From Methylobacterium sp. WSM2598 (GTDB lineage Bacteria > Pseudomonadota > Alphaproteobacteria > Rhizobiales > Beijerinckiaceae), in NCBI RefSeq assembly GCF_000379105.1, contig NZ_KB900609.1, positions 5,792,763-5,856,762 on the forward strand: DNA of 64,000 nucleotides, written 5' to 3'. This document shows, piece after piece, positions 1-64,000 of the stretch; positions within the stretch are counted from its first letter, which is position 1, and each line of letters opens with the position of its first letter. The notes below the pieces were generated by a model. The model did no database searches, was not told where the DNA came from, and saw only the letters and a list, made by a program, of their open reading frames with translations. The translations under genes were made by a program, and so were the position numbers.

Positions 1-228
1 CACCTCGCGCCGGGTCCCGTCGAGGACCAGCGAGGCGTCGAAGCCGCTCGCGTCGGCCCCGAGCCCCGACCAGGGCGGCGGCGCGGCGAGGGGCTCGTCG
101 GCCCAGGAGGCCGCGAGGAGCCGGGCGCAGGCCACGGCCTCCTCGCGCGCGGCCGGCGGGAACCCCGCCGCCGCCGCCACCGCCCGCAGGGTCCGGGCGG
201 CGGCCTCGAAGCGGGTGGCGGCGCCCAT
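1..228 (-). CDS. Partial gene at left edge; possible ABBA-type (tryptophan dimethylallyltransferase-like) enzyme of the RiPP locus
   Basis: Only the first 76 codons are present; the gene runs off the left edge. It starts with ATG at 228, and the start shares one base with the stop of the gene before it (TGATG), so the two are probably translationally coupled. The visible part is an Ala/Arg-rich helical N-terminus followed by a stretch reading PPPWSGLGADASGFDASLVL and then a DG..RREV tail. From memory, bacterial ABBA-fold aromatic prenyltransferases (Trp_DMAT family) carry a similar W-S-x-x-(S/T)DD-x-S-x-F-(E)-x-S-L segment near the N-terminus. This is a weak inference from one short motif. 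If right, the cluster product would be a prenylated peptide. It could equally be an unknown tailoring protein. Position and coupling show directly only that it belongs to the leftward operon. Confidence 0.45.
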   Translation of the reverse strand, partial: MGAATRFEAAARTLRAVAAAAGFPPAAREEAVACARLLAASWADEPLAAPPPWSGLGADASGFDASLVLDGTRREV

Positions 229-593
229 CAGCCCTCGACCCGGCACACGACCCGGCCGAGCCGGACCGGCGCCGCCTCGGCCGAGGCGGGCGCCGCCTCC
301 GCCGCGGGCGCCTCGCCCGGGACGCCCTCCGGCAGGCGGCGCAGCTCCACCGTGAGGAGGTTGACGGGATCGGGACAGTTCAGCACCACCCGGTCGGCCG
401 GCCCCCAGGGCACGGCGCCGCCGAATTGCAGCATCAGGATCGCCGGATGGGCGGCGTGGTAGAGGTAGCCGCACATCCCGGCCGTGTTGCGGGCGCTGAC
501 GGGCAGCACGTCGCCGACCCGGTGCCCGGCATTGCAGGTGCCCCGGATGCAGGTCACGGTCGCCTGGACCGGATGTCCCTTCTCGCGGTTCAT
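228..593 (-). CDS. TIGR04076 family protein of the RiPP locus
   Basis: This is a 121-residue protein. Residues 10-85 show the pattern of the TIGR04076 family: TCNAGHRVGD near residue 20, then a Gly-Met-Cys-Gly-Tyr segment, PAILMLQFGG, a Pro-Trp, and LNCPDPVN near residue 75. Conserved cysteines and the Gly/His pattern are present, but the biochemical role of the family is not established to my knowledge. The C-terminal 35 residues are Ala/Pro/Glu-rich and look like a disordered tail. The gene lies 70 bases after the radical SAM gene and overlaps the next gene by one base, so all three are probably one leftward operon. I infer a role in peptide maturation from context alone. Confidence 0.75.
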   Translation of the reverse strand: MNREKGHPVQATVTCIRGTCNAGHRVGDVLPVSARNTAGMCGYLYHAAHPAILMLQFGGAVPWGPADRVVLNCPDPVNLLTVELRRLPEGVPGEAPAAEAAPASAEAAPVRLGRVVCRVEG

Positions 594-663
594 CGGGCCG
601 CCTTTCGTGTCACGCGGGATCCGGCCGTCGCCAAGCGACCAGGTCCCCGAACCGAGCCTCGCG

Positions 664-2619
664 TCAGAGGCGCAGGGTCTCGCCGTGCTCCGGCACCAGG
701 ACGGGCCGCTCCGTGCCGACGCGCAGCGCGCCGAGGCTGAAGGCCGGCAAGGGGGAGGCCGGCGACTCGGCCGCCGCGCGCCGCGCGAGGCTCTGCTCCC
801 GCTCGGCGATCAGGGCCTCGCCCAGCGCCGGCTCGGTGACCAGCGAGACGTAGCGCTGCTCGTGGCGAAGCACGAAGCCGAGCGAGACGAGGTGGCCGAG
901 GCGCTCGCGATCCGCCTCCGGCACCCGCGGCTCGGAGACCGGCATCTGCACCGAATCGAGCACCCGGGCGAGGTCCGGCGCGAGCAGGCAGGCGCCGACC
1001 TTGGCGCAGCGCCGCGTGTCGGTGACCTGGAGCCAGCCGCCGCCGAGGCGCTGCAGGCTCAGCCGCGGCGGCCCGCCCGGGGCCGCCCAAGCCTCGGTCC
1101 AGGCCTGGACCTGCCGGTCGAGGGCCGCCACGAGGTCGGGCGCGTCCATGAACTCGGTGCGGTACTCGCCGAAGAAGTGCAGGGCGATCCGCTCCGCGTA
1201 ATCCCCGTAGAGTTCGTAATAGGCCTGCCAGGCCCGCAGGCCGGTGATGCCGAACCGCTCCGGCTCGTTGTGGTAGGGCGAGTAGCGGGAGATCCGGATC
1301 GGGCCCCAGCGGGTCGGCGGCCGCAGGTGCTCCAGGAGCGGCAGCAGCGGCAGCATCTCCTCGTAATCCGCGCGCGTCTCGCCCGGGATCGCGGTCAGGA
1401 TGTTCCAGATCACGCGCAGGGAGCGGGTCGTGGCGTCGCGCAGGACGCGGATGTTGTCGATCCCGCTCACCCCCTTGTCCATGCTCTTGAGGATCCGGGT
1501 CGAGAAGGACTCGATCCCGGGCTGGATCTCGAAGATGCCGGCGCGCACGAAGCGGTCGAGATCCTCGGGCCGGATCGGCGACTTCACCTCGTAGCTGAGC
1601 GCGCAGGGCGTGCCGCGCTCGGCGAGCGCGTCGAGCACGCCCTTCGGGAAGTCCTTCGCCATGATGTTGTCGCTGGCGTAGAACTTTCCGACCCCGTAGC
1701 GCCCGATCAGTCCCTCGAGCTCGCTCACGACCCGCTCCGGGGACTTGGCGCGGTACTGCGTGCCGGGGAAGTTGTAGCCGCAGAAGGTGCAGGTCTTCTT
1801 GTCGCCCCACCAGCAGCCGCGCGAGGATTCGAAGATCAGGAAGTGCGGCGCCGTCGCGGCGACCGGGTCGGTCGCCTTCAGGGGTGCGAGTTCGGCGAAG
1901 TAATCGTCGTAATCGGGGGCCGGCACGTCGTCGAGGCGGGGAATGCCGCGCCCGCGGATGATCCGGGTCGCGGGCAGGGTGCCCTCGTCCACGAGCCTGC
2001 GGCAGAAGCGCGGGAACTCGATGTCCGACTCGCCCGAGAACACGGCGTCGAACACGCCCGTCAGCTCGATCAGCGCGCTGCCGATCGGCTCCGCCGCGTT
2101 GGCGCCCCCCAGCACCGTCACGATGTCGGGCCGCAGCCGCTTGACCTCGCGGGCGAGGGCGATGCTCGCCATGGTCTGCTGCACCATGGTCGAGAAGCCG
2201 ACGATGCGCGGCGCGCCGGCCACGAGCCGCCGCGCCGTCTCGGCGATGAAGTCCGGAATGGCCGCGACGACGCGGGCCACCTCCTCGTCCTCCGGCGCGG
2301 CCGGGCGCACGAGCTGGCGCAGCTTGGCGTCGGCCTCCGCGTCCTGCCGCAGCAGGGCGAGGATGCGCTCCAGCGCCTCCGCCTTCTCCGGGAAGGCTGC
2401 CCCGAGGAAGATCGCCTCGCCGATCAGCGTGCGCGAGCCGGCGATGCGGGCGCAGAGATCGAACCCGAACCGAGCCGCGAATGCCAGATTTGCGTAGTGA
2501 ACCCGCGCGGAGAGGCCAGCCCGTCGCAGAGCCGGCACAAGAACGCTCGGCCCGAGGGTCGGAATGCCGGGATAGAGAACCGGCGGCACCACCAGAAGAA
2601 CCTGTTCCGAGAATGTCAC
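664..2619 (-). CDS. B12-binding/radical SAM peptide maturation protein (RiPP maturation radical SAM protein 1 family)
   Basis: This 651-residue protein has an N-terminal cobalamin-binding-like Rossmann region (residues 1-235; VPPVLYPGIPTLG at the start and VGFSTMVQQTMASIALAR near 140). The radical SAM domain follows, with cysteines C269, C277 and C280 in the unusual CX7CX2C spacing (SSRGCWW...CTFCGYN) that marks the family TIGR03975. Further family signatures are FRAKSPERV-like RAKSPERVVSEL, IQPGIESFSTRIL and the GPIRISRYSPYHNEPE segment near 460. The enzyme would bind a [4Fe-4S] cluster and SAM, and probably cobalamin, and modify a ribosomal precursor peptide (C-methylation or a related radical reaction; the exact reaction is not deducible). 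I chose the GTG at 2617-2619, which has a GGAG about ten bases upstream. An export system of the NHLP type lies divergently next to it, which supports the RiPP role. Confidence 0.88.
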   Translation of the reverse strand: MTFSEQVLLVVPPVLYPGIPTLGPSVLVPALRRAGLSARVHYANLAFAARFGFDLCARIAGSRTLIGEAIFLGAAFPEKAEALERILALLRQDAEADAKLRQLVRPAAPEDEEVARVVAAIPDFIAETARRLVAGAPRIVGFSTMVQQTMASIALAREVKRLRPDIVTVLGGANAAEPIGSALIELTGVFDAVFSGESDIEFPRFCRRLVDEGTLPATRIIRGRGIPRLDDVPAPDYDDYFAELAPLKATDPVAATAPHFLIFESSRGCWWGDKKTCTFCGYNFPGTQYRAKSPERVVSELEGLIGRYGVGKFYASDNIMAKDFPKGVLDALAERGTPCALSYEVKSPIRPEDLDRFVRAGIFEIQPGIESFSTRILKSMDKGVSGIDNIRVLRDATTRSLRVIWNILTAIPGETRADYEEMLPLLPLLEHLRPPTRWGPIRISRYSPYHNEPERFGITGLRAWQAYYELYGDYAERIALHFFGEYRTEFMDAPDLVAALDRQVQAWTEAWAAPGGPPRLSLQRLGGGWLQVTDTRRCAKVGACLLAPDLARVLDSVQMPVSEPRVPEADRERLGHLVSLGFVLRHEQRYVSLVTEPALGEALIAEREQSLARRAAAESPASPLPAFSLGALRVGTERPVLVPEHGETLRL

Positions 2620-2720
2620 AGGGGTTGCTCCGCCGCGATGGTGCCGAAGCCGACTTGTGGAGACTAACTGAAATCTTGGTAGAAAGTAAAGTCCCGCAAC
2701 CTGGGATCAGTGCCGCCCGG

Positions 2721-3248
2721 TCACAGCCTGGGCTGTACCGCGCGCAGGATCGCCTGCGTGCTGTCGATGAACTGGAGCGCTTGGCGTGTCTTCCCGGCCG
2801 CGAGCGGGGAACGCGAGCAGGTATCGGACAACTCTCCGAGCCGGCGGCGCTCGGTGTCGAGGATCTTGAGCGCGTTCTCGACGGCGAAGCGCAGCACGCT
2901 GCGCAGCGATTCGTCGTCGCCGAAATCCGTGATCTCGCCCTCGATGGTGATGAGCGATTCGTATCCCTTCAGCTCGTCGGAGATCTGCATGAGCGAGCGC
3001 AGGGTCGAGCGCAGGCAATCCCCGTCCGGGGCGGACAGGTCCGGGCTCTGGGCCGAGCGCGCGACGTCGCTGAGCACGGCGGTGAACAGGGGCTTGATCC
3101 GCGCGACGCTGGCGAGGTCCCCGTCCGAGAGCACCCGCGCGACCGCGCCGGGCGGGAGCGCGAGGAGCAGGAGGGCCGCCAGCGCGGCGGGCCGCGGCGG
3201 CCGGGCGGGTCGGGCCCGCCGCCGATCTGCGCCAAGTGCACTCCGCAT
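2721..3248 (-). CDS. Hypothetical periplasmic helical protein at the RiPP divergon
   Basis: I do not recognise this 175-residue protein. It starts with an Arg-rich stretch followed by a hydrophobic core (AALAALLLLALPPGAVA, residues 21-37), which looks like a signal peptide with cleavage after ARA- or VARV-like residues. The mature part is predicted by eye to be mostly helical and carries two cysteines (about C78 and C144) that could form a disulfide in the periplasm. The start at 3248 is the only ATG that places the signal peptide at the N-terminus; a longer open frame further upstream runs antisense to the adaptor gene and is not credible. It is probably the first gene of the leftward operon (101 bases before the radical SAM gene), so it may belong to the peptide system, but no function can be assigned. 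Confidence 0.6.
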   Translation of the reverse strand: MRSALGADRRRARPARPPRPAALAALLLLALPPGAVARVLSDGDLASVARIKPLFTAVLSDVARSAQSPDLSAPDGDCLRSTLRSLMQISDELKGYESLITIEGEITDFGDDESLRSVLRFAVENALKILDTERRRLGELSDTCSRSPLAAGKTRQALQFIDSTQAILRAVQPRL

Positions 3249-3495
3249 CGCGGACTCCTCCCGGGCACTCTGTCCCAGTCCGGACCGGGTCCGGCAAGGT
3301 TCAGGGTGGTCACGGGGCGAAATTCTACTACACTCGGCCGCGCGTGTACCGGCCATCCGGAGGAGATTCCGCGCGGCGCCGCAACGGCGATTGCGGGCCG
3401 TCTCTGCGGCCGGGAGCGACCCGGTCCGGGCGAGGCGCCGTGAGTCCATTGCCGTGAGTTCCTTGCCGTGAGCCCCTCGCCGTGAGTCCCTCGCC
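3249..3495. promoter_or_regulatory. Divergent promoter region of the RiPP/export locus
   Basis: These 247 bases separate the leftward biosynthetic genes from the rightward export genes and must hold both promoters. An AT-richer patch lies around 3310-3335 in otherwise very GC-rich DNA. I see no convincing -35/-10 pair, operator or precursor-peptide gene. The last 56 bases are the 14-bp tandem repeats listed separately. Confidence 0.4.
3440..3495 (+). repeat. Four 14-bp tandem repeats abutting the adaptor start codon
   Basis: Four near-identical units of the form GTGAGTYCMTYGCC occupy 3440-3453, 3454-3467, 3468-3481 and 3482-3495. The coding sequence itself begins with a fifth, diverged copy (ATGAGTTCATCCCC, 3496-3509). 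Each unit starts with GTG, and 14 is not a multiple of three, so successive GTG codons are in different frames. No ordinary Shine-Dalgarno sequence is visible in the array. Confidence 0.85.
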
Positions 3496-4764
3496 ATGAG
3501 TTCATCCCCGCAGCGGGCATTCCGGCCGATCGCGCTCGAGCGCGCCGCCTCGCCCGAGCAGCTCGACCACCTCGTCCGCATCACCAAGCCCGCCGACTGG
3601 ATCCTCGCCGGCACGGTGGCGCTGCTGCTCGTCTCGGCCCTGACCTGGAGCGTGGTCGGGCGCGTGCCGACGCGCGCGGCCGGCGAGGGCATCCTGGTGA
3701 GCGTCGGCGGGCGCGTGGTCGACGCGGTCTCGGCCGCCTCGGGCCGGCTCGCGGCGATCGAGGTGGCGGCCGGCGACCGGGTCGTCCAGGGCCAGCCGGT
3801 GGCCCGCATCGCCCAGACCGACATCGAGGAGCGCCACCGCGCCGCCGTCGAGGTCCATCGCGAGCGCGAGCGCGAGCACGCCACCCTGCGGGCCAAGGTC
3901 AAGGACGAACTCGCCGCCAAGGCCCGCAACTTCGCCAAGTTGGAGGAGGCCTTCGACCAGATCGTCCACGCCACCGATCAGCGCATCGAGTATCTGTCGA
4001 CCGAGGTAAGGAACCTGGAGACGCTGCTCGGCAAGGGCATCACCACGCGCCGGGTGGTCGAGGACCGGCGCCGCGAGCTGACGGAGGCGCGCCAGCGGCG
4101 CGAGGACGCGCAGAACGAGGTGCTGAAGCTGCGCACCCAGAAGACCGATCTGGAGACCCAGCGCGAGCGCGAATTGCAGGACTCGCAGTTCCGCCTCAAC
4201 GATACCCGCCGCCAGATGGAGCAGCTCGCCGGGGAGCTCGGCCGCAACACCCAGGTGCTCAGCCCGATCGACGGGCGGGTCCTGGAGGTCAAGGTCTCGC
4301 CGGGCTCCGTCCTCACGGTCGGCATGCCGGTGATCGCGGTCGAGAGCGAGGGCAAGGCGCTGGAGGCGGTGGTCTACATCCCGGCCGACAAGGGCAAGAC
4401 CGTGAAGCCCGGCATGGAGACCCGGCTCGAGCCCAGCACCGTCAAGCGCGAGGAATACGGCACCCTGGTCGGCAGCGTGGTGTCGATCTCCGACTTCCCG
4501 ATCACCCCACAGGGCATGGCGGCGGTGCTGCACAACGACCGCCTGGTGAGCCGCTTCTCGCAGGAGGGCGCGCCCTACGCGGCCCTGGTGCGGCTGCAGC
4601 CCGACCCCGCGACGGCGAGCGGCTACGCCTGGGCGGTGGGGCGGGGCCCGGACCTGCGCCTGACCAGCGGCACGCTGGTGCGGGCCGAGATCACCACGCG
4701 CCAGCACCGCCCGCTCGACCTCGTCGTGCCGATGCTCAAGCGCCTCACCGGCCTCGCCGGGTAA
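3496..4764 (+). CDS. HlyD-type membrane fusion protein, NHLP/NHLM bacteriocin export system
   Basis: This 422-residue periplasmic adaptor links the inner-membrane ABC exporters to the outer membrane. The N-terminal ALERAASPEQLDHLV..TKPADW segment, a single membrane helix at about residues 35-55, and VGRVPTRAAGEGILVSVGG directly after it match the TIGR03794 family of NHLM bacteriocin secretion proteins. A lipoyl-like half domain (about 60-105), a long coiled coil (about 110-255, with many Glu/Arg/Gln) and the second lipoyl half with a beta-barrel (about 258-410) follow in the usual HlyD order. The start at 3496 is inferred from the N-terminal match; it lies in a tandem-repeat array without a clear ribosome binding site. 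The next gene begins 6 bases after the stop, so the export genes form one operon. Confidence 0.88.
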   Translation: MSSSPQRAFRPIALERAASPEQLDHLVRITKPADWILAGTVALLLVSALTWSVVGRVPTRAAGEGILVSVGGRVVDAVSAASGRLAAIEVAAGDRVVQGQPVARIAQTDIEERHRAAVEVHREREREHATLRAKVKDELAAKARNFAKLEEAFDQIVHATDQRIEYLSTEVRNLETLLGKGITTRRVVEDRRRELTEARQRREDAQNEVLKLRTQKTDLETQRERELQDSQFRLNDTRRQMEQLAGELGRNTQVLSPIDGRVLEVKVSPGSVLTVGMPVIAVESEGKALEAVVYIPADKGKTVKPGMETRLEPSTVKREEYGTLVGSVVSISDFPITPQGMAAVLHNDRLVSRFSQEGAPYAALVRLQPDPATASGYAWAVGRGPDLRLTSGTLVRAEITTRQHRPLDLVVPMLKRLTGLAG

Positions 4765-4770
4765 AGCCGG

Positions 4771-6954
4771 ATGAGCGCCGCCGCCCTGCGCCGCCTGCTG
4801 CCCTGGCCCGGCCGGGGCCGCCCGCCCGCCACCCCGACCGTGCTTCAGATGGAGGCGGTGGAGTGCGGGGCCGCGGCGCTCGCCATGGTGCTCGCCCATC
4901 ACGGCGCCTTCGTGCCCCTGGAGCAGCTGCGGGTGGCCTGCGGGGTCTCCCGCGACGGCAGCAAGGCCAGCAACATCGTCAAGGCGGCGCGGGGCTTCGG
5001 GCTCGCCGCCAAGGGCTTCCGCAAGGAGCCGACGACCCTGCACGACCTGCCGATGCCTTGCATCATCCACTGGAACTTCAACCACTTCGTGGTGCTGGAG
5101 GGGATCCGCGGGGAGCACGCCTTCATCAACGACCCGGCCATGGGGCGCCGCCGCGTCACCATGCAGGAACTCGACCTCGCCTTCACGGGCGTCGCCCTCG
5201 CCATGGAGCCGACCGAGGAGTTCCGCCGGATCGGCCGCAAGCCGCAGGGCTTCCGGCTGCTCCTGCGCGAACTCGGCGCCTCCCGCGCGGCGGTCGGCCT
5301 GCTCGTCGCGGTGAGCCTCGCGCTGATCGTCCCGGGCATCCTGATCCCGGGCTTCACCAAGATCTTCATCGACGAGATCCTGATCCAGAACACCCCGGGC
5401 TGGCTGACGCCGCTGCTGATCGGGATGGGCCTCACCGCCCTGTTCCGGGCCGGCGTCACCGCCCTGCAGCTGTCGCTGATGACGCGGCTGCAGACGAAGC
5501 TCGCCGTGGTGATGACCAGCCGCTTCCTCTGGCACGTCCTCGCGCTGCCGATGGAGTTCTTCGCCCAGCGCCACGCCGGCGACATCGCCAACCGGGTCTC
5601 CACCAACGAGCAGATCGCGCGCCTGCTCTCGGGCGGCCTCGTCAGCAACGCGCTCTCCCTGACCTCCCTGGTCTTCTTCGCCGCCGCGATGGCGGTCTAC
5701 GACCTGCTCCTGGCGGTGATCGGCGTGGCGCTGTCCCTGCTCAACGTGCTCGCCCTCCACCTGATCGGGCGGCGCCGCGAGGATCTCAGCCGCAGCCTCG
5801 CCATGGAGCGCGGCAAGCTCCTGGGCAGCACGATCGGGGCGGTGCGCACCATCGAGACCCTCAAGGCGAGCGGGCTGGAGGACGAGGCCTTCGGGCACTG
5901 GGCCGGCATCCAGGCCCGCGCCCTCAACGCCGAGCAGGAGCTCGGCGCCACCTCGGCCTGGCTCGACACGGTGCCGACCCTGCTCTCCGGCCTCACCACG
6001 GCGGCGATCCTGGGCATCGGCGGCCTGCGGGTCACCGAGGGTTCGCTGACCCTCGGCGGCCTCATCGCCTTCCAGTCGCTGATGGCGAGCTTCTCCGAGC
6101 CGATCACGGCCCTGGTCGGCCAGATCGGCAGCATCCAGATCATCAAGGGCGGGCTGGAGCGCCTCGACGACGTCTACAACTACCCGGTCGAGCGGCCGGA
6201 GCCGGATCCCGCCCTGCCGCCGCCGCCGCCGCGGCTCGTCGGGCGGGTCGAACTGGTCGGCGTGTCCTTCGGCTACGCGATCCTGGAGCCGCCCCTGCTG
6301 CAGGATGTCTCGATCACCATCGAGCCGGGCAGCCGCGTCGCCCTGGTCGGCCTCTCGGGGAGCGGCAAGTCGACCCTCGGGCGGCTGATCTGCGGGCTCA
6401 ACCGGCCCTGGTCGGGGGAGGTGCGCCTCGACGGGCGGCGCCTCGCCGACATCCCGCCGGAGGTCTTCGCCCAGTCGGTCGCCTACGTCGACCAGGACAT
6501 CGTCCTGTTCGAGGGCAGCGTGCGGGACAACCTCACCCTCTGGGACCCGACCGTGCCCGAGCCCGACCTCTCGCTGGCCCTCAAGGACGCGGCGGTCCAC
6601 GGCGAGGTCGCGACGCGGCCCGGCAATTACGACGGCCACGTGCTGGAGGGCGGCGCGAATTTCAGCGGCGGCCAGCGCCAGCGCATCGAGATCGCCCGCG
6701 CCCTGGTGCAGAACCCCTCCGTCCTCGTCCTCGACGAGGCCACGGCCGCCCTCGATCCGGTGACGGAGAAGATCATCGACGACAACCTGAGGCGGCGCGG
6801 CTGCACCTGCATCATCATCGCGCACCGGCTCAGCACGATCCGCGACTGCGACGAGATCATCGTGCTGGAGCGCGGGCGCATCGCCGAGCGCGGCCGGCAC
6901 GAGGAACTCCTCGCCCGGGAGGGCGCCTACGCGGCGCTCCTGGCCCAGTCGTGA
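4771..6954 (+). CDS. NHLP-type peptide exporter ABC permease/ATPase with N-terminal C39 leader peptidase
   Basis: This 727-residue half-transporter cleaves the leader of a peptide and exports the core. Residues 20-140 form a C39 peptidase with catalytic C32 (VLQMEAVECG), H105 (NFNHFVVLEG) and D121 (INDPAMG). The membrane domain lies between about 170 and 450. The ATPase follows, with Walker A GLSGSGKST at 527-535, signature FSGGQRQR at 631-638, Walker B VLVLDEAT ending near 658 and the H-loop AHRLST. Length and order match TIGR03796. C39 enzymes cut after a double-Gly-type motif, so the precursor should carry one at its leader-core junction. The stop overlaps the GTG start of the second exporter (GTGA), so the two are probably coupled and may form a heterodimer. 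Confidence 0.92.
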   Translation: MSAAALRRLLPWPGRGRPPATPTVLQMEAVECGAAALAMVLAHHGAFVPLEQLRVACGVSRDGSKASNIVKAARGFGLAAKGFRKEPTTLHDLPMPCIIHWNFNHFVVLEGIRGEHAFINDPAMGRRRVTMQELDLAFTGVALAMEPTEEFRRIGRKPQGFRLLLRELGASRAAVGLLVAVSLALIVPGILIPGFTKIFIDEILIQNTPGWLTPLLIGMGLTALFRAGVTALQLSLMTRLQTKLAVVMTSRFLWHVLALPMEFFAQRHAGDIANRVSTNEQIARLLSGGLVSNALSLTSLVFFAAAMAVYDLLLAVIGVALSLLNVLALHLIGRRREDLSRSLAMERGKLLGSTIGAVRTIETLKASGLEDEAFGHWAGIQARALNAEQELGATSAWLDTVPTLLSGLTTAAILGIGGLRVTEGSLTLGGLIAFQSLMASFSEPITALVGQIGSIQIIKGGLERLDDVYNYPVERPEPDPALPPPPPRLVGRVELVGVSFGYAILEPPLLQDVSITIEPGSRVALVGLSGSGKSTLGRLICGLNRPWSGEVRLDGRRLADIPPEVFAQSVAYVDQDIVLFEGSVRDNLTLWDPTVPEPDLSLALKDAAVHGEVATRPGNYDGHVLEGGANFSGGQRQRIEIARALVQNPSVLVLDEATAALDPVTEKIIDDNLRRRGCTCIIIAHRLSTIRDCDEIIVLERGRIAERGRHEELLAREGAYAALLAQS

Positions 6955-9932
6955 GCGAGCCGCTTGCGAAGGGCGGGCTCGCCCTGGTCGGGCCGGCCGG
7001 CGCCCAAGCGCCGCTCCCCGCGGCGCCAGTTCCCGCCCAAGCGCCGCTCCCCGCGGCGCCAGTTCCCGCCGAGGCGCCGCTCCCCGCCGCGGCGCCAGTT
7101 CCCGCCGAGGCGCCTGCCCAACCCCTCGACGGGCGCCGGCCGGAGCGCCTCGCCTCCCTCGGCGCGCCGCTCGTCGTGGCGAGCGGGCACGCCGACCTGT
7201 TCGCGCTGCGCAGCCGCGACGGCGCCGTCGCGGGCCCGCGCCGGCACCTGCTGCGAATCGAGAGCGGCGGGATCATCCTGCCGGTCCCCGCCGACGCGGG
7301 CGCGGGCGGCGAGCGCCTGGAGATCACCGCGGTCGGCACGCCCGGCACCGCGGTGCGCGAGGCGGCGCAGGCCGAGATCGGGCCCCTCTGCGAGGGCTGG
7401 GTCCTGGGCCTCGCGGCGCTGGTCGCGGGTCCGCACCCGGCCTGGGACATCCGGGAGGCCGCTTCCGGCGAGGCGCTGGAGCCCGGGGAGCGGCGGCGGG
7501 GGCCGGCCCGGTCCCTGCGCTGGGTCGTCGTCGAGGAGGGGAGCGCGGCGATCGCCGGCCAGGCCCCCGCCTACCGGCCGGGCGACCCGCCGGCCCCCCT
7601 CGGGGCCGGCCTCTGGGCCCAGGCCGGGCCGGAGGGCTGCCGGCTCTCACCCTGCGCGGCCCCGGAGGGCGACCTCCTGGCCCTGGCCGTCGACCGCTTC
7701 CACCGCGCCGCCGCCGCCGCCCTGCACGGGGAGGCCGCCGGCCAGCCGACCCGCGACGCCGCGCGGCTCGCCCGCCGCGCCGACCTCGACGCCGCCCGCG
7801 CGGCCGAGCTGTTCGGGCGCCTCGGGAGCATCGTGGTGCGCCGGGACGCCCCGCCCGCCGCGGTCGATCCCGAGGACCCGCTGATGGCGGCCTGCGCCCT
7901 CGTGGCCGGGACCATGGCGGCGCCGCTCACCCGCCCGGCCGGCCGGGTGCGGACCGCGCGGGACTACCGCGACGTGGTCGAGATCGCCCGCGCCTCGCGG
8001 CTGCGGGTCCGCCGCGTCCTGCTGCGGGCGGAGTGGTGGCGGCAGGATGCCGGGCCGCTCCTGGCGTGGCGGGGCGAGGCGGGCGCGCCCGTGGCGCTCC
8101 TGCGCGAGCGCCGCGCCTACCTGATGGTGGATCCCGCCACCGGGGAGCGGCGGCGGGTCGACGCGGCGCTCGCCGCCGAGCTCGGCCCGGAGGCGGCGGG
8201 CTTCTACCCGACGCTGCCCGGCCGCGCCCTGAGCTTCCGCGACCTCCTCGCCTTCGCGGCCCGGCGGGCCAGGGGCAACCTCGCCTCGGTCGCGGTGCCG
8301 GCGGTGCTGATGGGGCTCCTCACCCTGGTCGTGCCGCTGATCACCCAGGCGCTCGTCAATTCCGCGATCCCGCGCAGCGAACTCGACCAGATCACGGTCT
8401 GCGCGATCGCGCTCGCGGTCACGGCGCTGGCGGCGGCCGCCGTGCAGGCCGCCGAGAGCCTCGCGATGCTGCGCCTGGAGGGGCTGATCGACTGGACGCT
8501 GCAGGCCGCGATGATCGACCGGCTGCTGCGCCTGCGCGCCGCCCTGTTCCGCGACCACACCGTGGGCGACCTCGTCGACCGGGCGATGGGGATCGACGCG
8601 GTGCGCCGCCTCCTCACCGGGCGCACCCTGCGCAGCCTGCTCGCCGGGATGTTCGGCCTGTTCAGCATCGCCCTGATGCTGGTCTACGACCCCGTGCTGG
8701 CGCTGATCGCGGTCGCGCTCGCGCTCCTGCGCGGGGTCCTGATCCTGGCGGCGAGCGGGTTGCGCCTCTACCACGAGAGCCGCGCCTTCAACGGCCAGGG
8801 CCGGGTTCAGGGCTTCGTGCTCCAGCTCTTCGCCGGGATCGGCAAGCTGCGGGTGGCCGGCGCCACCGTGCGGGCGCTCGCGGTGTGGTCGCGGCTGTTC
8901 ACGGAGCAGAAGGGCCACTTCCTGGCGGCCCAGCGGATCGCCAACGGGCTCAGCATCGCGGAGACCGCCCTCCCGACGCTCGCGACGCTCGCGATCTTCG
9001 CCGCGGCCTCGACCCTCGGCAGCACGCTGACCCAGAATCTCGGCGCCTTCCTCGGCTTCTTCGCCGCCTTCGGCCAGACGATGGGGGCGATCGGGGCCTT
9101 CGCGGCGGGCCTGAGCGAGGCGCTGGTGGCGATCCCGCACCTCACGCGGATGCGGCCGCTCCTCGCCGCGGAGGCGGAGATCGCCGACGACCGCAAGCCC
9201 CCGGGCGACCTCTCGGGCGCGATCGAGGTCTCGCGCCTGACCTTCCGCTACGGCGCCTCCGGCCCGCCCGTGCTCGACGCGGTGTCGCTGCGGATCGCGG
9301 CCGGCGAGTACGTGGCGATCGTCGGGCCCTCCGGCAGCGGCAAATCCTCGCTCCTGCGCCTGCTGCTCGGCTTCGAGGCGCCGGAATCCGGCGCCGTCTT
9401 CTACGACGGCAAGGCGCTCGACACCCTCGACGTCAGCGCCGTGCGCCGCCAGCTCGGGGTCGTGCTCCAGAACGGCCGGCTCACCACCGGCAGCCTCTAC
9501 GAGAATATCTGCGGCGGCGTGCAGCTCCCCCTGGAGCAGGCCTGGGAGGCGGCCCGGATGGCGGGGCTGGAGGGGGACATCCGGGCGATGCCGATGGGCA
9601 TGCACACGGTGGTGGCCGAGGGGGTGAACACGCTCTCGGGAGGCCAGCGCCAGCGCCTGCTGATCGCCCGCGCCATCGCGCGGCGGCCGCGGATCCTGCT
9701 CTTCGACGAGGCGACGAGCGCCCTCGACAACCGCTCGCAGGCGGTGGTGAGCGCCTCGCTCGGCGCCCTCAACGTCACCCGGATCGTGATCGCCCACCGG
9801 CTGAGCACGGTGCGGGAGGCCGACCGGATCGTCGTGCTGGCCGAGGGGCGCATCGTCCAGTCCGGCACCTTCGACGACCTCGCCGCCGCGCCCGGCCTGT
9901 TCGCCGACTTCGCCCGGCGCCAGCTCCTGTAG
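6951..9932 (+). CDS. Second NHLP-type ABC exporter permease/ATPase, without peptidase
   Basis: This 993-residue protein starts with the GTG that overlaps the stop of the first exporter. It has no C39 catalytic residues. The first 45 residues contain a Pro/Ala-rich tandem repeat (listed separately). Residues of about 45-440 form a large cytosolic N-terminal region of unknown role, typical of TIGR03797 (NHLM_micro_ABC2). The membrane domain spans about 445-730, and the ATPase has Walker A GPSGSGKSS at 792-800, signature LSGGQRQR at 895-902, Walker B FDEAT at 918-922 and AHRLST. Known NHLP clusters normally encode this partner next to the peptidase-type exporter, so I infer a heterodimeric pump. 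A reading frame continues far upstream through the previous gene but is only a GC-bias artefact. Confidence 0.9.
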   Translation: MSEPLAKGGLALVGPAGAQAPLPAAPVPAQAPLPAAPVPAEAPLPAAAPVPAEAPAQPLDGRRPERLASLGAPLVVASGHADLFALRSRDGAVAGPRRHLLRIESGGIILPVPADAGAGGERLEITAVGTPGTAVREAAQAEIGPLCEGWVLGLAALVAGPHPAWDIREAASGEALEPGERRRGPARSLRWVVVEEGSAAIAGQAPAYRPGDPPAPLGAGLWAQAGPEGCRLSPCAAPEGDLLALAVDRFHRAAAAALHGEAAGQPTRDAARLARRADLDAARAAELFGRLGSIVVRRDAPPAAVDPEDPLMAACALVAGTMAAPLTRPAGRVRTARDYRDVVEIARASRLRVRRVLLRAEWWRQDAGPLLAWRGEAGAPVALLRERRAYLMVDPATGERRRVDAALAAELGPEAAGFYPTLPGRALSFRDLLAFAARRARGNLASVAVPAVLMGLLTLVVPLITQALVNSAIPRSELDQITVCAIALAVTALAAAAVQAAESLAMLRLEGLIDWTLQAAMIDRLLRLRAALFRDHTVGDLVDRAMGIDAVRRLLTGRTLRSLLAGMFGLFSIALMLVYDPVLALIAVALALLRGVLILAASGLRLYHESRAFNGQGRVQGFVLQLFAGIGKLRVAGATVRALAVWSRLFTEQKGHFLAAQRIANGLSIAETALPTLATLAIFAAASTLGSTLTQNLGAFLGFFAAFGQTMGAIGAFAAGLSEALVAIPHLTRMRPLLAAEAEIADDRKPPGDLSGAIEVSRLTFRYGASGPPVLDAVSLRIAAGEYVAIVGPSGSGKSSLLRLLLGFEAPESGAVFYDGKALDTLDVSAVRRQLGVVLQNGRLTTGSLYENICGGVQLPLEQAWEAARMAGLEGDIRAMPMGMHTVVAEGVNTLSGGQRQRLLIARAIARRPRILLFDEATSALDNRSQAVVSASLGALNVTRIVIAHRLSTVREADRIVVLAEGRIVQSGTFDDLAAAPGLFADFARRQLL
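7005..7106 (+). repeat. Three tandem 33/36-bp repeats encoding a Pro/Ala-rich linker
   Basis: Units at 7005-7037, 7038-7070 and 7071-7106 encode QAPLPAAPVPA, QAPLPAAPVPA and EAPLPAAAPVPA, followed by a partial unit. The first two are identical at DNA level and the third has one extra codon. Frame is kept, so copy number could vary without disrupting the exporter. Confidence 0.9.
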
Positions 9933-9943
9933 GACAGCCCGCG

Positions 9944-10477
9944 ATGCGCAAGGTCCTCTACCTGTTCGGGATTCTCACCGACGAGGACGTCGCCTGGATC
10001 GCCCGGACCGCGACCCGGCGCGCGCTGCGCGACGGCGAGGTGCTGATCGCCGAGGGCGACCGCACCCGATCCCTGATCCTGATCCTCGACGGCGTGCTGG
10101 CCGTCACCGCGGAGGGGCACGGCGAGATCGCGCGGCTCGGCGTCGGCGAGGTGGTGGGCGAGGTGTCGCTGGTCGATTCCGCGCCGGCCTCGGCGACGAT
10201 CACGGCCCGCGGTCCGGGCGCGGCGCTCTTCCTCGACCGGGAGGTGCTGCAGCGCCGGCTCGACGCCGATACCGGCTTCGCCGCGCGCTTCTACCGGGCG
10301 CTGGCGATGTTCCTGGCCGACCGCCTGCGCGCGGCCCGCCCGCCGCGGCCCGGGATCGGCCTCGCCGACGACGGCGCCCTCTCGCCCGACGAGCTCGACC
10401 CCGCCATCATGGACACGGTCTTCGTGGCGGGCGAGCGCTTCAACCGCATGATCGGGCTCCTCGACGCGCGCCCGTGA
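9944..10477 (+). CDS. Small cyclic-nucleotide-binding-fold protein of the export operon
   Basis: This 177-residue protein consists mainly of one cNMP-binding (CAP-like) beta-barrel: RDGEVLIAEGDRTRSLILIL near residue 30, LGVGEVVGEVSLVDSAPASA near 65-85, and a following helix. It has no helix-turn-helix. In the phosphate-binding cassette the Gly-Glu is present, but the Arg that normally binds the cyclic phosphate (P-R-x-A) is replaced by Ala-Ser-Ala, so classical cAMP/cGMP binding is doubtful. It starts 11 bases after the second exporter, so it is part of the export operon. Similar proteins accompany other NHLP systems as far as I recall. Its role could be sensing or scaffolding. Confidence 0.78.
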   Translation: MRKVLYLFGILTDEDVAWIARTATRRALRDGEVLIAEGDRTRSLILILDGVLAVTAEGHGEIARLGVGEVVGEVSLVDSAPASATITARGPGAALFLDREVLQRRLDADTGFAARFYRALAMFLADRLRAARPPRPGIGLADDGALSPDELDPAIMDTVFVAGERFNRMIGLLDARP

Positions 10478-10560
10478 GGCGGGCCCCGCTGGCGGCCGGA
10501 GCGGGGGTCGTCCGCCGCCCGTCCGGCACGGCCAACCCCATCGGTCAGGCGAGACCCGGA

Positions 10561-12075
10561 TCAGACCCGCCGCACGGCGAGCGCCACGTCGGTGACGAAG
10601 GGCGGCGGCTCGATCTCGGTCGCCACCCCGTCGCGCGCCGTCACCTCCCGGCGGCCGCACGGCCGGCCGGCCCGCGTGTCCCAGGCGGTGAGGGCGTAGC
10701 GCCCGGCTCGCAGGCCCGGCAGCGAGAGGCGGATGCCGAGGGGCGCCGCGTCCCGGCGCAAGCGGCCGTCCGGCGCCAGGGAATCGGCGCGCAGGCACCA
10801 GATCACGGCCTGCTCCGCGTCGCCGCAGGCGAAGAGGGCCGCGCCCGGCCCGGGATCGCCGAGGTCCCCGCTCAGGTTGCGGCGCCGGAAGCGGCGCCAG
10901 TCGATCAGGGGCAGGAAGCCGGAAAGGCCGCGCTGGGCCGCGCGCATCCCGGCCGTCAGGCTGTGCGGGTGGCGGTTCGGCCAGCGCATCCCGCCGCCGG
11001 CCCCGCCGCTCGCCAGGTGCGCCCATTGCATGTGGCGGAAATACTCGTCGTCGAACGGCTCCGGCAGGGTGAGGCGCCGGTCCTTGAAGCTGTGGATCGG
11101 GCCGTGCTCGCTGTCGAGGAAGGGCCGGCCGTCGCGGATCTGCGCCAGGCCCTCGCGCACGATCCGCCCCATCGCGATCGCCGGCTCGACGGTGTTGCGC
11201 GGATCGTCGATCGTGCCCTCGGCGTAGATGTGCAGCGTCGCGAAATCGAGGTCGGGGTGGCGGAAGATCGGCTCCTCCAGCCCCAGATGGGGCCGCCAGC
11301 CCAGCTCGGGTCCGAACAGCGACACGGTCTGCGGATGCGCGCGCCCGTAGAGCCTCGTCTCCAGGGCGCGCACGTGCCGGCTCAGATCCGCGATGAAGGG
11401 CGCGAACCCCTCCGCCGAACCCTCCGCATGGGCCGGGTGGATCTCGTTCCAGAGGTCCCAGGCGAAGAGCGCGCCCGAGCCGCCCCAGCGCGCGACCGCG
11501 AAGGCGAGCCGGTTCTTGATCGCCTCCCGCACCTGCGGGTCGAGCAGGAACCGCGACGGCTCCGCGAGCGGGCCCCCGTGGCGCCGGTTGTAGGGATGGC
11601 GGTGCCAGTGCAGCCACATCCAGAACGTGTCGAAGGGCGTGAGCAGGATGCGCAGGCCGACGGTCTCGCACAGGGCGAAGAGGTCGTCCCAGAGGCGGAC
11701 CATGGCCGGGACGAAGCGGCCGACCGGGCGCTCGATGTAGCGGTGGCGCACCTGCGCGTATTCGAGCATCAGGCGCAGGCAGGTGACGCCGTGATCCGCC
11801 AAGTGCCGCAGGTGGGCCTCGGCGGCGGCGAGGTCGCGGCGGCCGAACAGGCCTTCGAGCTCGTGCCAGCTGATCGCGTCGTTCTGGCCGACCGGCGTCC
11901 AGGCGGCGCCGGTCTCGGTCTCGAAATAGGGAATGCCCGGTCCGGCGACGCGGATCCAGGGCAGCCGGCCGCCGCGGGCGCCGGCCGTTCGGGCCGGCGC
12001 GGGGTCGGGTCGGGGGGAGGGCGACGGCCCGTCCGCGAGGGAGCAGTCGGGATCGAGAGCGCGGTCGTCGGTCAT
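10561..12075 (-). CDS. GH5-like glycoside hydrolase (cellulase/mannanase fold)
   Basis: This 504-residue protein has a disordered, Pro-rich start (about 1-40) and then a TIM-barrel glycoside hydrolase. Key motifs are DHGVTCLRLMLEYAQ early in the barrel, FAWDLWNEIHP with the presumed acid/base Glu, ATLHIYAEGTID, and GRPFLDSEHGP with the presumed nucleophile Glu. A beta-sandwich-like C-terminal part follows. No signal peptide is visible, so it may act inside the cell or on a lipid-linked glycan. It lies downstream of UDP-galactopyranose mutase and a glycosyltransferase on the same strand (77 bases after the mutase), which suggests a role in trimming or building a surface glycan. The natural substrate cannot be read from the sequence. 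The ATG at 12075 starts the protein. Confidence 0.72.
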   Translation of the reverse strand: MTDDRALDPDCSLADGPSPSPRPDPAPARTAGARGGRLPWIRVAGPGIPYFETETGAAWTPVGQNDAISWHELEGLFGRRDLAAAEAHLRHLADHGVTCLRLMLEYAQVRHRYIERPVGRFVPAMVRLWDDLFALCETVGLRILLTPFDTFWMWLHWHRHPYNRRHGGPLAEPSRFLLDPQVREAIKNRLAFAVARWGGSGALFAWDLWNEIHPAHAEGSAEGFAPFIADLSRHVRALETRLYGRAHPQTVSLFGPELGWRPHLGLEEPIFRHPDLDFATLHIYAEGTIDDPRNTVEPAIAMGRIVREGLAQIRDGRPFLDSEHGPIHSFKDRRLTLPEPFDDEYFRHMQWAHLASGGAGGGMRWPNRHPHSLTAGMRAAQRGLSGFLPLIDWRRFRRRNLSGDLGDPGPGAALFACGDAEQAVIWCLRADSLAPDGRLRRDAAPLGIRLSLPGLRAGRYALTAWDTRAGRPCGRREVTARDGVATEIEPPPFVTDVALAVRRV

Positions 12076-12152
12076 GCGGCCGTCATCTCGCGGGAGCGCG
12101 GGCTTGTTCCTCGCCGGGCGGCTCCGCGCGGCGCGGCGCGCGGCCCGCGCGC

Positions 12153-13325
12153 CTACTCGGCGGGCGGGAGCGCGGCCGCGGGCCGGCGCGGCGTCGCGCG
12201 GGGGGCCGGCTGAATCCGCTGGGCGGGTCCGCCCAGGGCCTCGTCGAGGCGGCGGAAGGTGGCGAGCGCCTGGCCGACGATCTGGTCCATGTTGTAGTAG
12301 CGGTAGGTCGCGAGCCGCCCCACGAACCAGACGTCCGCCTCCGCCCGCGCCAATCGCTCGTAGCGCTTGAACAGGGCCTGGTTCTCGGCCCGCGGCACCG
12401 GGTAGTAGGGGTCGCCCTCCGCGCACGGATACTCGTAGGTGAGCGAGGTCCGCGGGTGCTCCTGCCCGGTGAGGTGCTTGTACTCGGTGATGCGCGTGTA
12501 GGCCTCGCCCTGCGGGTAGTTCACCACCGCCACCGGCTGGTGGCAATCCGCGTCCCGGGTCACGTGCACGAAGCGCAGGGAGCGGTAGGGAAGCCGGCCG
12601 AAGCGGAAATCGAAATACTCGTCGATCGGGCCGGTATAGATCACCCGCCGGTGCGGGATCACGTCCCGCACGCTGCGGTAATCCGCGTTCGTCATGACGT
12701 GGATGTTCGGATGAGCGAGGAGCCGCTCGAACATCCGCGTGTAGCCCTGGGCCGGCATGGCCTGGAACGTGTCGGTGAAGTAGCGGTCGTCCCGGTTCGT
12801 GCGCGTGGGCACCCGCGCGGTCACCTGCCGGTCCAGTTCGGACGGGTCCAGCCCCCATTGCTTGCGCGTGTAGCCGCGGAAGAACTTCTCGTAGAGATCG
12901 CGGCCCACGGCCGAGACCACCACGTCCTCCGAGGTCCGGATCTCCGTCACCGGCTCGGCCCGCGCCGCGAACCACGCCTCCAGCTCCTCCGAGGTGAGCG
13001 AGAGGCCGTAGAGGCGGTTGACCGTGTCGAGGTTGATCGGGATCGGCACCAGCATGCCGTCCACCTGCGCCAGCACCCGGTGCTCGTAGGGCCGCCAGGC
13101 GGTGAACTGCGACAGGTAGGCGACGACCGCCTCCGCGTTGGTGTGGAAGATGTGCGGCCCGTACTGGTGGATCAGCACGCCCGCCTCGTCCAGGCGGTCG
13201 TAGGCGTTGCCGCCGACGTGGTTGCGCCGGTCGATGATGAGGACGCGCTCGCCGCGCCGGCTCGCGAGCCGCTCCGCGAGCACGCTGCCGGCGAAGCCCG
13301 CGCCCACGATCAGCCAATCGTACAT
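12153..13325 (-). CDS. glf: UDP-galactopyranose mutase
   Basis: This 390-residue flavoenzyme interconverts UDP-galactopyranose and UDP-galactofuranose. The FAD-binding Rossmann motif is at the start (IVGAGFAGSVLAERLA, residues 6-21), followed by the family signature RRNHVGGNAYD, HQYGPHIFHT, KFFRGYTRKQWG, and YTGPIDEYFDF. The C-terminal RLATYRYYNMDQIVGQALA is also typical. Length matches the family, apart from a Pro/Arg/Ala-rich tail of about 25 residues. The start lies 29 bases downstream of the glycosyltransferase stop, so both are probably co-transcribed. Together they point to a galactofuranose-containing glycan. Confidence 0.95.
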   Translation of the reverse strand: MYDWLIVGAGFAGSVLAERLASRRGERVLIIDRRNHVGGNAYDRLDEAGVLIHQYGPHIFHTNAEAVVAYLSQFTAWRPYEHRVLAQVDGMLVPIPINLDTVNRLYGLSLTSEELEAWFAARAEPVTEIRTSEDVVVSAVGRDLYEKFFRGYTRKQWGLDPSELDRQVTARVPTRTNRDDRYFTDTFQAMPAQGYTRMFERLLAHPNIHVMTNADYRSVRDVIPHRRVIYTGPIDEYFDFRFGRLPYRSLRFVHVTRDADCHQPVAVVNYPQGEAYTRITEYKHLTGQEHPRTSLTYEYPCAEGDPYYPVPRAENQALFKRYERLARAEADVWFVGRLATYRYYNMDQIVGQALATFRRLDEALGGPAQRIQPAPRATPRRPAAALPPAE

Positions 13326-13354
13326 GTGTCTTGACCCCTGGGCGGGAGGAGGCG

Positions 13355-14602
13355 TCAGGCCGGGGAGGCGGCCGAGTGCAGAAGGGCGGGGGAGGCGGCC
13401 TCGCGCCGCCGCAGGCCCGCCCGCATCAGCGCATGCATGGCTTCGTAGGTGCGATCCCACGAACCGCCCGCCAGGTGCCGGTCCACCCGCTCCAGCCACG
13501 CCTGCCGCGGCTGGGCCAGCAGCGCCTCGATCGAGAGCGCCACGCTGCGCGGCGAGTCGGCGATCGCCACGAGACCGGCCTCGCCGTAGTCGCGCAGCAC
13601 GTCCAGGATCGGCGTCGAGACCACGCGCAGGCCCGCGGCCAGGAATTCCGGCGTCTTGGTCGGGCTGATGAACCGCGTCGCCTCGTTGCGCGCGAAGGGC
13701 ATCAGCCCGAGATCCCAGTGGCGCAGGTAGTCGGGCAGGGCCGCGTAGGGTTTGGAGCCGAGCCAGTGGATGTTGGCCCGCCGCGGCAGGCTCTCCGGGT
13801 CGATCTTCACCACCGGCCCGATCATCACGACCTGCCAGTCCGGCCGCAGATCCGCGAGCGCGCCGAGGAGGTCGCGGTCGAGGCGCTCGTCGATGACGCC
13901 GAAGAAGCCGATGCGGGGATGCGGGATCGCGGCCTGGTCGCCGGGGTCGGGCCGGGCGGCGTCGCGGGCTTGGCGGAAATGGGCCGCGTCGACCGAGGAG
14001 GGGAAGCAGTGGACGCTGGGATGCGCCCCGCGCTTGGCCTCGTAGAGGCTGCGCCCGCCCGTGAAGACGAGGTCGGCCCGGGACAGGAGCTCGGCCTCCT
14101 GGGCGATCAGGTCGGGCGAGGCGCCGCGGAAGGCGGAGAGCTCGTCCATGTTGTCGTAGACGGTGAGGTCGCGCGGCAGCTCGGCGGAGACGCTGATCGC
14201 GGCGGGGGTGTAGTACCAGAACACCCGGGCGGCGGCCTCGCGCCGGCGCAGGTGGTCGCCGATGAGCTGGGTCTGGATCGGGTCGGCCGCGCAGGCGCGG
14301 GCGGGGTCGACGACCGGCACGGCGACGTCGATGCCCGGGGCGACCGCCTCGACCCGGAGCCGGTCGCTGCCGCCGGGCTCGAAGACCGGCTCCTCGACGA
14401 AGAGCACGTCGAAGTGCCGGGCGGCGCGGCTGAGCAGGTGCTGCGGCCGCTGCCAGACGAAGGCCCAGCGCAGGTGGGAGAAGCACACCAGCAGGCCGCG
14501 CGCCGCGCCCTCCGGCGGCAGCAAAGGGGGTTCCACAGGCTGGTCGTCCAAGAGCCCCGGCGCAGCCCCCGTGATGCTGCTGGTCAGGTGCATATCGTTC
14601 AC
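13355..14602 (-). CDS. Glycosyltransferase family 1-like protein
   Basis: This protein of about 415 residues begins (after a short variable leader) with LLVCFSHLRWAFVWQRPQHL, a start common in bacterial GT-B glycosyltransferases that sit next to glf. Later motifs are PRIGFFGVIDERLD, VVMIGPVVKID, IHWLGSKPYAALPDYL, and the nucleotide-sugar-binding region FISPTKTPEFLAAGLRVVST with its Glu. No membrane helix is visible, so it is cytosolic. I chose GTG at 14602 because AAGGG lies about 8 bases upstream; TTG at 14647 and ATG at 14593 are alternatives. The gene leads a leftward operon with glf and a glycoside hydrolase. Donor could be UDP-galactofuranose, but this is inference. Confidence 0.85.
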   Translation of the reverse strand: MNDMHLTSSITGAAPGLLDDQPVEPPLLPPEGAARGLLVCFSHLRWAFVWQRPQHLLSRAARHFDVLFVEEPVFEPGGSDRLRVEAVAPGIDVAVPVVDPARACAADPIQTQLIGDHLRRREAAARVFWYYTPAAISVSAELPRDLTVYDNMDELSAFRGASPDLIAQEAELLSRADLVFTGGRSLYEAKRGAHPSVHCFPSSVDAAHFRQARDAARPDPGDQAAIPHPRIGFFGVIDERLDRDLLGALADLRPDWQVVMIGPVVKIDPESLPRRANIHWLGSKPYAALPDYLRHWDLGLMPFARNEATRFISPTKTPEFLAAGLRVVSTPILDVLRDYGEAGLVAIADSPRSVALSIEALLAQPRQAWLERVDRHLAGGSWDRTYEAMHALMRAGLRRREAASPALLHSAASPA

Positions 14603-14970
14603 GTCGTGCCCTTCATGCTGGTCCCGCAGGCCGACCCTCAACGCCAAAGCCGAAGGCTCGGTTCTGCGAGCGGCCAGATCTATTTTTCCCGGACCGATTA
14701 ACGCAGTTGAATGTGGATGTGCTGGCTTCGGCGCAGCCGAAGAAGTCTCTTAGCCAAGGTCGATTTATGTTTATTTTGAGCCGTATCTGCGGGATCAGAT
14801 CTTTCCGGTCAGCATCGCGGAACGGTGCGGCGGCGCACCGATTTGACAGGGTCGCGGGCGATCGGGCCCGGTGCGGGGCGTCGGGCGATGCTTGAACGGG
14901 GGGATGGCGGCAGCGGGCGCACCGGCCGGACCGCGGCGCCCGTGCCCGTCCCCGCGGGGCCGGCGGGCCC
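14603..14970. promoter_or_regulatory. Divergent intergenic region of the glycan locus
   Basis: This 368-bp region separates the leftward glycosyltransferase operon from the rightward GH1-like/ABC operon. Its middle (about 14680-14800) is much AT-richer than the surroundings and probably holds both promoters. A perfect small hairpin (CTTCGGC at 14726-14732, GCCGAAG at 14736-14742) lies within it. I see no gene and no convincing known operator. Confidence 0.4.
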
Positions 14971-16149
14971 ATGATCTGCCCGCCCATGACCTGCCCACCG
15001 ACGAGGGCGGCCGCGCCCGGTTCGCCCTTCGGGAGCGTGTTCCTGGGCGGCTTCGAGTGCTCCACGCATCGCCGCGCCGACGGGCGGCGCCTCGACCTCC
15101 TGGCGGCGACCGGGCACGACCGGCACGCGCTCGCCGATTACCGCGCCCTGGCGCGGCACGGCCTCCTGGCCGCCCGCGACGGCCTGCGCTGGCACCGCAT
15201 CGAGGCGGAGCCCGGGCGCTATGACTGGTCGAGCGCCCTGCCGCTGCTGGAGGCGGCGCGCGAGGCCGGGATGCGGGTGATCTGGGACCTCTGCCATTAC
15301 GGCTGGCCCGACGATCTCGACATCTGGTCGGAGGCCTTCGTGAGCCGCTTCGCCGCCTTCGCGGCCGCGGCGGCGCGGCAGGTGCGGGCGGTCTCCGGCG
15401 CGCCCCCGTTCCTGTGCCCGGTGAACGAGATCTCCTACTGGGCCTGGGCCGGCGGCGAGGTCGGCCGGATCGGGCCCTGCGCGACCGGCTGCGGGGCGGC
15501 GCTGAAGCGCCAGCTCGTGCGCGCTTCCCTGGCGGCGACCCGGGCGGTGCGCGAGGTCGAGCCGGAGGCCCGGTTCCTGCACGCCGAGCCGGCGATCCAC
15601 GTGGTCGGCGGCCCCGAGGCGGGCAGCGCGGCGGCGGCGGCCGCCTACTGGGAGGTGCAGTACGAGGCGCTCGACATGGCGAGCGGCCGGCTCGCCCCCG
15701 ACCTCGGCGGCGGTCCGGACGCGCTCGACGTGGTGGGCCTCAACTTCTACCCGGACAACCAGTGGGTCCATGGCGGCGGCACCGTCCCGCTCGGCCACCA
15801 CGCCTACCGGCCCTTCCGGGCCCTCCTCGCCGAGGCGCATGCGCGCTACGGCCGGCCGCTCCTGGTCGCCGAGACGGGGGCGGAGGGCAGCGCGCGGCCG
15901 GCCTGGCTCCACTACGTCTGCGGCGAGGTGCGGGCGGCGCGCGCCGCGGGCGTGCCGGTGCTCGGGATCTGCCTCTACCCGATCCTCGACTATCCGGGCT
16001 GGGAGAACGAGCGGCCCTGCGCGGTGGGGCTCCTCTCGGCCCCCGACGAGGCGGGCGCGCGCCGGACGGACGGCCCGCTCGCCCGCGAGATCCGCGAGCA
16101 GCGGGCCCGCTTCGCCGGCTCCGCGCAGGAGGAGACCGATGCGGCCTGA
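14971..16149 (+). CDS. GH1-like glycoside hydrolase (beta-glucosidase-like)
   Basis: This 392-residue protein resembles family 1 beta-glucosidases: GGFECSTHRRADGRRLD at the start, GLRWHRIEAEPGRYDWS, WDLCHYGWPDDLDIW, PVNEISYWAWAG with the acid/base Glu, VGLNFYPDNQW and LLVAETGAEG with the nucleophile Glu. It is shorter than classical GH1 enzymes (about 450 residues), so it belongs to a divergent branch. No signal peptide is present. It overlaps the next gene (ABC exporter) by 11 bases, a strong sign of an operon. ATG 14986 is an alternative start. The likely role is processing of the glycan made or exported by the neighbouring genes. Confidence 0.75.
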   Translation: MICPPMTCPPTRAAAPGSPFGSVFLGGFECSTHRRADGRRLDLLAATGHDRHALADYRALARHGLLAARDGLRWHRIEAEPGRYDWSSALPLLEAAREAGMRVIWDLCHYGWPDDLDIWSEAFVSRFAAFAAAAARQVRAVSGAPPFLCPVNEISYWAWAGGEVGRIGPCATGCGAALKRQLVRASLAATRAVREVEPEARFLHAEPAIHVVGGPEAGSAAAAAAYWEVQYEALDMASGRLAPDLGGGPDALDVVGLNFYPDNQWVHGGGTVPLGHHAYRPFRALLAEAHARYGRPLLVAETGAEGSARPAWLHYVCGEVRAARAAGVPVLGICLYPILDYPGWENERPCAVGLLSAPDEAGARRTDGPLAREIREQRARFAGSAQEETDAA

Positions 16150-17953
16150 AGCGGGAGCGGCGGGGATTGCGGAGGAGGGGGCCGGGCCGGCGCATCTGCA
16201 GAGCGGCGGGCGCTTCATCCTGCGCCACCTGCGCGCGCGGCGCTGGCATTTCGGCCTGCTGTTCCTGCTCGTCGTCGCCTGCGCGTCCTGCGGGGTCGGG
16301 CAGCAGGTCGGGCTGAAGCTCCTGGTCGACGCCCTCGCCGGACCGCCGGAACTCGGGCGGGCCGCCCTCGCGGCGCTCGCCCTGTTCCTGGTGCTGATCG
16401 CCCTGGAGGCGGCGCTCGCCCGCCTGACCGGCTGGCTGACCTGCCGCACCACGGTGGGCGTCGGGGTCGACCTGCGCGCCGAGCTGTTCGACCACCTCGG
16501 CGGCCAGGCGATGCGCTACTTCGCCGAGAACCTCGCCGGGTCGCTCGGCCAGCGCATCACCGCGACGGCCGGCAATGTCGGCGCCCTCGTCAACACCCTG
16601 GTCTGGCGCATCGTCCCGCCGGTCGTCGACGTGGCGGGCGCCGTCGTCGTGTTCGCGAGCCTCGACGGATTCCTCACCCTGGCGCTCGTCGCCCTGATCC
16701 TGGTCGTCACGGGCGGGCTGATCTGGTTCGGCGCCCGGGGCCGGCTGCTTCACCGCGCCTATTCGGGCGAGGCGGCGACGATCGCCGGCGACCTCGTCGA
16801 CACCATCACGCAGATGTGGACCGTGAAGGCCTTCTCGGCCCGGAGCCGCGAGCGGGCGCGGCTGGAGGCCGGTTTCCGGCGCAAGGCGGCGGCCCAGCGC
16901 CGCAGCTGGCTCTACCTGGAGAAGGCGCGCCTCATCCACGACGTCGCGCTCTGGGTCCTGGCGGCCGGCATCCTGTCCTGGACCCTCGTCCTGTGGAGCC
17001 GCGGCGGCGCGAGCGCGGGCAGCGTCGTGCTGGTGGCGAGCCTGACCCTGCGGATCCTGCACTCCTCGAAGGACATGGCGCTCTCGCTGGTCGACCTCGC
17101 CCAGCATTTCGGCTTCATCGAGGAGACGCTCGCGGTGATCGCCAAGCCCTGCACCGTGCGGGACGCGCCCGCCGCGCCCGCCCTGCGGTCGCGCGGCGGG
17201 GCGATCACGCTCGCGAACGTCACCTTCGCGTACGGGCCGGGCCGGCCCGCGCTGCGGGAGGTCAGCCTCAGCATCCCGGCGGGCCAGAAGGTCGGCATCG
17301 TCGGGCCCTCGGGGGCGGGCAAGTCGACCCTCGTGCAGCTGCTCCAGCGGCTCCACGACGTGGACGAGGGCGAGATCCGCATCGACGGCCAGCCGATCGC
17401 GGGGGTGAGCCAGGATTCGCTGCGCGCGGCGCTCGCGGTCGTCCCGCAGGAGATCGGGCTCTTGCACCGCTCGGTGATGGACAACATCCGCTTCGCGCGG
17501 CCGGAGGCGACCGACGAGGCGGTGTGCGCGGCGGCCCGGGCGGCGTCCTGCGACGGCTTCGTGCGCCGCCTGCCCGAGGGCTACGACACGATCGTGGGCG
17601 AGCGGGGCGCGCGCCTCTCCGGCGGGCAGCGCCAGCGCATCGGCATCGCCCGCGCCCTGCTCAAGCGCGCCCCGATCCTGCTCCTCGACGAGGCCACCTC
17701 GGCCCTCGACACCGAGACCGAGATGGCGATCCAGGCCGCGCTCGTGCGGCTGATGCGCGGCCACACGGTGATCGCGGTGGCCCACCGCCTGTCGACGCTG
17801 ACCGCCTTCGACCGGATCCTGGTGGTCAACGAGGGCCGCATCGTCGAGGACGGGACGGTGCGGGACCTGCGCCAGGCGGGCGGCCTGTTCGCGCAGATGT
17901 GGCACTTGCAGGCGGAGGGGCTGTCCGGCGAGGCCGTGATGGACGCGGCCTGA
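16139..17953 (+). CDS. ABC exporter, fused permease/ATPase (ABCB/MsbA-like)
   Basis: This 604-residue half-transporter starts at ATG 16139, inside the previous gene, with an excellent ribosome binding site (AGGAGGAG, about 16127-16134). Membrane helices fill about residues 40-330. The ATPase carries Walker [10 protein letters not shown] (389-397), signature LSGGQRQR, Walker B ILLLDEAT and AHRLST. The architecture is that of homodimeric exporters of lipids, glycolipids or drugs. Position between a GH1-like hydrolase and an alpha/beta hydrolase, opposite glf and a glycosyltransferase, suggests that the cargo is a glycolipid or oligosaccharide of this locus. The substrate cannot be deduced. Confidence 0.85.
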
Positions 17954-18108
17954 CGGGAGCGCGCCGTGCCGCGGGCGACGGCGGCGAAAGCCCGGTTGCG
18001 GCGCGCCCGGCGGGGGCGCAACTCCGCGCCGGCGCCGCCGTTGTCCCCGATGCGCGGCCCGCGGCCCCAGGATCCCCTCGGCGCGCCGCGCGGGAGCCTC
18101 GGGCGCGC

Positions 18109-19179
18109 GTGACGGCGTGGCTGGACGAGATGCGCCGCCAGACTGGGCGGATGGCCGACGCGCTCGGCTACGGGCCGCAGGAAACGCCCTGGCGGAGCGT
18201 CGCGGACCTGCCCGGCGCGCAGCTGCGGGCCTACCACGCGCGCGAGCGGGAAGACGGGCCCGTCCTGCTGATCTGTCCCGCGCCCTTCAAGCGGCCCTAC
18301 ATCTGGGACCTGATGCCGCCGGTGAGCGTGGTGCGGCGCTGCCTCGCGCGCGGCCTGCGCGTCTACCTCGTCGCGTGGCGCGATCCGGCCGTGCCGGAGG
18401 ATCGCTGGGGCCTCGCCGACTACGCCGACCGCATCCCGAGCGAGGCGCTGGCCGCGATCGCGGCCGAGACGGGCGGGGCCGCGCCCATCCTCGCCGGCCA
18501 CTCGCTGGGCGGCACCCTCGCGGCGATCTGCGCGGCGCGTCACCCCGGCGCGGTGGCCGGACTCGTCCTCCTCGACGCGCCGCTCGCCTTCGGGGAGGCC
18601 GGCGGGCCACTCGCCCGGGCCGCGCGCGAGATCCCCGACCTGGCCGGGTTGCGCGCGACCCTCGGCGACCCGGTGCCCGGATCGGTCATCACCGCGCTCA
18701 GCCTGCAGGCCGCACCGGAGGTGTTCCGCCTCCAGCCGGCCCTCGATCTCGCCGCCTGCCTCGGCGATCCGCTCGCGCTCGCGGTGCATGCCCGCGTGGC
18801 CCGCTGGGCCCTCGACGAGTTCGCGCTGCCCGGGCCGTTCTTCGAGGACGTGCTGGCCCAGCTGTACCGGGAGGACCGGTTCCTGGCCGGCACGCTGCGG
18901 GTCGGCGCGCACAGGGTCGGGCTCGCCGGAGTGAGGGCGCCGATCCTGGCCGTGCTCAATCCCTCCGGCCTCATCGTCCCGCCCGAGTCCCTGCGCCGCG
19001 GCCTCGCCGCGGTCGCCGGCCCGCCCGCCGAGCTGCTGACCTACGAGGGCGAGCCCGGCCCGATGCTGCAGCATCTCGGGCCCCTGGTCGGGCCCGCGGC
19101 CCATGCGCGGCTCTGGCCCGGGATCCTCGACTGGATCCTGCGGCGCGCGGCCGCTCCCGGCGCGGCGGATCCGGCCTGA
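18109..19179 (+). CDS. Alpha/beta hydrolase related to PHA synthases
   Basis: This protein of about 356 residues has the fold seen in poly-hydroxyalkanoate synthases: LICPAPFKRPYIWDLMPP, RGLRVYLVAWRDPAVPED and GLADYADRIPSEAL are in the usual PhaC order. However, the nucleophile elbow is AGHSLGGTLA with Ser, whereas PHA synthases use Cys in G-x-C-x-G. An acid and the His (GPMLQHLGP) appear at the expected C-terminal places. It is also shorter than PhaC. It is therefore more likely an esterase, thioesterase or depolymerase-like enzyme. The start is a GTG at 18109; no strong ribosome binding site decides it. It follows the ABC exporter by 155 bases, possibly in the same transcript. Confidence 0.75.
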   Translation: MTAWLDEMRRQTGRMADALGYGPQETPWRSVADLPGAQLRAYHAREREDGPVLLICPAPFKRPYIWDLMPPVSVVRRCLARGLRVYLVAWRDPAVPEDRWGLADYADRIPSEALAAIAAETGGAAPILAGHSLGGTLAAICAARHPGAVAGLVLLDAPLAFGEAGGPLARAAREIPDLAGLRATLGDPVPGSVITALSLQAAPEVFRLQPALDLAACLGDPLALAVHARVARWALDEFALPGPFFEDVLAQLYREDRFLAGTLRVGAHRVGLAGVRAPILAVLNPSGLIVPPESLRRGLAAVAGPPAELLTYEGEPGPMLQHLGPLVGPAAHARLWPGILDWILRRAAAPGAADPA

Positions 19180-19188
19180 ACCCGTCTC

Positions 19189-19221
19189 ATCCGCTGTCCG
19201 GTGATCGTCCGGACAGCGGAT
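19189..19221 (+). terminator. Terminator-like perfect hairpin
   Basis: Arms ATCCGCTGTCCGG (19189-19201) and CCGGACAGCGGAT (19209-19221) pair perfectly around a 7-base loop, 9 bases after the stop of the hydrolase gene. No T-run follows, so termination efficiency is uncertain. It directly precedes a REP-like repeat. Confidence 0.65.
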
Positions 19222-19226
19222 CCCAA

Positions 19227-19370
19227 GCCCGCGCGGCGCGTGAGCGAAGCCGACATCCGCATGGCCGAAATGGCAGATGGCGAAGCAATCCCTCGGATGT
19301 CGTATGACCAGCCCGCGCGGCGCGTGAGATGCCGACATCCGCATCGCGACGCAATCCGTCGGATTGCGGA
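19227..19370 (+). repeat. REP-like intergenic repeat, two adjacent copies
   Basis: The first copy (19227-19309) has the order GCGCGGCGCGTGAGCGAAGC, CGACATCCGCATGGCC, AGATGGCGAAGCAATCC and CGGATGTCG. The outer CGACATCCG and CGGATGTCG pair as a stem. The second copy (19310-19370) is shorter and diverged. The same family recurs at 36188, 40876, 49775, 51475 and 53464. The tract lies at the junction of two convergent genes. Confidence 0.85.
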
Positions 19371-19586
19371 TCACGCCACCTTGTCGGCGATCTCGCGCGC
19401 CTGACAGCTGTCGGCCCGGACCCGCCAATCCGCCACGCCCAGGCTGTGGCACAGCATCAGCTTGGCCTCCCGGATGGCCTGGGCCTCCGAGAAGCCGCGG
19501 ACGACGCAGGTCCATTGCAGGACGCAGCGCTCGTGCCCGGTGTCGTCCGAGACGACCTTGCGAAAATCGACCGTGAACCTGCGCAT
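19371..19586 (-). CDS. Small conserved-looking hypothetical protein
   Basis: This 71-residue protein (MRRFTVDFRK...) has a well-mixed composition with Trp, Cys and acidic residues, unlike the Arg/Pro/Ala-rich frames that high GC produces by chance. It contains three cysteines, including one in LMLCHSLGVADW. I have the impression that similar proteins are common in Methylobacterium but cannot name a domain. A FixK/FNR-like box (19642-19655) lies about 63 bases upstream of its start, which would suit a low-oxygen-induced promoter. Its 3' end abuts the REP-like repeats. Confidence 0.6.
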   Translation of the reverse strand: MRRFTVDFRKVVSDDTGHERCVLQWTCVVRGFSEAQAIREAKLMLCHSLGVADWRVRADSCQAREIADKVA

Positions 19587-19641
19587 TCGAGCAATCCCGC
19601 ACCTCGAAGCAGCGACCATGGCGCGCCCGCTCGCGCGGGCA

Positions 19642-19655
19642 TTGATCCAGCGCAA
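19642..19655. promoter_or_regulatory. FixK/FNR-like box 1
   Basis: TTGATCCAGCGCAA matches the TTG(A/C)-N6-(T/G)CAA pattern of FixK-type regulators of alphaproteobacteria. It lies between the small leftward gene and the rightward export operon and is best placed for the leftward gene. Confidence 0.5.
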
Positions 19656-19699
19656 GCGGGCGCGTCCAGCCGGACGTTGCCGCGCGCGGGGCACACCCC

Positions 19700-19741
19700 C
19701 TGATCCAGATCAATCCCGTGCGCCGCAGCGGTCCCTATCCT
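19700..19741 (+). promoter_or_regulatory. FixK/FNR-like box 2 with a possible -10 element
   Basis: CTGATCCAGATCAA (19700-19713) matches the FNR/FixK consensus in all but the first base. TATCCT at 19736-19741 could be the -10 element; a transcript starting near 19748 would put the box centre at about -41.5, the classical activating position. This would drive the HlyD/ABC operon starting at 19896. Binding is inferred. Confidence 0.5.
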
Positions 19742-19895
19742 GCGGGCATGGTGATCCGGCGCTCGGTCGGGCCATCCGCGCGAGGGGTCGGGACTCGGCG
19801 GCCGCGCCGCCCGAACCGGCTCGGGCGCCGCGCCGGCCCGATCCTCGACCCTGCCGGAGGCACCGCTTCCCCGGACCACCGCGAGAGGAGCGATC

Positions 19896-21209
19896 GTGAC
19901 CACCTCCCCCCCTGCCGAGGCGTCGCCCGAGGTCTCGGTGCGGCCGGACGGGCCAACATCCGCCGCCCGATCCCTCGTGCCCGTGCCGCCGCCGCCCGCG
20001 GCCGCGCCCCGCCCCGTCCCGCGCATCCCCGCCGCCCGGCGAGCCCTGCGCTTCGCCGTCCTCGCCGCGCTCCTGCTCGGGGCGGGCGGCGGGGGCTACG
20101 CGTGGTGGCGCGCCCACCAGCCCTGGCTTCCCGCGGGTTTCGCGCAGGGGAACGGCCGCCTCGAAGCCGACGAGATCGACATCAGCACGAAGTTCGCCGG
20201 GCGCCTCGCCCAGGTCCTCGCCGACGAGGGCGACCTCGTCCGGGCCGGTCAGGTCGTGGCCGTCATGGACACGCGGGACCTGCAGGCGCAGATGGGCCAG
20301 GCCGAGGCGATGGCCGGCCAGGCCGCCCAGGCGGTCGAGGAGGCCGACAGGACCCTCGCCCAGCAGGAGACCGCCATCCGCAGCAGCGAGGCGACGGTCG
20401 CCAGGGCCCAGCGCGCCCTCGACGAGGCGAATGCCAACCTGCAGCAGGAGCAGAGCCGGCTGCGGCTCGCCAAGCAGGAACTGGCGCGCACCAGCACCCT
20501 CGTGGGCAAGGGCTTCGCCACCCACGAGACCCTCGATACCCGCCAGCAGGTCGTGGACGTTGCCCTCGCGGCGGAGGCCGCGGCCCGCGCCCGGATCGGC
20601 GCGGCCGAGCACGCCCTGGCGGCCGCCCGGGAAGCGGCCGCGGGCGCCGTCGCGGCGCGCGACGCCGCCGCGGCCCGGGTCGGGGCGACCCGCCACGCCC
20701 TCGATGCCGCCCGCCACAGCGTCGACTTCTACCGGGTCAACATCGCGGACAATTCCCTGACCGCCCCCCGCGACGGGCCGATCCAGTACCGGATCGCCAA
20801 TGTCGGCGAGGTGCTCGCCGCGGGCGGCAAGGTCCTCACCATGCTGGATGCCGGCTACGTCTACATGGACCTGTACCTGCCGACCGCCGAGGCCGGGCGG
20901 GTGACGCTCGGGGCCGAGGGACGCATCGTCCTCGACGCCTATCCGGACCACGTCATCCCGGCCAAGGTGGTGTTCGTGGCGAGCCGCGCGCAGTTCACGC
21001 CCAAGACCGTCGAGACCCGCGACGAGCGCGACAAGCTGATGTTCCGCATCCGCCTGCGCGTCGATCCGGAGCGCCTGAAGGGCCGCGAGGCCCTGGTGCG
21101 GGCGGGGCTGCCCGGGATCGGCTACGTGCGCACCGACGCCGCCGCCGCCTGGCCGGCGCGCCTCGCCCCGAGCGCGCCGCCGAGCCTGCCGCTGGCGAGC
21201 GCCCGATGA
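19896..21209 (+). CDS. HlyD family periplasmic adaptor (EmrA/YbhG-like)
   Basis: This 437-residue protein has a Pro-rich cytosolic tail (1-45), one membrane helix (about 48-68), a lipoyl-like segment ([20 protein letters not shown]), a long coiled-coil hairpin (about 125-290) and a beta-barrel domain with [20 protein letters not shown]. It starts with GTG behind GAGAGGAG. The stop overlaps the ATG of the ABC gene (ATGA). Together with the following RbbA-like ATPase/permease and ABC-2 permease it forms a tripartite exporter of the YhiI/RbbA/YhhJ type. The substrate is unknown. A FixK-like box upstream suggests induction at low oxygen. Confidence 0.85.
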
Positions 21210-23941
21210 CGCGGGCCGCACCGGATGCCGGCCCCGTCGCCCGCGTCGAGGGGCTCTCGCACCGTTACGGCAAGCGCCGCGCCCTCGACGCGGTCACGCT
21301 GTCGCTCCCGGCGGGGTGCGTCGTCGGGCTGATCGGCCCGGACGGCGTCGGCAAGTCCTCGCTGCTCGCGATCCTGGCCGGGGCGCGGCGGATCCAGCAG
21401 GGCCGGGCCCGCGTGCTCGGCGGCGACATCGCCGATCCCGCCCACCGGGCGGCGATCTGCCCGCGCGTCGCCTACATGCCCCAGGGGCTCGGGCGGAACC
21501 TCTATCCGGACCTCAGCATCCGCGAGAACATCCTGACCTTCGCGCGCCTGTTCGGGCAGGCCGGGCCGGAGCGGGAGGCGCGCATCGGCGCGCTCCTCGC
21601 CGCGACCGGGCTCGCGCCCTTCGCGGACCGCCCGGCCGGCAAGCTGTCGGGCGGGATGAAGCAGAAGCTCGGGCTGTGCTGCGCGCTGATCCACGAGCCC
21701 GACCTGCTGATCCTCGACGAGCCCACGACCGGCGTCGACCCGCTCTCCCGCCGCCAGTTCTGGATCCTGATCGACCGGATCCGCGAGAGCCGCCCCGGCC
21801 TCTCGGTGCTGGTGGCGACCGCCTACATGCAGGAGGCGGAGCGGTTCGACTGGCTCGTGGCGATGAATGCGGGCCGGATCGTCGCCACGGGCTCGGCCGC
21901 CGCGCTGAAGCGGGCGACCGGCACGCACGACATCGAGGCGGCCTTCGTGGCGCTGATCTCGGACGGGGCGCCGCCCGCGCCCCGCGCCCCCGCGCCGCCG
22001 CGGCCGCAGGGTGCGGGCGAGCCGATCATCACGGCGCGGGGCCTGACCTGCCACTTCGGCGCCTTCACGGCGGTCGACCGGGTGAACTTCAGCATCGGGC
22101 GCGGGGAGATCTTCGGCTTCCTCGGCTCGAACGGCTGCGGCAAGACCACGACCATGAAGATGCTGACCGGGCTGCTGCCGCCGAGCGAGGGCGAGGCGCT
22201 GCTGTTCGGCCGGCCGCTCGATCCGGGCGACCTCGCGACCCGCAAGCGGGTCGGCTACATGTCGCAGGCCTTCTCGCTCTACGCCGAACTCACCGTCCGG
22301 CAGAACCTCGACCTGCACGCGCGCCTGTTCGGCCTGCCGGCGGCGGCCGCGCGGGCCCGGGTCGCCGAGCTGATCGCGGAATGCGGCCTCGCCGACCATG
22401 CCGACCACGCGGCCGAGGACCTGCCCCTCGGCCTGCGCCAGCGGCTGTCCCTGGCGGTCGCCATCGTGCACGCGCCGGACCTGCTGATCCTCGACGAGCC
22501 GACCTCCGGCGTCGACCCGATCGCCCGCGACCAGTTCTGGGACCTCCTCACCGACCTCGCGCGCCGCCGCGGCGTCACGATCTTCGTCTCGACCCATTTC
22601 ATGAACGAGGCGGAGCGCTGCGACCGCATCGCCCTGATGGATGCCGGCCGGGTGCTGGCGACCGACACGCCCGCGGGCCTGATCCGGGCGCGGGGCGCGG
22701 CGAGCCTGGAGGAGGCCTTCATCGCCTGCCTGGAGGAGGCCGCCGCCGAGCGCGGCGCCGCCGCGGGCCCGCCCGCCTGGATCGCCCCCCGGGAGGCGCC
22801 CCGGGCCGGGCCGGCGCGGGCCTTCAGCCTGCGCCGCCTGCGGGCCTGCGCGATCCGCGAGACGCTCGAACTCCTGCGCGACCGCGTCCGCCTCGGCTTC
22901 GCGATCCTGGGCACGAGCTTCCTGATGCTGGTCTTCGGCTTCGGCATCTCGACCGACGTGAACAGCCTCACCTTCGCGGTGCTCGACCGCGACCACAGCC
23001 ACGCCAGCCGCGCCTACCTGTCGGCCCTGCGCGGGTCGCCGTACTTCGAGGAGCGGGCGCCGCTCGCCGACGACGCCGAACTCGCGCGCCGGCTCGCCAG
23101 CGGCGAGATCGCGGCGGCGCTGGAGATCCCCCCGCATTTCGGCCGCGACCTCGCCCATGGCCGCTCGACCGAGGTCGGCGCCTGGATCGACGGCGCGCGG
23201 CCCTTCGTCGCCCAGACGATCCGGGGCTACCTCTCGGCGCTGAACGAGAGCGCGCTGGAGGACAGGCTGCTGCGGGTGCCCCCGCGCCCCGGCCCCCCGG
23301 CCGAGGTCGCGCTGCGCTTCAAGTACAACCAGAGCTTCAATAGCGTCTACGCGATGGTGCCGGCCCAGATCGCGCTCCAGCTCGCCCTGATCCCGGCGAT
23401 CCTGATGGCGCTCGCCGTGGTGCGGGAGCGGGAGCTCGGCTCGATCACCAACCTGTTCGTCACGCCGGTGACGCGCCTCGAATTCCTGGTCGGCAAGCAG
23501 CTGCCCTACGTGGCGCTGGCCATGCTGAATTTCGGGCTGATGCTCGCCATGGCGGAGCTCGTGTTCCGCGTGCCGCTCAAGGGCAGCCTCGCGACGCTGG
23601 CGGCCGGGACCCTGCTCTACGTGACGGCGACGACCGCGTACGGGATGCTGGTCTCGACCTTCGCGCGCACGCAGATCGCGGCCCTGTTCGGCACCGCGAT
23701 CCTGACCGTGGTGCCGGCGACGATGTTCGCCGGCATGCTGGTCCCGGTCTCCTCCCTGGCGGGCGGGGCGCGGGTGATCGGCGGCCTCTTCCCGATGACC
23801 TACTACCTGCCGCTGAGCGTCGGCACCTTCACCAAGGGTCTCGGCCTGGCGGACCTCGCCCCGAACCTCGTCGCCCTCGCGCTGTTCGTGCCGGCGCTGA
23901 CCGGGCTCGCGCTCCTGATGCTGCCCCGGCAGGAGCGCTGA
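21206..23941 (+). CDS. RbbA-like fused ABC transporter: two ATPase domains plus ABC-2 permease
   Basis: This 911-residue protein contains two ATP-binding domains and a membrane part. Domain 1 has Walker [10 protein letters not shown] (44-52), [12 protein letters not shown] and [11 protein letters not shown]. Domain 2 has Walker [10 protein letters not shown] (307-315), the divergent signature [12 protein letters not shown] that is normal for this family, and [11 protein letters not shown]. From about residue 545 an ABC-2-type permease follows, with a first helix, a large periplasmic domain and about five further helices. The E. coli relative is the ribosome-associated ATPase RbbA (YhiH), but in this operon, between an HlyD adaptor and an ABC-2 permease, a role in drug or metabolite export is more likely. 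Starts are coupled to the adaptor gene. Confidence 0.88.
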
Positions 23942-23944
23942 GGC

Positions 23945-25084
23945 ATGGGCCCGATGCGCTCCGCCCTCACCATCTTCTGGCTCGGCACCAAGGAGCTGCG
24001 CAGCGTCCTGCGCGACACCGTGATGCTCGGCCTCGTGATCTACAGCTTCTCGCTCGCGATCCTGATGCAGGCGCAGAGCAGCTCGCAGGAGGTCCGCAAC
24101 GCCTCGGTGGGGATCGTCGACGAGGACCGCTCCGCCCTCTCGCGCCGCATCGCCGGCGCCTTCCTGCCGCCGGTCTTCCGCCGGCCGCAGCCGCTGGCGG
24201 AGCGCGACATCGTCCCGGCGATGAATGCCGGGCGCTACGCCCTGGTCCTCGACATCCCGCCGAATTTCGAGCGCGACCTCCTCGACCGGCGCCCCGCCGC
24301 CCTCCAGCTCGACATCGACGCCACCGCCATGGTGCAGGCCGGGCTCGGCGCCTCCTACGCGCAGCAGATCATCCTCGAGGAGATCTCGGGCTTCCTCGCC
24401 CGGGCCGGGCGGGCCGGGCCCGCGCCGGTCACCCTCGCGTCGCGGGTCGCCTACAATCCCAACACCGAGACGCCCTGGTTCACCAGCGTGATGGGTATCA
24501 TCAACAACGTCACCATGCTGGCCATCATCCTGGCGGGCGCGGCGATCGTGCGCGAGCGCGAGCACGGCACCCTCGACCACCTGCTGGTGATGCCCGTGCG
24601 GCCCTTCGAGATCGCGATGGCGAAGGTCTGGGCCAACGGCGCGGTCATCCTCGTGGCGGTGGCGGCCTCGGTCGAGATCGTGGTGCGCCGGCTGCTGCAC
24701 GTGCCCATCGCCGGCTCCGTGCCGCTCTTCCTCACCGGCACCGCGGTCTACCTGTTCTTCGCGACGGCGGTGGGCCTGTTCCTCGGCACGCTCGCCCGCT
24801 CGATGCCGCAGCTCGGCCTGCTCTACCTCCTCGTCTACCTGCCGCTCGCCATGCTGTCGGGCAGCAACACGCCGCTGGAGAGCATGCCGGCCTGGCTCGC
24901 CCGGATCCTGCAGGCCTCGCCGACGGTGCACTACGTCGCCTTCGCGCAGGCGATCCTCTACCGCGGGGCGGGGTTCGGCGTGGTCTGGCCGCGGCTCGTG
25001 CTGATCGCGCTGATGGGCGGCCTCTTCCTGGTGCTCGCCCTGCGCCGCTTCCGCCTCGCCGCGGACGCGGCGGCGCGCGGCTGA
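23945..25084 (+). CDS. ABC-2 type permease (YhhJ-like)
   Basis: This 379-residue membrane protein follows the RbbA-like gene by 3 bases. It has one N-terminal helix (about 25-45), a periplasmic domain starting SSSQEVRNASVGIVDEDRS, and five or six helices from about 185 to the end, the usual ABC-2 order. The segment VREREHGTLDHLLVMPVRP is the conserved cytosolic loop of this class. It supplies the second membrane half for the RbbA-like ATPase. Confidence 0.87.
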   Translation: MGPMRSALTIFWLGTKELRSVLRDTVMLGLVIYSFSLAILMQAQSSSQEVRNASVGIVDEDRSALSRRIAGAFLPPVFRRPQPLAERDIVPAMNAGRYALVLDIPPNFERDLLDRRPAALQLDIDATAMVQAGLGASYAQQIILEEISGFLARAGRAGPAPVTLASRVAYNPNTETPWFTSVMGIINNVTMLAIILAGAAIVREREHGTLDHLLVMPVRPFEIAMAKVWANGAVILVAVAASVEIVVRRLLHVPIAGSVPLFLTGTAVYLFFATAVGLFLGTLARSMPQLGLLYLLVYLPLAMLSGSNTPLESMPAWLARILQASPTVHYVAFAQAILYRGAGFGVVWPRLVLIALMGGLFLVLALRRFRLAADAAARG

Positions 25085-25108
25085 AAGCGGCGCGTCCACA
25101 CGCGGAGA

Positions 25109-25122
25109 TTGATCCGGCGCAA
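25109..25122 (+). promoter_or_regulatory. FixK/FNR-like box 3
   Basis: TTGATCCGGCGCAA matches TTG(A/C)-N6-(T/G)CAA and nearly repeats box 1. Its centre is about 57 bases before the ATG of the universal stress protein, so a start site near 25157 would place it at -41.5. It probably gives this gene its own low-oxygen-responsive promoter. Confidence 0.5.
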
Positions 25123-25172
25123 GGCAGCGGCGGCGGACGGGCGCATCCTCCGGGGATCGGAGGAGACGAACC

Positions 25173-26030
25173 ATGGTGATGCGCTGCATTCTGGTGCCGC
25201 TCGCGGCCGACCTCGACCCATCGCCCGCGCTCGACGCCGCGGGGCGGCTCGCGCGGCGGCTTCGCGCCCACGTCACCGTGGCCTATCTCGCCCCGACGGT
25301 GGAGCAGGTCCTGGCCCCGCTCGCCGGGCTGCCCGCCTCCTCCCTGACCGTCTCGGCGATCAAGGAGGGGCAGCGCCTCGCCGCCGCGCAGGCGCGCGAG
25401 CGCGTCGCCGCCTGGTGCGGCCGGGAGGGGATCCCGCTCGCCGACGCGCCCGAGCGCCTCGACGCCACCTTCCTGCGCTGGACGGAGGTCGAGGGCGACG
25501 CGGACCACGCCCTGACCATGCTCGGGCGCATCCACGACCTCGTCGTGGTGGGGCGGCCGCGGGCCGGGACGCCCTTCACCGAGGCCGCCTTCGACACGGC
25601 CCTGTTCGCGGTCGGGCGGCCGGTCCTGATGGTCGGCGAGGCCGTGCCGGACGACCTGCTGCGCCACGTGGTGATCGCCTGGAACGGCAGCCTGGAGGCG
25701 ACGCACCTCGTCGCGCAGTCGATCGCCCTCCTGCACGAGGCGGACCGCGTCACGGTGATCGAGGCCGAGACGGCCCGCAGCGGCGAGACCCGGCTCGCCG
25801 ACCTCGGCGCCTATCTGCACTGGCACGGCATCCAGGCCGACTCGGCCCGGGTGCGCCTCGCGCCCGGCGAGACCGAGGGGGAGGGGATCCTGGCGGAGGC
25901 CGCGCGGCGCGGCGCGACCCTGCTCGCGATGGGGGCCTTCACGCATAGCCGCGTGCGCCAGCTCCTGCTCGGCGGCGTGACAAGGCACGTGGTGGCGCGG
26001 GCGGAGATCCCGGTCCTGATGGCCCATTGA
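25173..26030 (+). CDS. Universal stress protein, tandem UspA domains
   Basis: This 285-residue cytosolic protein has two Usp-like halves. The first (1-150) begins MRCILVPLAAD and ends near the VGRPVLMVGE turn; the second begins HVVIAWNGSLEATH and ends with the nucleotide-binding-type segment MGAFTHSRVRQLLLGGVTRH followed by EIPVLMAH. The ATP-binding G-x2-G-x9-G-(S/T) pattern is only partly conserved, so nucleotide binding is uncertain. The ribosome binding site GGAGGAG lies 8 bases before ATG. Position behind an exporter operon and a FixK-like box agrees with the hypoxia-linked expression of many such proteins in this class. Confidence 0.88.
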   Translation: MVMRCILVPLAADLDPSPALDAAGRLARRLRAHVTVAYLAPTVEQVLAPLAGLPASSLTVSAIKEGQRLAAAQARERVAAWCGREGIPLADAPERLDATFLRWTEVEGDADHALTMLGRIHDLVVVGRPRAGTPFTEAAFDTALFAVGRPVLMVGEAVPDDLLRHVVIAWNGSLEATHLVAQSIALLHEADRVTVIEAETARSGETRLADLGAYLHWHGIQADSARVRLAPGETEGEGILAEAARRGATLLAMGAFTHSRVRQLLLGGVTRHVVARAEIPVLMAH

Positions 26031-26321
26031 GGCCGGCGCGCGGGTCGGCCTCCTCCCCGGCCCGCGCCGCGAGGATGAAATTACCAAGATCTCTCGTTAC
26101 AAGAATATATTCGTCTCGTTGACGCTGACTATTTCCCGCTGATAAAAAATTTACAGGCAGTCGATCGAGCTGCGCCGAGGGCGCGAGCCGGGCAACGGAA
26201 AGTTCCCGCGAGTGTCGATACGCAACCGATACGGTGTCGGCCCGCAACGCGGCGGCGCCGCGACCTTGACGCGCGGACCGAGCGGTCGCGCGCGCTCCAC
26301 GTCCCCGAGGCGACCCGGGCG
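26031..26321. other. Intergenic region with an AT-rich island before a broken ABC gene
   Basis: Bases 26080-26160 are strikingly AT-rich for this genome (TTACAAGAATATATTCG and GATAAAAAATTTACAGG are examples). No gene, promoter pair or transposase fragment is recognisable. The following stretch leads without a Walker A coding segment into the truncated ABC ATPase. The island may mark the scar of a deletion or insertion. Confidence 0.4.
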
Positions 26322-26864
26322 GTGAACGGCGCCCCCCTGGAGGGGCCTCACCCGTCGCGGGGCGTGGTGTTCCAGGACCCAGCCCTCTATCCCTGGCGCA
26401 GCGTCGCCGGGAACGTGGCGGTCGGGCCGGAGGCAAGCGGCGTCCTGGCCCGCGACCGCGCCGCCGCCGCCCTGGCGCTGGTCGGGCTGTCGCCCTTCGC
26501 GGACGCCTTCCCGCATCAGCTCTCGGGCGGCATGGCCCAGCGCGTGGCGCTCGCCCGCGCCCTCGTGAACGAGCCGCCGCTGCTGCTCCTTGACGAGCCC
26601 CTGGGCAAACTCGACTCGCTGACCCGCCTGATTATGCAGGCCGAATTGCTGCGGCTCTGGCAGGAGAAGGGCTTCGCCGCCCTCCTGGTCACCCACGACG
26701 TCGAGGAGGTGCCGATGCTCGCCGGTCGCGTTCTGGTGTTCTCGGACCGGCCGGCACGCATCCGGGCGGATCTCGCCCACGACCATCCCTGCCCGCGCCA
26801 CCGCGATGATCCCGCCCTGGTCGAGGCCCGCCGCCGGATCCTCGACCTGCTCGGGACGGCCTGA
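26322..26864 (+). pseudogene. Truncated ABC transporter ATPase (NitT/TauT-type) lacking Walker A
   Basis: The 180-residue frame covers the second part of a nitrate/sulfonate/taurine-type ATPase: RGVVFQDPALYPWRSV (Q-loop), HQLSGGMAQRVALARAL (signature), LLLLDEPLGKLDS (Walker B) and LLVTHDVEEV (H-loop). The first 60-70 residues with Walker A are missing. The in-frame sequence before it (ALHVPEATRAVNG) does not restore a P-loop in the frame I checked. A protein without Walker A could not work as a normal ATPase, so I call it a 5'-truncated pseudogene. No permease or binding-protein gene adjoins it, unlike the intact homologue at 45551. Confidence 0.75.
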
Positions 26865-26904
26865 TGGCCGCCGGGGCCGCCCGGCGCGGCCCCGGTGGCC
26901 ACCC

Positions 26905-27111
26905 TCACGGGCGCGGCAGGCGCGGCCTCGGCGCACCGGCCCAGGCGGAAGAGAGCGGCTGATTCAGCAATGCATAGGATCTCGACAGCGCTTCCATCGA
27001 CCGCGCCAAGCATCGAAGGTCTACCTCACGCACCATCAGGTTGCGCCACAGCCTCTCGCGGGTCGTATCGCGGCAACGATTGGCACGCGTAATCTGAGTA
27101 TGTCTGGTCAT
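26905..27111 (-). CDS. Small hypothetical protein with a strong ribosome binding site
   Basis: This 68-residue frame starts with ATG at 27111, preceded at 7 bases by a perfect AGGAGG (27119-27124 on the complementary strand). The sequence MTRHTQITRANRCRDTTR... is basic, rich in Arg/Leu and contains two cysteines. Codon third positions are less GC-biased than in the surrounding genes, which may indicate a young or acquired gene. I recognise no family. The quality of the translation start is the main reason for listing it. Confidence 0.42.
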   Translation of the reverse strand: MTRHTQITRANRCRDTTRERLWRNLMVREVDLRCLARSMEALSRSYALLNQPLSSAWAGAPRPRLPRP

Positions 27112-27261
27112 GGCCCGCCCTCCTGGGCCATTATACGTCGGAAAAGGCTGTTCGAAGCAAGAGAGAACCGGGAGAGATAAGGCCGGGCCGGCGCCGCCTC
27201 CGGCTTGCGCCGCCGCTCCCGGGCGGGCATCCGATTGCGAGGAAGTGGGGAGGGCTCAGCG

Positions 27262-27708
27262 ATGCGGTCGCTCGACGAGGTGTTCGACCGGCTCCCGCAC
27301 TCGGCCTTCCGGCGGCGCTTCGGCCTGGGAGCGGCCGAGCGGGACGTCCTTCGCCGGATCGGGTGGGCCGGGATGACCGCCCATGCGCGGGACTTCGTGG
27401 CGCGGCGCCTCGCGCCGGCCCGACCGGACCGGGACGGCAAGCAGACGCCGTTCCGGGGCCACCCCGTCTTCGTCGCCCAGCACGCCACGGCAACCTGCTG
27501 CCGGGGCTGCCTGGCGAAGTGGCACCGCATCCCGCCCGGCCGCCCGCTCACACCGGCCGAGCAGGACCACGTCGTGGCGGCCCTCGCGCGCTGGCTGCGC
27601 GCCCAGGCACCGGAGTTGGGGCAGGCGCAGGAGTTGGGGCAGGCGCCGGGCGCCGGGAGCGCGCCCGACGCCTCGGTGGACGCGCTCCCCCTGTTCCGGC
27701 AGCGTTGA
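27262..27708 (+). CDS. DUF4186 family protein
   Basis: This 148-residue protein matches the DUF4186 family along most of its length: FRRRFGLGAAERDVLRRIG, ARDFVARRLAPA, DGKQTPFRGHPVFVAQHATA and CCRGCLAKWHRIP. The CCxxC-x4-H arrangement suggests a metal or structural site. The molecular function of the family is unknown to me. The C-terminal 25 residues contain a short ELGQAQ/ELGQAP duplication made by an 18-bp direct repeat. The start at 27262 is supported by GGGAGGG about ten bases upstream; an earlier in-frame start at 27205 is less likely. Confidence 0.85.
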   Translation: MRSLDEVFDRLPHSAFRRRFGLGAAERDVLRRIGWAGMTAHARDFVARRLAPARPDRDGKQTPFRGHPVFVAQHATATCCRGCLAKWHRIPPGRPLTPAEQDHVVAALARWLRAQAPELGQAQELGQAPGAGSAPDASVDALPLFRQR

Positions 27709-27741
27709 GCCCGAACCCCGACCAGCGAGGAGCGCGAGGGC

Positions 27742-28146
27742 ATGGCGACCGTGAGATTGTGGAGCGACGGCGAGGCCGAGGCCGATCCGCGCGTCAAGGC
27801 GGTGTTCGACGACATCCGGGCGACGCGCGGCTCTCCCTTCATCAACAACTTCTGGCGCGGCCTGGCCAACCAGCCCGCGGTGCTGGAGCGCACCTGGAGG
27901 AGCCTCAAGCAGGTGATGGCGGCGGACGGCGCCCTCGACCCGCTGACCAAGGAGCTGATCTACATCGCGGTGTCGACCGCGAACGGCTGCAGCTACTGCA
28001 TCCACTCGCACACCGCCGCGGCGCGCGCCAAGGGCATGAGCGAGGCGCAGCACGGCGAGTTGCTCGCCGTGATCGGCATGGCGTCCGAGACCAACGCCCT
28101 CGTCACCGCGATGCAGATCCCGGTGGATCCCGAGTTCCAGGCCTGA
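27742..28146 (+). CDS. Carboxymuconolactone decarboxylase/AhpD-like protein
   Basis: This 134-residue all-helical protein has the AhpD-like redox motif C83-S-Y-C86-I-H-S-H90, preceded by Glu71, which fits the E-x11-C-x2-C-x3-H pattern of alkylhydroperoxidase-like proteins. It probably acts as a cytosolic peroxidase-type or disulfide-reducing enzyme. It begins 33 bases after the DUF4186 gene behind GCGAGGAGCGCGAGGGC, so the two may be co-transcribed. A true gamma-carboxymuconolactone decarboxylase role is unlikely given the CxxC. Confidence 0.85.
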   Translation: MATVRLWSDGEAEADPRVKAVFDDIRATRGSPFINNFWRGLANQPAVLERTWRSLKQVMAADGALDPLTKELIYIAVSTANGCSYCIHSHTAAARAKGMSEAQHGELLAVIGMASETNALVTAMQIPVDPEFQA

Positions 28147-28236
28147 CGGAGGGGCCGCAGGACGGCTCGGCTCGACGGGCGCGCGGTTCGGGCGCCTCGC
28201 TCCCGCGACGTCCTCCCGCCTCGAAGGAGAAGGCCC

Positions 28237-28446
28237 GTGATCCGTCGCACCCTCCTGTGCCGCGCCCTCGCGCTCTCGGCCGCGATGCTGGCGGGCGGGG
28301 CCGCCCGCGCGGCCGAGATCCGGGTCGTCAGCTCGGGCGGCTTCGCGGCCGCCTGCCGGGCCCTCGCCCCGGATATGGAGCCCCTCGGGACGGGCCGCCG
28401 AGGGCCGGCCGATGCGGGGCGCCGCGGTCAGGCGGCCTCGGCATAG
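28237..28446 (+). pseudogene. Remnant of a periplasmic solute-binding protein
   Basis: The 69-residue frame has a good ribosome binding site (AAGGAGAAGG), a GTG start and a clear signal peptide ending at AARA-A. It then reads AEIRVVSSGGFAAACRALAP, as in the mature start of molybdate-type or related solute-binding proteins. Homology stops at about residue 48; the rest is low-complexity and runs into the end of the convergent DUF2252 gene. More than 80% of a normal binding protein (230-260 residues) is missing. I therefore read it as a 3'-deleted pseudogene with intact expression signals. A weak hairpin (CCCTCGG at 28382, CCGAGGG at 28398) lies within it. Confidence 0.65.
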
Positions 28447-29648
28447 CGCCGGCAATGCTCCAGGTAGCCGACCTCGTGGCGCCCCGCGAGCTCGACGACG
28501 CTCGACCACAGCCAGGACGGCGCGCCATCGGCCTGCCGCCGGTCGCGCAGCACCTCCTCCCGCCACGCCGCGCGGTCGGCCTCGGGCATCTGCCCGCCAT
28601 GCGCCCGGCCGACCACGCGGGCGAGGTAATGGGCCGCCGCGACGGCCTCCTCGCGGCTGAACTGGTCCACGTCGAGCTTGAGATCCTGGGGCAGAAGTTC
28701 GCGCAGCACGACCGGGCGGCCGAGGAGCCGGGCCGGCAGCATGCGCTCGCCGAGGGCCGGCGACAGGGCCCGCGCGCCCGCCACGACCCGCTCGGCGGGA
28801 TCCTCGGGCATCCGAACGCCGGGCGCCGGCGGCGCGGCGGCCCGCACGGCCTCCTTCAGGTCGACCAGGGCGAGGCTGCGCCCCTCGGGCTCGGCGATGC
28901 GCACCAGCGCCGCGTAGCGCAGGAAGCCGAGCGAGCTGCAGCCCTTCATCCAGTAGGCGGCGTCGATCAGGCGCACCTCCGCTTGCGGGCTGCGCCGGTT
29001 GAGCGCCAGGACGAGGTCGCGCACGCCCTCGCTGCGGAAGAGCGCCTCGATGGCCTCGCGCTCGGTCGGCTCCAGGGCCCAGAACTTGCGGCCGAGGGGG
29101 ATCGCCGGCTCGACCTCCTTCAGCCGCTCGCGGGCGAGGTGCTTCCAGCGCCGCCCGAGGGCGCGGCGGCGGACCACCCTGACCACCTCGGGCTCCTGCG
29201 CGGCCTCCTGGGCGGCCTCCTGCGCGCCCTCCCGCGCCGCGGGGCCGGCGAGGCCGAGCGCGTAGCCGCGGACCATCTCGTCGAGCATCCGCGCCGTGAC
29301 GACGCCCGGCAGGTTCGAGCCGCGGGCGGCGCTGGCGAGGGACAGGCCGAGCCGCACGAGATCGTGGGTCGGGTTGCCGATGACCGTCTGGTCGAGGTCG
29401 CGGATCTGGATCTCGACCTGGCCCTCCGCATCGGCCAGCGGACCGAGATTGCCCAGGTGGCAGTCGCCGCAGATCCAGACCGGCGGCCCCTCGGGCAGGG
29501 TGCCGCGCGCGAGGGTACCCAGCCACTCGTAGAATTTCAGGGTGTTGCCCCGCACGTAGGCGTGGGCCGACCTCGCCATCTTCAGGGTCCGCTGACGCTC
29601 CAGCACCGATTCCCGCTCCGCGGCCCCGATCACGCCGTTCCCGCTCAT
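28428..29648 (-). CDS. DUF2252 family protein
   Basis: This 406-residue protein shows DUF2252 features: RSAHAYVRGNTLKFYEWL at the start, WICGDCHLGNLGPLADAEG with the kinase-like HxGN loop, IQIRDLDQTVIGNPTHDLVR with the metal-binding-like D, and GYLEHCRRYAEAA at the end. The family is distantly similar to aminoglycoside phosphotransferase-like kinases, but its substrate is unknown. I chose ATG 29648 because AAGGGGTGTGG stands just upstream; a GTG at 29654 is possible. Its 3' end meets the solute-binding-protein remnant. Confidence 0.83.
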   Translation of the reverse strand: MSGNGVIGAAERESVLERQRTLKMARSAHAYVRGNTLKFYEWLGTLARGTLPEGPPVWICGDCHLGNLGPLADAEGQVEIQIRDLDQTVIGNPTHDLVRLGLSLASAARGSNLPGVVTARMLDEMVRGYALGLAGPAAREGAQEAAQEAAQEPEVVRVVRRRALGRRWKHLARERLKEVEPAIPLGRKFWALEPTEREAIEALFRSEGVRDLVLALNRRSPQAEVRLIDAAYWMKGCSSLGFLRYAALVRIAEPEGRSLALVDLKEAVRAAAPPAPGVRMPEDPAERVVAGARALSPALGERMLPARLLGRPVVLRELLPQDLKLDVDQFSREEAVAAAHYLARVVGRAHGGQMPEADRAAWREEVLRDRRQADGAPSWLWSSVVELAGRHEVGYLEHCRRYAEAA

Positions 29649-29870
29649 CCACACCCCTTCGCGTCGCTGCCGCGCCGTGGCCGCGGCGCTGCATCAACGC
29701 ACGGGAACAGAGCGGCAACGCGCGACGAATCGTAGCTGTGGTGGATGAGGAGGCCGGCCGGCGCGTGGGCGGCCGGCGGCCCGCCGCGGCGGCGGCCGTG
29801 ACGTCCGGCGCTGGCACGGCGCCCGCGCCGCGCTAAACGGGGCCGGCGCGGCGGGCGGAGGAGGCCGGGA

Positions 29871-30542
29871 TTGAGCATCGCAGCACGGGGGCGGACGGAC
29901 GCCCCGGCGCCCGGGCCGGGCAGGGAGCGCGAGGGCCCGCGCGGCCTGCAGGTGGAGGCGCTGCGCAGCCCGCTCGCCGGCCCGTTCGACCTGTCCGTCG
30001 CGCCCGGGGAGATCGTGACCATCGCGGGCCCCTCGGGTGCCGGCAAGAGCCTGTTCCTGCGCATGATCGCCGATCTCGACGTGAATTGCGGGCGCGTGCG
30101 GCTCGACGGGCGCTGCCGCGCGGCGATGCCGGCCCCGGAATGGCGCCGGCTCGTTCCCTACGTGGCGGCCGAATCCGGCTGGTGGGGCGAGACCGGGGCC
30201 GCGCATTTCGCGCCCGGGCGGCGCGGCGCGGCCGCCTCCCTCGCCGCGCGGCTCGGCCTTCCGGCCGGCTGCCTCGACGGCCCGGTCGCCACCCTCTCGA
30301 CGGGCGAGCGCCAGCGCCTCGCGCTGATCCGCGCCCTGGTCCTGACCCCGCCGGCCCTGCTGCTCGACGAGCCGACCGGCCCCCTCGATCCGGTCGCGAC
30401 CGCGTCCGTCGAGGCCGTGCTGCGCGAGCGGGCGGCAGCGGGGACGATCGTCCTGATGGTCTCGCACGACCCGGCGCAGAGCGGACGGCTCGCCGCGCGG
30501 CGCCTGCGGATGGCGGGCCGGCGGCTCGAGGCGGTGGCGTGA
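29871..30542 (+). CDS. ABC transporter ATPase, FetA-like (iron/metal efflux)
   Basis: This 223-residue ATPase has Walker [10 protein letters not shown] (about 56-64), signature LSTGERQRLALIRAL, Walker B ALLLDEPTGPLDP and VSHDP. The size and the UPF0014 permease that overlaps it (GTGA) match the FetA-FetB (YbbL-YbbM) system of E. coli, which exports iron and protects against peroxide stress. The start appears to be TTG at 29871 behind GGAGGAGGCC; no ATG or GTG is better placed. The first 30 residues are a variable extension. Confidence 0.8.
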   Translation: MSIAARGRTDAPAPGPGREREGPRGLQVEALRSPLAGPFDLSVAPGEIVTIAGPSGAGKSLFLRMIADLDVNCGRVRLDGRCRAAMPAPEWRRLVPYVAAESGWWGETGAAHFAPGRRGAAASLAARLGLPAGCLDGPVATLSTGERQRLALIRALVLTPPALLLDEPTGPLDPVATASVEAVLRERAAAGTIVLMVSHDPAQSGRLAARRLRMAGRRLEAVA

Positions 30543-31330
30543 CGCCGATCAGCCTCGGCGCCGCCGACCTCGCCCTCGCGGCCGCCCTGGTGGTGCTGGA
30601 TGCGGGCCTCTCGCTCGCCCTGCGCCTGGACCTCCACCGCCAGATCGCCCTGGCGGCGGCCCGGATGGTCGTCCAGCTGATCGGCGTCGGCTACCTGCTG
30701 CGCCTCGTCTTCGCCCTCGACGACCCGCGCGCGACCCTGGTGCTGGTGCTGGCGATGAGCCTCGTGGCGGCGCGCGAGGTGGCGGCGCGGCCCGAGCAGC
30801 GCTTCCGCGGCCTCGTCACCGAGGGCATCGGCCTCGGCGGCGTGCTCCTCGCCACGGCGGCGACCTGCGGCCTCGCCCTCGCGACGGCGATCCGCCCGAC
30901 ACCCTGGTACGATCCCCGCTACGCGATCCCGCTCGCCGGCATCGTGCTCGGCTCGGTGCTGAACGCCGCCAGCCTCACGCTCGACAGCCTGCTCGGCGGG
31001 GTCCGGCGGGAGCGGGCGGCGATCGAGGCCCAGCTCGGGCTCGGCGTGCCCTTCGCCGAGGCCGTCGCGGGCCCCGTCCGCACGGCCGTGCGCCGCGGGC
31101 TCCTGCCGGTCATCAACCAGATGTCGGCCGCCGGCATCATCACGCTGCCCGGGATCATGACCGGGCAGATCCTGGCCGGCATGGACCCGGTCGAGGCGGT
31201 GAAGTACCAGATCCTGCTGCTGTTCCTGCTCGCCGGCGCGAGCGGCCTCGCGGCCCTCGCGACCGCCCTCCTGGCCCGCCGCGCCCTGACCGACGACCGC
31301 CAGCGCCTGCGCCTCGACCGGCTCGCCTGA
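30539..31330 (+). CDS. UPF0014 membrane protein, FetB-like
   Basis: This 263-residue protein has about seven membrane helices. Family motifs are RMVVQLIGVGYLLRLVF, MSLVAAREVAARP, AGIVLGSVLNAASLTLD, and the strongly conserved INQMSAAGIITLPGIMTGQI and DPVEAVKYQILLLFLL. It starts at GTG 30539, overlapping the stop of the ATPase gene, so the pair is translationally coupled. By analogy with FetAB it would be the permease of an iron exporter. The stop lies in a hairpin shared with the convergent gene. Confidence 0.87.
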   Translation: MTPISLGAADLALAAALVVLDAGLSLALRLDLHRQIALAAARMVVQLIGVGYLLRLVFALDDPRATLVLVLAMSLVAAREVAARPEQRFRGLVTEGIGLGGVLLATAATCGLALATAIRPTPWYDPRYAIPLAGIVLGSVLNAASLTLDSLLGGVRRERAAIEAQLGLGVPFAEAVAGPVRTAVRRGLLPVINQMSAAGIITLPGIMTGQILAGMDPVEAVKYQILLLFLLAGASGLAALATALLARRALTDDRQRLRLDRLA

Positions 31331-31350
31331 CGGGGCCCACGCCCGTCAGG
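31326..31350. terminator. Bidirectional terminator-like hairpin
   Basis: CCTGACGGG (31326-31334) and CCCGTCAGG (31342-31350) pair perfectly around a 7-base loop. The hairpin overlaps the fetB-like stop and the 3' end of the convergent gene, so it can serve both. Confidence 0.6.
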
Positions 31351-32062
31351 GGCGGGCCGAGGCGTCGAGGAAGTGCACCAGGGGAACGCGGAGTTCGTGC
31401 GCGGTGAGGTCCGCGGGGCCGGCCGCGGCCGCCGGCATGGCGGCCCGCCGGTAGGCGGCGGAGTCGAAATGCGGCGACGGGTCGAGGTCGCGGGTCGCCC
31501 CGCAGCGCAGGAGATGCGCGAAGGGATCGCGGTTCGGGCCGATCTCCCGCCCGTGCCGCGCGAGGTAGTAGGCGAGGTCGAAATGCGGGTTCGGCGCGAC
31601 GCGCTGGGAGCGGCGATGCGCGAGGTAATGGGCGAGGGCGGTCGTGCCGGCCGGGACGCCGTAGGTCCGCCGGTACCAGGCCGGGTCGAAATACGCGATC
31701 GGCCGGCAGCCCGCCGCCTCGCCCCCGGCGAGGTAATGGGCGAGGGGATTGGCGAGGGAACCCGCCCGCGGCGCCCGCGCGAGGTAGCGCGCCCGGTACC
31801 AGGCCGGGTCGAAGCAGAGGTTGGGGCGGCGGCCCTCCCGCCAGCCGAATTCGCAGAAATGAACCACCGGGTCGAGGCCGGCCGCCAGGACGTCCTGTCC
31901 CTCCATCAGGTAGTAATTGACGTCGAGGAGGCCCGAGCGCCGGATCGCCTCGGCCTCGTCCGCCTGCGCGGCCCGCGGACCTCCCGCCCGCCCGACCAAG
32001 CGCCGCGCCATCCGTCTCAGAACCCGCACGTCCGGCCTCTGTCCGTCCCTCCGGCCCAGCAT
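31346..32062 (-). CDS. Protein with tandem FDPxWYRxxY...HYLxxG repeats
   Basis: This 238-residue protein is made of four or five degenerate repeats of 35-45 residues: LLDVNYYLMEG..DPVVHFCEFGW, LCFDPAWYRARYLA..NPLAHYLAGG, AYFDPAWYRRTYGV..ALAHYLAHR, PHFDLAYYLARHGR..DPFAHLLRCG and PHFDSAAYRRA..PLVHFLD. I know such repeats from N-termini or linkers of large glycosyltransferases and polysaccharide-synthesis proteins, but here they form the whole protein. The first 40 residues are basic. No enzyme domain is present. A role in glycan binding or protein interaction is a guess. ATG 32062 was taken; an internal ATG 17 codons later is possible. Confidence 0.65.
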   Translation of the reverse strand: MLGRRDGQRPDVRVLRRMARRLVGRAGGPRAAQADEAEAIRRSGLLDVNYYLMEGQDVLAAGLDPVVHFCEFGWREGRRPNLCFDPAWYRARYLARAPRAGSLANPLAHYLAGGEAAGCRPIAYFDPAWYRRTYGVPAGTTALAHYLAHRRSQRVAPNPHFDLAYYLARHGREIGPNRDPFAHLLRCGATRDLDPSPHFDSAAYRRAAMPAAAAGPADLTAHELRVPLVHFLDASARP

Positions 32063-32141
32063 AGCGCGCGGGCGCGCGGCGAGCCACGCGCCCTGCGTGC
32101 GCGAGAGAGAGAATACAACCTGCTGCGGGGAGGCCCCTGCC

Positions 32142-33542
32142 TCAGCGCCCGAGGGCCGCGAGGGAGGCGTCGCTCGGCCGGTCGAGGGGCAGGCGGCGCA
32201 GGATGTCGGCGACCGGGTCCTCGGCCCAGGCCTGCGTGACGAAATCGGCGTGGGTCACGTCGGGGCCGGCGGGAAGGAAGGTCGCCCCGCCCGCGAGGGT
32301 CTCGGGGAGTTGCCGGCCGACACTCACCCCGCGCCGGGCGAGGCCGCGCTCCAGCTCGGCGTTGCGCGCCTCCGTGAACCGCGTGTAGGCGCTGACCAGG
32401 AAACGGCCGCCGCCGCGCGCCGCGAAGGCCGCGTAGGTGTCGGTCTCGCCGTAGAGGGCGTCGAGGAGGACGACGCCGCGCACGCGGCGCGCGCCGGCCG
32501 CGTCCCTGAGGCTCCAGGCCGCCGGGGCGAAGCCGCCGCTATAGGCGACGAGCACGACCGGCATCGTGGCGAAGAGCCCGCGCGGGGCGCCCGTCCGCTC
32601 CGCCAGCCGCGAGGCGGCCTCGTCGAGGAAGCGGCCGAAACCTCCCGGCTCCCAGAACCGTCCCGCGCTCGAATCGCGGGCATCGACCGCGAATTGCGGG
32701 GCCAGCAGGACCGCGTTGACGCCCGCGCCCGTCACCTGCGCGGGCAGGCGCTGGCGCAGCAGCACGTCGCGGCCCAGGATCGCCCCGTGCCCGTGATAGT
32801 ACAGGACGAGCACCGCCGGCCGGTTCGGGTCGAACCCCGCCGGAACATGTATCAGCACCCGGCTGTCGTTGAAGGTCTCGCTCTCCCACAGCACCTGGCC
32901 GCGGGCGGTGCGGTGGCCGCGCGCCCCGTCCCGGACCACGTCGAGGAAGGGACCGCGCTCGGGCACCGCGCCGTCGTACGGGAACGGAGCCGTCGCGAAG
33001 GCGACGAGTTCGGTCGTGCCGGCGAAGCCGGGCCGGCGCGCGGGCGCGGGCGTCGCGACCTCGCCCGCGCGGGCGGGGCGCTCCTCCGGCGCGGAGGGGG
33101 ACTCGACCGCGGCGCGCTCCCGGGTCGCGGAGCGCTCCAGGACCGCGGAGCGCTCAGGGGGCGCGGGCGCGGCGGCGAGCGGGGCGGGCGCGGCCGGCGG
33201 CTCGACGAGGGACCGGCAGGCCGCCGTCTCGCCCAGGAAGGCGAGCAGCGCCGCGGCGGCGACGTGGCGGTTCCGGCGCCGCCAGCGGGCCGCCGGGGTC
33301 GTGGGGCGGCGGAAGGGCAGGAGGCCCGCGCCGGGCGACGGGACGGCGTCGCCCGGCGCGTCCGGCCACGGCACCGGGCCGCACACCGCGACGGCGCCGC
33401 GCAGGGAGGTGGCGCGGTGGCCCGCCCGGAGCCAGGCCCCGACGAGGGTCTCAGGCCCCGCTTCGCCGGGGAGGCGCCGACCGGTCCCGCTGCCCATCTG
33501 CCCGCCCATCGCTCGCCGTCCCGCCCCGCCCGGACGCGTCAC
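32142..33542 (-). CDS. Membrane-anchored or exported alpha/beta hydrolase-like protein
   Basis: I do not recognise a named family for this protein of up to 466 residues. After a variable start and a hydrophobic stretch (AAAALLAFLGETAAC, about 95-109) comes a Pro/Ala/Glu-rich linker, and then a domain from about 190 with VLVLYYHGHGAILG (oxyanion-type HG), VVLVAYSGGFAPAAWSL (possible nucleophile Ser) and TFLPAGPDVTHADFVTQAW (possible His). These are in alpha/beta-hydrolase order. The Cys after the hydrophobic stretch hints at a lipoprotein, but the lipobox is poor. The start is uncertain: ATG codons at 33509 and 33497 are alternatives to 33542. Confidence 0.55.
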   Translation of the reverse strand: MTRPGGAGRRAMGGQMGSGTGRRLPGEAGPETLVGAWLRAGHRATSLRGAVAVCGPVPWPDAPGDAVPSPGAGLLPFRRPTTPAARWRRRNRHVAAAALLAFLGETAACRSLVEPPAAPAPLAAAPAPPERSAVLERSATRERAAVESPSAPEERPARAGEVATPAPARRPGFAGTTELVAFATAPFPYDGAVPERGPFLDVVRDGARGHRTARGQVLWESETFNDSRVLIHVPAGFDPNRPAVLVLYYHGHGAILGRDVLLRQRLPAQVTGAGVNAVLLAPQFAVDARDSSAGRFWEPGGFGRFLDEAASRLAERTGAPRGLFATMPVVLVAYSGGFAPAAWSLRDAAGARRVRGVVLLDALYGETDTYAAFAARGGGRFLVSAYTRFTEARNAELERGLARRGVSVGRQLPETLAGGATFLPAGPDVTHADFVTQAWAEDPVADILRRLPLDRPSDASLAALGR

Positions 33543-33713
33543 CGACCGCCGGACGATGGCCGGAACATGGTTAATGATGTCTTACCGGACCCGCTCTTCT
33601 CCTCCGCACGCGGCCGTGTTCATTCGAAAACCGCGCGCGGATACGGCTTGTAAACTGCTCATCCTTTAAGAATAGCGGCTGTGGCTTTTTCGAGGCCGGC
33701 GTGGACACCAGTC

Positions 33714-35057
33714 ATGACTGAGCCTCCCACAGCATCCCGGCCGGCCGCGACGATCACCACCCTGGCCGCCACGAGCATCGTGGTCGCCGACATGGTCGGC
33801 GTCGGCGTGTTCACCAGCCTGGGCTTTCAGGTCAAGGACATCTCGTCCGGCTTCGGCCTTCTCCTCCTCTGGGTGATCGGGGGCGCCGTCGCCCTGTGCG
33901 GGGCGTTCTGCTACGCCGAACTCGCCGCGATGTTCCCGCGCTCGAGCGGGGAGTACAATTTCCTCACCCGCTGCTACGGCCCGGCCCTGGGGTTCCAGGC
34001 GGGCTGGCTGTCGGCGACGGTCGGCTTCTCGGCACCGGTCGCGCTCGCGGCCATGGCCTTCGGCCAGTACGCCCGCGCGATCCTGCCCGAGGCCCCGCCG
34101 CTCCTCCTCGGCCTCGGCGTCGTCTGGGCGGTCGCGGCGGTGCACCTGCGCGGGGCGCGGCACAGCACGGCCTTCCAGGTCGGCTTCACGCTCCTCAAGC
34201 TCGCGCTCATCCTGGCCTTCATCCTGGCCGGCTTCGCGCGGGGCGGCGGGCAGCCGATCAGCTTCGCGCCGAGCCAGCTCGATCCCGCCGAGGTGCTGAG
34301 CGCGTCCTTCGCGGTCAGCCTCGTCTTCGTGATGTACGCCTATTCGGGCTGGAACGCCGCCACCTACATCGTGGGCGAGATCCGGGAGCCGCAGCGCAGC
34401 CTGCCGCGGGCGCTCCTCCTCGGCACCGGGACGGTGATCCTGCTCTACGTCGCGCTCAACGCCGTCTTCCTCTCCACGACGCCGGTCGCGGAGCTCGCGG
34501 GACAGATCGACGTCGCGCTGATCGCGGGCCGGCACATCTTCGGGGAGGAGGGCGGGCGGGTCGTCGGGGCGCTGATCTGCGCCGGCCTGATCCCGACCAT
34601 CGGCGCCATGACCTGGATCGGGCCGCGGGTCACCGTCGCCATGGGGGAGGATTTCGCGCCCCTCGCGCCGCTGGCGCGGCGCTCCGCCGGCGGCGTGCCC
34701 CGGGCGGCGATCGTGCTGCAGGCGGGCATCGCCAGCCTGCTCCTCCTGACCCGGAGCTTCGAGGCCGTCCTCGACTTCGTCCAGGTCTGCCTGCTGCTCT
34801 GCTCCTTCCTCACCGTGCTCGGGCTGGTGCGGCTGCGGATCGTGCGGCCCGACCTGACGCGGCCCTACCGGGCCTGGGGCTACCCGGTCACGCCGGCGAT
34901 CTTCCTCGGCGTGACCCTGTTCATGATCATCCACCTGCTCGCGGTCCGGCCGCTCGAATCCCTCGCGGGCCTGCTGATGATGCTCGCCGGCCTCCTGCTC
35001 TTCGGGCTCGCCGCCGCGCAGCCGCAGGGCGACGCACGCAAGGCGCTCTCGCAATGA
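33714..35057 (+). CDS. APC-superfamily amino acid permease
   Basis: This protein of about 447 residues has some 12 membrane helices. The N-terminal region TTLAATSIVVADMVGVGVFT followed by GGAVALCGAFCYAELAAMFP and SGEYNFLTRCYGP is the signature of APC-type amino acid/polyamine transporters. FVMYAYSGWNAATYIVGEI is the helix 6 region. ATG 33714 was chosen for its match to family length; GTG 33681 in frame is an alternative. Its stop overlaps the start of the next gene (ATGA), an unusual pairing with a secreted protein. The substrate is not deducible. Confidence 0.85.
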   Translation: MTEPPTASRPAATITTLAATSIVVADMVGVGVFTSLGFQVKDISSGFGLLLLWVIGGAVALCGAFCYAELAAMFPRSSGEYNFLTRCYGPALGFQAGWLSATVGFSAPVALAAMAFGQYARAILPEAPPLLLGLGVVWAVAAVHLRGARHSTAFQVGFTLLKLALILAFILAGFARGGGQPISFAPSQLDPAEVLSASFAVSLVFVMYAYSGWNAATYIVGEIREPQRSLPRALLLGTGTVILLYVALNAVFLSTTPVAELAGQIDVALIAGRHIFGEEGGRVVGALICAGLIPTIGAMTWIGPRVTVAMGEDFAPLAPLARRSAGGVPRAAIVLQAGIASLLLLTRSFEAVLDFVQVCLLLCSFLTVLGLVRLRIVRPDLTRPYRAWGYPVTPAIFLGVTLFMIIHLLAVRPLESLAGLLMMLAGLLLFGLAAAQPQGDARKALSQ

Positions 35058-36151
35058 GACAGATCCTCCTCGCAAGCCTGCTGGTCCTGCCCCTCGGCGT
35101 CGCCGCCGCGGAGGCGCCGAGCCCGGACGCGACCGCGCGCTTCCTCGCCGGGATGCCGGCCCCGCCCGGCGCGATGCTCGCCCGGCTGGAAACCGACCCG
35201 GCCTGGAAGCAGCACGCGGGCGCCTTCACGGCCGCCTTCCGGACGGTCGAGACGCGCCAGCTCGGGAAGATCCGGGCGTGGTCGCAGGCCAACCTCACGG
35301 CCCGCCGCGGCACCGTCTACTACCTGTTCAGCGGGCCGGACTTCCTCTACGCGGACAGCTTCTTCCCGGACGCCTCGACCTACGTGCTGGCCGGGCTCGA
35401 GCCGGTCGGCAGCGTGCCCGACCCGGCGAAGCTGCCGCGCGGCAGCCTCGCTTCGGTGACGCGCAGCCTGAGGACCTCGCTGCACACCGTGCTGAACTTC
35501 AGCTTCTTCCGCACGCTCAGCATGCGCGACGACCTGCGGGCGAGCCCCGCGACCGGGACGCTGCCGGTGCTCTACGTCTTCCTCGCCCGCGCCGGGAAGA
35601 CGATCCGCGGCGTCGAGTTCGTGCACCTCGACCCGCAGGGAACCCTGAATGCGGGAGCGGCCGCCGCCGGGGCGGGGACGCCTGGGGTCCGCATCACCTT
35701 CGCGCGCCCCGGCGGGCCCGACCAGACGCTCTACTATTTCAGCGCCAACCTGGACAATGACGGCTTCCCCAAGAGCGGGCTCGCGCCCTTCTGCGAGCGG
35801 CTCGGGATCGGCGACGGGCTCGTGAAGAGCGCCTCCTACCTGATGCACGACGGCCATTTCTCGGAGGTGCGCCGCTTCCTGCTGCGGCAGACCTCGACGC
35901 TGCTGCAGGACGATACCGGCGTGCCGGCGGCGATGTTCGGGCCCGAGTGGGAGCTGCGGCCCTACGGCCGCTACACCGGCCCGATCGGCCTGTTCGCCGG
36001 CCGCTACCAGCCGCGCTTGGCCGAGCTGTTCCGGCGGCAGCCGCCGCGTCCGCTCGGCTTCGGCATCGGCTACCGGTACCGGCCCGACGAGTCGAGCCTG
36101 ATCCTCGCCACCAAGCGCGAGGCGCAGGTGCTGCGGCCCACGCTCGAGTGA
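35054..36151 (+). CDS. Secreted hypothetical protein coupled to the permease
   Basis: This 365-residue protein carries a clear signal peptide (MRQILLASLLVLPLGVAAAEA). The mature part contains VYYLFSGPDFLYADSFFPDA, FFRTLSMRDDLRA, GTLPVLYVFLARAGKTIRGV, TLYYFSANLDNDGF and SYLMHDGHFSEVRRFLL. I recognise no family. The composition is well balanced with many aromatic residues, so the protein is real and probably folded in the periplasm. Translational coupling (ATGA) to the amino acid permease suggests a functional link. Its stop lies inside a 15-bp perfect hairpin. Confidence 0.7.
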   Translation: MRQILLASLLVLPLGVAAAEAPSPDATARFLAGMPAPPGAMLARLETDPAWKQHAGAFTAAFRTVETRQLGKIRAWSQANLTARRGTVYYLFSGPDFLYADSFFPDASTYVLAGLEPVGSVPDPAKLPRGSLASVTRSLRTSLHTVLNFSFFRTLSMRDDLRASPATGTLPVLYVFLARAGKTIRGVEFVHLDPQGTLNAGAAAAGAGTPGVRITFARPGGPDQTLYYFSANLDNDGFPKSGLAPFCERLGIGDGLVKSASYLMHDGHFSEVRRFLLRQTSTLLQDDTGVPAAMFGPEWELRPYGRYTGPIGLFAGRYQPRLAELFRRQPPRPLGFGIGYRYRPDESSLILATKREAQVLRPTLE

Positions 36152-36187
36152 TCCGGGATCCGCGTGATCGCAGCGGATCCCGGATCA
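36149..36187 (+). terminator. Terminator-like hairpin over the stop codon
   Basis: TGATCCGGGATCCGC (36149-36163) and GCGGATCCCGGATCA (36173-36187) are perfect 15-bp arms around a 9-base loop. The left arm begins with the stop codon of the secreted protein. A REP-like repeat follows directly. Confidence 0.7.
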
Positions 36188-36287
36188 CGCGCCTGCGCGG
36201 CGCCTGAGCGCGGCGCCTGAGGGAAGCCGACATCCGCATGGCCGAAATGGGAGATGGCGAAGCAATCCGTCGGATGTCGGATGACGC
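36188..36287 (+). repeat. REP-like intergenic repeat
   Basis: This copy includes GCGCGGCGCCTGAG, CCGACATCCGCATGGCC, GAAATGGGAGATGGCG and CGGATGTCGGATGACG, with the CGACATCCG/CGGATGTCG stem conserved. The left end carries a short GCGCCTGAG duplication. Confidence 0.8.
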
Positions 36288-36369
36288 CGCCCGCCCCGGG
36301 GCGGCCGGGCGGAGCGCCCGGGCGCCCGGCGCGTTGGTCCTGCGCGCCGCCAGGGGGAGGTCCGCCCAG

Positions 36370-36498
36370 ATGCGCCTCGCCGCCGCTCTGCTGACCATCC
36401 TGGCGCTGGGGCTCCTGATGCTGGCCCCCGCGACGGTGGCGCTCCCGGTCTCGGCGCTGCTCCTCCTCGCCTGGCCGCTCCTCGACCGCGGGCGCTGA
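36370..36498 (+). CDS. Small membrane protein, hypothetical
   Basis: A 42-residue frame (MRLAAALLTILALGLLMLAP...) with two hydrophobic segments (4-20 and 23-37) and a basic C-terminus follows GGGGGAGG at about 11 bases. It would be a small inner-membrane protein. Function unknown. Short hydrophobic frames can arise by chance, so confidence is limited. Confidence 0.4.
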   Translation: MRLAAALLTILALGLLMLAPATVALPVSALLLLAWPLLDRGR

Positions 36499-36647
36499 CC
36501 CGGTCGGGTGCGGCGCGCGCAAAGCCCGTGCCGGCCCGCGGCACGCCCGAGACGGGATCGGACGGTTCATGATCGGCCTCCGAGCCGGGCGCGAGCGTGC
36601 CCGCGCCGCACTGGCGGGCGGCGCGCCCGGCATGCGACAGAGGCGCG

Positions 36648-36941
36648 ATGATCCGTCTGCTGAAGCACGTGCTGATCGAGTTCGGCCCCGACCGCGACGC
36701 CGAGATCGACGCGGCGGTGGCCGCCATCCTCGCCACCTTCCCGGAGGCGCAGATCGCCCTCGCCCCGGGGCTCCTCGACGACGACCTGCTGCTCGAAGTC
36801 CGCATTCCGATCGCCCGCATGGCCGAGTGGCCGCTGGTGGCCGGTCGCGCGCAGCCCCCATCCTCCGCATCGGCCTCCGCATCGGCGCACGACCCCGCGG
36901 ACCCGGCGAGCGCCCGCCCGCACCACCTCTCGTCTGAATGA
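36648..36941 (+). CDS. Hypothetical protein
   Basis: This 97-residue protein starts MIRLLKHVLIEFGPDRDAEI and has an alternating beta/alpha-like first half (1-65), followed by a Ser/Ala/Pro-rich tail. I recognise no family. The start codon is preceded by a weak GAGGCGCG. The balanced first half, with Phe, Ile, Asp and Glu, suggests a real gene. Confidence 0.4.
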   Translation: MIRLLKHVLIEFGPDRDAEIDAAVAAILATFPEAQIALAPGLLDDDLLLEVRIPIARMAEWPLVAGRAQPPSSASASASAHDPADPASARPHHLSSE

Positions 36942-37058
36942 ACCGCACCCGCCGCGATCATCGCCCGAGCAACGTTTAGCCGTTATCTGGTGAAATCCAG
37001 TTGACACACCGGTGGCCCGGTCACAGACAGCCGAGGTTTGCAACCCCCGGTACGTTCG
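36942..37058 (+). promoter_or_regulatory. AT-richer leader with a possible promoter of the MucR-like gene
   Basis: TTGACA at 37001-37006 is a consensus -35 hexamer; the region around 37022-37030 (CACAGACAG) is a poor -10. Upstream AACGTTTAGCCGTTATCTGG is AT-richer than average. MucR/Ros regulators often bind their own AT-rich leader, but I cannot show that here. Confidence 0.4.
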
Positions 37059-37460
37059 ATGAGTGACGAGTACGCAACCGAGCTCGATCCGATTACGATG
37101 GCGGCGGATATCATCGCGGCCTACGTCTCCCACAACAGTGTCCCGGTGGCCGAACTGCCGGCCCTGATCCAGGCCGTCTACGACCAGCTCGGGCGGCTCG
37201 GGCAGCCGCCGGCTCCCGAGCCCGAGCGGCCGGTCCCGCCGATCCCGATCAAGAAGACGGTGACGCCGGACGCGATCATCTCGCTGGAGGACGGCCGGCC
37301 CTACAAGTCCCTGAAGCGTCACCTGAGCACGCGGGGGCTCACGCCCGAGCAGTACCGGGACAAGTGGGGCCTCCCGCCCGACTACCCGATGGTGGCGGCG
37401 AACTACGCGGCGCAGCGCTCCGAGCTCGCCAAGGCGAGCGGCCTCGGGCGCCGCCGCTGA
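37059..37460 (+). CDS. MucR/Ros-family transcriptional regulator lacking the zinc ligands
   Basis: This 133-residue DNA-binding protein matches MucR/Ros over its length: an N-terminal helical part (ITMAADIIAAYVSHNSVPVA), a Pro-rich linker, and the DNA-binding part SLEDGRPYKSLKRHLSTRGL followed by TPEQYRDKWGLPPDYPMVAA. In Ros the corresponding segment is C-L-E-C-...-H-L-x-x-H-H. Here both Cys are replaced (Ser and Asp) and the second His is missing, so zinc cannot be bound in the usual way. Such zinc-free members are known in rhizobial species. MucR proteins act as global repressors/xenogeneic-silencing-like regulators of surface polysaccharides and motility. ATG 37059 gives the family length. 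Confidence 0.9.
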   Translation: MSDEYATELDPITMAADIIAAYVSHNSVPVAELPALIQAVYDQLGRLGQPPAPEPERPVPPIPIKKTVTPDAIISLEDGRPYKSLKRHLSTRGLTPEQYRDKWGLPPDYPMVAANYAAQRSELAKASGLGRRR

Positions 37461-37490
37461 GGCCGCGCCTCGGCCCTCCACCACGCGAGA

Positions 37491-37518
37491 GGCCCTCGGC
37501 GCCCGGGCGCCGAGGGCC
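37491..37518. terminator. Perfect 28-bp palindrome, bidirectional terminator
   Basis: GGCCCTCGGCGC (37491-37502) and GCGCCGAGGGCC (37507-37518) flank CCGG, giving a fully palindromic 28-bp hairpin between the convergent mucR-like and hypothetical genes. Confidence 0.7.
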
Positions 37519-37527
37519 GCTTCCGCC

Positions 37528-37821
37528 TCAGCCGCGCGAGCTGGGGTCGGAGAGCTTCCTCAGATTTTCCGGCGGCGTCTCCGCCTCGGTCGCCTCGACC
37601 GTCCCGACGCTGCCGCCCGACACCGCGTCGAGGCGCGCCCGGTCGGAGGCGATGCGGACCACCTCCGCCTCCCAGTCGGGCTCCTCGTTCATGCGCCGCT
37701 GCAGGTCCTCCGGGTTCGCCACGTCGAGCGGGCTGTCCTGGCCGAAATCCTGGCCGTTGCGGTCCGCGTAGGCGTCGAAGCTCTTCAGGTTGGGCCGCGG
37801 CTCCGGTTTCGTCTGCGTCAT
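37528..37821 (-). CDS. Hypothetical acidic protein
   Basis: This 97-residue protein (MTQTKPEPRPNLKSFDAYAD...) is hydrophilic, rich in Asp/Glu/Pro/Ser, with no membrane segment. It is probably largely disordered. I recognise no family. Its stop is 9 bases from the palindromic terminator, and its start follows CAGGCGAGAGTG, a reasonable GAGAG ribosome binding site. Confidence 0.5.
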   Translation of the reverse strand: MTQTKPEPRPNLKSFDAYADRNGQDFGQDSPLDVANPEDLQRRMNEEPDWEAEVVRIASDRARLDAVSGGSVGTVEATEAETPPENLRKLSDPSSRG

Positions 37822-38115
37822 GACACTCTCGCCTGAGGGAAGGAGCGGGCCGGGTCCCCGGCCGTCGCGGCCCGCGGCACCCGCCCTGACCAACGGGTCA
37901 CCCGGCCTCCTGTTCCGGATCAGCAGAGCCACAGTCCATCCTCCACGCGCCGCGCCGTTGCGGCCGTTCCGCCGGCAATTCACGCAGATCAATCGCGGTC
38001 CGGATCACCCTTCACGCCAAAAATCCAGGAACAGCGGCCGCCGATCTTGCTTTGATGACATGCGATCGGGCGCGTGCGCCGGGATCGCGGCAGCGGGACG
38101 AGCGGGAGCGCGACC

Positions 38116-38799
38116 ATGCCCGAGGCGGCCGCCCATGCGCAGGGCATCCTGATGGCGAGGCCCGACGCGGCGGCGGGACCCGGGCTCCCGGCCGGGACGA
38201 ATGCGATCGGCCTCGGCGGCACCCGCGACGGGCTCGTCCAGGTGCCGGGCGTCGCGCCGCCGGGGCGGCGACCGCCGCTCCTCGTCATGCTGCACGGGGC
38301 GGGCGCCTCATCCGCGGACGTCCTGCCGATGGTCGCGTCCTGCGCGGAGCAGCACGCGGTCGTGGTCCTCGTCCCGGATTCGCGGGGGGCGACCTGGGAC
38401 CTGATCCAGCGCGGCTACGGGCCGGACGTGGCCTTCCTGGACGCGGCCCTCGGGCGGCTCTTCGCGCGCCAGGCCGTCGACCCCGCCCGCATCGCCGTCG
38501 CGGGCTTCTCGGACGGGGCCTCCTACGCCCTCTCCCTCGGCCTCGCGAACGGATCCCTGTTCGGGGACGTCCTCGCCTTCTCGCCGGGCTTCTGCGCTCC
38601 CGCGCGCCGGGAGGGAACGCCGCGGATCTTCCTCTCGCACGGGCGGGAGGACCCGGTCCTGCCCTTCGCGCGCTGCGGCGACCGGGTGGCGGGCGCGCTG
38701 GCGCGGGACGGCTACGACGTCGCCTATCGGCCGTTCAGCGGCGGCCACGCGGTGCCGAGCCCGCTCGTCGCGGAGGCGTTCCGGCGCTTCCTCGCCTGA
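38116..38799 (+). CDS. Phospholipase/carboxylesterase-like alpha/beta hydrolase
   Basis: This 227-residue serine hydrolase has LLVMLHGAGASSADVLP (oxyanion), VAGFSDGASYALSLGLA with the nucleophile in G-F-S-D-G, HGREDPVLPF with the Asp and SGGHAVPS with the His, so the catalytic triad is complete. Size and order fit the carboxylesterase/phospholipase family. No signal peptide is visible. ATG 38116 is preceded by GGGAGCG; an earlier in-frame start exists at 38074. It lies 37 bases upstream of the erythromycin-esterase-like gene and may be co-transcribed with it. Confidence 0.8.
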   Translation: MPEAAAHAQGILMARPDAAAGPGLPAGTNAIGLGGTRDGLVQVPGVAPPGRRPPLLVMLHGAGASSADVLPMVASCAEQHAVVVLVPDSRGATWDLIQRGYGPDVAFLDAALGRLFARQAVDPARIAVAGFSDGASYALSLGLANGSLFGDVLAFSPGFCAPARREGTPRIFLSHGREDPVLPFARCGDRVAGALARDGYDVAYRPFSGGHAVPSPLVAEAFRRFLA

Positions 38800-38836
38800 G
38801 CCCGCGCGGCCACGCGATACAACCGGAGGTTAAAGC

Positions 38837-40147
38837 ATGGCCGATCCAGCCGCCGAGGCGGACCTTGTCAGGCTCCTGCGGGAGCGTCTGGTGCCGCTGC
38901 CGCCGCCGAGCGAGCCCGGGTTCGGTGCCCTCGCGGACCGCTTCGCGGCGGCGCGGGTGGTGCTGCTCGGCGAGGCCACGCACGGCACGCGCGAGTTCTA
39001 CGAGGCGCGCGCCGCCCTGACGCTGCGGCTGGTGGCGGAGCACGGCTTCCGCATCATCGCGTTCGAGGCCGACTGGCCGGACGCGGCCGGGATCGACCGC
39101 TACCTGCGCGGCGCGGCCGAGACGCCGTTCCCGGACGGCGGCTTCGCGCGCTTCCCGACCTGGATGTGGCGCAACCGCGAGGTCCTCGCCCTCGCGGAGG
39201 GCCTGCGCAGCGTCAATGCCGGGCGCCCGCCGGGGGATCAGGTGCGCGTGCGCGGCCTCGACGTCTACAGCCTCGGGGCCTCGATGGCGGCGGTGCTCGA
39301 CTACCTCGACCGGGTCGACCCCGCCGCCGCCCGGCAGGCCCGCGAGCGCTACGGCTGCCTCTCGCCCTGGCACGCCAAGCCCGAGCGCTACGGGCGCGAG
39401 GTGATGTTCGGCGCCAAGCATCCCTGCGAGGACGCGGTCGCCGCGATCCTGCGGGACCTGCAGGAGAAGCGCGCCGCCTACGCGGCCGACGACCCGGATT
39501 CCTACCTGGACGCGGCCCAGAACGCCCGCATCGTGCGGGCGGCCGAGCAGTATTACCGCATCATGTATCGCGGCTCGGTCGAGTCGTGGAACATCCGCGA
39601 CCGTCACATGTTCGACACGCTCCAGCACCTGATGGGGCGGCACGCCAAGGCGGTGGTCTGGGCGCACAACTCGCATATCGGCCATGCGGGCGCGACCGCG
39701 ATGGGCTGGGAGGGCGAGTTCAACATCGGCGAACTCGCCAAGACCGCCTACGGCGAGGACGCGGTGCTGGTCGGCTTCGCCACCGATCGCGGGACCGTGG
39801 CGGCCGCCCACGACTGGGACGAGCCCATGGAAGTGATGACCGTGCGGCCGGTGCGCGAGGACAGCCACGAGGCGCTGTTCCGGGCGGCGGGCCTCCCCCG
39901 CGCCGTCCTGGACCTGCGCGAGCCGAGGGCCGCCGCCCTGCGCGAGGCCTGGGCGGCGCCCCGGCGCGAGCGGGCGATCGGCGTCGTCTACCGGCCCCGC
40001 ACGGAGTTGCAGAGCCACTATTTCGAGGCCGTGCTGCCCGACCAGTTCGACGCCGTCCTGTGGTTCGAGGAGACGGCGGCCGTGACGCCGCTCGACCGCG
40101 CCCCGCCCCGGCGGGGCGAGAGCGAGACCTACCCGAGCGGCCTCTGA
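38837..40147 (+). CDS. Erythromycin esterase family protein
   Basis: This 436-residue protein shows the family motifs VVLLGEATHGTREFYEAR (about 38-55, with the essential His/Glu), FRIIAFEADWPDAAGIDRY, FPTWMWRNREV, RGLDVYS, and VVWAHNSHIGHAGA (second catalytic His). Length is normal. Some members hydrolyse macrolide lactones, but most chromosomal homologues in environmental bacteria have no proven antibiotic substrate, so resistance should not be assumed. The ribosome binding site CCGGAGGT is 9 bases before ATG. Confidence 0.88.
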   Translation: MADPAAEADLVRLLRERLVPLPPPSEPGFGALADRFAAARVVLLGEATHGTREFYEARAALTLRLVAEHGFRIIAFEADWPDAAGIDRYLRGAAETPFPDGGFARFPTWMWRNREVLALAEGLRSVNAGRPPGDQVRVRGLDVYSLGASMAAVLDYLDRVDPAAARQARERYGCLSPWHAKPERYGREVMFGAKHPCEDAVAAILRDLQEKRAAYAADDPDSYLDAAQNARIVRAAEQYYRIMYRGSVESWNIRDRHMFDTLQHLMGRHAKAVVWAHNSHIGHAGATAMGWEGEFNIGELAKTAYGEDAVLVGFATDRGTVAAAHDWDEPMEVMTVRPVREDSHEALFRAAGLPRAVLDLREPRAAALREAWAAPRRERAIGVVYRPRTELQSHYFEAVLPDQFDAVLWFEETAAVTPLDRAPPRRGESETYPSGL

Positions 40148-40374
40148 GCGGGCCTGCTTTGGCAGCCCGGCGCGTCGTCCGCGACGCGCAGCGCCCGATC
40201 ACGCTGCACTCGGATCCTACTCTAGGTCATTGATTTTGCCGCGTTTTCTTCGACGTTCCGGTATCCACTTCGTCGGAGGACGCTCTAGATCGTCGATAGG
40301 CCCAAGGTTTTCGTCGCAGGACCGGCGGCCGCATTTGTGAAGCCTGCTCAGGACCGCATGCAGAGGAGGACCCG

Positions 40375-40839
40375 ATGGCCTTCACCCTGACGAGCCCGGC
40401 CTTCGCGAACGGGGCGCTGCTCCCGTCCCGCTACGCCCGGCACGGCGAGAACCTGTCGCCGCCGCTCGCCTGGAGCAATCCGCCGCCGGACACGCGCAGC
40501 TTCGTCCTGATCCTGGAGGATCCGGACGCGCCGGCCCCGTCCTTCCGGCACTGGGTGATCTACGACATCCCGCACGAGCGGCGCCACCTGCCCGAGGGCG
40601 GCAGTTCGGGCGCGGCGGTCGAGGGCCTGCCCCACGCGGTCAACGGTTTCCGCAACGCCCATTACGACGGCCCGGCGCCGCCGCCCGGCGACCCGCCCCA
40701 CACCTACCGCTTCCGGCTGCTGGCGCTCGGCATCGCGCATCTCGGCCTCGACGGGCAGCCCTCGGCGGCGCAGGTCTGGGACGTGGCCCGGGAGAACATC
40801 CTCAGCGAGGCCGAACTCACCGCCACCTTCCGGAGGTGA
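40375..40839 (+). CDS. YbhB/YbcL (PEBP, Raf kinase inhibitor-like) protein
   Basis: This 154-residue protein shows PEBP motifs: SPAFANGALLPSRYARHGEN, LILEDPDAPAPSFRHWVIYD with the ligand-site Asp-Pro-Asp and His, and GPAPPPGDPPHTYRFRLLAL. Cytosolic, as no signal peptide is present. The bacterial function of these proteins is unsettled. The gene stands alone: 227 bases of non-coding DNA precede it, with a conspicuous AT-richer stretch (40210-40310), and a hairpin with a REP-like repeat follows. Confidence 0.9.
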   Translation: MAFTLTSPAFANGALLPSRYARHGENLSPPLAWSNPPPDTRSFVLILEDPDAPAPSFRHWVIYDIPHERRHLPEGGSSGAAVEGLPHAVNGFRNAHYDGPAPPPGDPPHTYRFRLLALGIAHLGLDGQPSAAQVWDVARENILSEAELTATFRR

Positions 40840-40874
40840 GACGCTGTCGGGACGATCACGTCCGGACCGCGTCT
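40839..40874 (+). terminator. Imperfect terminator-like hairpin
   Basis: AGACGCTGTCGGGAC (40839-40853) pairs with GTCCGGACCGCGTCT (40860-40874), with two mismatches and a 6-base GATCAC loop, just after the PEBP stop and before a REP-like repeat. Confidence 0.5.
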
Positions 40875-40875
40875 G

Positions 40876-40948
40876 ACACGCCCGCGCGGCGCGTGAGCGA
40901 GGCCGACATCCGCGTGGCGACGCATTCCATCGGATTCCGCCTGAGACG
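40876..40948 (+). repeat. REP-like intergenic repeat, diverged copy
   Basis: Contains CCCGCGCGGCGCGTGAGCGA, GGCCGACATCCGCGTGGCGA and a short right part, CATTCCATCGGATTCCG. The right stem arm is degenerate. Confidence 0.7.
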
Positions 40949-41268
40949 CGGCGGCACCGGATCGCGCGCCGATCACGCCCGCCCCGGACCGGAGCGACGG
41001 AGGGAGACGCGCATGAGCCCCGGGCGCGGGCCACAGCAGCCTGTCGACGGGCACCACGGGCGCGGCCGCCGTGCCGCCCGGCGGGACCGGGGCCGGCGCC
41101 GGTTCGGGGAGCGGCCGCTGAGCCGGCGGGGATCCGGGCGCGGCGCGGAATTCTCCCGCCCCGCTCAACGCCGGTGAACGCGCCCGCGGCCCGAACCGGG
41201 ATGGTTGGTGCAGGAACGCTCGGCACAGGGACGCTCGGCCGGGCGGGGCACCACCGGGAGCAGGCCGC
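40949..41268. other. Intergenic, nothing recognisable
   Basis: These 320 bases between the REP-like repeat and the formate dehydrogenase remnant hold only Arg/Pro/Ala-rich chance frames. I see no gene, promoter pair or mobile element. The region may be part of the decaying locus. Confidence 0.35.
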
Positions 41269-42142
41269 ATGCTGACCACGCGCAGGGACACCGGCGGGGG
41301 CGGGGGAACGGCGGCGCCCCGGGACGAGGCCGCCCGCCTCGACCGCGCGCCTTCCTGCGCCGCTCCGGGCTGACCGCGGGCGGGCTCGCCGCCCTCGGCG
41401 CGCTGCGGCCCGGCGCCCTGCGCGCCGCCCGGGCCGCCCGGGCCGCCGGCTCGGCGGTGAGCGGGCCCGAGGTGACGATCCGCAAGAACATCTGCACGCA
41501 TTGTTCGGTCGGCTGCACGGTGACGGTCGAGGTGGTGAACGGGGTCTGGGTCGGCCAGGAATCCTCCTGCCCGACCCGGTGCCGGTGCACCGGGAGCCGA
41601 TCGACTCGCCCCGGCCCGACCTCGTCGCCAAGTACCCGACCCGGCCCGACGAGCGCCAGTTCCGCGTGCCGAACCTCGGCTTCTCGGTCCAGAAGGCGGC
41701 CGTGGACCGGGCCATCGCCAGGGACTTCCCGATCATCCTGTCGTCGGGCCGCCTCGTCGAGTACGAGGGCGGCGGCGAGGAGACGCGCTCGAACCCCTGG
41801 CTCGCCGAGTTGCAGCAGGACGTGTTCGTGGAGGTGAACACGCAGGACGCGGCCGAGCGCGGCATCAGGGACGGGCAGTTCGTCTGGGTCTACGGCCCGG
41901 AGAACGGCGCCAGGACCAAGGTGAAGGCGCTGGTGACCGACCGGGTGGCGAAGGGCGTGGCCTTCATGCCGTTCCACTTCTCGGGCTGGTACCAGGGCAG
42001 GGACATGCGGGGCTACTACCCGCGCGACACGGATCCGGTGGTGCTGGGCGAGAGCGTCAACACGGTCACGACCTTCGGCTTCGACCCCGTCTCCGGCATG
42101 CAGGAGACGAAGGCGACCCTCCGCCGGATTCAGGCGGCCTGA
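41269..42142 (+). pseudogene. Decayed formate dehydrogenase alpha subunit (frameshift plus large internal deletion)
   Basis: The beginning (ATG 41269, MLTTRRDTGGGGG..., up to LDR near 41345), a twin-arginine signal in a second frame (AFLRRSGLTAGGLAALGAL) and the iron-sulfur segment IRKNICTHCSVGCTVTVEVV up to GVWVGQE (about 41566) correspond to the N-terminus of a molybdopterin formate dehydrogenase. In a third frame, DPVPVHREPIDSPRPDLVAK to the end (LRRIQAA, 42142) corresponds to its C-terminus, with ILSSGRLVEYEGGGEETRSN and VAFMPFHFSGWYQG. About 280 of an expected roughly 980 residues remain. The molybdenum active-site region and most of the catalytic core are absent. At least one frameshift and one deletion must have occurred, so no functional enzyme is made. 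Confidence 0.85.
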
Positions 42143-42166
42143 TCGGGAGCGCCCACCCGAACAACG

Positions 42167-42195
42167 AAGCAGAATTGCATGGCGCAATTCTGCTT
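42167..42195. terminator. Bidirectional rho-independent terminator
   Basis: AAGCAGAATTGC (42167-42178) and GCAATTCTGCTT (42184-42195) form a perfect 12-bp stem with a 5-base loop; TCTTGTTTTCG and CATTTTT follow a few bases later. It lies between the formate dehydrogenase remnant and the convergent binding-protein gene. Confidence 0.7.
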
Positions 42196-42255
42196 GGACT
42201 CTTGTTTTCGAATCATTTTTGCCGCCAAACCGGTGACCATTGCGGCGAATGATGC

Positions 42256-43377
42256 TCAGGGTCCTCCGCGCGCGGGCGCCGCCCGGTCGAGGCCGATCGA
42301 GTGGCGCCACTCCGCCAGGAACCGGGCGCGACGCGCCCGGTCCTGCACGGCGAGCAGGGCCGGGCCGAGCGCGATCGGCCGGAAGGCCCCCGTCGCGGCG
42401 AGGCTCGGCGGGCCGTCGACGCCCGGCGGCAACGGACCGTCGAGCCCGAAGAAGAAGGCCTTCTCTCGGCTGAGGCGCTGCCCGCGCGCCGAGAGCAGGT
42501 AGTCGAGGAAGGCGAAGCCCTCGGCGGCGTGGACCGCGCTCACCGGGATCAGCGCGCCGCGGACCAGCACCAGCGCGTAGTCGCGCGGCACCACGAGCCC
42601 GAGCTTCGCCCCCCGGCGCATCGCCGCGTAGACGTAGGAGCCGAGCAGGTTGTAGCCGATGGCGAGGCGGCCGGCCTCGAGATCCGCGATGAGGGTGCTG
42701 GTGCAGCAGGCGACCCGGAGATGCGCCCGCCCGAAGGCCTCGACGAGGCGGCCGTAGGTGGCGGCGCTGCGGGCGTCGTAGGTCGCGAACAGGTAGCCGA
42801 TCCCGGAGGCGGCGATGTCGTAGGAGCCGATCCGCCCCGCATAGGCGGCGGCCTTGTCGCGCAGGAGGTCGACGAGTTCGAGGCGGCTGCGGGGCACGTC
42901 CTCGGGCGGGACGAGGTCCACCCGGTAGGCGATCACCGCGGGCTCGGTCGTGAAGCCGAAGACCTCGTCGCGCCACACCGCGTAGGGCGGCAGGCGCGCC
43001 GTCTCGGCGGAGCGGTAGGCCCGGGCGCAGCCGTCATTGGCGAGCTTCACCAGGTGATCGACCGAGGAGGAGATCACGAGGTCGGCGGAGAAGCCCGAGG
43101 CGCGGCCCGCGCCGCAGGCCGCCGCGGCCTCGCCGTAGAGCTCCGCCGTCTCGTACTCGACGTAGATCACCGTCACGTCCGGGGAGAGCGCCTGGAAGTC
43201 GCGGATCAGCGGCTCCATCACGTCGAGGTCGGCGGCGGCGCGGATGGTCAGCTCGACGCGCGGCCATTCCGGGGCGGGAAAGCGCGTCACCTCGTGGCCG
43301 GCGGCCGGGGCGAGGCCCAGGAAAGCGGCCGAGAGAGCAGCGGAGAGACCGGCGGGGAGCCCGCGGGAGCGCCTCAC
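42256..43377 (-). CDS. Periplasmic solute-binding protein, iron/AfuA-like
   Basis: This 373-residue protein begins with a signal peptide (RSRGLPAGLSAALSAAFLGLAPAAG region, start GTG 43377). The mature part RVELTIRAAADLDVMEPLIR and FQALSPDVTVIYVEYETAEL resembles extracellular binding proteins of the Fe(III)/AfuA type; GFTTEPAVIAYRVDLVP and EGFAFLDYLLSARGQRLS fit as well. The start overlaps the stop of the sensor kinase gene (GTGA), so it is the last gene of a response regulator-kinase-binding protein operon. No permease or ATPase adjoins it. In TctD/TctE-like systems such a protein may serve as the sensory partner of the kinase rather than a transporter component; this is inference. Confidence 0.78.
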   Translation of the reverse strand: MRRSRGLPAGLSAALSAAFLGLAPAAGHEVTRFPAPEWPRVELTIRAAADLDVMEPLIRDFQALSPDVTVIYVEYETAELYGEAAAACGAGRASGFSADLVISSSVDHLVKLANDGCARAYRSAETARLPPYAVWRDEVFGFTTEPAVIAYRVDLVPPEDVPRSRLELVDLLRDKAAAYAGRIGSYDIAASGIGYLFATYDARSAATYGRLVEAFGRAHLRVACCTSTLIADLEAGRLAIGYNLLGSYVYAAMRRGAKLGLVVPRDYALVLVRGALIPVSAVHAAEGFAFLDYLLSARGQRLSREKAFFFGLDGPLPPGVDGPPSLAATGAFRPIALGPALLAVQDRARRARFLAEWRHSIGLDRAAPARGGP

Positions 43378-44762
43378 CGCGGCGCCTCCTCGGCGGCGGG
43401 AAAGCTCAGGACCACGGCGAATCCCTCGTCGGAGCGCGATTCGAAGCGCATCTCGCCGCCATGGGCCGCCGCGACCTCGGCCGCGATGGCGAGGCCGAGG
43501 CCCGAGCCGATCCCGCCTCCCGTCGCGGCCTGGAAGGGCTCGCGCACCCGCCCCCACTCGGCGGCCGGGATGCCGGCCCCGTCGTCCACCACCTCGACCG
43601 AGACCCGGCCCGGCTCGCGCCGGGTGCGCACGGTCAGGCGGTGGGGGGCGCCGTGCTTGAGGGCGTTGTGGATCAGGTTCGCGAGCGCCTCGCGCAGGGC
43701 GATCGGGTCGCCGCGGATCGGGAGCGCCTCGTCCGGGCCATCGTAGCCGATATCGACCAGGCGCCCGCCCGAGAGCGGGATCGCGTCGATCAGGGTCTGG
43801 CGCGCGATCCCCGCGAGATCGACCGGCGCGAGGGGCACGGCCCGGGCCCGGTGGATCACCATGGCGTGGTTGAGGAGCTGGTTCGTCAGCCGCCCGAGCT
43901 CGGCCGTGCGCGCCTGGACGCGGGAGACCTGGGCCCGGCGGCGCTTCGGGTCGTCCTCGGCCGAGAGCAGGTCGACCTGCGCGGACAGGGCCGCGAGGGG
44001 CGTGCGGATCTGGTGGGCGGCGTCGGCGATGAAGCGGCGCATGATCGCCATGTGGCCGGAGAGCCGGCCCATGAAGTGGTTGATCGAGCCGACGAGGAGG
44101 TGGATCTCGCGCGGCACCGCCACGTCGAGCGGGTCGAGGTCGTTGGGGCCGCGCCCCGCCAGCACGCCCTCGATCGCCGCGAGCGGCCGCAGCGCCGCCC
44201 GCACCGCCACGATCACGGCACCGAGCGCGAGCGCGCTCATGGCGACGACGAGGAGGCTCGCCTTGGCGGTCAGTTCGGCGGCGAGCGCCGAGCGCGCCTC
44301 GCGGGTCTGGGCCACCACCACGGCGGCGAAGCCCGCCCGCGCGGCGTCCGGCACGTAGCGGCCCGCCACCACGACCCGGACGGGCTCGCCGCGATGGGTC
44401 CCGTCGAGCAGGATCGGCCCCTCGCCGAGCCGGCCGCGATCGACCGTCACGGCGAGGTCGGCATTGCCGGTGAGCAGGCGGTCGGACGGGTCGAGCACCT
44501 TGTAGAAGATCCGGTCGCGGGGGGCGAGGCCGAGGGTCTCGAAGGCCGAGAAGGGCGGATCGACGCTGACCTCGCGCCCGTCGCTGGCGATGGTCTCGGC
44601 GATCTGCAGGGCGGCGCCGACGAGCAGCCGGTCGTAGGCCTCGTCGGCGGCGAGCCGCGCCGAGGTCCAGGCGGCGGCGAGCAGCAGGGCCGCCCCGACG
44701 GCCAGCACCAGCCCGAGCACCCCGACGAGGCGCAGGAACAGGGACGGGGTGCGGGCGATCAC
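43374..44762 (-). CDS. Sensor histidine kinase (TctE-like)
   Basis: This 462-residue kinase has a membrane helix at about 11-32, a periplasmic domain (35-165), a second helix (about 168-190), a HAMP-like linker, and the kinase core. The phospho-acceptor is H250 in RRFIADAAHQIRTPLAAL, and the ATPase domain shows LANLIHNALKHG (N box), VEVVDDGAGIP (G1) and GIGSGLGLAIAAEVAAAHGG (G2). The periplasmic part resembles TctE of tricarboxylate-sensing systems. The GTG start overlaps the stop of the response-regulator gene, and its own stop overlaps the next start, so the three genes are tightly coupled. Confidence 0.9.
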   Translation of the reverse strand: MIARTPSLFLRLVGVLGLVLAVGAALLLAAAWTSARLAADEAYDRLLVGAALQIAETIASDGREVSVDPPFSAFETLGLAPRDRIFYKVLDPSDRLLTGNADLAVTVDRGRLGEGPILLDGTHRGEPVRVVVAGRYVPDAARAGFAAVVVAQTREARSALAAELTAKASLLVVAMSALALGAVIVAVRAALRPLAAIEGVLAGRGPNDLDPLDVAVPREIHLLVGSINHFMGRLSGHMAIMRRFIADAAHQIRTPLAALSAQVDLLSAEDDPKRRRAQVSRVQARTAELGRLTNQLLNHAMVIHRARAVPLAPVDLAGIARQTLIDAIPLSGGRLVDIGYDGPDEALPIRGDPIALREALANLIHNALKHGAPHRLTVRTRREPGRVSVEVVDDGAGIPAAEWGRVREPFQAATGGGIGSGLGLAIAAEVAAAHGGEMRFESRSDEGFAVVLSFPAAEEAPR

Positions 44763-45436
44763 GTCTGCGGCCACACGACCTGGTAGCCGAGCCCGCGCAG
44801 GGTGCGGATCTCGGGCTCGGCGCCGGCCTGGGCGAGCTTGCGGCGCAGCCGGGCGACGATCTGCTCGACGGCGTTCTCGCTCGCATCCTCCTCGAAGCTC
44901 GTCACCCGCTCGAGCAGTTCCGCCTTGCCGAAGATCCGGCCGGGCCGGGCCGCCAGGATCTCCATCAGGGTCCATTCCCGGCGGGTGAGGTCGAGGGGCT
45001 GGCCGGCGACCCGGGCGCTGCGGGCCGCCCGGTCGAGGACGAGGTTGCCCACCGCGATGGCGTTGTCGGCGTGGCCCGAATGGCGCCGCAGCAGCGCCCG
45101 CACCCGCGCCTCCAGCTCGCGGAAGTCGAAGGGCTTCACGAGGTAGTCGTCCGCCCCGAGATCGAGGGCGCCGACCCGGTCGTCCACCTCGGAGCGGGCG
45201 GTCAGCACCAGGACGGGGCTGCGCCCGCGCCGGGCGCGCAGGCGCCTGAGCACCGAGAAACCGTCGAGGCCGGGCAGGTTCACGTCCAGGATGACGAGGT
45301 CGTAGGCCTGCACCTGCAGGGCCGCGTCGCCGTCCGCGCCGTCCCGCTCCCAATCGACCGCGTGGCCGAGCGCCCGCAGCCGCGTCGCGATGGCCTCGCC
45401 CAGGTCCCGCGTGTCCTCGACGAGCAGGATCCGCAT
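44759..45436 (-). CDS. OmpR-family response regulator (TctD-like)
   Basis: This 225-residue regulator has a receiver domain (1-115) with the phosphorylation site D51 (DLVILDVNLPGLDG), VLTARSEVDDRV and the conserved Lys in DDYLVKPFDF, and a winged-helix DNA-binding domain (about 125-222) with LTRREWTLMEILAA and ENAVEQIVARLRRKL. It is the first gene of the leftward operon. Direct repeats 32 bases before its start could be its own operator. Confidence 0.92.
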   Translation of the reverse strand: MRILLVEDTRDLGEAIATRLRALGHAVDWERDGADGDAALQVQAYDLVILDVNLPGLDGFSVLRRLRARRGRSPVLVLTARSEVDDRVGALDLGADDYLVKPFDFRELEARVRALLRRHSGHADNAIAVGNLVLDRAARSARVAGQPLDLTRREWTLMEILAARPGRIFGKAELLERVTSFEEDASENAVEQIVARLRRKLAQAGAEPEIRTLRGLGYQVVWPQT

Positions 45437-45467
45437 CCGGCCGGCGCTCCCTCCCGCCCCTCTTCTG

Positions 45468-45486
45468 TCAGGTTGGCGTCAGGTTG
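45468..45486. promoter_or_regulatory. Direct repeat, candidate response-regulator operator
   Basis: TCAGGTTG occurs at 45468-45475 and again at 45479-45486, an 11-bp period as favoured by OmpR-family dimers. It lies between the regulator gene and the divergent ABC importer operon (start 45551) and could control either or both. Confidence 0.45.
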
Positions 45487-45550
45487 CGAGCCTACAGCAT
45501 CCCTCAAGGCCCGGCCAAGCGGGCCCTCGAACATCCAGGGAGGGACCGTG

Positions 45551-46321
45551 ATGAACGTACGCCCCAGCCTCGTTCCGGAGCCGCTGCTCACGGTCCAGGG
45601 CGTCACGCTTCAGTACAAGACGACCGATCATCTCGTCACGGCGACCTACCGGGTCGATTTCGAGGTGCTGCCCGGCGACCGCTACATCCTGCTCGGCCCG
45701 TCCGGCTGCGGGAAGTCGACCCTGCTCAAGGCGATCGGCGGCTACCTGACCCCCGTCGAGGGCGAGATCCGGCTCAAGGGCCGAAAGGTCACCGAGCCCG
45801 GCCCCGACCGGATGATGGTGTTCCAGGAATTCGACCAGCTCCTGCCCTGGAAGACCGTCCGGCAGAACGTCGCCTTCGCGCTCACCGCGAGCGGCCGCGC
45901 CGCCGGGGCGGAGGCGAACGACCGCGCGATGGCCTATATCGAGAAGGTCGGCCTGGCGAAATTCGCCGATTCCTACCCGCACATGCTGTCAGGGGGCATG
46001 AAGCAGCGGGTCGCCATCGCCCGCGGCATGGCGATGGAGCCCGACATCCTGCTGATGGACGAGCCCTTCGCGGCCCTCGACGCGCTCACCCGCCGCAAGA
46101 TGCAGGACGAGCTGCTGCGCCTGTGGGAGGATACCCGCTTCACCGTGCTGTTCGTCACCCACTCGATCGAGGAGGCGATCAAGGTCGGCACCCGCATCCT
46201 GCTGCTCTCGCCCCATCCGGGGCAGGTGAAGGCCGAACTCAACAGCCTCGCGCCGGCCGAGCTCGGCACCGCCGCGCAGGGGGCCCTCGAAGCGCGCATC
46301 AACGACATGCTGTTCGCCTGA
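45551..46321 (+). CDS. ABC importer ATPase, NitT/TauT type
   Basis: This 256-residue ATPase has Walker A LGPSGCGKST (about 52-61), VFQEFDQLLPWKTV (Q-loop), LSGGMKQRVAIARGMAM (signature), LLMDEPFAALDALTRR (Walker B/D-loop) and FVTHSIEEAI. It is the complete counterpart of the truncated ATPase at 26322. GGGAGGGACC provides the ribosome binding site. With the permease and binding protein that follow, it forms a nitrate/sulfonate/taurine-like uptake operon. The real substrate is not evident. Confidence 0.92.
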   Translation: MNVRPSLVPEPLLTVQGVTLQYKTTDHLVTATYRVDFEVLPGDRYILLGPSGCGKSTLLKAIGGYLTPVEGEIRLKGRKVTEPGPDRMMVFQEFDQLLPWKTVRQNVAFALTASGRAAGAEANDRAMAYIEKVGLAKFADSYPHMLSGGMKQRVAIARGMAMEPDILLMDEPFAALDALTRRKMQDELLRLWEDTRFTVLFVTHSIEEAIKVGTRILLLSPHPGQVKAELNSLAPAELGTAAQGALEARINDMLFA

Positions 46322-46347
46322 ACGACGGACCGCCCGGGAGAGACGCC

Positions 46348-47226
46348 ATGAGCACAGTCAGCACCCTCGGCCTCGATCAGCGGCCGGACATCGTCCGCGA
46401 GACCTCCGCCTCCGGCGCCGTCGCGGTCGAGCAGCGCCTGTCGCTGCCCGAACTCCTCTACCGCCAGGGCTGGCTGCGCAAATGCGCGGTCCTCGCCGCC
46501 CTGGCCATCCTCTGGGAAGTCTACGGCCGCTGGCTCGACAACCCGCTCCTGTTCCCGACCTTCGGGGCCACGGTCGAGGCCTTCGGGAGCGCGATCCTGA
46601 GCGGCGAGATCCCCCGCAAGGCGCTGATCTCGCTCGAAACCCTGGCGATCGGCTACGGGATCGGGATCGGGCTCGCCGCCCTCCTCACCACGATCGCCAT
46701 CGGCTCGCGCATCGGCACCGACCTGCTCGAGACGCTGACCGCGATGTTCAACCCGCTGCCGGCGATCGCGCTCCTGCCGCTGGCGCTGATCTGGTTCGGC
46801 CTGGGGCAGGGGAGCGTGGTCTTCGTCCTCGTCCACTCGGTGCTGTGGGCGATCGCGCTCAACACCCATGCGGGCTTCCGCTCGGTGTCGAACACCCTGC
46901 GCATGGTCGGGCTGAATTACGGGCTGCGCAACCTCTCGCTGGTGCGCGCGATCCTGATCCCGGCGGCCTTCCCGTCGATCCTCACCGGCCTGAAGGTCGG
47001 CTGGGCCTTCGCGTGGCGCACCCTGATCGCGGCCGAACTGGTCTTCGGCGTCTCCTCGGGCTCGGGCGGGCTCGGCTGGTACATCTTCGAGAACCGCAAC
47101 GCGCTCGAGACCACCAACGTCTTCGCCGGCCTGTTCACCGTGATCCTGATCGGGCTCTTCGTCGAGAACGTGATCTTCGCCAACATCGAGAAGCGCACCA
47201 TTCGGCGCTGGGGCATGCAGCACTGA
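46348..47226 (+). CDS. ABC importer permease, NitT/TauT type
   Basis: This 292-residue membrane protein has about six helices and the binding-protein-dependent transport signature in VRAILIPAAFPSILTGLKVG followed by WAFAWRTLIAAELVFG. The first 40 residues are a cytosolic extension. The start ATG follows GGGAGAGACGCC. It is 26 bases after the ATPase gene. Confidence 0.92.
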   Translation: MSTVSTLGLDQRPDIVRETSASGAVAVEQRLSLPELLYRQGWLRKCAVLAALAILWEVYGRWLDNPLLFPTFGATVEAFGSAILSGEIPRKALISLETLAIGYGIGIGLAALLTTIAIGSRIGTDLLETLTAMFNPLPAIALLPLALIWFGLGQGSVVFVLVHSVLWAIALNTHAGFRSVSNTLRMVGLNYGLRNLSLVRAILIPAAFPSILTGLKVGWAFAWRTLIAAELVFGVSSGSGGLGWYIFENRNALETTNVFAGLFTVILIGLFVENVIFANIEKRTIRRWGMQH

Positions 47227-47270
47227 CGGCGCCGCGGGCCCGACAAGACACAACGGAGAGGAAACGAGAG

Positions 47271-48287
47271 ATGATCGGACGCAGGCTGGTTCGGCTGGCG
47301 GCGGGGGCCGCCCTCGCGCTCGGGCTCGCGGCATCGCCGCTGCGGGCGGAGGTGTCCGAGGTGCGGATCTCGAAGGGCTACGGGGTGCTCTACCTGCCGC
47401 TCTTCGTCATGCAGGAGAAGAAGTTCCTGGAGGCCCAGGCCGCCAGGGCCGGGCTCGGCGACGTCAAGGTGACCTGGCTCACCCTCGACGGCGGCAACGT
47501 CATCAACGACGCGATGATCGCCGGCTCCCTCGACATCGCCGGCACCGGGGCGCCGGGCTTCCTCGCGCTCTGGTCGAAGGGCCGCGGCAGCCCCAAGACC
47601 GAGGTGATCGGCGTCTCGGGCATGTCGACCACCGCCCTCGACCTCAACGTGAACAAGCCCGAGATCAAGTCGCTCGCCGACTTCACGCCCAAGGACAAGA
47701 TCGCGATCCCGGGCATCAAGACCTCGCTCGCCGCCGTGGTGCTGCAGATGGCGGTGGCCAAGCAGTTCGGCCCGGAGAATTACGGCAAGCTCGATTCGAG
47801 CACGGTCGGGCTGCCGCACCCGGAGGCGGTGGCGGCGCTGCTCTCGGGCCGGACCGAGATCGTGGCGCACTTCGCCTCGCCGCCCTTCACGCAGGTGGAG
47901 CGCGCCGACCCCAAGGTGCGCACGATCCTGAAGGCCTCGGAGCTGTTCGGTCCGATCACCCTCGACGTGGTCTTCGCGCTCAGGCGCTTCACCGAGCAGA
48001 ACCCGAAGATGACCCAGGCCTTCCTGGACGCGCTCGATCAGTCCTGCGCCTTCATCAACGACAACAAGGCCGAGACGGCGGAGATCTTCGCGCGCGCCTC
48101 CAAGGTGAAGGTGACGCCCGAGGAGGTGGCCCAGATGCTTGAGGACCCGGACAGCCGGTTCTCGGCGACGCCGAACGGGATCATGGAGTTCGCGACCTTC
48201 ATGCACCGGGCCGGGATCATCAAGACGAAGCCGGCGACCTGGTCGGACCTGTTCATCCCGGCCCTGCGCGAGCGGGCCGGGAGCTGA
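47271..48287 (+). CDS. Periplasmic substrate-binding protein of the NitT/TauT-type importer
   Basis: This 338-residue protein has a signal peptide (MIGRRLVRLAAGAALALGLA, cleavage after LRA). The mature protein shows VRISKGYGVLYLPLFVMQEK, DGGNVINDAMIAGSLDIAGT and KDKIAIPGIKTSLAAVVLQM, as in SsuA/TauA/NMT1-like binding proteins. GAGAGGAAACGAGAG precedes the ATG. It completes the importer operon. Close relatives bind sulfonates, nitrate or pyrimidine precursors; the ligand here is unknown. Confidence 0.9.
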   Translation: MIGRRLVRLAAGAALALGLAASPLRAEVSEVRISKGYGVLYLPLFVMQEKKFLEAQAARAGLGDVKVTWLTLDGGNVINDAMIAGSLDIAGTGAPGFLALWSKGRGSPKTEVIGVSGMSTTALDLNVNKPEIKSLADFTPKDKIAIPGIKTSLAAVVLQMAVAKQFGPENYGKLDSSTVGLPHPEAVAALLSGRTEIVAHFASPPFTQVERADPKVRTILKASELFGPITLDVVFALRRFTEQNPKMTQAFLDALDQSCAFINDNKAETAEIFARASKVKVTPEEVAQMLEDPDSRFSATPNGIMEFATFMHRAGIIKTKPATWSDLFIPALRERAGS

Positions 48288-48359
48288 GCGGGGCGGCCGC
48301 CGGGCCGCGGACCTTCTGGCGGCTTCCGCCGGCCCGGCGCCCTCCTGTATCAGGGCGCC

Positions 48360-49742
48360 ATGTGGACCCGGCCCCTCCCGCTCCTCGACCCGATCGCCGC
48401 CGCGTCGCGCCTGCGGGGGCGCAGGGGGCTCGCCCTCCTCGACAGCGCGATGCGCCACCCGGACCTCGGGCGCTACTCCTACGTCGCGGCCGACCCGTTC
48501 CGCGAGATCCGGGTGCGGGACGGGCGGACCCTCCTCGACGGCGTACCCGCCGAGGGGCCGCCGCTCGCCGCAATCCGGCGGGCGCTCGCCCCCTACCGGG
48601 CCGAGCGGAGGCCCGACCTTCCCCCGTTCCAGGGCGGGGCGATCGGCTACCTCGCCTACGATTTCGGCCGGGCGCTGGAGCGCGTGGCGGCCCCGCCGCG
48701 CCGCGCCGGGCTCTGCGACGACCTCGCCCTCAACCTCTACGCCACGATCCTCGCCTTCGACCACGGCGAGGGGACCTGCGCCCTCGTCGCCACCGGCTTC
48801 CCCGAGACCGAGCCCGACGCCCGCGCGCGCCGCGCCCGCGCCGATCTCGACGCCTGGGAGGCGGCCCTCGCGGCGCCCGAACCGGCCCCGGCGCGCCGCG
48901 CCGTCCCGCCGCTCGCCTGGGAGTCGAACTTCACGCGCGACGGCTACGCGGCGGCGGTGGAGCGGGTGCGGGACTACATCCGGGCCGGCGACATCTACCA
49001 GGCGAACATCGCGCAGCGCTTCGCGGCCGCGCTGCCGCCGGACTTCGACGCCTTCGCGCTCTACCGGCGGCTGCGGGCGCGCAACGCCGCGACCTTCGCG
49101 GCCTATCTCGAACTCGGCGCGCTCACGGTGGCGTCGAGCTCGCCCGAGCGCTTCCTGCGCCTCGACGGCCGCCGGATCGAGACGCGGCCGATCAAGGGCA
49201 CGGCCCCGCGCGCGGCCGACCCGGCCGAGGACCGCGCCCGGGCCGAGGCGCTGCTCGCCAGCGACAAGGAGCGGGCCGAGAACGTGATGATCGTCGACCT
49301 CCTGCGCAACGACCTGTCGCGGATCAGCGAGCCGCACAGCGTCGCCGTGCCGGTGCTGTGCGGGCTCGAAACCTACGCGGGGGTGCACCACCTCGTCTCG
49401 GTGGTGACCGGGCGGCTGCGCGCGGGCGCCGACGCGCTCGACCTCCTGGCCGCCACCTTCCCGGGCGGCTCGATCACCGGCGCGCCCAAGCTGCGCGCCA
49501 TGGACATCATCACGGAGATCGAGGGCGATGCCCGCGAATTGTTCTGCGGCAGCATCGGCTGGATCGGGTTCGACGGCAGCCTCGACACCAACATCGCCAT
49601 CCGCACGGTGTTCATGGAGGCGGGCCGCGCGGTGCTGCAGGCGGGCGGCGGGGTCACGCTGCTCTCCGATCCGCTCGCCGAGTACGAGGAGACGCTGACC
49701 AAGGCGGAGCGGGTCTTCGCGGCCTTCCCGGAGGCGGGCTGA
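48360..49742 (+). CDS. pabB: Aminodeoxychorismate synthase component I
   Basis: This 460-residue enzyme converts chorismate with ammonia to 4-amino-4-deoxychorismate, for p-aminobenzoate and folate. The chorismate-binding domain contains AGDIYQANIAQRF, SSSPERFLRLDGRRIETRPI, LRNDLSRI, TFPGGSITGAPKLRAMDIIT and LDTNIAIRT. The diagnostic residue is K279 in the PIKGT motif, which is Lys in PabB but Ala in anthranilate synthase TrpE. It lies 72 bases after the importer operon. pabA and pabC follow after a REP-like repeat. Confidence 0.93.
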   Translation: MWTRPLPLLDPIAAASRLRGRRGLALLDSAMRHPDLGRYSYVAADPFREIRVRDGRTLLDGVPAEGPPLAAIRRALAPYRAERRPDLPPFQGGAIGYLAYDFGRALERVAAPPRRAGLCDDLALNLYATILAFDHGEGTCALVATGFPETEPDARARRARADLDAWEAALAAPEPAPARRAVPPLAWESNFTRDGYAAAVERVRDYIRAGDIYQANIAQRFAAALPPDFDAFALYRRLRARNAATFAAYLELGALTVASSSPERFLRLDGRRIETRPIKGTAPRAADPAEDRARAEALLASDKERAENVMIVDLLRNDLSRISEPHSVAVPVLCGLETYAGVHHLVSVVTGRLRAGADALDLLAATFPGGSITGAPKLRAMDIITEIEGDARELFCGSIGWIGFDGSLDTNIAIRTVFMEAGRAVLQAGGGVTLLSDPLAEYEETLTKAERVFAAFPEAG

Positions 49743-49845
49743 TCCGGGATCCGCTCGATCGAAGCGGATCACGAGCCTGCGCGGCGCCTGAGCGAAGCCG
49801 CCATCCGTATGGCGACGCAATCAACCGGATGGCGCATGATACGCG
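49741..49845 (+). repeat. Hairpin plus REP-like repeat between pabB and pabA
   Basis: The left part (GATCCGGGATCCGCTCGATC..., 49741-49770) resembles the hairpin at 36149 but pairs over only 8 bases (GATCCGCT/AGCGGATC). The right part (about 49775-49845) contains TGCGCGGCGCCTGAGCGAAG and a diverged CATCCGTATGGCGACGCAAT tract. It separates two genes of one pathway. Confidence 0.7.
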
Positions 49846-49967
49846 CGCCCGCGCCCCCCACTTATGGGTGCGACGCCGCCGCGCCTCGGCACGGTCCCGG
49901 CTGGCGGCGATCATGCGGGGCGTCCCCGCGCGTCCAGGCCGCCGGAGGGCGGCGCAAGGCATCCCGG

Positions 49968-50573
49968 ATGATCCTCGTCATCGACAATTACGATTCCTTC
50001 GTCTTCAACGTGGTGCGCTACCTCCAGGAACTCGGCGCCGCGGTCGAGGTGGCGCGCAACGACGCGCTCGACCTCGGCTCCATCCGCGCCCGCGCGCCCG
50101 AGGCCCTGGTGATCTCGCCCGGCCCGTGCAGCCCGGCCGAGGCCGGGGTGTCCCTCGAGGCGGTGCGCGCCCTCTCGGGCGAGGTGCCGATCCTGGGCGT
50201 GTGCCTGGGCCACCAATGCATCGGGGCGGCCTTCGGCGGGCGGGTCGAGCGGGCCCTCCGGCCCCTGCACGGGCAGGCCTCGCCGATCCGGCACGGCGGC
50301 ACCGGGCTGTTCCAGGGCCTGCCCTCGCCGATGCGGGTCGGGCGCTACCATTCCCTCATCGTGGCCCCGCGTCCCGCCCTGGAGCGCAGCCTCGCGGTCG
50401 ACGCGGTCTCGGAGGAGGGGGAGGTGATGGCGCTCTCCCACCGCCGCCACCCGACCTACGGCATCCAGTTCCACCCGGAATCGGTGCTGACCGAGCACGG
50501 CCACGCGCTGTTCTCGAATTTCCTGCGCCTCGCGCGGGCGTGGCGCGCGGCGCCGGCCGATGCCGTGGCTTGA
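49968..50573 (+). CDS. pabA: Aminodeoxychorismate synthase glutamine amidotransferase component
   Basis: This 201-residue class I amidotransferase provides ammonia from glutamine to PabB. It shows ILVIDNYDSFVFNVVRYL at the start, VISPGPCSPAEAG, the catalytic C79 in LGVCLGHQCIG, and YGIQFHPESVLTEHG with the His-Glu pair. A role in tryptophan synthesis (TrpG) is possible in principle, but the pabB and pabC neighbours favour folate. Its end overlaps pabC by 14 bases. Confidence 0.93.
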   Translation: MILVIDNYDSFVFNVVRYLQELGAAVEVARNDALDLGSIRARAPEALVISPGPCSPAEAGVSLEAVRALSGEVPILGVCLGHQCIGAAFGGRVERALRPLHGQASPIRHGGTGLFQGLPSPMRVGRYHSLIVAPRPALERSLAVDAVSEEGEVMALSHRRHPTYGIQFHPESVLTEHGHALFSNFLRLARAWRAAPADAVA

Positions 50574-51399
50574 CGGCGCCCTCGTCGAGGGGCCGACGCT
50601 CCCGCTCGACCCCGCCGACCGCGGCCTGACCCTCGGCGACGGCGTGTTCGACACCGCGCTGGTGCGCGACGGCCGCGTGATCTTCGAGGCGGCCCACGTG
50701 GCGCGCCTCGTCGCCTCGGCGGCGGCGCTCGGCTTCCCCCTCGACCCCGCCGCCGTGACCGCCGGCATGCACGCGATGGCGGCGGGGCGGGAGCGGGCGG
50801 CCCTGCGCACCACGGCGACCCGGGGCAGCGGCCCGCGCGGCCTGCGCCCGCCGCCCGCGCCGCGCCCGCGCCTGCTGGTGACCGCGGCGCCCCTGGCGGA
50901 TCCCGGCACCGCCTTCGCGCCGCTCGCGCTGCGCACGACCGGCATCCGCCGTAACGACACCTCGCCGACCTCCCGGCACAAGACCCTCGGCTACCTCGAC
51001 GCGGTGCTGGCGGCCGAGGAGGCGGCGCGTGCGGGCGCCGACGAGGCCCTGTTCCTCAACACGCGCGGGCGCGTCGCCTGCGCGGGCACCGGCAGCCTGT
51101 TCGCGCTGATCGGCGGCGCGCTCGTCACCCCGCCCCTCGCGGACGGGGTGCTGGCCGGCATCGTCCGGGGCTGGATCCTGGCGCGGGCGCCGGATCTCGG
51201 GATCGCGGCGCAGGAGCGCTCGCTCCGCCCCGAGGATCTCGCGGGCGCGGAGGCGCTGTTCGTGACGAACTCGCTGCGCCTGATCGCGCCGGTGCGCGCG
51301 CTGGACGGGCGCGCGTGCCGCGACGGGCTGCAGGATGGGCGCATCCGGCGCCTCGCGGATGCGCTCCGGGAGGAGGTCGCGTCACATTCTCCCCCGTGA
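50560..51399 (+). CDS. pabC: Aminodeoxychorismate lyase / class IV aminotransferase
   Basis: This 279-residue PLP enzyme of fold type IV releases p-aminobenzoate and pyruvate from aminodeoxychorismate. It contains PADRGLTLGDGVFDTALVRD, the PLP-lysine in SRHKTLGYLDAVLAAEEA, DEALFLNTRGRVACAGTGS and FVTNSLRLIAPV. The overlap with pabA indicates coupling. Branched-chain aminotransferases share the fold, but the neighbours make PabC the best call. Confidence 0.87.
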   Translation: MPWLDGALVEGPTLPLDPADRGLTLGDGVFDTALVRDGRVIFEAAHVARLVASAAALGFPLDPAAVTAGMHAMAAGRERAALRTTATRGSGPRGLRPPPAPRPRLLVTAAPLADPGTAFAPLALRTTGIRRNDTSPTSRHKTLGYLDAVLAAEEAARAGADEALFLNTRGRVACAGTGSLFALIGGALVTPPLADGVLAGIVRGWILARAPDLGIAAQERSLRPEDLAGAEALFVTNSLRLIAPVRALDGRACRDGLQDGRIRRLADALREEVASHSPP

Positions 51400-51906
51400 C
51401 TGACCCGTCCCCCGCGGGCGGTCACGGAACTGCCCGACGGCGGCCGTTTCGCCCCGCTTGCCCGGACACGGATGAGACGCCCGCACGGCGCGTGAGCGAA
51501 GCCAACATCCGCACACAAGAAAGATTCAACAGTGCGGTGATTGCGTTCCGGTTCGATTACGTACAGGGCAAATTTTCGTGGATACCGCCGATGAGAGTGG
51601 TCGGAGAAGGAAACGAGAGGGCCCCTGAGCCGCTGGATGTCGTGGCGTTCGAACACAATCAGCGCGTATCCTGCTGAACTGGATTCATCTCCATCGCAGA
51701 AATTGCAAAAGACAAGCGATCCGGAGCAAGAGTCAGAACTCAGCCCAGGGGCCGTCGCCGCCCTCGGCGTCGCGCGTCGGTCGCCGCGGGGGCGATCACA
51801 ACAGACCGGTCGGGGTGCGCCGCCGCCGGCGGACGCCGCGGGCGGCCCCGCCCGGGAACGGGATCGCTGCCCGAAGATTAGGCCTCCCACATCCTGGGAG
51901 GCGGTC
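51400..51906. other. Non-coding stretch with a partial REP-like repeat and an AT-richer region
   Basis: A partial copy of the REP-like repeat lies at about 51475-51516 (GACGCCCGCACGGCGCGTGA, then GCGAAGCCAACATCCGC). From 51520 to 51760 the sequence is clearly AT-richer than average and holds no convincing gene. GGCCCCTGAGC (about 51629) and GCCCAGGGGCC (about 51747) are near-complementary and could form a distant stem. The final part must contain the promoter of the MFS gene. Confidence 0.45.
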
Positions 51907-53361
51907 TTGGCGGCAGGGGCGACGACGACACTGGCGGACGAGGCTGTCCGCACCGACATCCCGGCCCGCATGGACCGGCTGCCCTGGAGCCGGTTCCACC
52001 TCCTCCTCGTGATCGCGCTCGGCATCACCTGGGTCCTCGACGGGCTCGAAGTCACCATCGTGGGCGCGATCGGCCCGGTGCTGCAGGATCCGCGCGCCCT
52101 GGGCCTCTCGGTGCAGGAGATCGGCGCCGCCGCCTCCTTCTACGTGGTCGGGGCGGTGGCGGGGGCGCTCGTCTTCGGCTGGGTCACCGACCGCTACGGG
52201 CGCCGCGTCGTCTTCTTCACCACCCTGGTCGTCTACGTGGGCGGCGTGGTCGCGAGCGCGCTCGCCTGGAACTTCTGGAGCTTCGCCCTCTTCCGGCTGG
52301 TCACGGGGCTGGGCATCGGCGGCGAGTACGCGGCCATCAACTCGGCCATCGACGAACTCATCCCGGCCAAGTACCGCGGCCGGGTCGACCTCATCGTCAA
52401 CGGCAGCTTCTGGGTCGGGGCCGCGGCGGGGGCGGCGGGCTCGCTCCTCCTGCTCGATCCGGACATCGTGGCGCCGCATCTCGGCTGGCGCCTCGGCTTC
52501 GGCATCGGCGGCGTGCTCGGCCTGTTCATCCTGGTCCTGCGCCGCTACGTCCCCGAGAGCCCGCGCTGGCTCGTGGTGCATGGCCGCCAGGAGGAAGCGG
52601 AGCGCACCGTCGCGGAGATCGAGCGCAAGGTCGAGGCCGAGACGGGCGCGCCCCTCGCCGAGCCCGACGGCATCCTGGAAGTCCACCCCAAGGCGAGCTT
52701 CGGCTTCGGAGAGATCTTCGGCTCCATGCTCGGGCCCCATCGCGGCCGCAGCCTGCTCGCCCTGGTGCTGATGTCGGCGCAGGCCTTCCTGTTCAACGCC
52801 GTGTTCTTCACCTACGGCCTCGTGCTCGCGAAGTTCTACGGCATCCCGGAGACCGGGGCCGGGCTGTTCCTGGTGCCCCTCGCCATCGGCAACTTCCTCG
52901 GCCCGCTCCTCCTCGGCCACTACTTCGACACGATCGGGCGCCGCCGCATGATCACCGGCACCTTCGCGGTGAGCGGCCTGATGCTCGCCGTCACGGCATT
53001 GGTGTTCGGCCTCGACCTGTTCACCGCCTGGACCCAGACCTTCGCCTGGATCGCCATCTTCTTCGTCGCCTCGGCGGCGGCGAGCTCCGCCTACCTCACG
53101 GCGAGCGAGATCTTCCCGCTCGAGACCCGGGCGCTCGCCATCGCGGTCTTCTACGCCCTCGGCACCGCGGCCGGCGGCGTGATGGCGCCCTGGCTGTTCA
53201 CCCGGCTGATCGAATCCGGCCACCACGCGGCCCTGGCCGCCGGCTACGGCGGCGCCGCGCTCCTGCTCCTCGTCGCCGCGCTCACGGAGTGGAAGCTCGG
53301 CGTCGACGCCGAGGGCAAGTCCCTGGAGAGCATCGCGGCCCCCCTCTCGAAGGCCCGGTGA
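51907..53361 (+). CDS. MFS transporter, sugar/metabolite:H+ symporter-like
   Basis: This protein of about 484 residues has 12 membrane helices. LLVIALGITWVLDGLEVTIV at helix 1, GWVTDRYGRRVVFF in the loop 2-3 (the MFS D-R-x-G-R-R motif), RLVTGLGIGGEYAAINSAID, RYVPESPRWLVVHGRQEEAE and FDTIGRRRMITG are typical of the SP/AAHS-type families. I chose TTG at 51907 because GGGAGG stands 6 bases before it and the following 21 residues read naturally into the domain; ATG 51970 is the alternative. Substrate unknown. Confidence 0.85.
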   Translation: MAAGATTTLADEAVRTDIPARMDRLPWSRFHLLLVIALGITWVLDGLEVTIVGAIGPVLQDPRALGLSVQEIGAAASFYVVGAVAGALVFGWVTDRYGRRVVFFTTLVVYVGGVVASALAWNFWSFALFRLVTGLGIGGEYAAINSAIDELIPAKYRGRVDLIVNGSFWVGAAAGAAGSLLLLDPDIVAPHLGWRLGFGIGGVLGLFILVLRRYVPESPRWLVVHGRQEEAERTVAEIERKVEAETGAPLAEPDGILEVHPKASFGFGEIFGSMLGPHRGRSLLALVLMSAQAFLFNAVFFTYGLVLAKFYGIPETGAGLFLVPLAIGNFLGPLLLGHYFDTIGRRRMITGTFAVSGLMLAVTALVFGLDLFTAWTQTFAWIAIFFVASAAASSAYLTASEIFPLETRALAIAVFYALGTAAGGVMAPWLFTRLIESGHHAALAAGYGGAALLLLVAALTEWKLGVDAEGKSLESIAAPLSKAR

Positions 53362-53463
53362 GGATCCAGGCCCGCGGGGCGCGCGATGGGCCTCGTTCGA
53401 CGGCCGTCAGAGCGGCGCCCGTCTGCCCGGCACGGTGACGGCTCCGGCGAGCGGATCCCCCAT

Positions 53464-53680
53464 CATACGACATCCGACGAATTGCTTCGCCATCTCCCAT
53501 TTCGGCCATGCGGATGTCGGCTTCGCTCAAGCGCCGCGCGGGCTTGGCATACGACATCCGACGAATTGCTTCGCAATGCGGATGTCGGCTTCGCTCAGGC
53601 GCCGCGCGGGCTTGGCATACGACATCCGACGAATTGCTTCGCAATGCGGATGTCGGCTTCGCTCAGGCGCCGCGCGGGCT
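53464..53680 (-). repeat. Three tandem REP-like repeats
   Basis: Copies at 53464-53547 (84 bp), 53548-53615 (68 bp) and 53616-53680 lie head to tail, in inverted orientation relative to the other copies of the window. Each has CGACATCCG and CGGATGTCG as stem arms. The second and third are identical over the shared length. The first has 16 extra bases (CATCTCCCATTTCGGC region), as in the copies at 19227 and 36188, so the 68-bp form is probably a deletion derivative that was then duplicated. Confidence 0.9.
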
Positions 53681-53681
53681 C

Positions 53682-53722
53682 GTGATCCGGGATCCGCTTC
53701 GATCAAGCGGCTCCCGTATCAC
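53682..53722. terminator. Imperfect hairpin at the marR-like stop
   Basis: GTGATCCGGGATCCGCTT (53682-53699) pairs with AAGCGGCTCCCGTATCAC (53705-53722) with three mismatches around CGATC. It overlaps the stop codon of the leftward regulator and adjoins the REP-like cluster, mirroring the hairpin-REP order at 36149. Confidence 0.6.
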
Positions 53723-54273
53723 TCCTCGCGCACCGCCTCGCCCGCTTCCGTCCCGCCGGGCCGCCCCGCGAACGACGCGCCGAACTCCGCCGACGCGATC
53801 TCGTCCACCAGCACCCGCAGCTGGGCGGCCTTGTCGGGCCCGAGCGTCGCCTCGAAGCGCGCCTGCGCCTCCCGCCACAGCCGCGCCGCCGCCCGGAACC
53901 GGTCGCGGCCCGCCGCCGTCAACACCACCCGGCGGGCGCGGCGGTCCGCGGGGTCGACCTCCAGCGCGACCAGCCCGTCCCGCGCCAGCGGCTTCAGCGT
54001 GTGGCCCAGCGCCGAGAGGTCCATCACCATCGCGGCGGCGAGATCCTTCATGGTCGGCCTGCCGAGCTGGCGGACCTGCGCCAGGAGCCCGAACTGCGTC
54101 GCCTTCAGCCCCGCCGGCGCCAGCGCCTCGTCGTAGAGCTGGCCGAGCCGCCGCGTCGCCCGCCGCAGCCCCGCGTTGCTGCACGCGACCGCCGCCGGCC
54201 CTGCCGCCTCGGATCCGTCCCGCTCCGGCCGCATGGCTTCCCCGTCCGCCCCGCCCTTGACGAATACTGGCAT
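53719..54273 (-). CDS. MarR-family transcriptional regulator
   Basis: This regulator of up to 184 residues has the winged-helix core of MarR: LDEALAPAGL-like YDEALAPAGLKATQFGLLAQ, RPTMKDLAAAMVMDLSALGH (recognition helix region), LARDGLVALEVDPADRRARR (wing) and VVLTAAGRDRF. A start at 54273 lies inside a perfect 14-bp palindrome; the ATG at 54234 (MRPERDG...) is a good alternative that leaves the palindrome outside the gene. It diverges from a MATE pump gene, a common arrangement in which the regulator represses the pump and itself. Confidence 0.88.
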   Translation of the reverse strand: MPVFVKGGADGEAMRPERDGSEAAGPAAVACSNAGLRRATRRLGQLYDEALAPAGLKATQFGLLAQVRQLGRPTMKDLAAAMVMDLSALGHTLKPLARDGLVALEVDPADRRARRVVLTAAGRDRFRAAARLWREAQARFEATLGPDKAAQLRVLVDEIASAEFGASFAGRPGGTEAGEAVREE

Positions 54274-54280
54274 ATGCCAG
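54267..54280. promoter_or_regulatory. Perfect palindrome, candidate MarR operator
   Basis: CTGGCATATGCCAG is a perfect 14-bp palindrome between the MarR-type gene and the MATE gene, AT-rich at its centre. Its size fits MarR dimers. If the regulator starts at 54234, the palindrome is in the shared promoter region. Confidence 0.6.
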
Positions 54281-54354
54281 CAATCTTCCCGCGGGGCCAA
54301 GCGCCAGGATGCCGGATCCCACCGGCCGCCGTCGAGGCCCGATCGCGAGGTCCC

Positions 54355-55737
54355 ATGGACGACCGCACGCGCCGCCTTCTGCGCGGACCGATCGGCCCGA
54401 CGCTCCTGCGCCTCGCCGTGCCCAACGTGCTCGTCATGCTGGTCCAGGCCGGCGTCGGGCTGCTCGAGACCGCCTTCGTGGCCAGGCTCGGCACCGACGC
54501 GCTCGCCGGCATGGCCCTGGTCTTCCCGCTGGTGATGACCGTGCAGATGATCTCGGCCGGCGCTGTCGGCGGCGGCATCCTGTCGGCGGTGGCCCGCACC
54601 CTCGGGGCCGGGCGGCGCGAGGCGGCCGAGGCGGTGGCCTGGCACGCGCTCGCGATCGCGCTCGGGCTCGGCCTGCTCACCACCGCGGCGGCCCTGCTGG
54701 GCGGGCCCTCCCTCTACCGGGCGATGGGGGCCGAGGGCGCGACGCTGGCGGCCGCCGCTTCCTATGGCGGCGTGGTCTTCGCCGGGGCGGCCCTGGTCTG
54801 GCTGTTCAACGCGCTCGCGGCAATCATCCGCGGCACCGGCAACATGGCGCTGCCGGCCGGCGTCACCTGCGCGGGCGCCGTCGTGCTGGTGCCGCTCTCG
54901 CCCGCGCTGATCTTCGGCGTCGGGCCGCTGCCCGGCCTCGGCATCGTCGGCGGCGCGGTCGCGATCCTCGCCTACTACGCGGCGGGGAGCGCCGTGCTCA
55001 TCGCCGCCCTGTGCTCGGGCCGGCTGGTCCTGCGCCTGCGCCGCCCGCCTCCGCTCGCCCGCGGCCCCGCCCGGGAGATCCTGCGGGTCGGCGCCGCCTC
55101 CGCCCTGGTGAGCCTCACCACCAACCTCACCATCGCGGCCGCCACCGGCTTCGTCGCCCGCTTCGGCCCCTCGGCGGTGGCGGGCTACGGCACCGGGGCG
55201 CGGCTCGAATACCTGCTGGTGCCGCTGGTCTTCGGCCTCGGCGCGCCGATCTCCGCTATGGTCGGGACCGGGATCGGGGCCGGGGACCGGGTGCGGGCGC
55301 TGCGGGTGGCCTGGACGGGCGCGGCGATCGCGGTCGGGCTCACCGAGGCGATCGGCCTCGCGGCCTCCCTGCGGCCCGACGCCTTCCTGGGCCTCTTCGC
55401 GACCGATCCGGTCATGCGGGAGGTCGGGGCCCGCTACCTTCGGCTCGTCGGCCCCTTCTACGGCTTCGCCGGGCTCGGCCTCGCGCTCTACTTCGCCGCC
55501 CAGGGCGCGGGACGGATCGCCTGGCCCCTCGTCGCCGGGCTCACCCGCGTCACCGTCGCGGTCGGCGGCGGCTGGCTCGGATCGCGGGCGGGGGCGGGGC
55601 TGGCCGGCATCTTCCTGGCGCAGGCCCTCGGGCTCGCGGCGCTCGGCCTCATCAACGCGGGCGCCGTCGCGGCCGGCGCCTGGTTCCGCACCCGTCCCCC
55701 CGTCGCGGGCCCGCTCGCGATCCGTCCCGGCGCCTGA
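54355..55737 (+). CDS. MATE-family efflux transporter
   Basis: This 460-residue membrane protein has 12 helices and the MATE pattern: GPIGPTLLRLAVPNVLVMLV, GLLETAFVARLGTDALAGMAL, AGAVGGGILSAVARTLGAGR, and in the second half VARFGPSAVAGYGTGARLEYLLVPLVFG split around helix 7-8. MATE pumps export cationic drugs or metabolites with H+ or Na+. GCGAGGTCCC precedes the ATG. The divergent MarR-like gene probably controls it. Confidence 0.9.
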   Translation: MDDRTRRLLRGPIGPTLLRLAVPNVLVMLVQAGVGLLETAFVARLGTDALAGMALVFPLVMTVQMISAGAVGGGILSAVARTLGAGRREAAEAVAWHALAIALGLGLLTTAAALLGGPSLYRAMGAEGATLAAAASYGGVVFAGAALVWLFNALAAIIRGTGNMALPAGVTCAGAVVLVPLSPALIFGVGPLPGLGIVGGAVAILAYYAAGSAVLIAALCSGRLVLRLRRPPPLARGPAREILRVGAASALVSLTTNLTIAAATGFVARFGPSAVAGYGTGARLEYLLVPLVFGLGAPISAMVGTGIGAGDRVRALRVAWTGAAIAVGLTEAIGLAASLRPDAFLGLFATDPVMREVGARYLRLVGPFYGFAGLGLALYFAAQGAGRIAWPLVAGLTRVTVAVGGGWLGSRAGAGLAGIFLAQALGLAALGLINAGAVAAGAWFRTRPPVAGPLAIRPGA

Positions 55738-55754
55738 AACCGGAGCCCCAGCCC

Positions 55755-56228
55755 ATGACTCCCGATCCCACGGTTGGCCTGTATTTCGAGGATCTCGCCG
55801 CGGGCCAGATCCACCGCTCGGCCGAACTCACCGTCACCGCGCAGGCGATCACGCGCTTCGCGGCCGAGTTCGACCCCCAGCCCTTCCACCTCGACGAGGC
55901 GGCGGCCGCCGCCTCCTTCTTCCAGGGGCTCGCGGCGAGCGGGTGGCACACGGCGGCGCTGACCATGCGCCTCCTCGTGGAGGGCGGCCTGCCGCTCGCG
56001 GGCGGCATCATCGGGGCCGGGATGGACGAGCTGCGCTGGCCGCGGCCGCTGCGCCCCGGCGAGACGATCCGCCTGGAGAGCGAGGTGCTGGAATTGCGCG
56101 CCTCGCGCTCGCGCCCGCGCCAGGGCCTCGCCAAGGTGCGCACCACCACGCTCAACCAGGACGGCGCGCCGGTCCAGGTGCTGGTCGCCAACCTCGTGGT
56201 CCAGCGGCGGGCGGGCGGGCCGGCCTGA
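55755..56228 (+). CDS. MaoC-like (R)-hydratase family protein
   Basis: This 157-residue protein adopts a hot-dog fold. FEDLAAGQIHRSAELTVTAQ at the start, ITRFAAEFDPQPFHLDEAAA with the catalytic-type Asp and His, and GLAASGWHTAALTMRLLVEG are MaoC features. Such proteins hydrate or dehydrate acyl-CoA intermediates. It follows the MATE gene by 17 bases and may be co-transcribed, although no functional link is evident. Confidence 0.88.
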   Translation: MTPDPTVGLYFEDLAAGQIHRSAELTVTAQAITRFAAEFDPQPFHLDEAAAAASFFQGLAASGWHTAALTMRLLVEGGLPLAGGIIGAGMDELRWPRPLRPGETIRLESEVLELRASRSRPRQGLAKVRTTTLNQDGAPVQVLVANLVVQRRAGGPA

Positions 56229-56321
56229 CCGCGCCGACCGGGGGCGATCCTGCCGAGGATCCCGCTCGCACGTCACGTCCGCCGCCGCACCGGCGACCGC
56301 TTCGGCGCATGGTGCTTGTAC

Positions 56322-56472
56322 CAACGGCTCAGGATGCTGACGCATCGAGCCGTTGATCCATCTCGAATTTTCGATTTCAAGCCAGAGGCTTGGCGAACCA
56401 GAGGCTTGGCGAACCAGAGGCTTGGCGAAAATTCGAGAGCCGCACCACCGGTCATGAGAAATGACCGGTGGT
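56322..56472. repeat. Compact repeat element: three hairpins and three 16-bp direct repeats
   Basis: The element contains CAACGGCTC/GAGCCGTTG (56322-56330, 56347-56355), then TCTCGAATTTTCG/CGAAAATTCGAGA (56361-56373, 56426-56438) enclosing three direct copies of CCAGAGGCTTGGCGAA (56382-56397, 56398-56413, 56414-56429), and finally ACCACCGGTCAT/ATGACCGGTGGT (56444-56455, 56461-56472). All stems are perfect. No coding potential. It fills most of the 322-bp gap between the MaoC-like gene and the DUF294 gene and may include the terminator of the former. Confidence 0.85.
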
Positions 56473-56550
56473 ATTAGCCCGCACGGGCGCCCGAGCCCCA
56501 CTCCCGCGACCGCCCGGTTCTGGCTACCTTCCGGGCGAGGGGGAGGGGCC

Positions 56551-58368
56551 ATGCAGACATTCGACGTCCTCAACCCGCCCTTCGACCGCCTCACGGCCGA
56601 GGAGGCGGACGGGCTGCGGCGGCACGTCGACATCGGCTATTACCGGCCCGGCGCCGTCATCGTCGCCCGCGGCAAGCCGGCGGAGCTCCTCCACGTCGTC
56701 ATCAAGGGCGCGGTCGAGACCCGGATCGACGACGCGCCCCTGGCGGTGCTGCGGGCGGGCGACACCTTCGACGCCCGCGCGGTGGTGCACGGGGAGGCGG
56801 GGGAGGATTTCGTCGCCGCCGAGGAGACGCTCTGCTTCCTGATCCCGCGCGAGGTGATCGTGCGGCTCGTCCACGCCAACCGCGCCTTCGCGGCCTTCTT
56901 CTACGCCGAGATCTCCCGCAAGCTCGACGAACTCACCGCCTGGAAGCCGCGGGAGGGGGTCGACGCGGTGCTGCGCACCCGCATCCGCGACGCGCGCCAC
57001 GGCCCCGCGGTGTTCCTGCCCGCCGACGCCACCCTGGAGGAGGCCGCCCGCCAGATGCTCGCGGCCGATGTCGACGCGGTCTTCATCGAGGCGGGCGGGC
57101 GGACCGGGCTCCTCACCGGCCACAAGGTCACCCGCGCGGCGGTGATCGAGAAGCGCCCCTTCGACACGCCGGTGCGCGACCTCGCCAAGTTCGACCTCAC
57201 CGCCGTCGAGGCCGACCAGGTGCTGCTCGACGCCCTCCTGGTGATGACGCGCCACGGCCACCGCCGCATCGCGGTCCGGGAGAACGGCCGCTACACCGGC
57301 TGGCTGCGCGACATCGACCTGCTCGGGGCCTTCGCGGGCAACGCCCAGCTCGTGCCGAGCCGCATCGACCGGGCCGAGCGCCCCGAGGAGCTGCGCGAGC
57401 CCGCCCAGGACATCGCCGTGCAGGCCGAGCAGCTGCACCGCCAGGGCGTGCGCGTCGACGCGATCGCGCAGGTGATCTCGGACCTCAACCGCCGCCTCTA
57501 CGCCAAGCTGTTCGCGCTGCTCGCGCCGCCGGCGATCCGCGAGGCCGGCTGCCTGTTCCTGATGGGCTCGGAGGGGCGCGGCGAGCAGACCTACCGCACC
57601 GACCAGGACAACGGCCTCATCCTGGCCCGCCGGGTGCCGGAGGACGACCTCGCGACGTTCCGCGCCGCCTTCTCGGAGGCGCTCGGCGAACTCGGCTTCC
57701 CGCCCTGCCCGGGCGAGATCATGGTGAGGAACCCGCTCTGGTCGCAGGAGGCCGACGGCTTCGTCAACCAGCTGCGCCTCTGGACCCTCGCGGGCGACCC
57801 GGACGCCGCCATGAACCTCGCGATCTTCGCGGACGCGGCCGCGGTCGCGGGCGATCCCGCCCCGCTGCAGCGGGCGAAGAACTACCTCGTCGAGGCGGTG
57901 CGCGGGGAGACGCGGCTGCTCGCGCAGATCGCCAACCTCATCAACATCGTGGGCGAGGGCGGCCATGGCGGGCTGTTCGACGCGGTCTTCGCGCGGATCG
58001 GGCTGCGCCGGGGCGAGCTCGACCTCAAGCGGGCCGGCCTGTTCCCGCTCGTGCACGGGGTGCGGGTGCTCGCCATCGAGGCGGGCCTCGCCCCGACCGG
58101 CACCGCCGAGCGGATCCGGGCGCTCGTCGAGAGGGGCGTGCTGGAGGAGGGGTTCGGGCGCGACCTCGCGAGCGCACTGCGGGCCTTCATGGCCCTGCGG
58201 CTCGAGCGGCAGCTCGCCGCCGCCCATCGCGGGCAGGTGGGCGACCCCGTGACCCTCGCCACCGACGCGATGCCGACCCTGGAGCGGGATCTCCTGCGCG
58301 AGGCGCTGCGCATCGTGCGGCAGTTCCGGGAGGTGATCCACGTCCGCTACTCCCTGGGGCAGTTCTGA
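56551..58368 (+). CDS. cNMP-binding/CBS/DUF294 nucleotidyltransferase-like signalling protein
   Basis: This 605-residue protein is built of a cNMP-binding-like barrel (about 1-125: HVDIGYYRPGAVIVARGKPA), a pair of CBS domains (about 145-270), and a DUF294 nucleotidyltransferase-like domain with LFLMGSEGRGEQTYRTDQDN (about 338-357, G-S-x-G-R-G-E plus D-x-D), followed by the DUF294 C-terminal helical domain. The fold recalls GlnD-type nucleotidyltransferases, and D-Q-D preserves the metal site. In many bacteria this gene stands directly before a DnaQ-like exonuclease, as here (1 base apart), and near acetate or respiration genes. It is probably a nucleotide-responsive regulator. GGGGGAGGGG precedes the ATG. 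Confidence 0.88.
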   Translation: MQTFDVLNPPFDRLTAEEADGLRRHVDIGYYRPGAVIVARGKPAELLHVVIKGAVETRIDDAPLAVLRAGDTFDARAVVHGEAGEDFVAAEETLCFLIPREVIVRLVHANRAFAAFFYAEISRKLDELTAWKPREGVDAVLRTRIRDARHGPAVFLPADATLEEAARQMLAADVDAVFIEAGGRTGLLTGHKVTRAAVIEKRPFDTPVRDLAKFDLTAVEADQVLLDALLVMTRHGHRRIAVRENGRYTGWLRDIDLLGAFAGNAQLVPSRIDRAERPEELREPAQDIAVQAEQLHRQGVRVDAIAQVISDLNRRLYAKLFALLAPPAIREAGCLFLMGSEGRGEQTYRTDQDNGLILARRVPEDDLATFRAAFSEALGELGFPPCPGEIMVRNPLWSQEADGFVNQLRLWTLAGDPDAAMNLAIFADAAAVAGDPAPLQRAKNYLVEAVRGETRLLAQIANLINIVGEGGHGGLFDAVFARIGLRRGELDLKRAGLFPLVHGVRVLAIEAGLAPTGTAERIRALVERGVLEEGFGRDLASALRAFMALRLERQLAAAHRGQVGDPVTLATDAMPTLERDLLREALRIVRQFREVIHVRYSLGQF

Positions 58369-58369
58369 G

Positions 58370-59041
58370 ATGTGGACCTCCCTGCGCCGCCGCCTCGACC
58401 GGGCGCGGCTGCGCGACCCCGCCTTCGCCTTCCTGTTCGAGCCGCCGCCCCCCGACGAGGCCGTCGCCCTCGACTGCGAGACCACCGGCCTCGACCCGCG
58501 CCGGGACGAGATCGTCGCCGTGGCGGCGATCCGCATCCGCGGCGACCGGATCCTGACCAGCGAGAGCCTGCGCGCCACCGTGCGCAGCGACCGGCCCTCC
58601 TCGCCCGAGGCGATCAAGGTGCACCGGCTCCTCAACGCCGAGATCCGCGAGGCAGAGCCCCTGGACGCGGTGCTGCCGGCGCTCCTGCGCTTCATCGGCG
58701 GCCGGCCGATCGTCGGCTACTACACCGAGTTCGACGTGCGCATGCTCGACAAGAGCGTGCGCCGGCAGCTCGGCATCCGCCTGCCGAACCCGCGCATCGA
58801 CGTCTCCTCCCTCTACCACGCCGCCAAGTACCGCGACGCGCCCGACTACGTGAAGATCGACCTCAGCTTCGCGCGCATCCTGGAGGATCTCGGGCTGCCG
58901 GCGCTGCCGCAGCACGACGCGTTCAACGACGCGCTGATGACCGCGATGATCTACCTGCAGCTGCGCGACCTGCTCGCCCGCCGCGTCGCGATCCGGCGCG
59001 AGGCCGCGGGCCCGGTCGAGACCGTCGCCTTCGGGGCCTGA
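58370..59041 (+). CDS. DnaQ-like 3'-5' exonuclease
   Basis: This 223-residue protein carries the DEDDh exonuclease motifs: ALDCETTGLDP (Exo I), GYYTEFDVRMLD (Exo II) and LPQHDAFNDALMTAMIYL (Exo III, His and Asp). The catalytic set is complete. The protein lacks the C-terminal polymerase-binding part of a replicative epsilon subunit, so it is probably a stand-alone proofreading or RNA-processing type enzyme. It starts 1 base after the stop of the DUF294 gene; both likely work together. Confidence 0.88.
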   Translation: MWTSLRRRLDRARLRDPAFAFLFEPPPPDEAVALDCETTGLDPRRDEIVAVAAIRIRGDRILTSESLRATVRSDRPSSPEAIKVHRLLNAEIREAEPLDAVLPALLRFIGGRPIVGYYTEFDVRMLDKSVRRQLGIRLPNPRIDVSSLYHAAKYRDAPDYVKIDLSFARILEDLGLPALPQHDAFNDALMTAMIYLQLRDLLARRVAIRREAAGPVETVAFGA

Positions 59042-59160
59042 GGGGCCGGCGGCCGGCCCGCCGCGTCCGCGCGCCGGGTCGAGACCGCGCGCGTGTTGAA
59101 AATAACGGCCGGGCTTCGCATATCGCCGCCGTCAACCTGGATTGAGGGAGCCAGACACAC

Positions 59161-60996
<1,836 letters not shown>

Positions 60997-61126
60997 GGGC
61001 GCCCCGCCCGCTCGCGGCGAGCCATGCTCCGGCCGGGCGGCGGCCCGCGCCGGCGCGGCTGGTCCCGCCGCCGAAATCGGCTAAGTGCCTCCCGATTGCG
61101 CAGCACGCGGGTCGGGAGGGCAGGGG

Positions 61127-62470
61127 GTGCGGACGATCGGGGAGAGCCGGGCGGCGACCGAGCTGGGCGCCGCCCCTGAGACGGGCGCCGTGCCCGGAAC
61201 GGGCACCGCGCCCGGAACGGGCGCCGTGCCCGGAACGGGTTTCGCGCCCGGAACGGGCGCCTGGACGCCGCGGCGGGCGCTCCTGCGGCGGCCCCTCGTC
61301 ATCGCCTTCGGGCTGATGCTGATCGCCTTCAACCTCCGCCCGGCCCTGTCGAGCGTCGGCCCGCTCCTCGGGCGCATCCGCGAGGAGACCGGGATGGGCG
61401 GGGCCCTGGCCGGGGCGCTGATCACGCTGCCGGTGCTCTGCCTCGGCGTGTTCGGGCGGCTCGGGCCGCCGGTGATGCGCCGCCTCGGGGCGGATGCGGG
61501 CGTGCTCGCCTTCCTGATCGTCATGGCGGCCGGGCTGGTGCTGCGCGGGCTCGACGGCATCCCGGCCCTGTTCGCGGGCTCGGTGGTCGCCGCCTGCGGC
61601 ATCGGCGTCGTCAACGTGCTCCTCCCCGCCATCGTCAAGCGCGACTTTCCCGACCGGCCCGGCCTGATGATGGGCCTCTACACGGCCGTTCTGTGCCTCG
61701 GCGCCGCGGCGGGCGCCGGCCTCACGGTGCCGGCGGGCCGGCTGCTCGATTCCGGCTGGCGCGGGCCGATGATGATCTGGGCCCTGCCGGCCCTCCTCGC
61801 GGCCCTCGCCTGGCTGCCCCTGGTCCGGGCGGCGCCCCGCCGCCCGGCGGGCGGCGCGGCGCGGCGCATCTCCGGCCTCTGGCGCGATCCCCTGGCCTGG
61901 CAGGTGACCGGCTTCATGGGGCTGCAATCCTCCCTCGCCTACATCGTGTTCGGCTGGCTGCCGGCCGCCCTCATGGACCGCGGCCTCGACCCGGTGGCGG
62001 CGGGGCTCGTCGCCTCGGTCTCCGCCATGGCGCAGTGCCTGCTCGCCCTGGCGGTGCCGCCGCTCGCCGCCCGACGCCGCGACCAGCGGCCCTGGGTGCT
62101 GCTGGTGATCGGGCTCGCGGTGGCGGGCTTCGTCCTCCTGCTGGTCGGTCCGGCCGCGCTCGTCTGGCTCTCCGCCCTGCTGCTCGGCCTCGGCCTCGGC
62201 GGATGCTTCGGCCTCGCCCTCACGCTGATCGTCCTGCGCTCCCCCGACCCGCAGACCGCCGCCGACCTCTCCGCCATGGCGCAGGGCGTGGGCTACAGCC
62301 TCGCGGCGCTCGGGCCGTTCCTGATCGGCCTCGCCCACGAGGCCAGCGGCGGCTGGGGCCTGCCCGCCCTGCTGTACCTGGGCATCGGCCTGGGCGGGAT
62401 CGTGCTCGGCCGGCAGGCGGCCCGGGACCGGCTCGTCCGCGCGCACGAGCGGCGCGCGCCGGCCGGATGA
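61127..62470 (+). CDS. MFS transporter, CynX/NimT family
   Basis: This 447-residue protein has 12 membrane helices after an N-terminal tail of about 50 residues. AFGLMLIAFNLRPALSSVGP at helix 1, GIGVVNVLLPAIVKRDFPDR and LMMGLYTAVLCLGAAAGAGL are typical of the CynX/NimT branch (cyanate or 2-nitroimidazole transporters). I chose GTG 61127, which has GGGAGG 7 bases upstream; GTG/ATG-like starts further upstream lack such a site. The tail contains six-residue repeats. Substrate not deducible. Confidence 0.85.
   Translation: MRTIGESRAATELGAAPETGAVPGTGTAPGTGAVPGTGFAPGTGAWTPRRALLRRPLVIAFGLMLIAFNLRPALSSVGPLLGRIREETGMGGALAGALITLPVLCLGVFGRLGPPVMRRLGADAGVLAFLIVMAAGLVLRGLDGIPALFAGSVVAACGIGVVNVLLPAIVKRDFPDRPGLMMGLYTAVLCLGAAAGAGLTVPAGRLLDSGWRGPMMIWALPALLAALAWLPLVRAAPRRPAGGAARRISGLWRDPLAWQVTGFMGLQSSLAYIVFGWLPAALMDRGLDPVAAGLVASVSAMAQCLLALAVPPLAARRRDQRPWVLLVIGLAVAGFVLLLVGPAALVWLSALLLGLGLGGCFGLALTLIVLRSPDPQTAADLSAMAQGVGYSLAALGPFLIGLAHEASGGWGLPALLYLGIGLGGIVLGRQAARDRLVRAHERRAPAG
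61181..61261 (+). repeat. Four and a half tandem 18-bp repeats in the MFS N-terminal tail
   Basis: Units at 61181, 61199, 61217 and 61235 (plus a half unit to 61261) encode TGAVPG, TGTAPG, TGAVPG, TGFAPG and TGA. The first and third are identical. Frame-preserving, so likely tolerated and variable. Confidence 0.9.
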
Positions 62471-62662
62471 GGGCCCCGCGGCGCCCGGATCGCGTGCGCC
62501 GCGGGGCGTGCGCCGCCGCCGCGCGCCATCCGGGCCTCGGGCGGAACCGCGCCGCGCGGATCCGCCGGGAAGGGCGCTCCCTCGCGGTGCTTTGCCGGAG
62601 AACCAGTCACCACCTGCTCAACCCAGGTGCGGCGCCGCGCCACGACCGTGCCACTCCGGCCA

Positions 62663-62685
62663 TTTCATGACGTAAAGTCATGAAA
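62663..62685. promoter_or_regulatory. Perfect 9-bp inverted repeat upstream of the diguanylate cyclase
   Basis: TTTCATGAC (62663-62671) and GTCATGAAA (62677-62685) flank GTAAA, about 74 bases before the ATG at 62759, in an AT-richer stretch. It looks like a regulator binding site, although a terminator role for the upstream transcript cannot be excluded. Confidence 0.5.
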
Positions 62686-62758
62686 ACGATGGTTGTTCAT
62701 TTACCGCCACACCCTACGCTGGGTTCGCGACTGAAGAGTTCATCCCGGAGCCGGTACC

Positions 62759-64000
62759 ATGTGGGACAATCTGGGATCGTCCGAATCCGAATTCGCGGCT
62801 ATCATTGCCGCCAGAATGCATCGCGCGGTCAATGGCGAAGACGTCTTCTCCGTTGCGGCCGAGGTGATTCATCAGCAGACGACAGCGATTGATCTCGACG
62901 GATACATGATGTCGATGAGCGGCCGCTGCGCGCGCCGGGTCTTCGGGAGCGGGGCGGCCTCGCGGCGGGGCGGCCTCGCCGAAGCCGGTCCTTGGCTCGT
63001 GGCGGGGGGCGAGACCGGTCCGGTCCGGCAGCGGGCGGAGGAGGGCGGCACGATCCTGCGGCAGCGCCTCGTCTCCGACTCCCTCCTGCTCGGCGGGCTG
63101 GTCCTGGCCGGCCCCGACCTCGGCCCCGCCGACGAGCGCCGCTGCGCCGTCCTCGCCCGGCTGACGGCCGACGCCCTGTCCGGGCTGCACCAGCGGCGCC
63201 TCTCGCAGCTCGTGCTGGAGTCCCTGGAGCAGAGCGAGGAGGCGGTCTCCTTCTACGACGAGGAGGAGGGCATCGTGTTCACCAACGACGCGTATCACCG
63301 CATCTTCCCGCATTATCCGGACCGCCGGGCCCTGCGCGGCGCGCACCATCTCGACCTCTACCGGCTCGACCTCGACGCCGGCATCATCGACGATCCCCTG
63401 GCGCGGGCGGATCCCGAGACCTACCTCGCCGAGCGGGCGCGGAAATCGCGCCTGCTGACCGATCGGCAGCGGGAGATCCAGCGCGTCGGCGGCCGGACCT
63501 ACATCTACACGCGCACGCGTTCCAGGACGGGCGCGACCCTGTCGCGGCGCACCGACATCACCGAGCAGGCCCTGACCGAGGCGCGCCTGCGCGAGCGCGA
63601 AGCCGAGTTGCGCACCCTCGCCTTCCAGGATTCCCTCACCGGCCTGTTCAACCGCGCCTACCTGCGCGAGAAGGTCGAGCAGCTGGAACGGGCGCTGGCC
63701 GAGGGGCGCGTCGCAGGCCTCTGCGTCCTCATGATCGACCTGAACGGCTTCAAGGCGGTGAACGACACCTACGGCCACGATTGCGGCGACAGGGTGCTCA
63801 GGATCGTCGGCGCGCGCCTGTCGGGCATCCTGCCGCCCGAGGCCGTGCTCATGCGGCTGGGCGGCGACGAATTTCTCGTCCTGCTGGAGCAGGCCGCCGA
63901 GGAACCCGAACTGGCGGCGATGGCCGAGGCGATCATCGCCGCCGTGACCGAGCCGATCCGTGACGGCGACCTCGCGCTGAGCGTGGGGGCGAGCATCGGC
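62759..64000 (+). CDS. Diguanylate cyclase (GGDEF), cut by the right edge
   Basis: At least 414 codons are present; no stop occurs before the window ends. The first 140 residues have no clear identity (helical start, MWDNLGSSESEFAAIIAARM, then a GAF-like part). A PAS-like sensor domain (about 150-265: SFYDEEEGIVFTNDAYHRIF) follows, then the GGDEF domain from about 290 with AFQDSLTGLFNRAYLREKVE, LMIDLNGFKAVNDTYGHDCG and an intact GGDEF at 368-372. It should make cyclic di-GMP from GTP. The inhibitory-site RxxD normally five residues before GGDEF is absent. An EAL domain may follow outside the window. GGAGCCGG precedes the ATG. Confidence 0.88.
   Translation, partial: MWDNLGSSESEFAAIIAARMHRAVNGEDVFSVAAEVIHQQTTAIDLDGYMMSMSGRCARRVFGSGAASRRGGLAEAGPWLVAGGETGPVRQRAEEGGTILRQRLVSDSLLLGGLVLAGPDLGPADERRCAVLARLTADALSGLHQRRLSQLVLESLEQSEEAVSFYDEEEGIVFTNDAYHRIFPHYPDRRALRGAHHLDLYRLDLDAGIIDDPLARADPETYLAERARKSRLLTDRQREIQRVGGRTYIYTRTRSRTGATLSRRTDITEQALTEARLREREAELRTLAFQDSLTGLFNRAYLREKVEQLERALAEGRVAGLCVLMIDLNGFKAVNDTYGHDCGDRVLRIVGARLSGILPPEAVLMRLGGDEFLVLLEQAAEEPELAAMAEAIIAAVTEPIRDGDLALSVGASIG

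Follow-up and report, generated by a model that had tools for sequence, protein, structure and literature searches.

The best-matching solved relatives of the enzyme described here include TleC and MpnD, which prenylate indolactam; the portion of PMC4786772 that deals with the TleC active site assigns catalysis to Glu106, anchoring of the phosphates to Arg119, Lys187, Arg248 and Arg378, and shielding to Tyr252, Tyr317 and Tyr382. Ribosomal peptides are also prenylated. In Moorena producens, the ABBA enzyme MppC transfers a geranyl group to a single Trp in the core of a class II lanthipeptide, and does so in a leader-dependent manner. Its partner is the class II synthetase MppM, the leader is Nif11-like, and MppC is described as a member of the cyanobactin enzyme family (PMC12715784). 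The same paper mentions further putative prenylated lanthipeptide clusters, which could include relatives of the one reported here (PMC12715784). In addition, the ComQ/ComX pheromone system and the cyanobactin enzymes KgpF and AcyF are covered, in the relevant part of PMC10373908, as cases in which Trp of a ribosomal peptide is prenylated. Prenylated RiPPs, prenylated lanthipeptides included, are already known. ComQ, KgpF and AcyF represent other enzyme families, whereas the protein described below has no Pfam match but Trp_DMAT at E<=1; ComQ is not known to be an ABBA enzyme. CymD prenylates Trp for cyclomarin in a non-ribosomal pathway. Our search of the open-licence PubMed Central literature found neither a RiPP cluster with B12 radical SAM genes reported to include an enzyme of the Trp_DMAT family, nor a single ribosomal peptide reported to undergo DMATS prenylation, LanB dehydration and B12 radical SAM modification together.

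The window is the whole stretch of 64,000 nucleotides of Methylobacterium sp. WSM2598 that was analyzed (G000:C1:5792763-5856762 of a 7.67 Mb genome). Its edge cuts a minus-strand gene, of which the 5' end, 76 of 373 codons, lies at positions 1-228 and the remainder continues outside to L009:11107 (G000:C1:5791869). Completed from the host genome, the gene spans L009:11107-12228 on the minus strand, starts at window position 228 and encodes 373 amino acids. From the visible residues, the sequence-only reading had proposed an ABBA-type prenyltransferase on the strength of a W-S-x-x-x-x-D-x-S-x-F-D-x-S-L motif, which is indeed present at residues 53-67 as W-S-G-L-G-A-D-A-S-G-F-D-A-S-L. The 76 residues by themselves match no Pfam family at E<=10 in hmmscan, and in NCBIfam they give a single chance match (E 1.3). 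Therefore, the family assignment, correct as it was, could not be secured from the window, and we regard the motif alone as not diagnostic, gaining meaning only with the full gene.

The full-length protein matches Trp_DMAT (PF11991) over residues 10-211 with an E-value of 1.5e-8 and 34.8 bits (gathering score 25), which bears out the proposed prenyltransferase. A full-length match to another family was looked for and was not seen, as PF11991 is the sole Pfam family at E<=1 and nine solved DMATS-type proteins match. These nine make up, with two MutS rows at E about 0.5, the 11 rows returned by phmmer against PDB sequences, and they range from 4.5e-28 to 7.2e-11. The top three are TleC (4yzj; 4.5e-28), MpnD (4yl7; 5.6e-28) and CymD (6os3; 2e-25), to which residues 21-342, 4-342 and 7-348 align, respectively. 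The sole NCBIfam match is the DMATS family model TIGR03429 (1.6e-19, 70.5 bits), below its cut-off of 163.85; this model is labeled 'subfamily', and a score below the cut-off speaks against that subfamily and not against PF11991.

A pattern scan of genome contigs, which reaches close relatives only, found one further locus, L011, in a metagenome-assembled genome (MAG) of Rhodoplanes sp., with 57% identity in the best segment. The prenyltransferase ortholog at this locus is identical at 216 of 372 aligned residues (58%). It matches PF11991 at 2e-9 (37.7 bits); the only other Pfam row, DUF4268 (E 0.1), does not reach its cut-off. TIGR03429 gives 57.4 bits, again below the cut-off. Against PDB sequences it finds the same nine DMATS-type proteins, the best at 1.8e-28, together with one antibody chain at 0.043. 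The two coding sequences differ at 114, 99 and 198 first, second and third codon positions, with dN of 0.37 and dS of 1.07 (near saturation), a pattern indicating that the gene is under purifying selection for its protein. An AlphaFold2 single-sequence model of the Rhodoplanes ortholog was too poor for use (mean pLDDT 38.6, pTM 0.29), and the ABBA fold is predicted here from homology to the solved structures. On these comparisons, membership of the edge gene in the Trp_DMAT/DMATS family is near certain.

The active site was compared residue by residue with that of TleC by pairwise alignment. TleC Glu106 falls on D64 of the edge motif in a locally ungapped stretch, and Asp is found in both orthologs (D64 and D68), a conservative change at the catalytic position. 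The Rhodoplanes protein retains W, S, D, S, D, S and L of the motif, the motif F being Cys there. Three of the four phosphate anchors are kept in both orthologs, with R77, K147 and R204 aligned to TleC R119, K187 and R248, and so are two of the three shield tyrosines (Y208 and Y335, aligned to Y252 and Y382). The remaining anchor, Arg378, aligns with Ala331 (Cys in the ortholog), and Tyr317 aligns with His267 in both orthologs. However, an invariant Arg329 lies two residues from Ala331 and the alignment is gapped near His267, and therefore both mismatches may reflect alignment error. The edge protein is homologous to TleC, MpnD and CymD over most of its length and in the alignment keeps three of four anchors and two of three shield tyrosines of TleC; it differs in having Asp in place of the catalytic Glu, in His aligning with one shield Tyr, and in lying in a RiPP operon instead of a small-indole or non-ribosomal context.

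That a RiPP operon with a radical SAM enzyme lies beside the edge gene, as the sequence-only reading had held, is real, and past the edge it also includes a second and a third radical SAM gene of the B12 type, together with a split LanB dehydratase and the gene for a precursor that ends in Trp. The order of transcription on the minus strand is rSAM_ocin_1, TIGR04076, prenyltransferase, rSAM2, precursor, rSAM3, a small protein, Lant_dehydr_C and Lant_dehydr_N. The first gene, rSAM_ocin_1 (rSAM1; 664-2619, minus, 651 aa), is annotated as a RiPP maturation radical SAM C-methyltransferase and matches TIGR03975 at 1.8e-198 (660.8 bits, cut-off 281.85). The TIGR04076 family protein (228-593, minus, 121 aa) matches its NCBIfam model at 6e-14 (52.4 bits, cut-off 33); its Rhodoplanes ortholog, 63% identical and in the same place in L011, missed the 1e-10 limit of the profile search. 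At its start the prenyltransferase gene shares 1 base with the stop codon of TIGR04076 (TGATG), and at its end it shares 16 bases with rSAM2. rSAM2 (L009:8972-11122, minus, 716 aa) and rSAM3 (L009:6353-8470, minus, 705 aa) are both B12-type radical SAM genes, and between them lies the gene for the precursor peptide (L009:8541-8891, minus, 116 aa). A small conserved protein is encoded between rSAM3 and Lant_dehydr_C (L009:5959-6372, minus); it has no confident family match in Pfam or NCBIfam and is identical to its Rhodoplanes copy (L011:15923-16378) at 63 of 123 aligned positions (51%). The operon ends with the Lant_dehydr_C gene (L009:5022-5954, minus; PF14028, 8.1e-13) and the Lant_dehydr_N gene (L009:2443-5025, minus; PF04738, 4e-18), both above the gathering score. 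Long plus-strand frames over positions 1-740 were rejected as by-products of high G+C because the minus-strand frames there have homologs.

Divergent from this operon, an NHLP export set is encoded on the plus strand. It consists of an NHLP bacteriocin system HlyD-type secretion protein (3496-4764, plus; TIGR03794, 1.8e-89, 300.6 bits, cut-off 156.2), an NHLP export ABC transporter with a peptidase domain (ABC1; 4771-6954, plus; TIGR03796, 1076.1 bits, cut-off 853.3) and a second ABC transporter subunit (ABC2; 6960-9932 with an approximate start, plus; TIGR03797, 6.7e-279, 927.1 bits, cut-off 709.4). The product of the gene that follows (9944-10477, plus) resembles the C-terminal portion of the bacteriocin-type transport-associated model TIGR03896 (cyc_nuc_ocin), with 7.6e-33 and 114.2 bits, below the cut-off of 161.05. 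It covers only positions 139-315 of the 317 of that model and is apparently a short form. Gene order and orientation in L011 are the same for the 11 genes compared besides the precursor (ABC2, ABC1 and HlyD, and rSAM1 to Lant_dehydr_N), the TIGR03896-like gene being left out of the comparison.

The arrangement shares features with several described systems. Like NHLP-type clusters with rSAM_ocin_1 and NHLM export genes, it scores above the cut-off for all of TIGR03975, TIGR03794, TIGR03796 and TIGR03797, but it differs from these in adding a DMATS enzyme and in having a leader with no NHLP or Nif11 match. Like the MppC system, it places an ABBA-type enzyme beside a dehydrating lanthipeptide enzyme, and unlike it, the dehydratase is a split class I LanB, the leader is without a family match, there are three radical SAM genes, and the prenyltransferase belongs to the Trp_DMAT type. 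Finally, class I lanthipeptide and thiopeptide clusters have Lant_dehydr_N and Lant_dehydr_C in common with the present locus and differ in that no LanC was found here in either host genome.

Within the dehydratase, the glutamylation and elimination domains lie on two adjacent genes, TIGR03891 scores above its cut-off, and Lant_dehydr_C occurs in one gene only among the operon genes scanned. LanC was found neither in the host genome (93.04% complete) nor in the Rhodoplanes MAG, in a search that gave matches in two of 14 control genomes, over the cut-off in one; therefore, we do not assume lanthionine formation. rSAM1 exceeds the gathering score of Pfam Radical_SAM, and against the B12-binding gathering score of 32.1, rSAM2 scores above at 33.3 while rSAM1 (24.9) and rSAM3 (17.9) score below. 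rSAM2 and rSAM3 match TIGR03975 at 3.6e-27 and 9.3e-31, both below the cut-off, and in the window species both score below every curated NCBIfam cut-off, so that C-methylation by either is a tentative assignment. The usual radical SAM cluster motif is CX3CX2C. Here, in both species, the motif is CX7CX2C in rSAM1 and CX4CX2C in rSAM2 and rSAM3. Given the CX4CX2C motif and the scores of the window-species pair below all curated cut-offs, rSAM2 and rSAM3 may belong to a new radical SAM family. The paralogous pair in Rhodoplanes is located at L011:11119-13284 and 13840-15912.

The precursor, which is kept in the second genus, has a conserved leader (GLVITDxGGNYYxLRPExLAQxKMPDEDVxKLKSG) and a double-Gly site, VAGG, and a peptidase-containing ABC exporter adjoins the cluster. 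The window-species leader matches no Pfam or NCBIfam family at E<=1, NHLP and Nif11 included; the Rhodoplanes precursor matches nothing in Pfam at E<=5 and a single repeat model in NCBIfam, by chance (0.2). The core after VAGG is 49 residues long in the window species and 44 in Rhodoplanes. Conservation within it is concentrated in the tail KVM(S/T)STVMCPW, where 10 of 11 columns are identical between the two species. Elsewhere in the core only 10 of 39 columns agree (one-sided Fisher test, p 1.5e-4), and the leader has 42 identical columns of 67; gap columns were counted as different. There is no Tyr in either core, an invariant Cys stands two residues before the C-terminal Trp, and apart from that Trp no aromatic residue of the core is invariant between the two species. 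The putative link between Trp and enzyme is drawn from the two distinct clusters found, both of which contain the enzyme.

Taken with the family assignment, these features make it probable that the edge gene product, an aromatic prenyltransferase of the DMATS type (Trp_DMAT, ABBA-fold), serves as a RiPP tailoring enzyme, and the precursor Trp is its likely target. Speaking against this, the nearest characterized relatives, TleC, MpnD and CymD, have substrates other than ribosomal peptides. A peptide-bound Trp would nevertheless be a precedented acceptor, since MppC geranylates a Trp of a Nif11-leader lanthipeptide (PMC12715784). A genuine DMATS enzyme could instead modify another part of the peptide, namely the thiol of the Cys in MCPW, a His, or the N-terminus exposed by leader removal. 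The position of the invariant Cys would fit such a choice, and the two substitutions relative to TleC that the pairwise alignment shows, E106D and Y317H, might be due to a different acceptor. But the characterized relatives TleC and MpnD act on an indole, as far as the relevant part of PMC4786772 describes them, and the cores lack Tyr and hold the C-terminal Trp as their one invariant aromatic residue, and we consider a different peptide target unlikely.

It is also conceivable, if quite unlikely, that the enzyme produces prenyl-Trp or some other small molecule and, although encoded in the operon, does not act on the peptide. CymD supplies prenyl-Trp to a non-ribosomal pathway. The solved relatives TleC and MpnD use small indoles in the part of PMC4786772 that concerns them. 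Against a separate small-molecule role, the gene lies between RiPP maturation genes with which it overlaps, an ortholog with 58% identity occupies the same place in a second genus, and no small-molecule pathway genes were found among the genes scanned from L009:2443 to window position 10477. It is very improbable that the protein is a degenerate DMATS without catalytic activity, retained for instance to hold the precursor as a scaffold: Asp stands at the catalytic Glu, His at one shield Tyr, and one Arg is unaligned, but Asp could plausibly do the work of Glu, three of four anchors and two of three shield tyrosines persist in both orthologs, and the protein is under purifying selection.

If the edge gene is a peptide-tailoring prenyltransferase acting on the C-terminal Trp, maturation may proceed as follows. 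The precursor would be recognized through its conserved leader, and the split LanB pair would dehydrate Ser/Thr of the tail. Without LanC, the residues would stay dehydrated, or Cys might add by itself or via a further cyclase. The three B12-type radical SAM enzymes would add methyl groups or other modifications, and the prenyltransferase would place DMAPP or a longer donor on the indole of the C-terminal Trp, with Asp, where other family members have Glu, lying near the indole nitrogen. ABC1 would then cut after the VAGG double Gly of the leader, and the NHLP exporter would release a core of about 44-49 residues carrying its lipid at the C-terminal end. On balance, we lean toward regarding the locus as representative of a new RiPP group, in which leader-guided peptides have their tail dehydrated by a split LanB without LanC, are altered by three B12-type radical SAM enzymes, and are capped by a DMATS enzyme recruited from small-indole chemistry for a C-terminal Trp. 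If this is true, the cluster would yield a lipopeptide that is both methylated and dehydrated and has its lipid at the C-terminal end, it would show how the DMATS family moves from small indoles to leader-guided peptides, and the enzyme would offer a tool for adding lipid to a chosen C-terminal Trp.

The cluster is rare in the genomes sampled. The prenyltransferase was found in one of 61 genomes, its own, and in two of 111 genomes of the genus, both of its own species (the second being G457), with at most 17 best candidates scored per genome in the genus. In the family of the Rhodoplanes MAG it was found in one of 296 genomes, that MAG itself (at most six best candidates scored per genome), and PF11991 was found in one of 398 genomes drawn from the phylum, again its own. 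rSAM2 at E<=1e-40 was found in one of 385 genomes of the class, its own, at rSAM2 and rSAM3 (at most two best candidates per genome). The precursor alignment matched three of 397 genomes of the order (best candidates only, at most 11 per genome): its own, and two others at E 0.005-0.007 that lie inside long open frames and were taken as chance. Because two distant hosts share the block and it is nearly absent from the samples between them, horizontal transfer of the cluster block is suggested.

Searches of viral contigs found no relatives of the prenyltransferase, and those of plasmids found no relative of LanB-N or of the precursor. The radical SAM search of plasmids, with an E limit of 1e-30, found one gene, in Rhizobium phaseoli, and none of the 19 features listed for that locus was named as a RiPP gene. 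Plasmids also yielded one distant Trp_DMAT, from Calothrix, with 29.3% identity over 67% of the query; no RiPP gene was recognized near it among five proteins scanned of 14 annotated features. This Trp_DMAT gene lies on plasmid4 of Calothrix sp. NIES-4101 (L012:7407-8495), is annotated as hypothetical, and is separated by one gene from a flavin monooxygenase gene.
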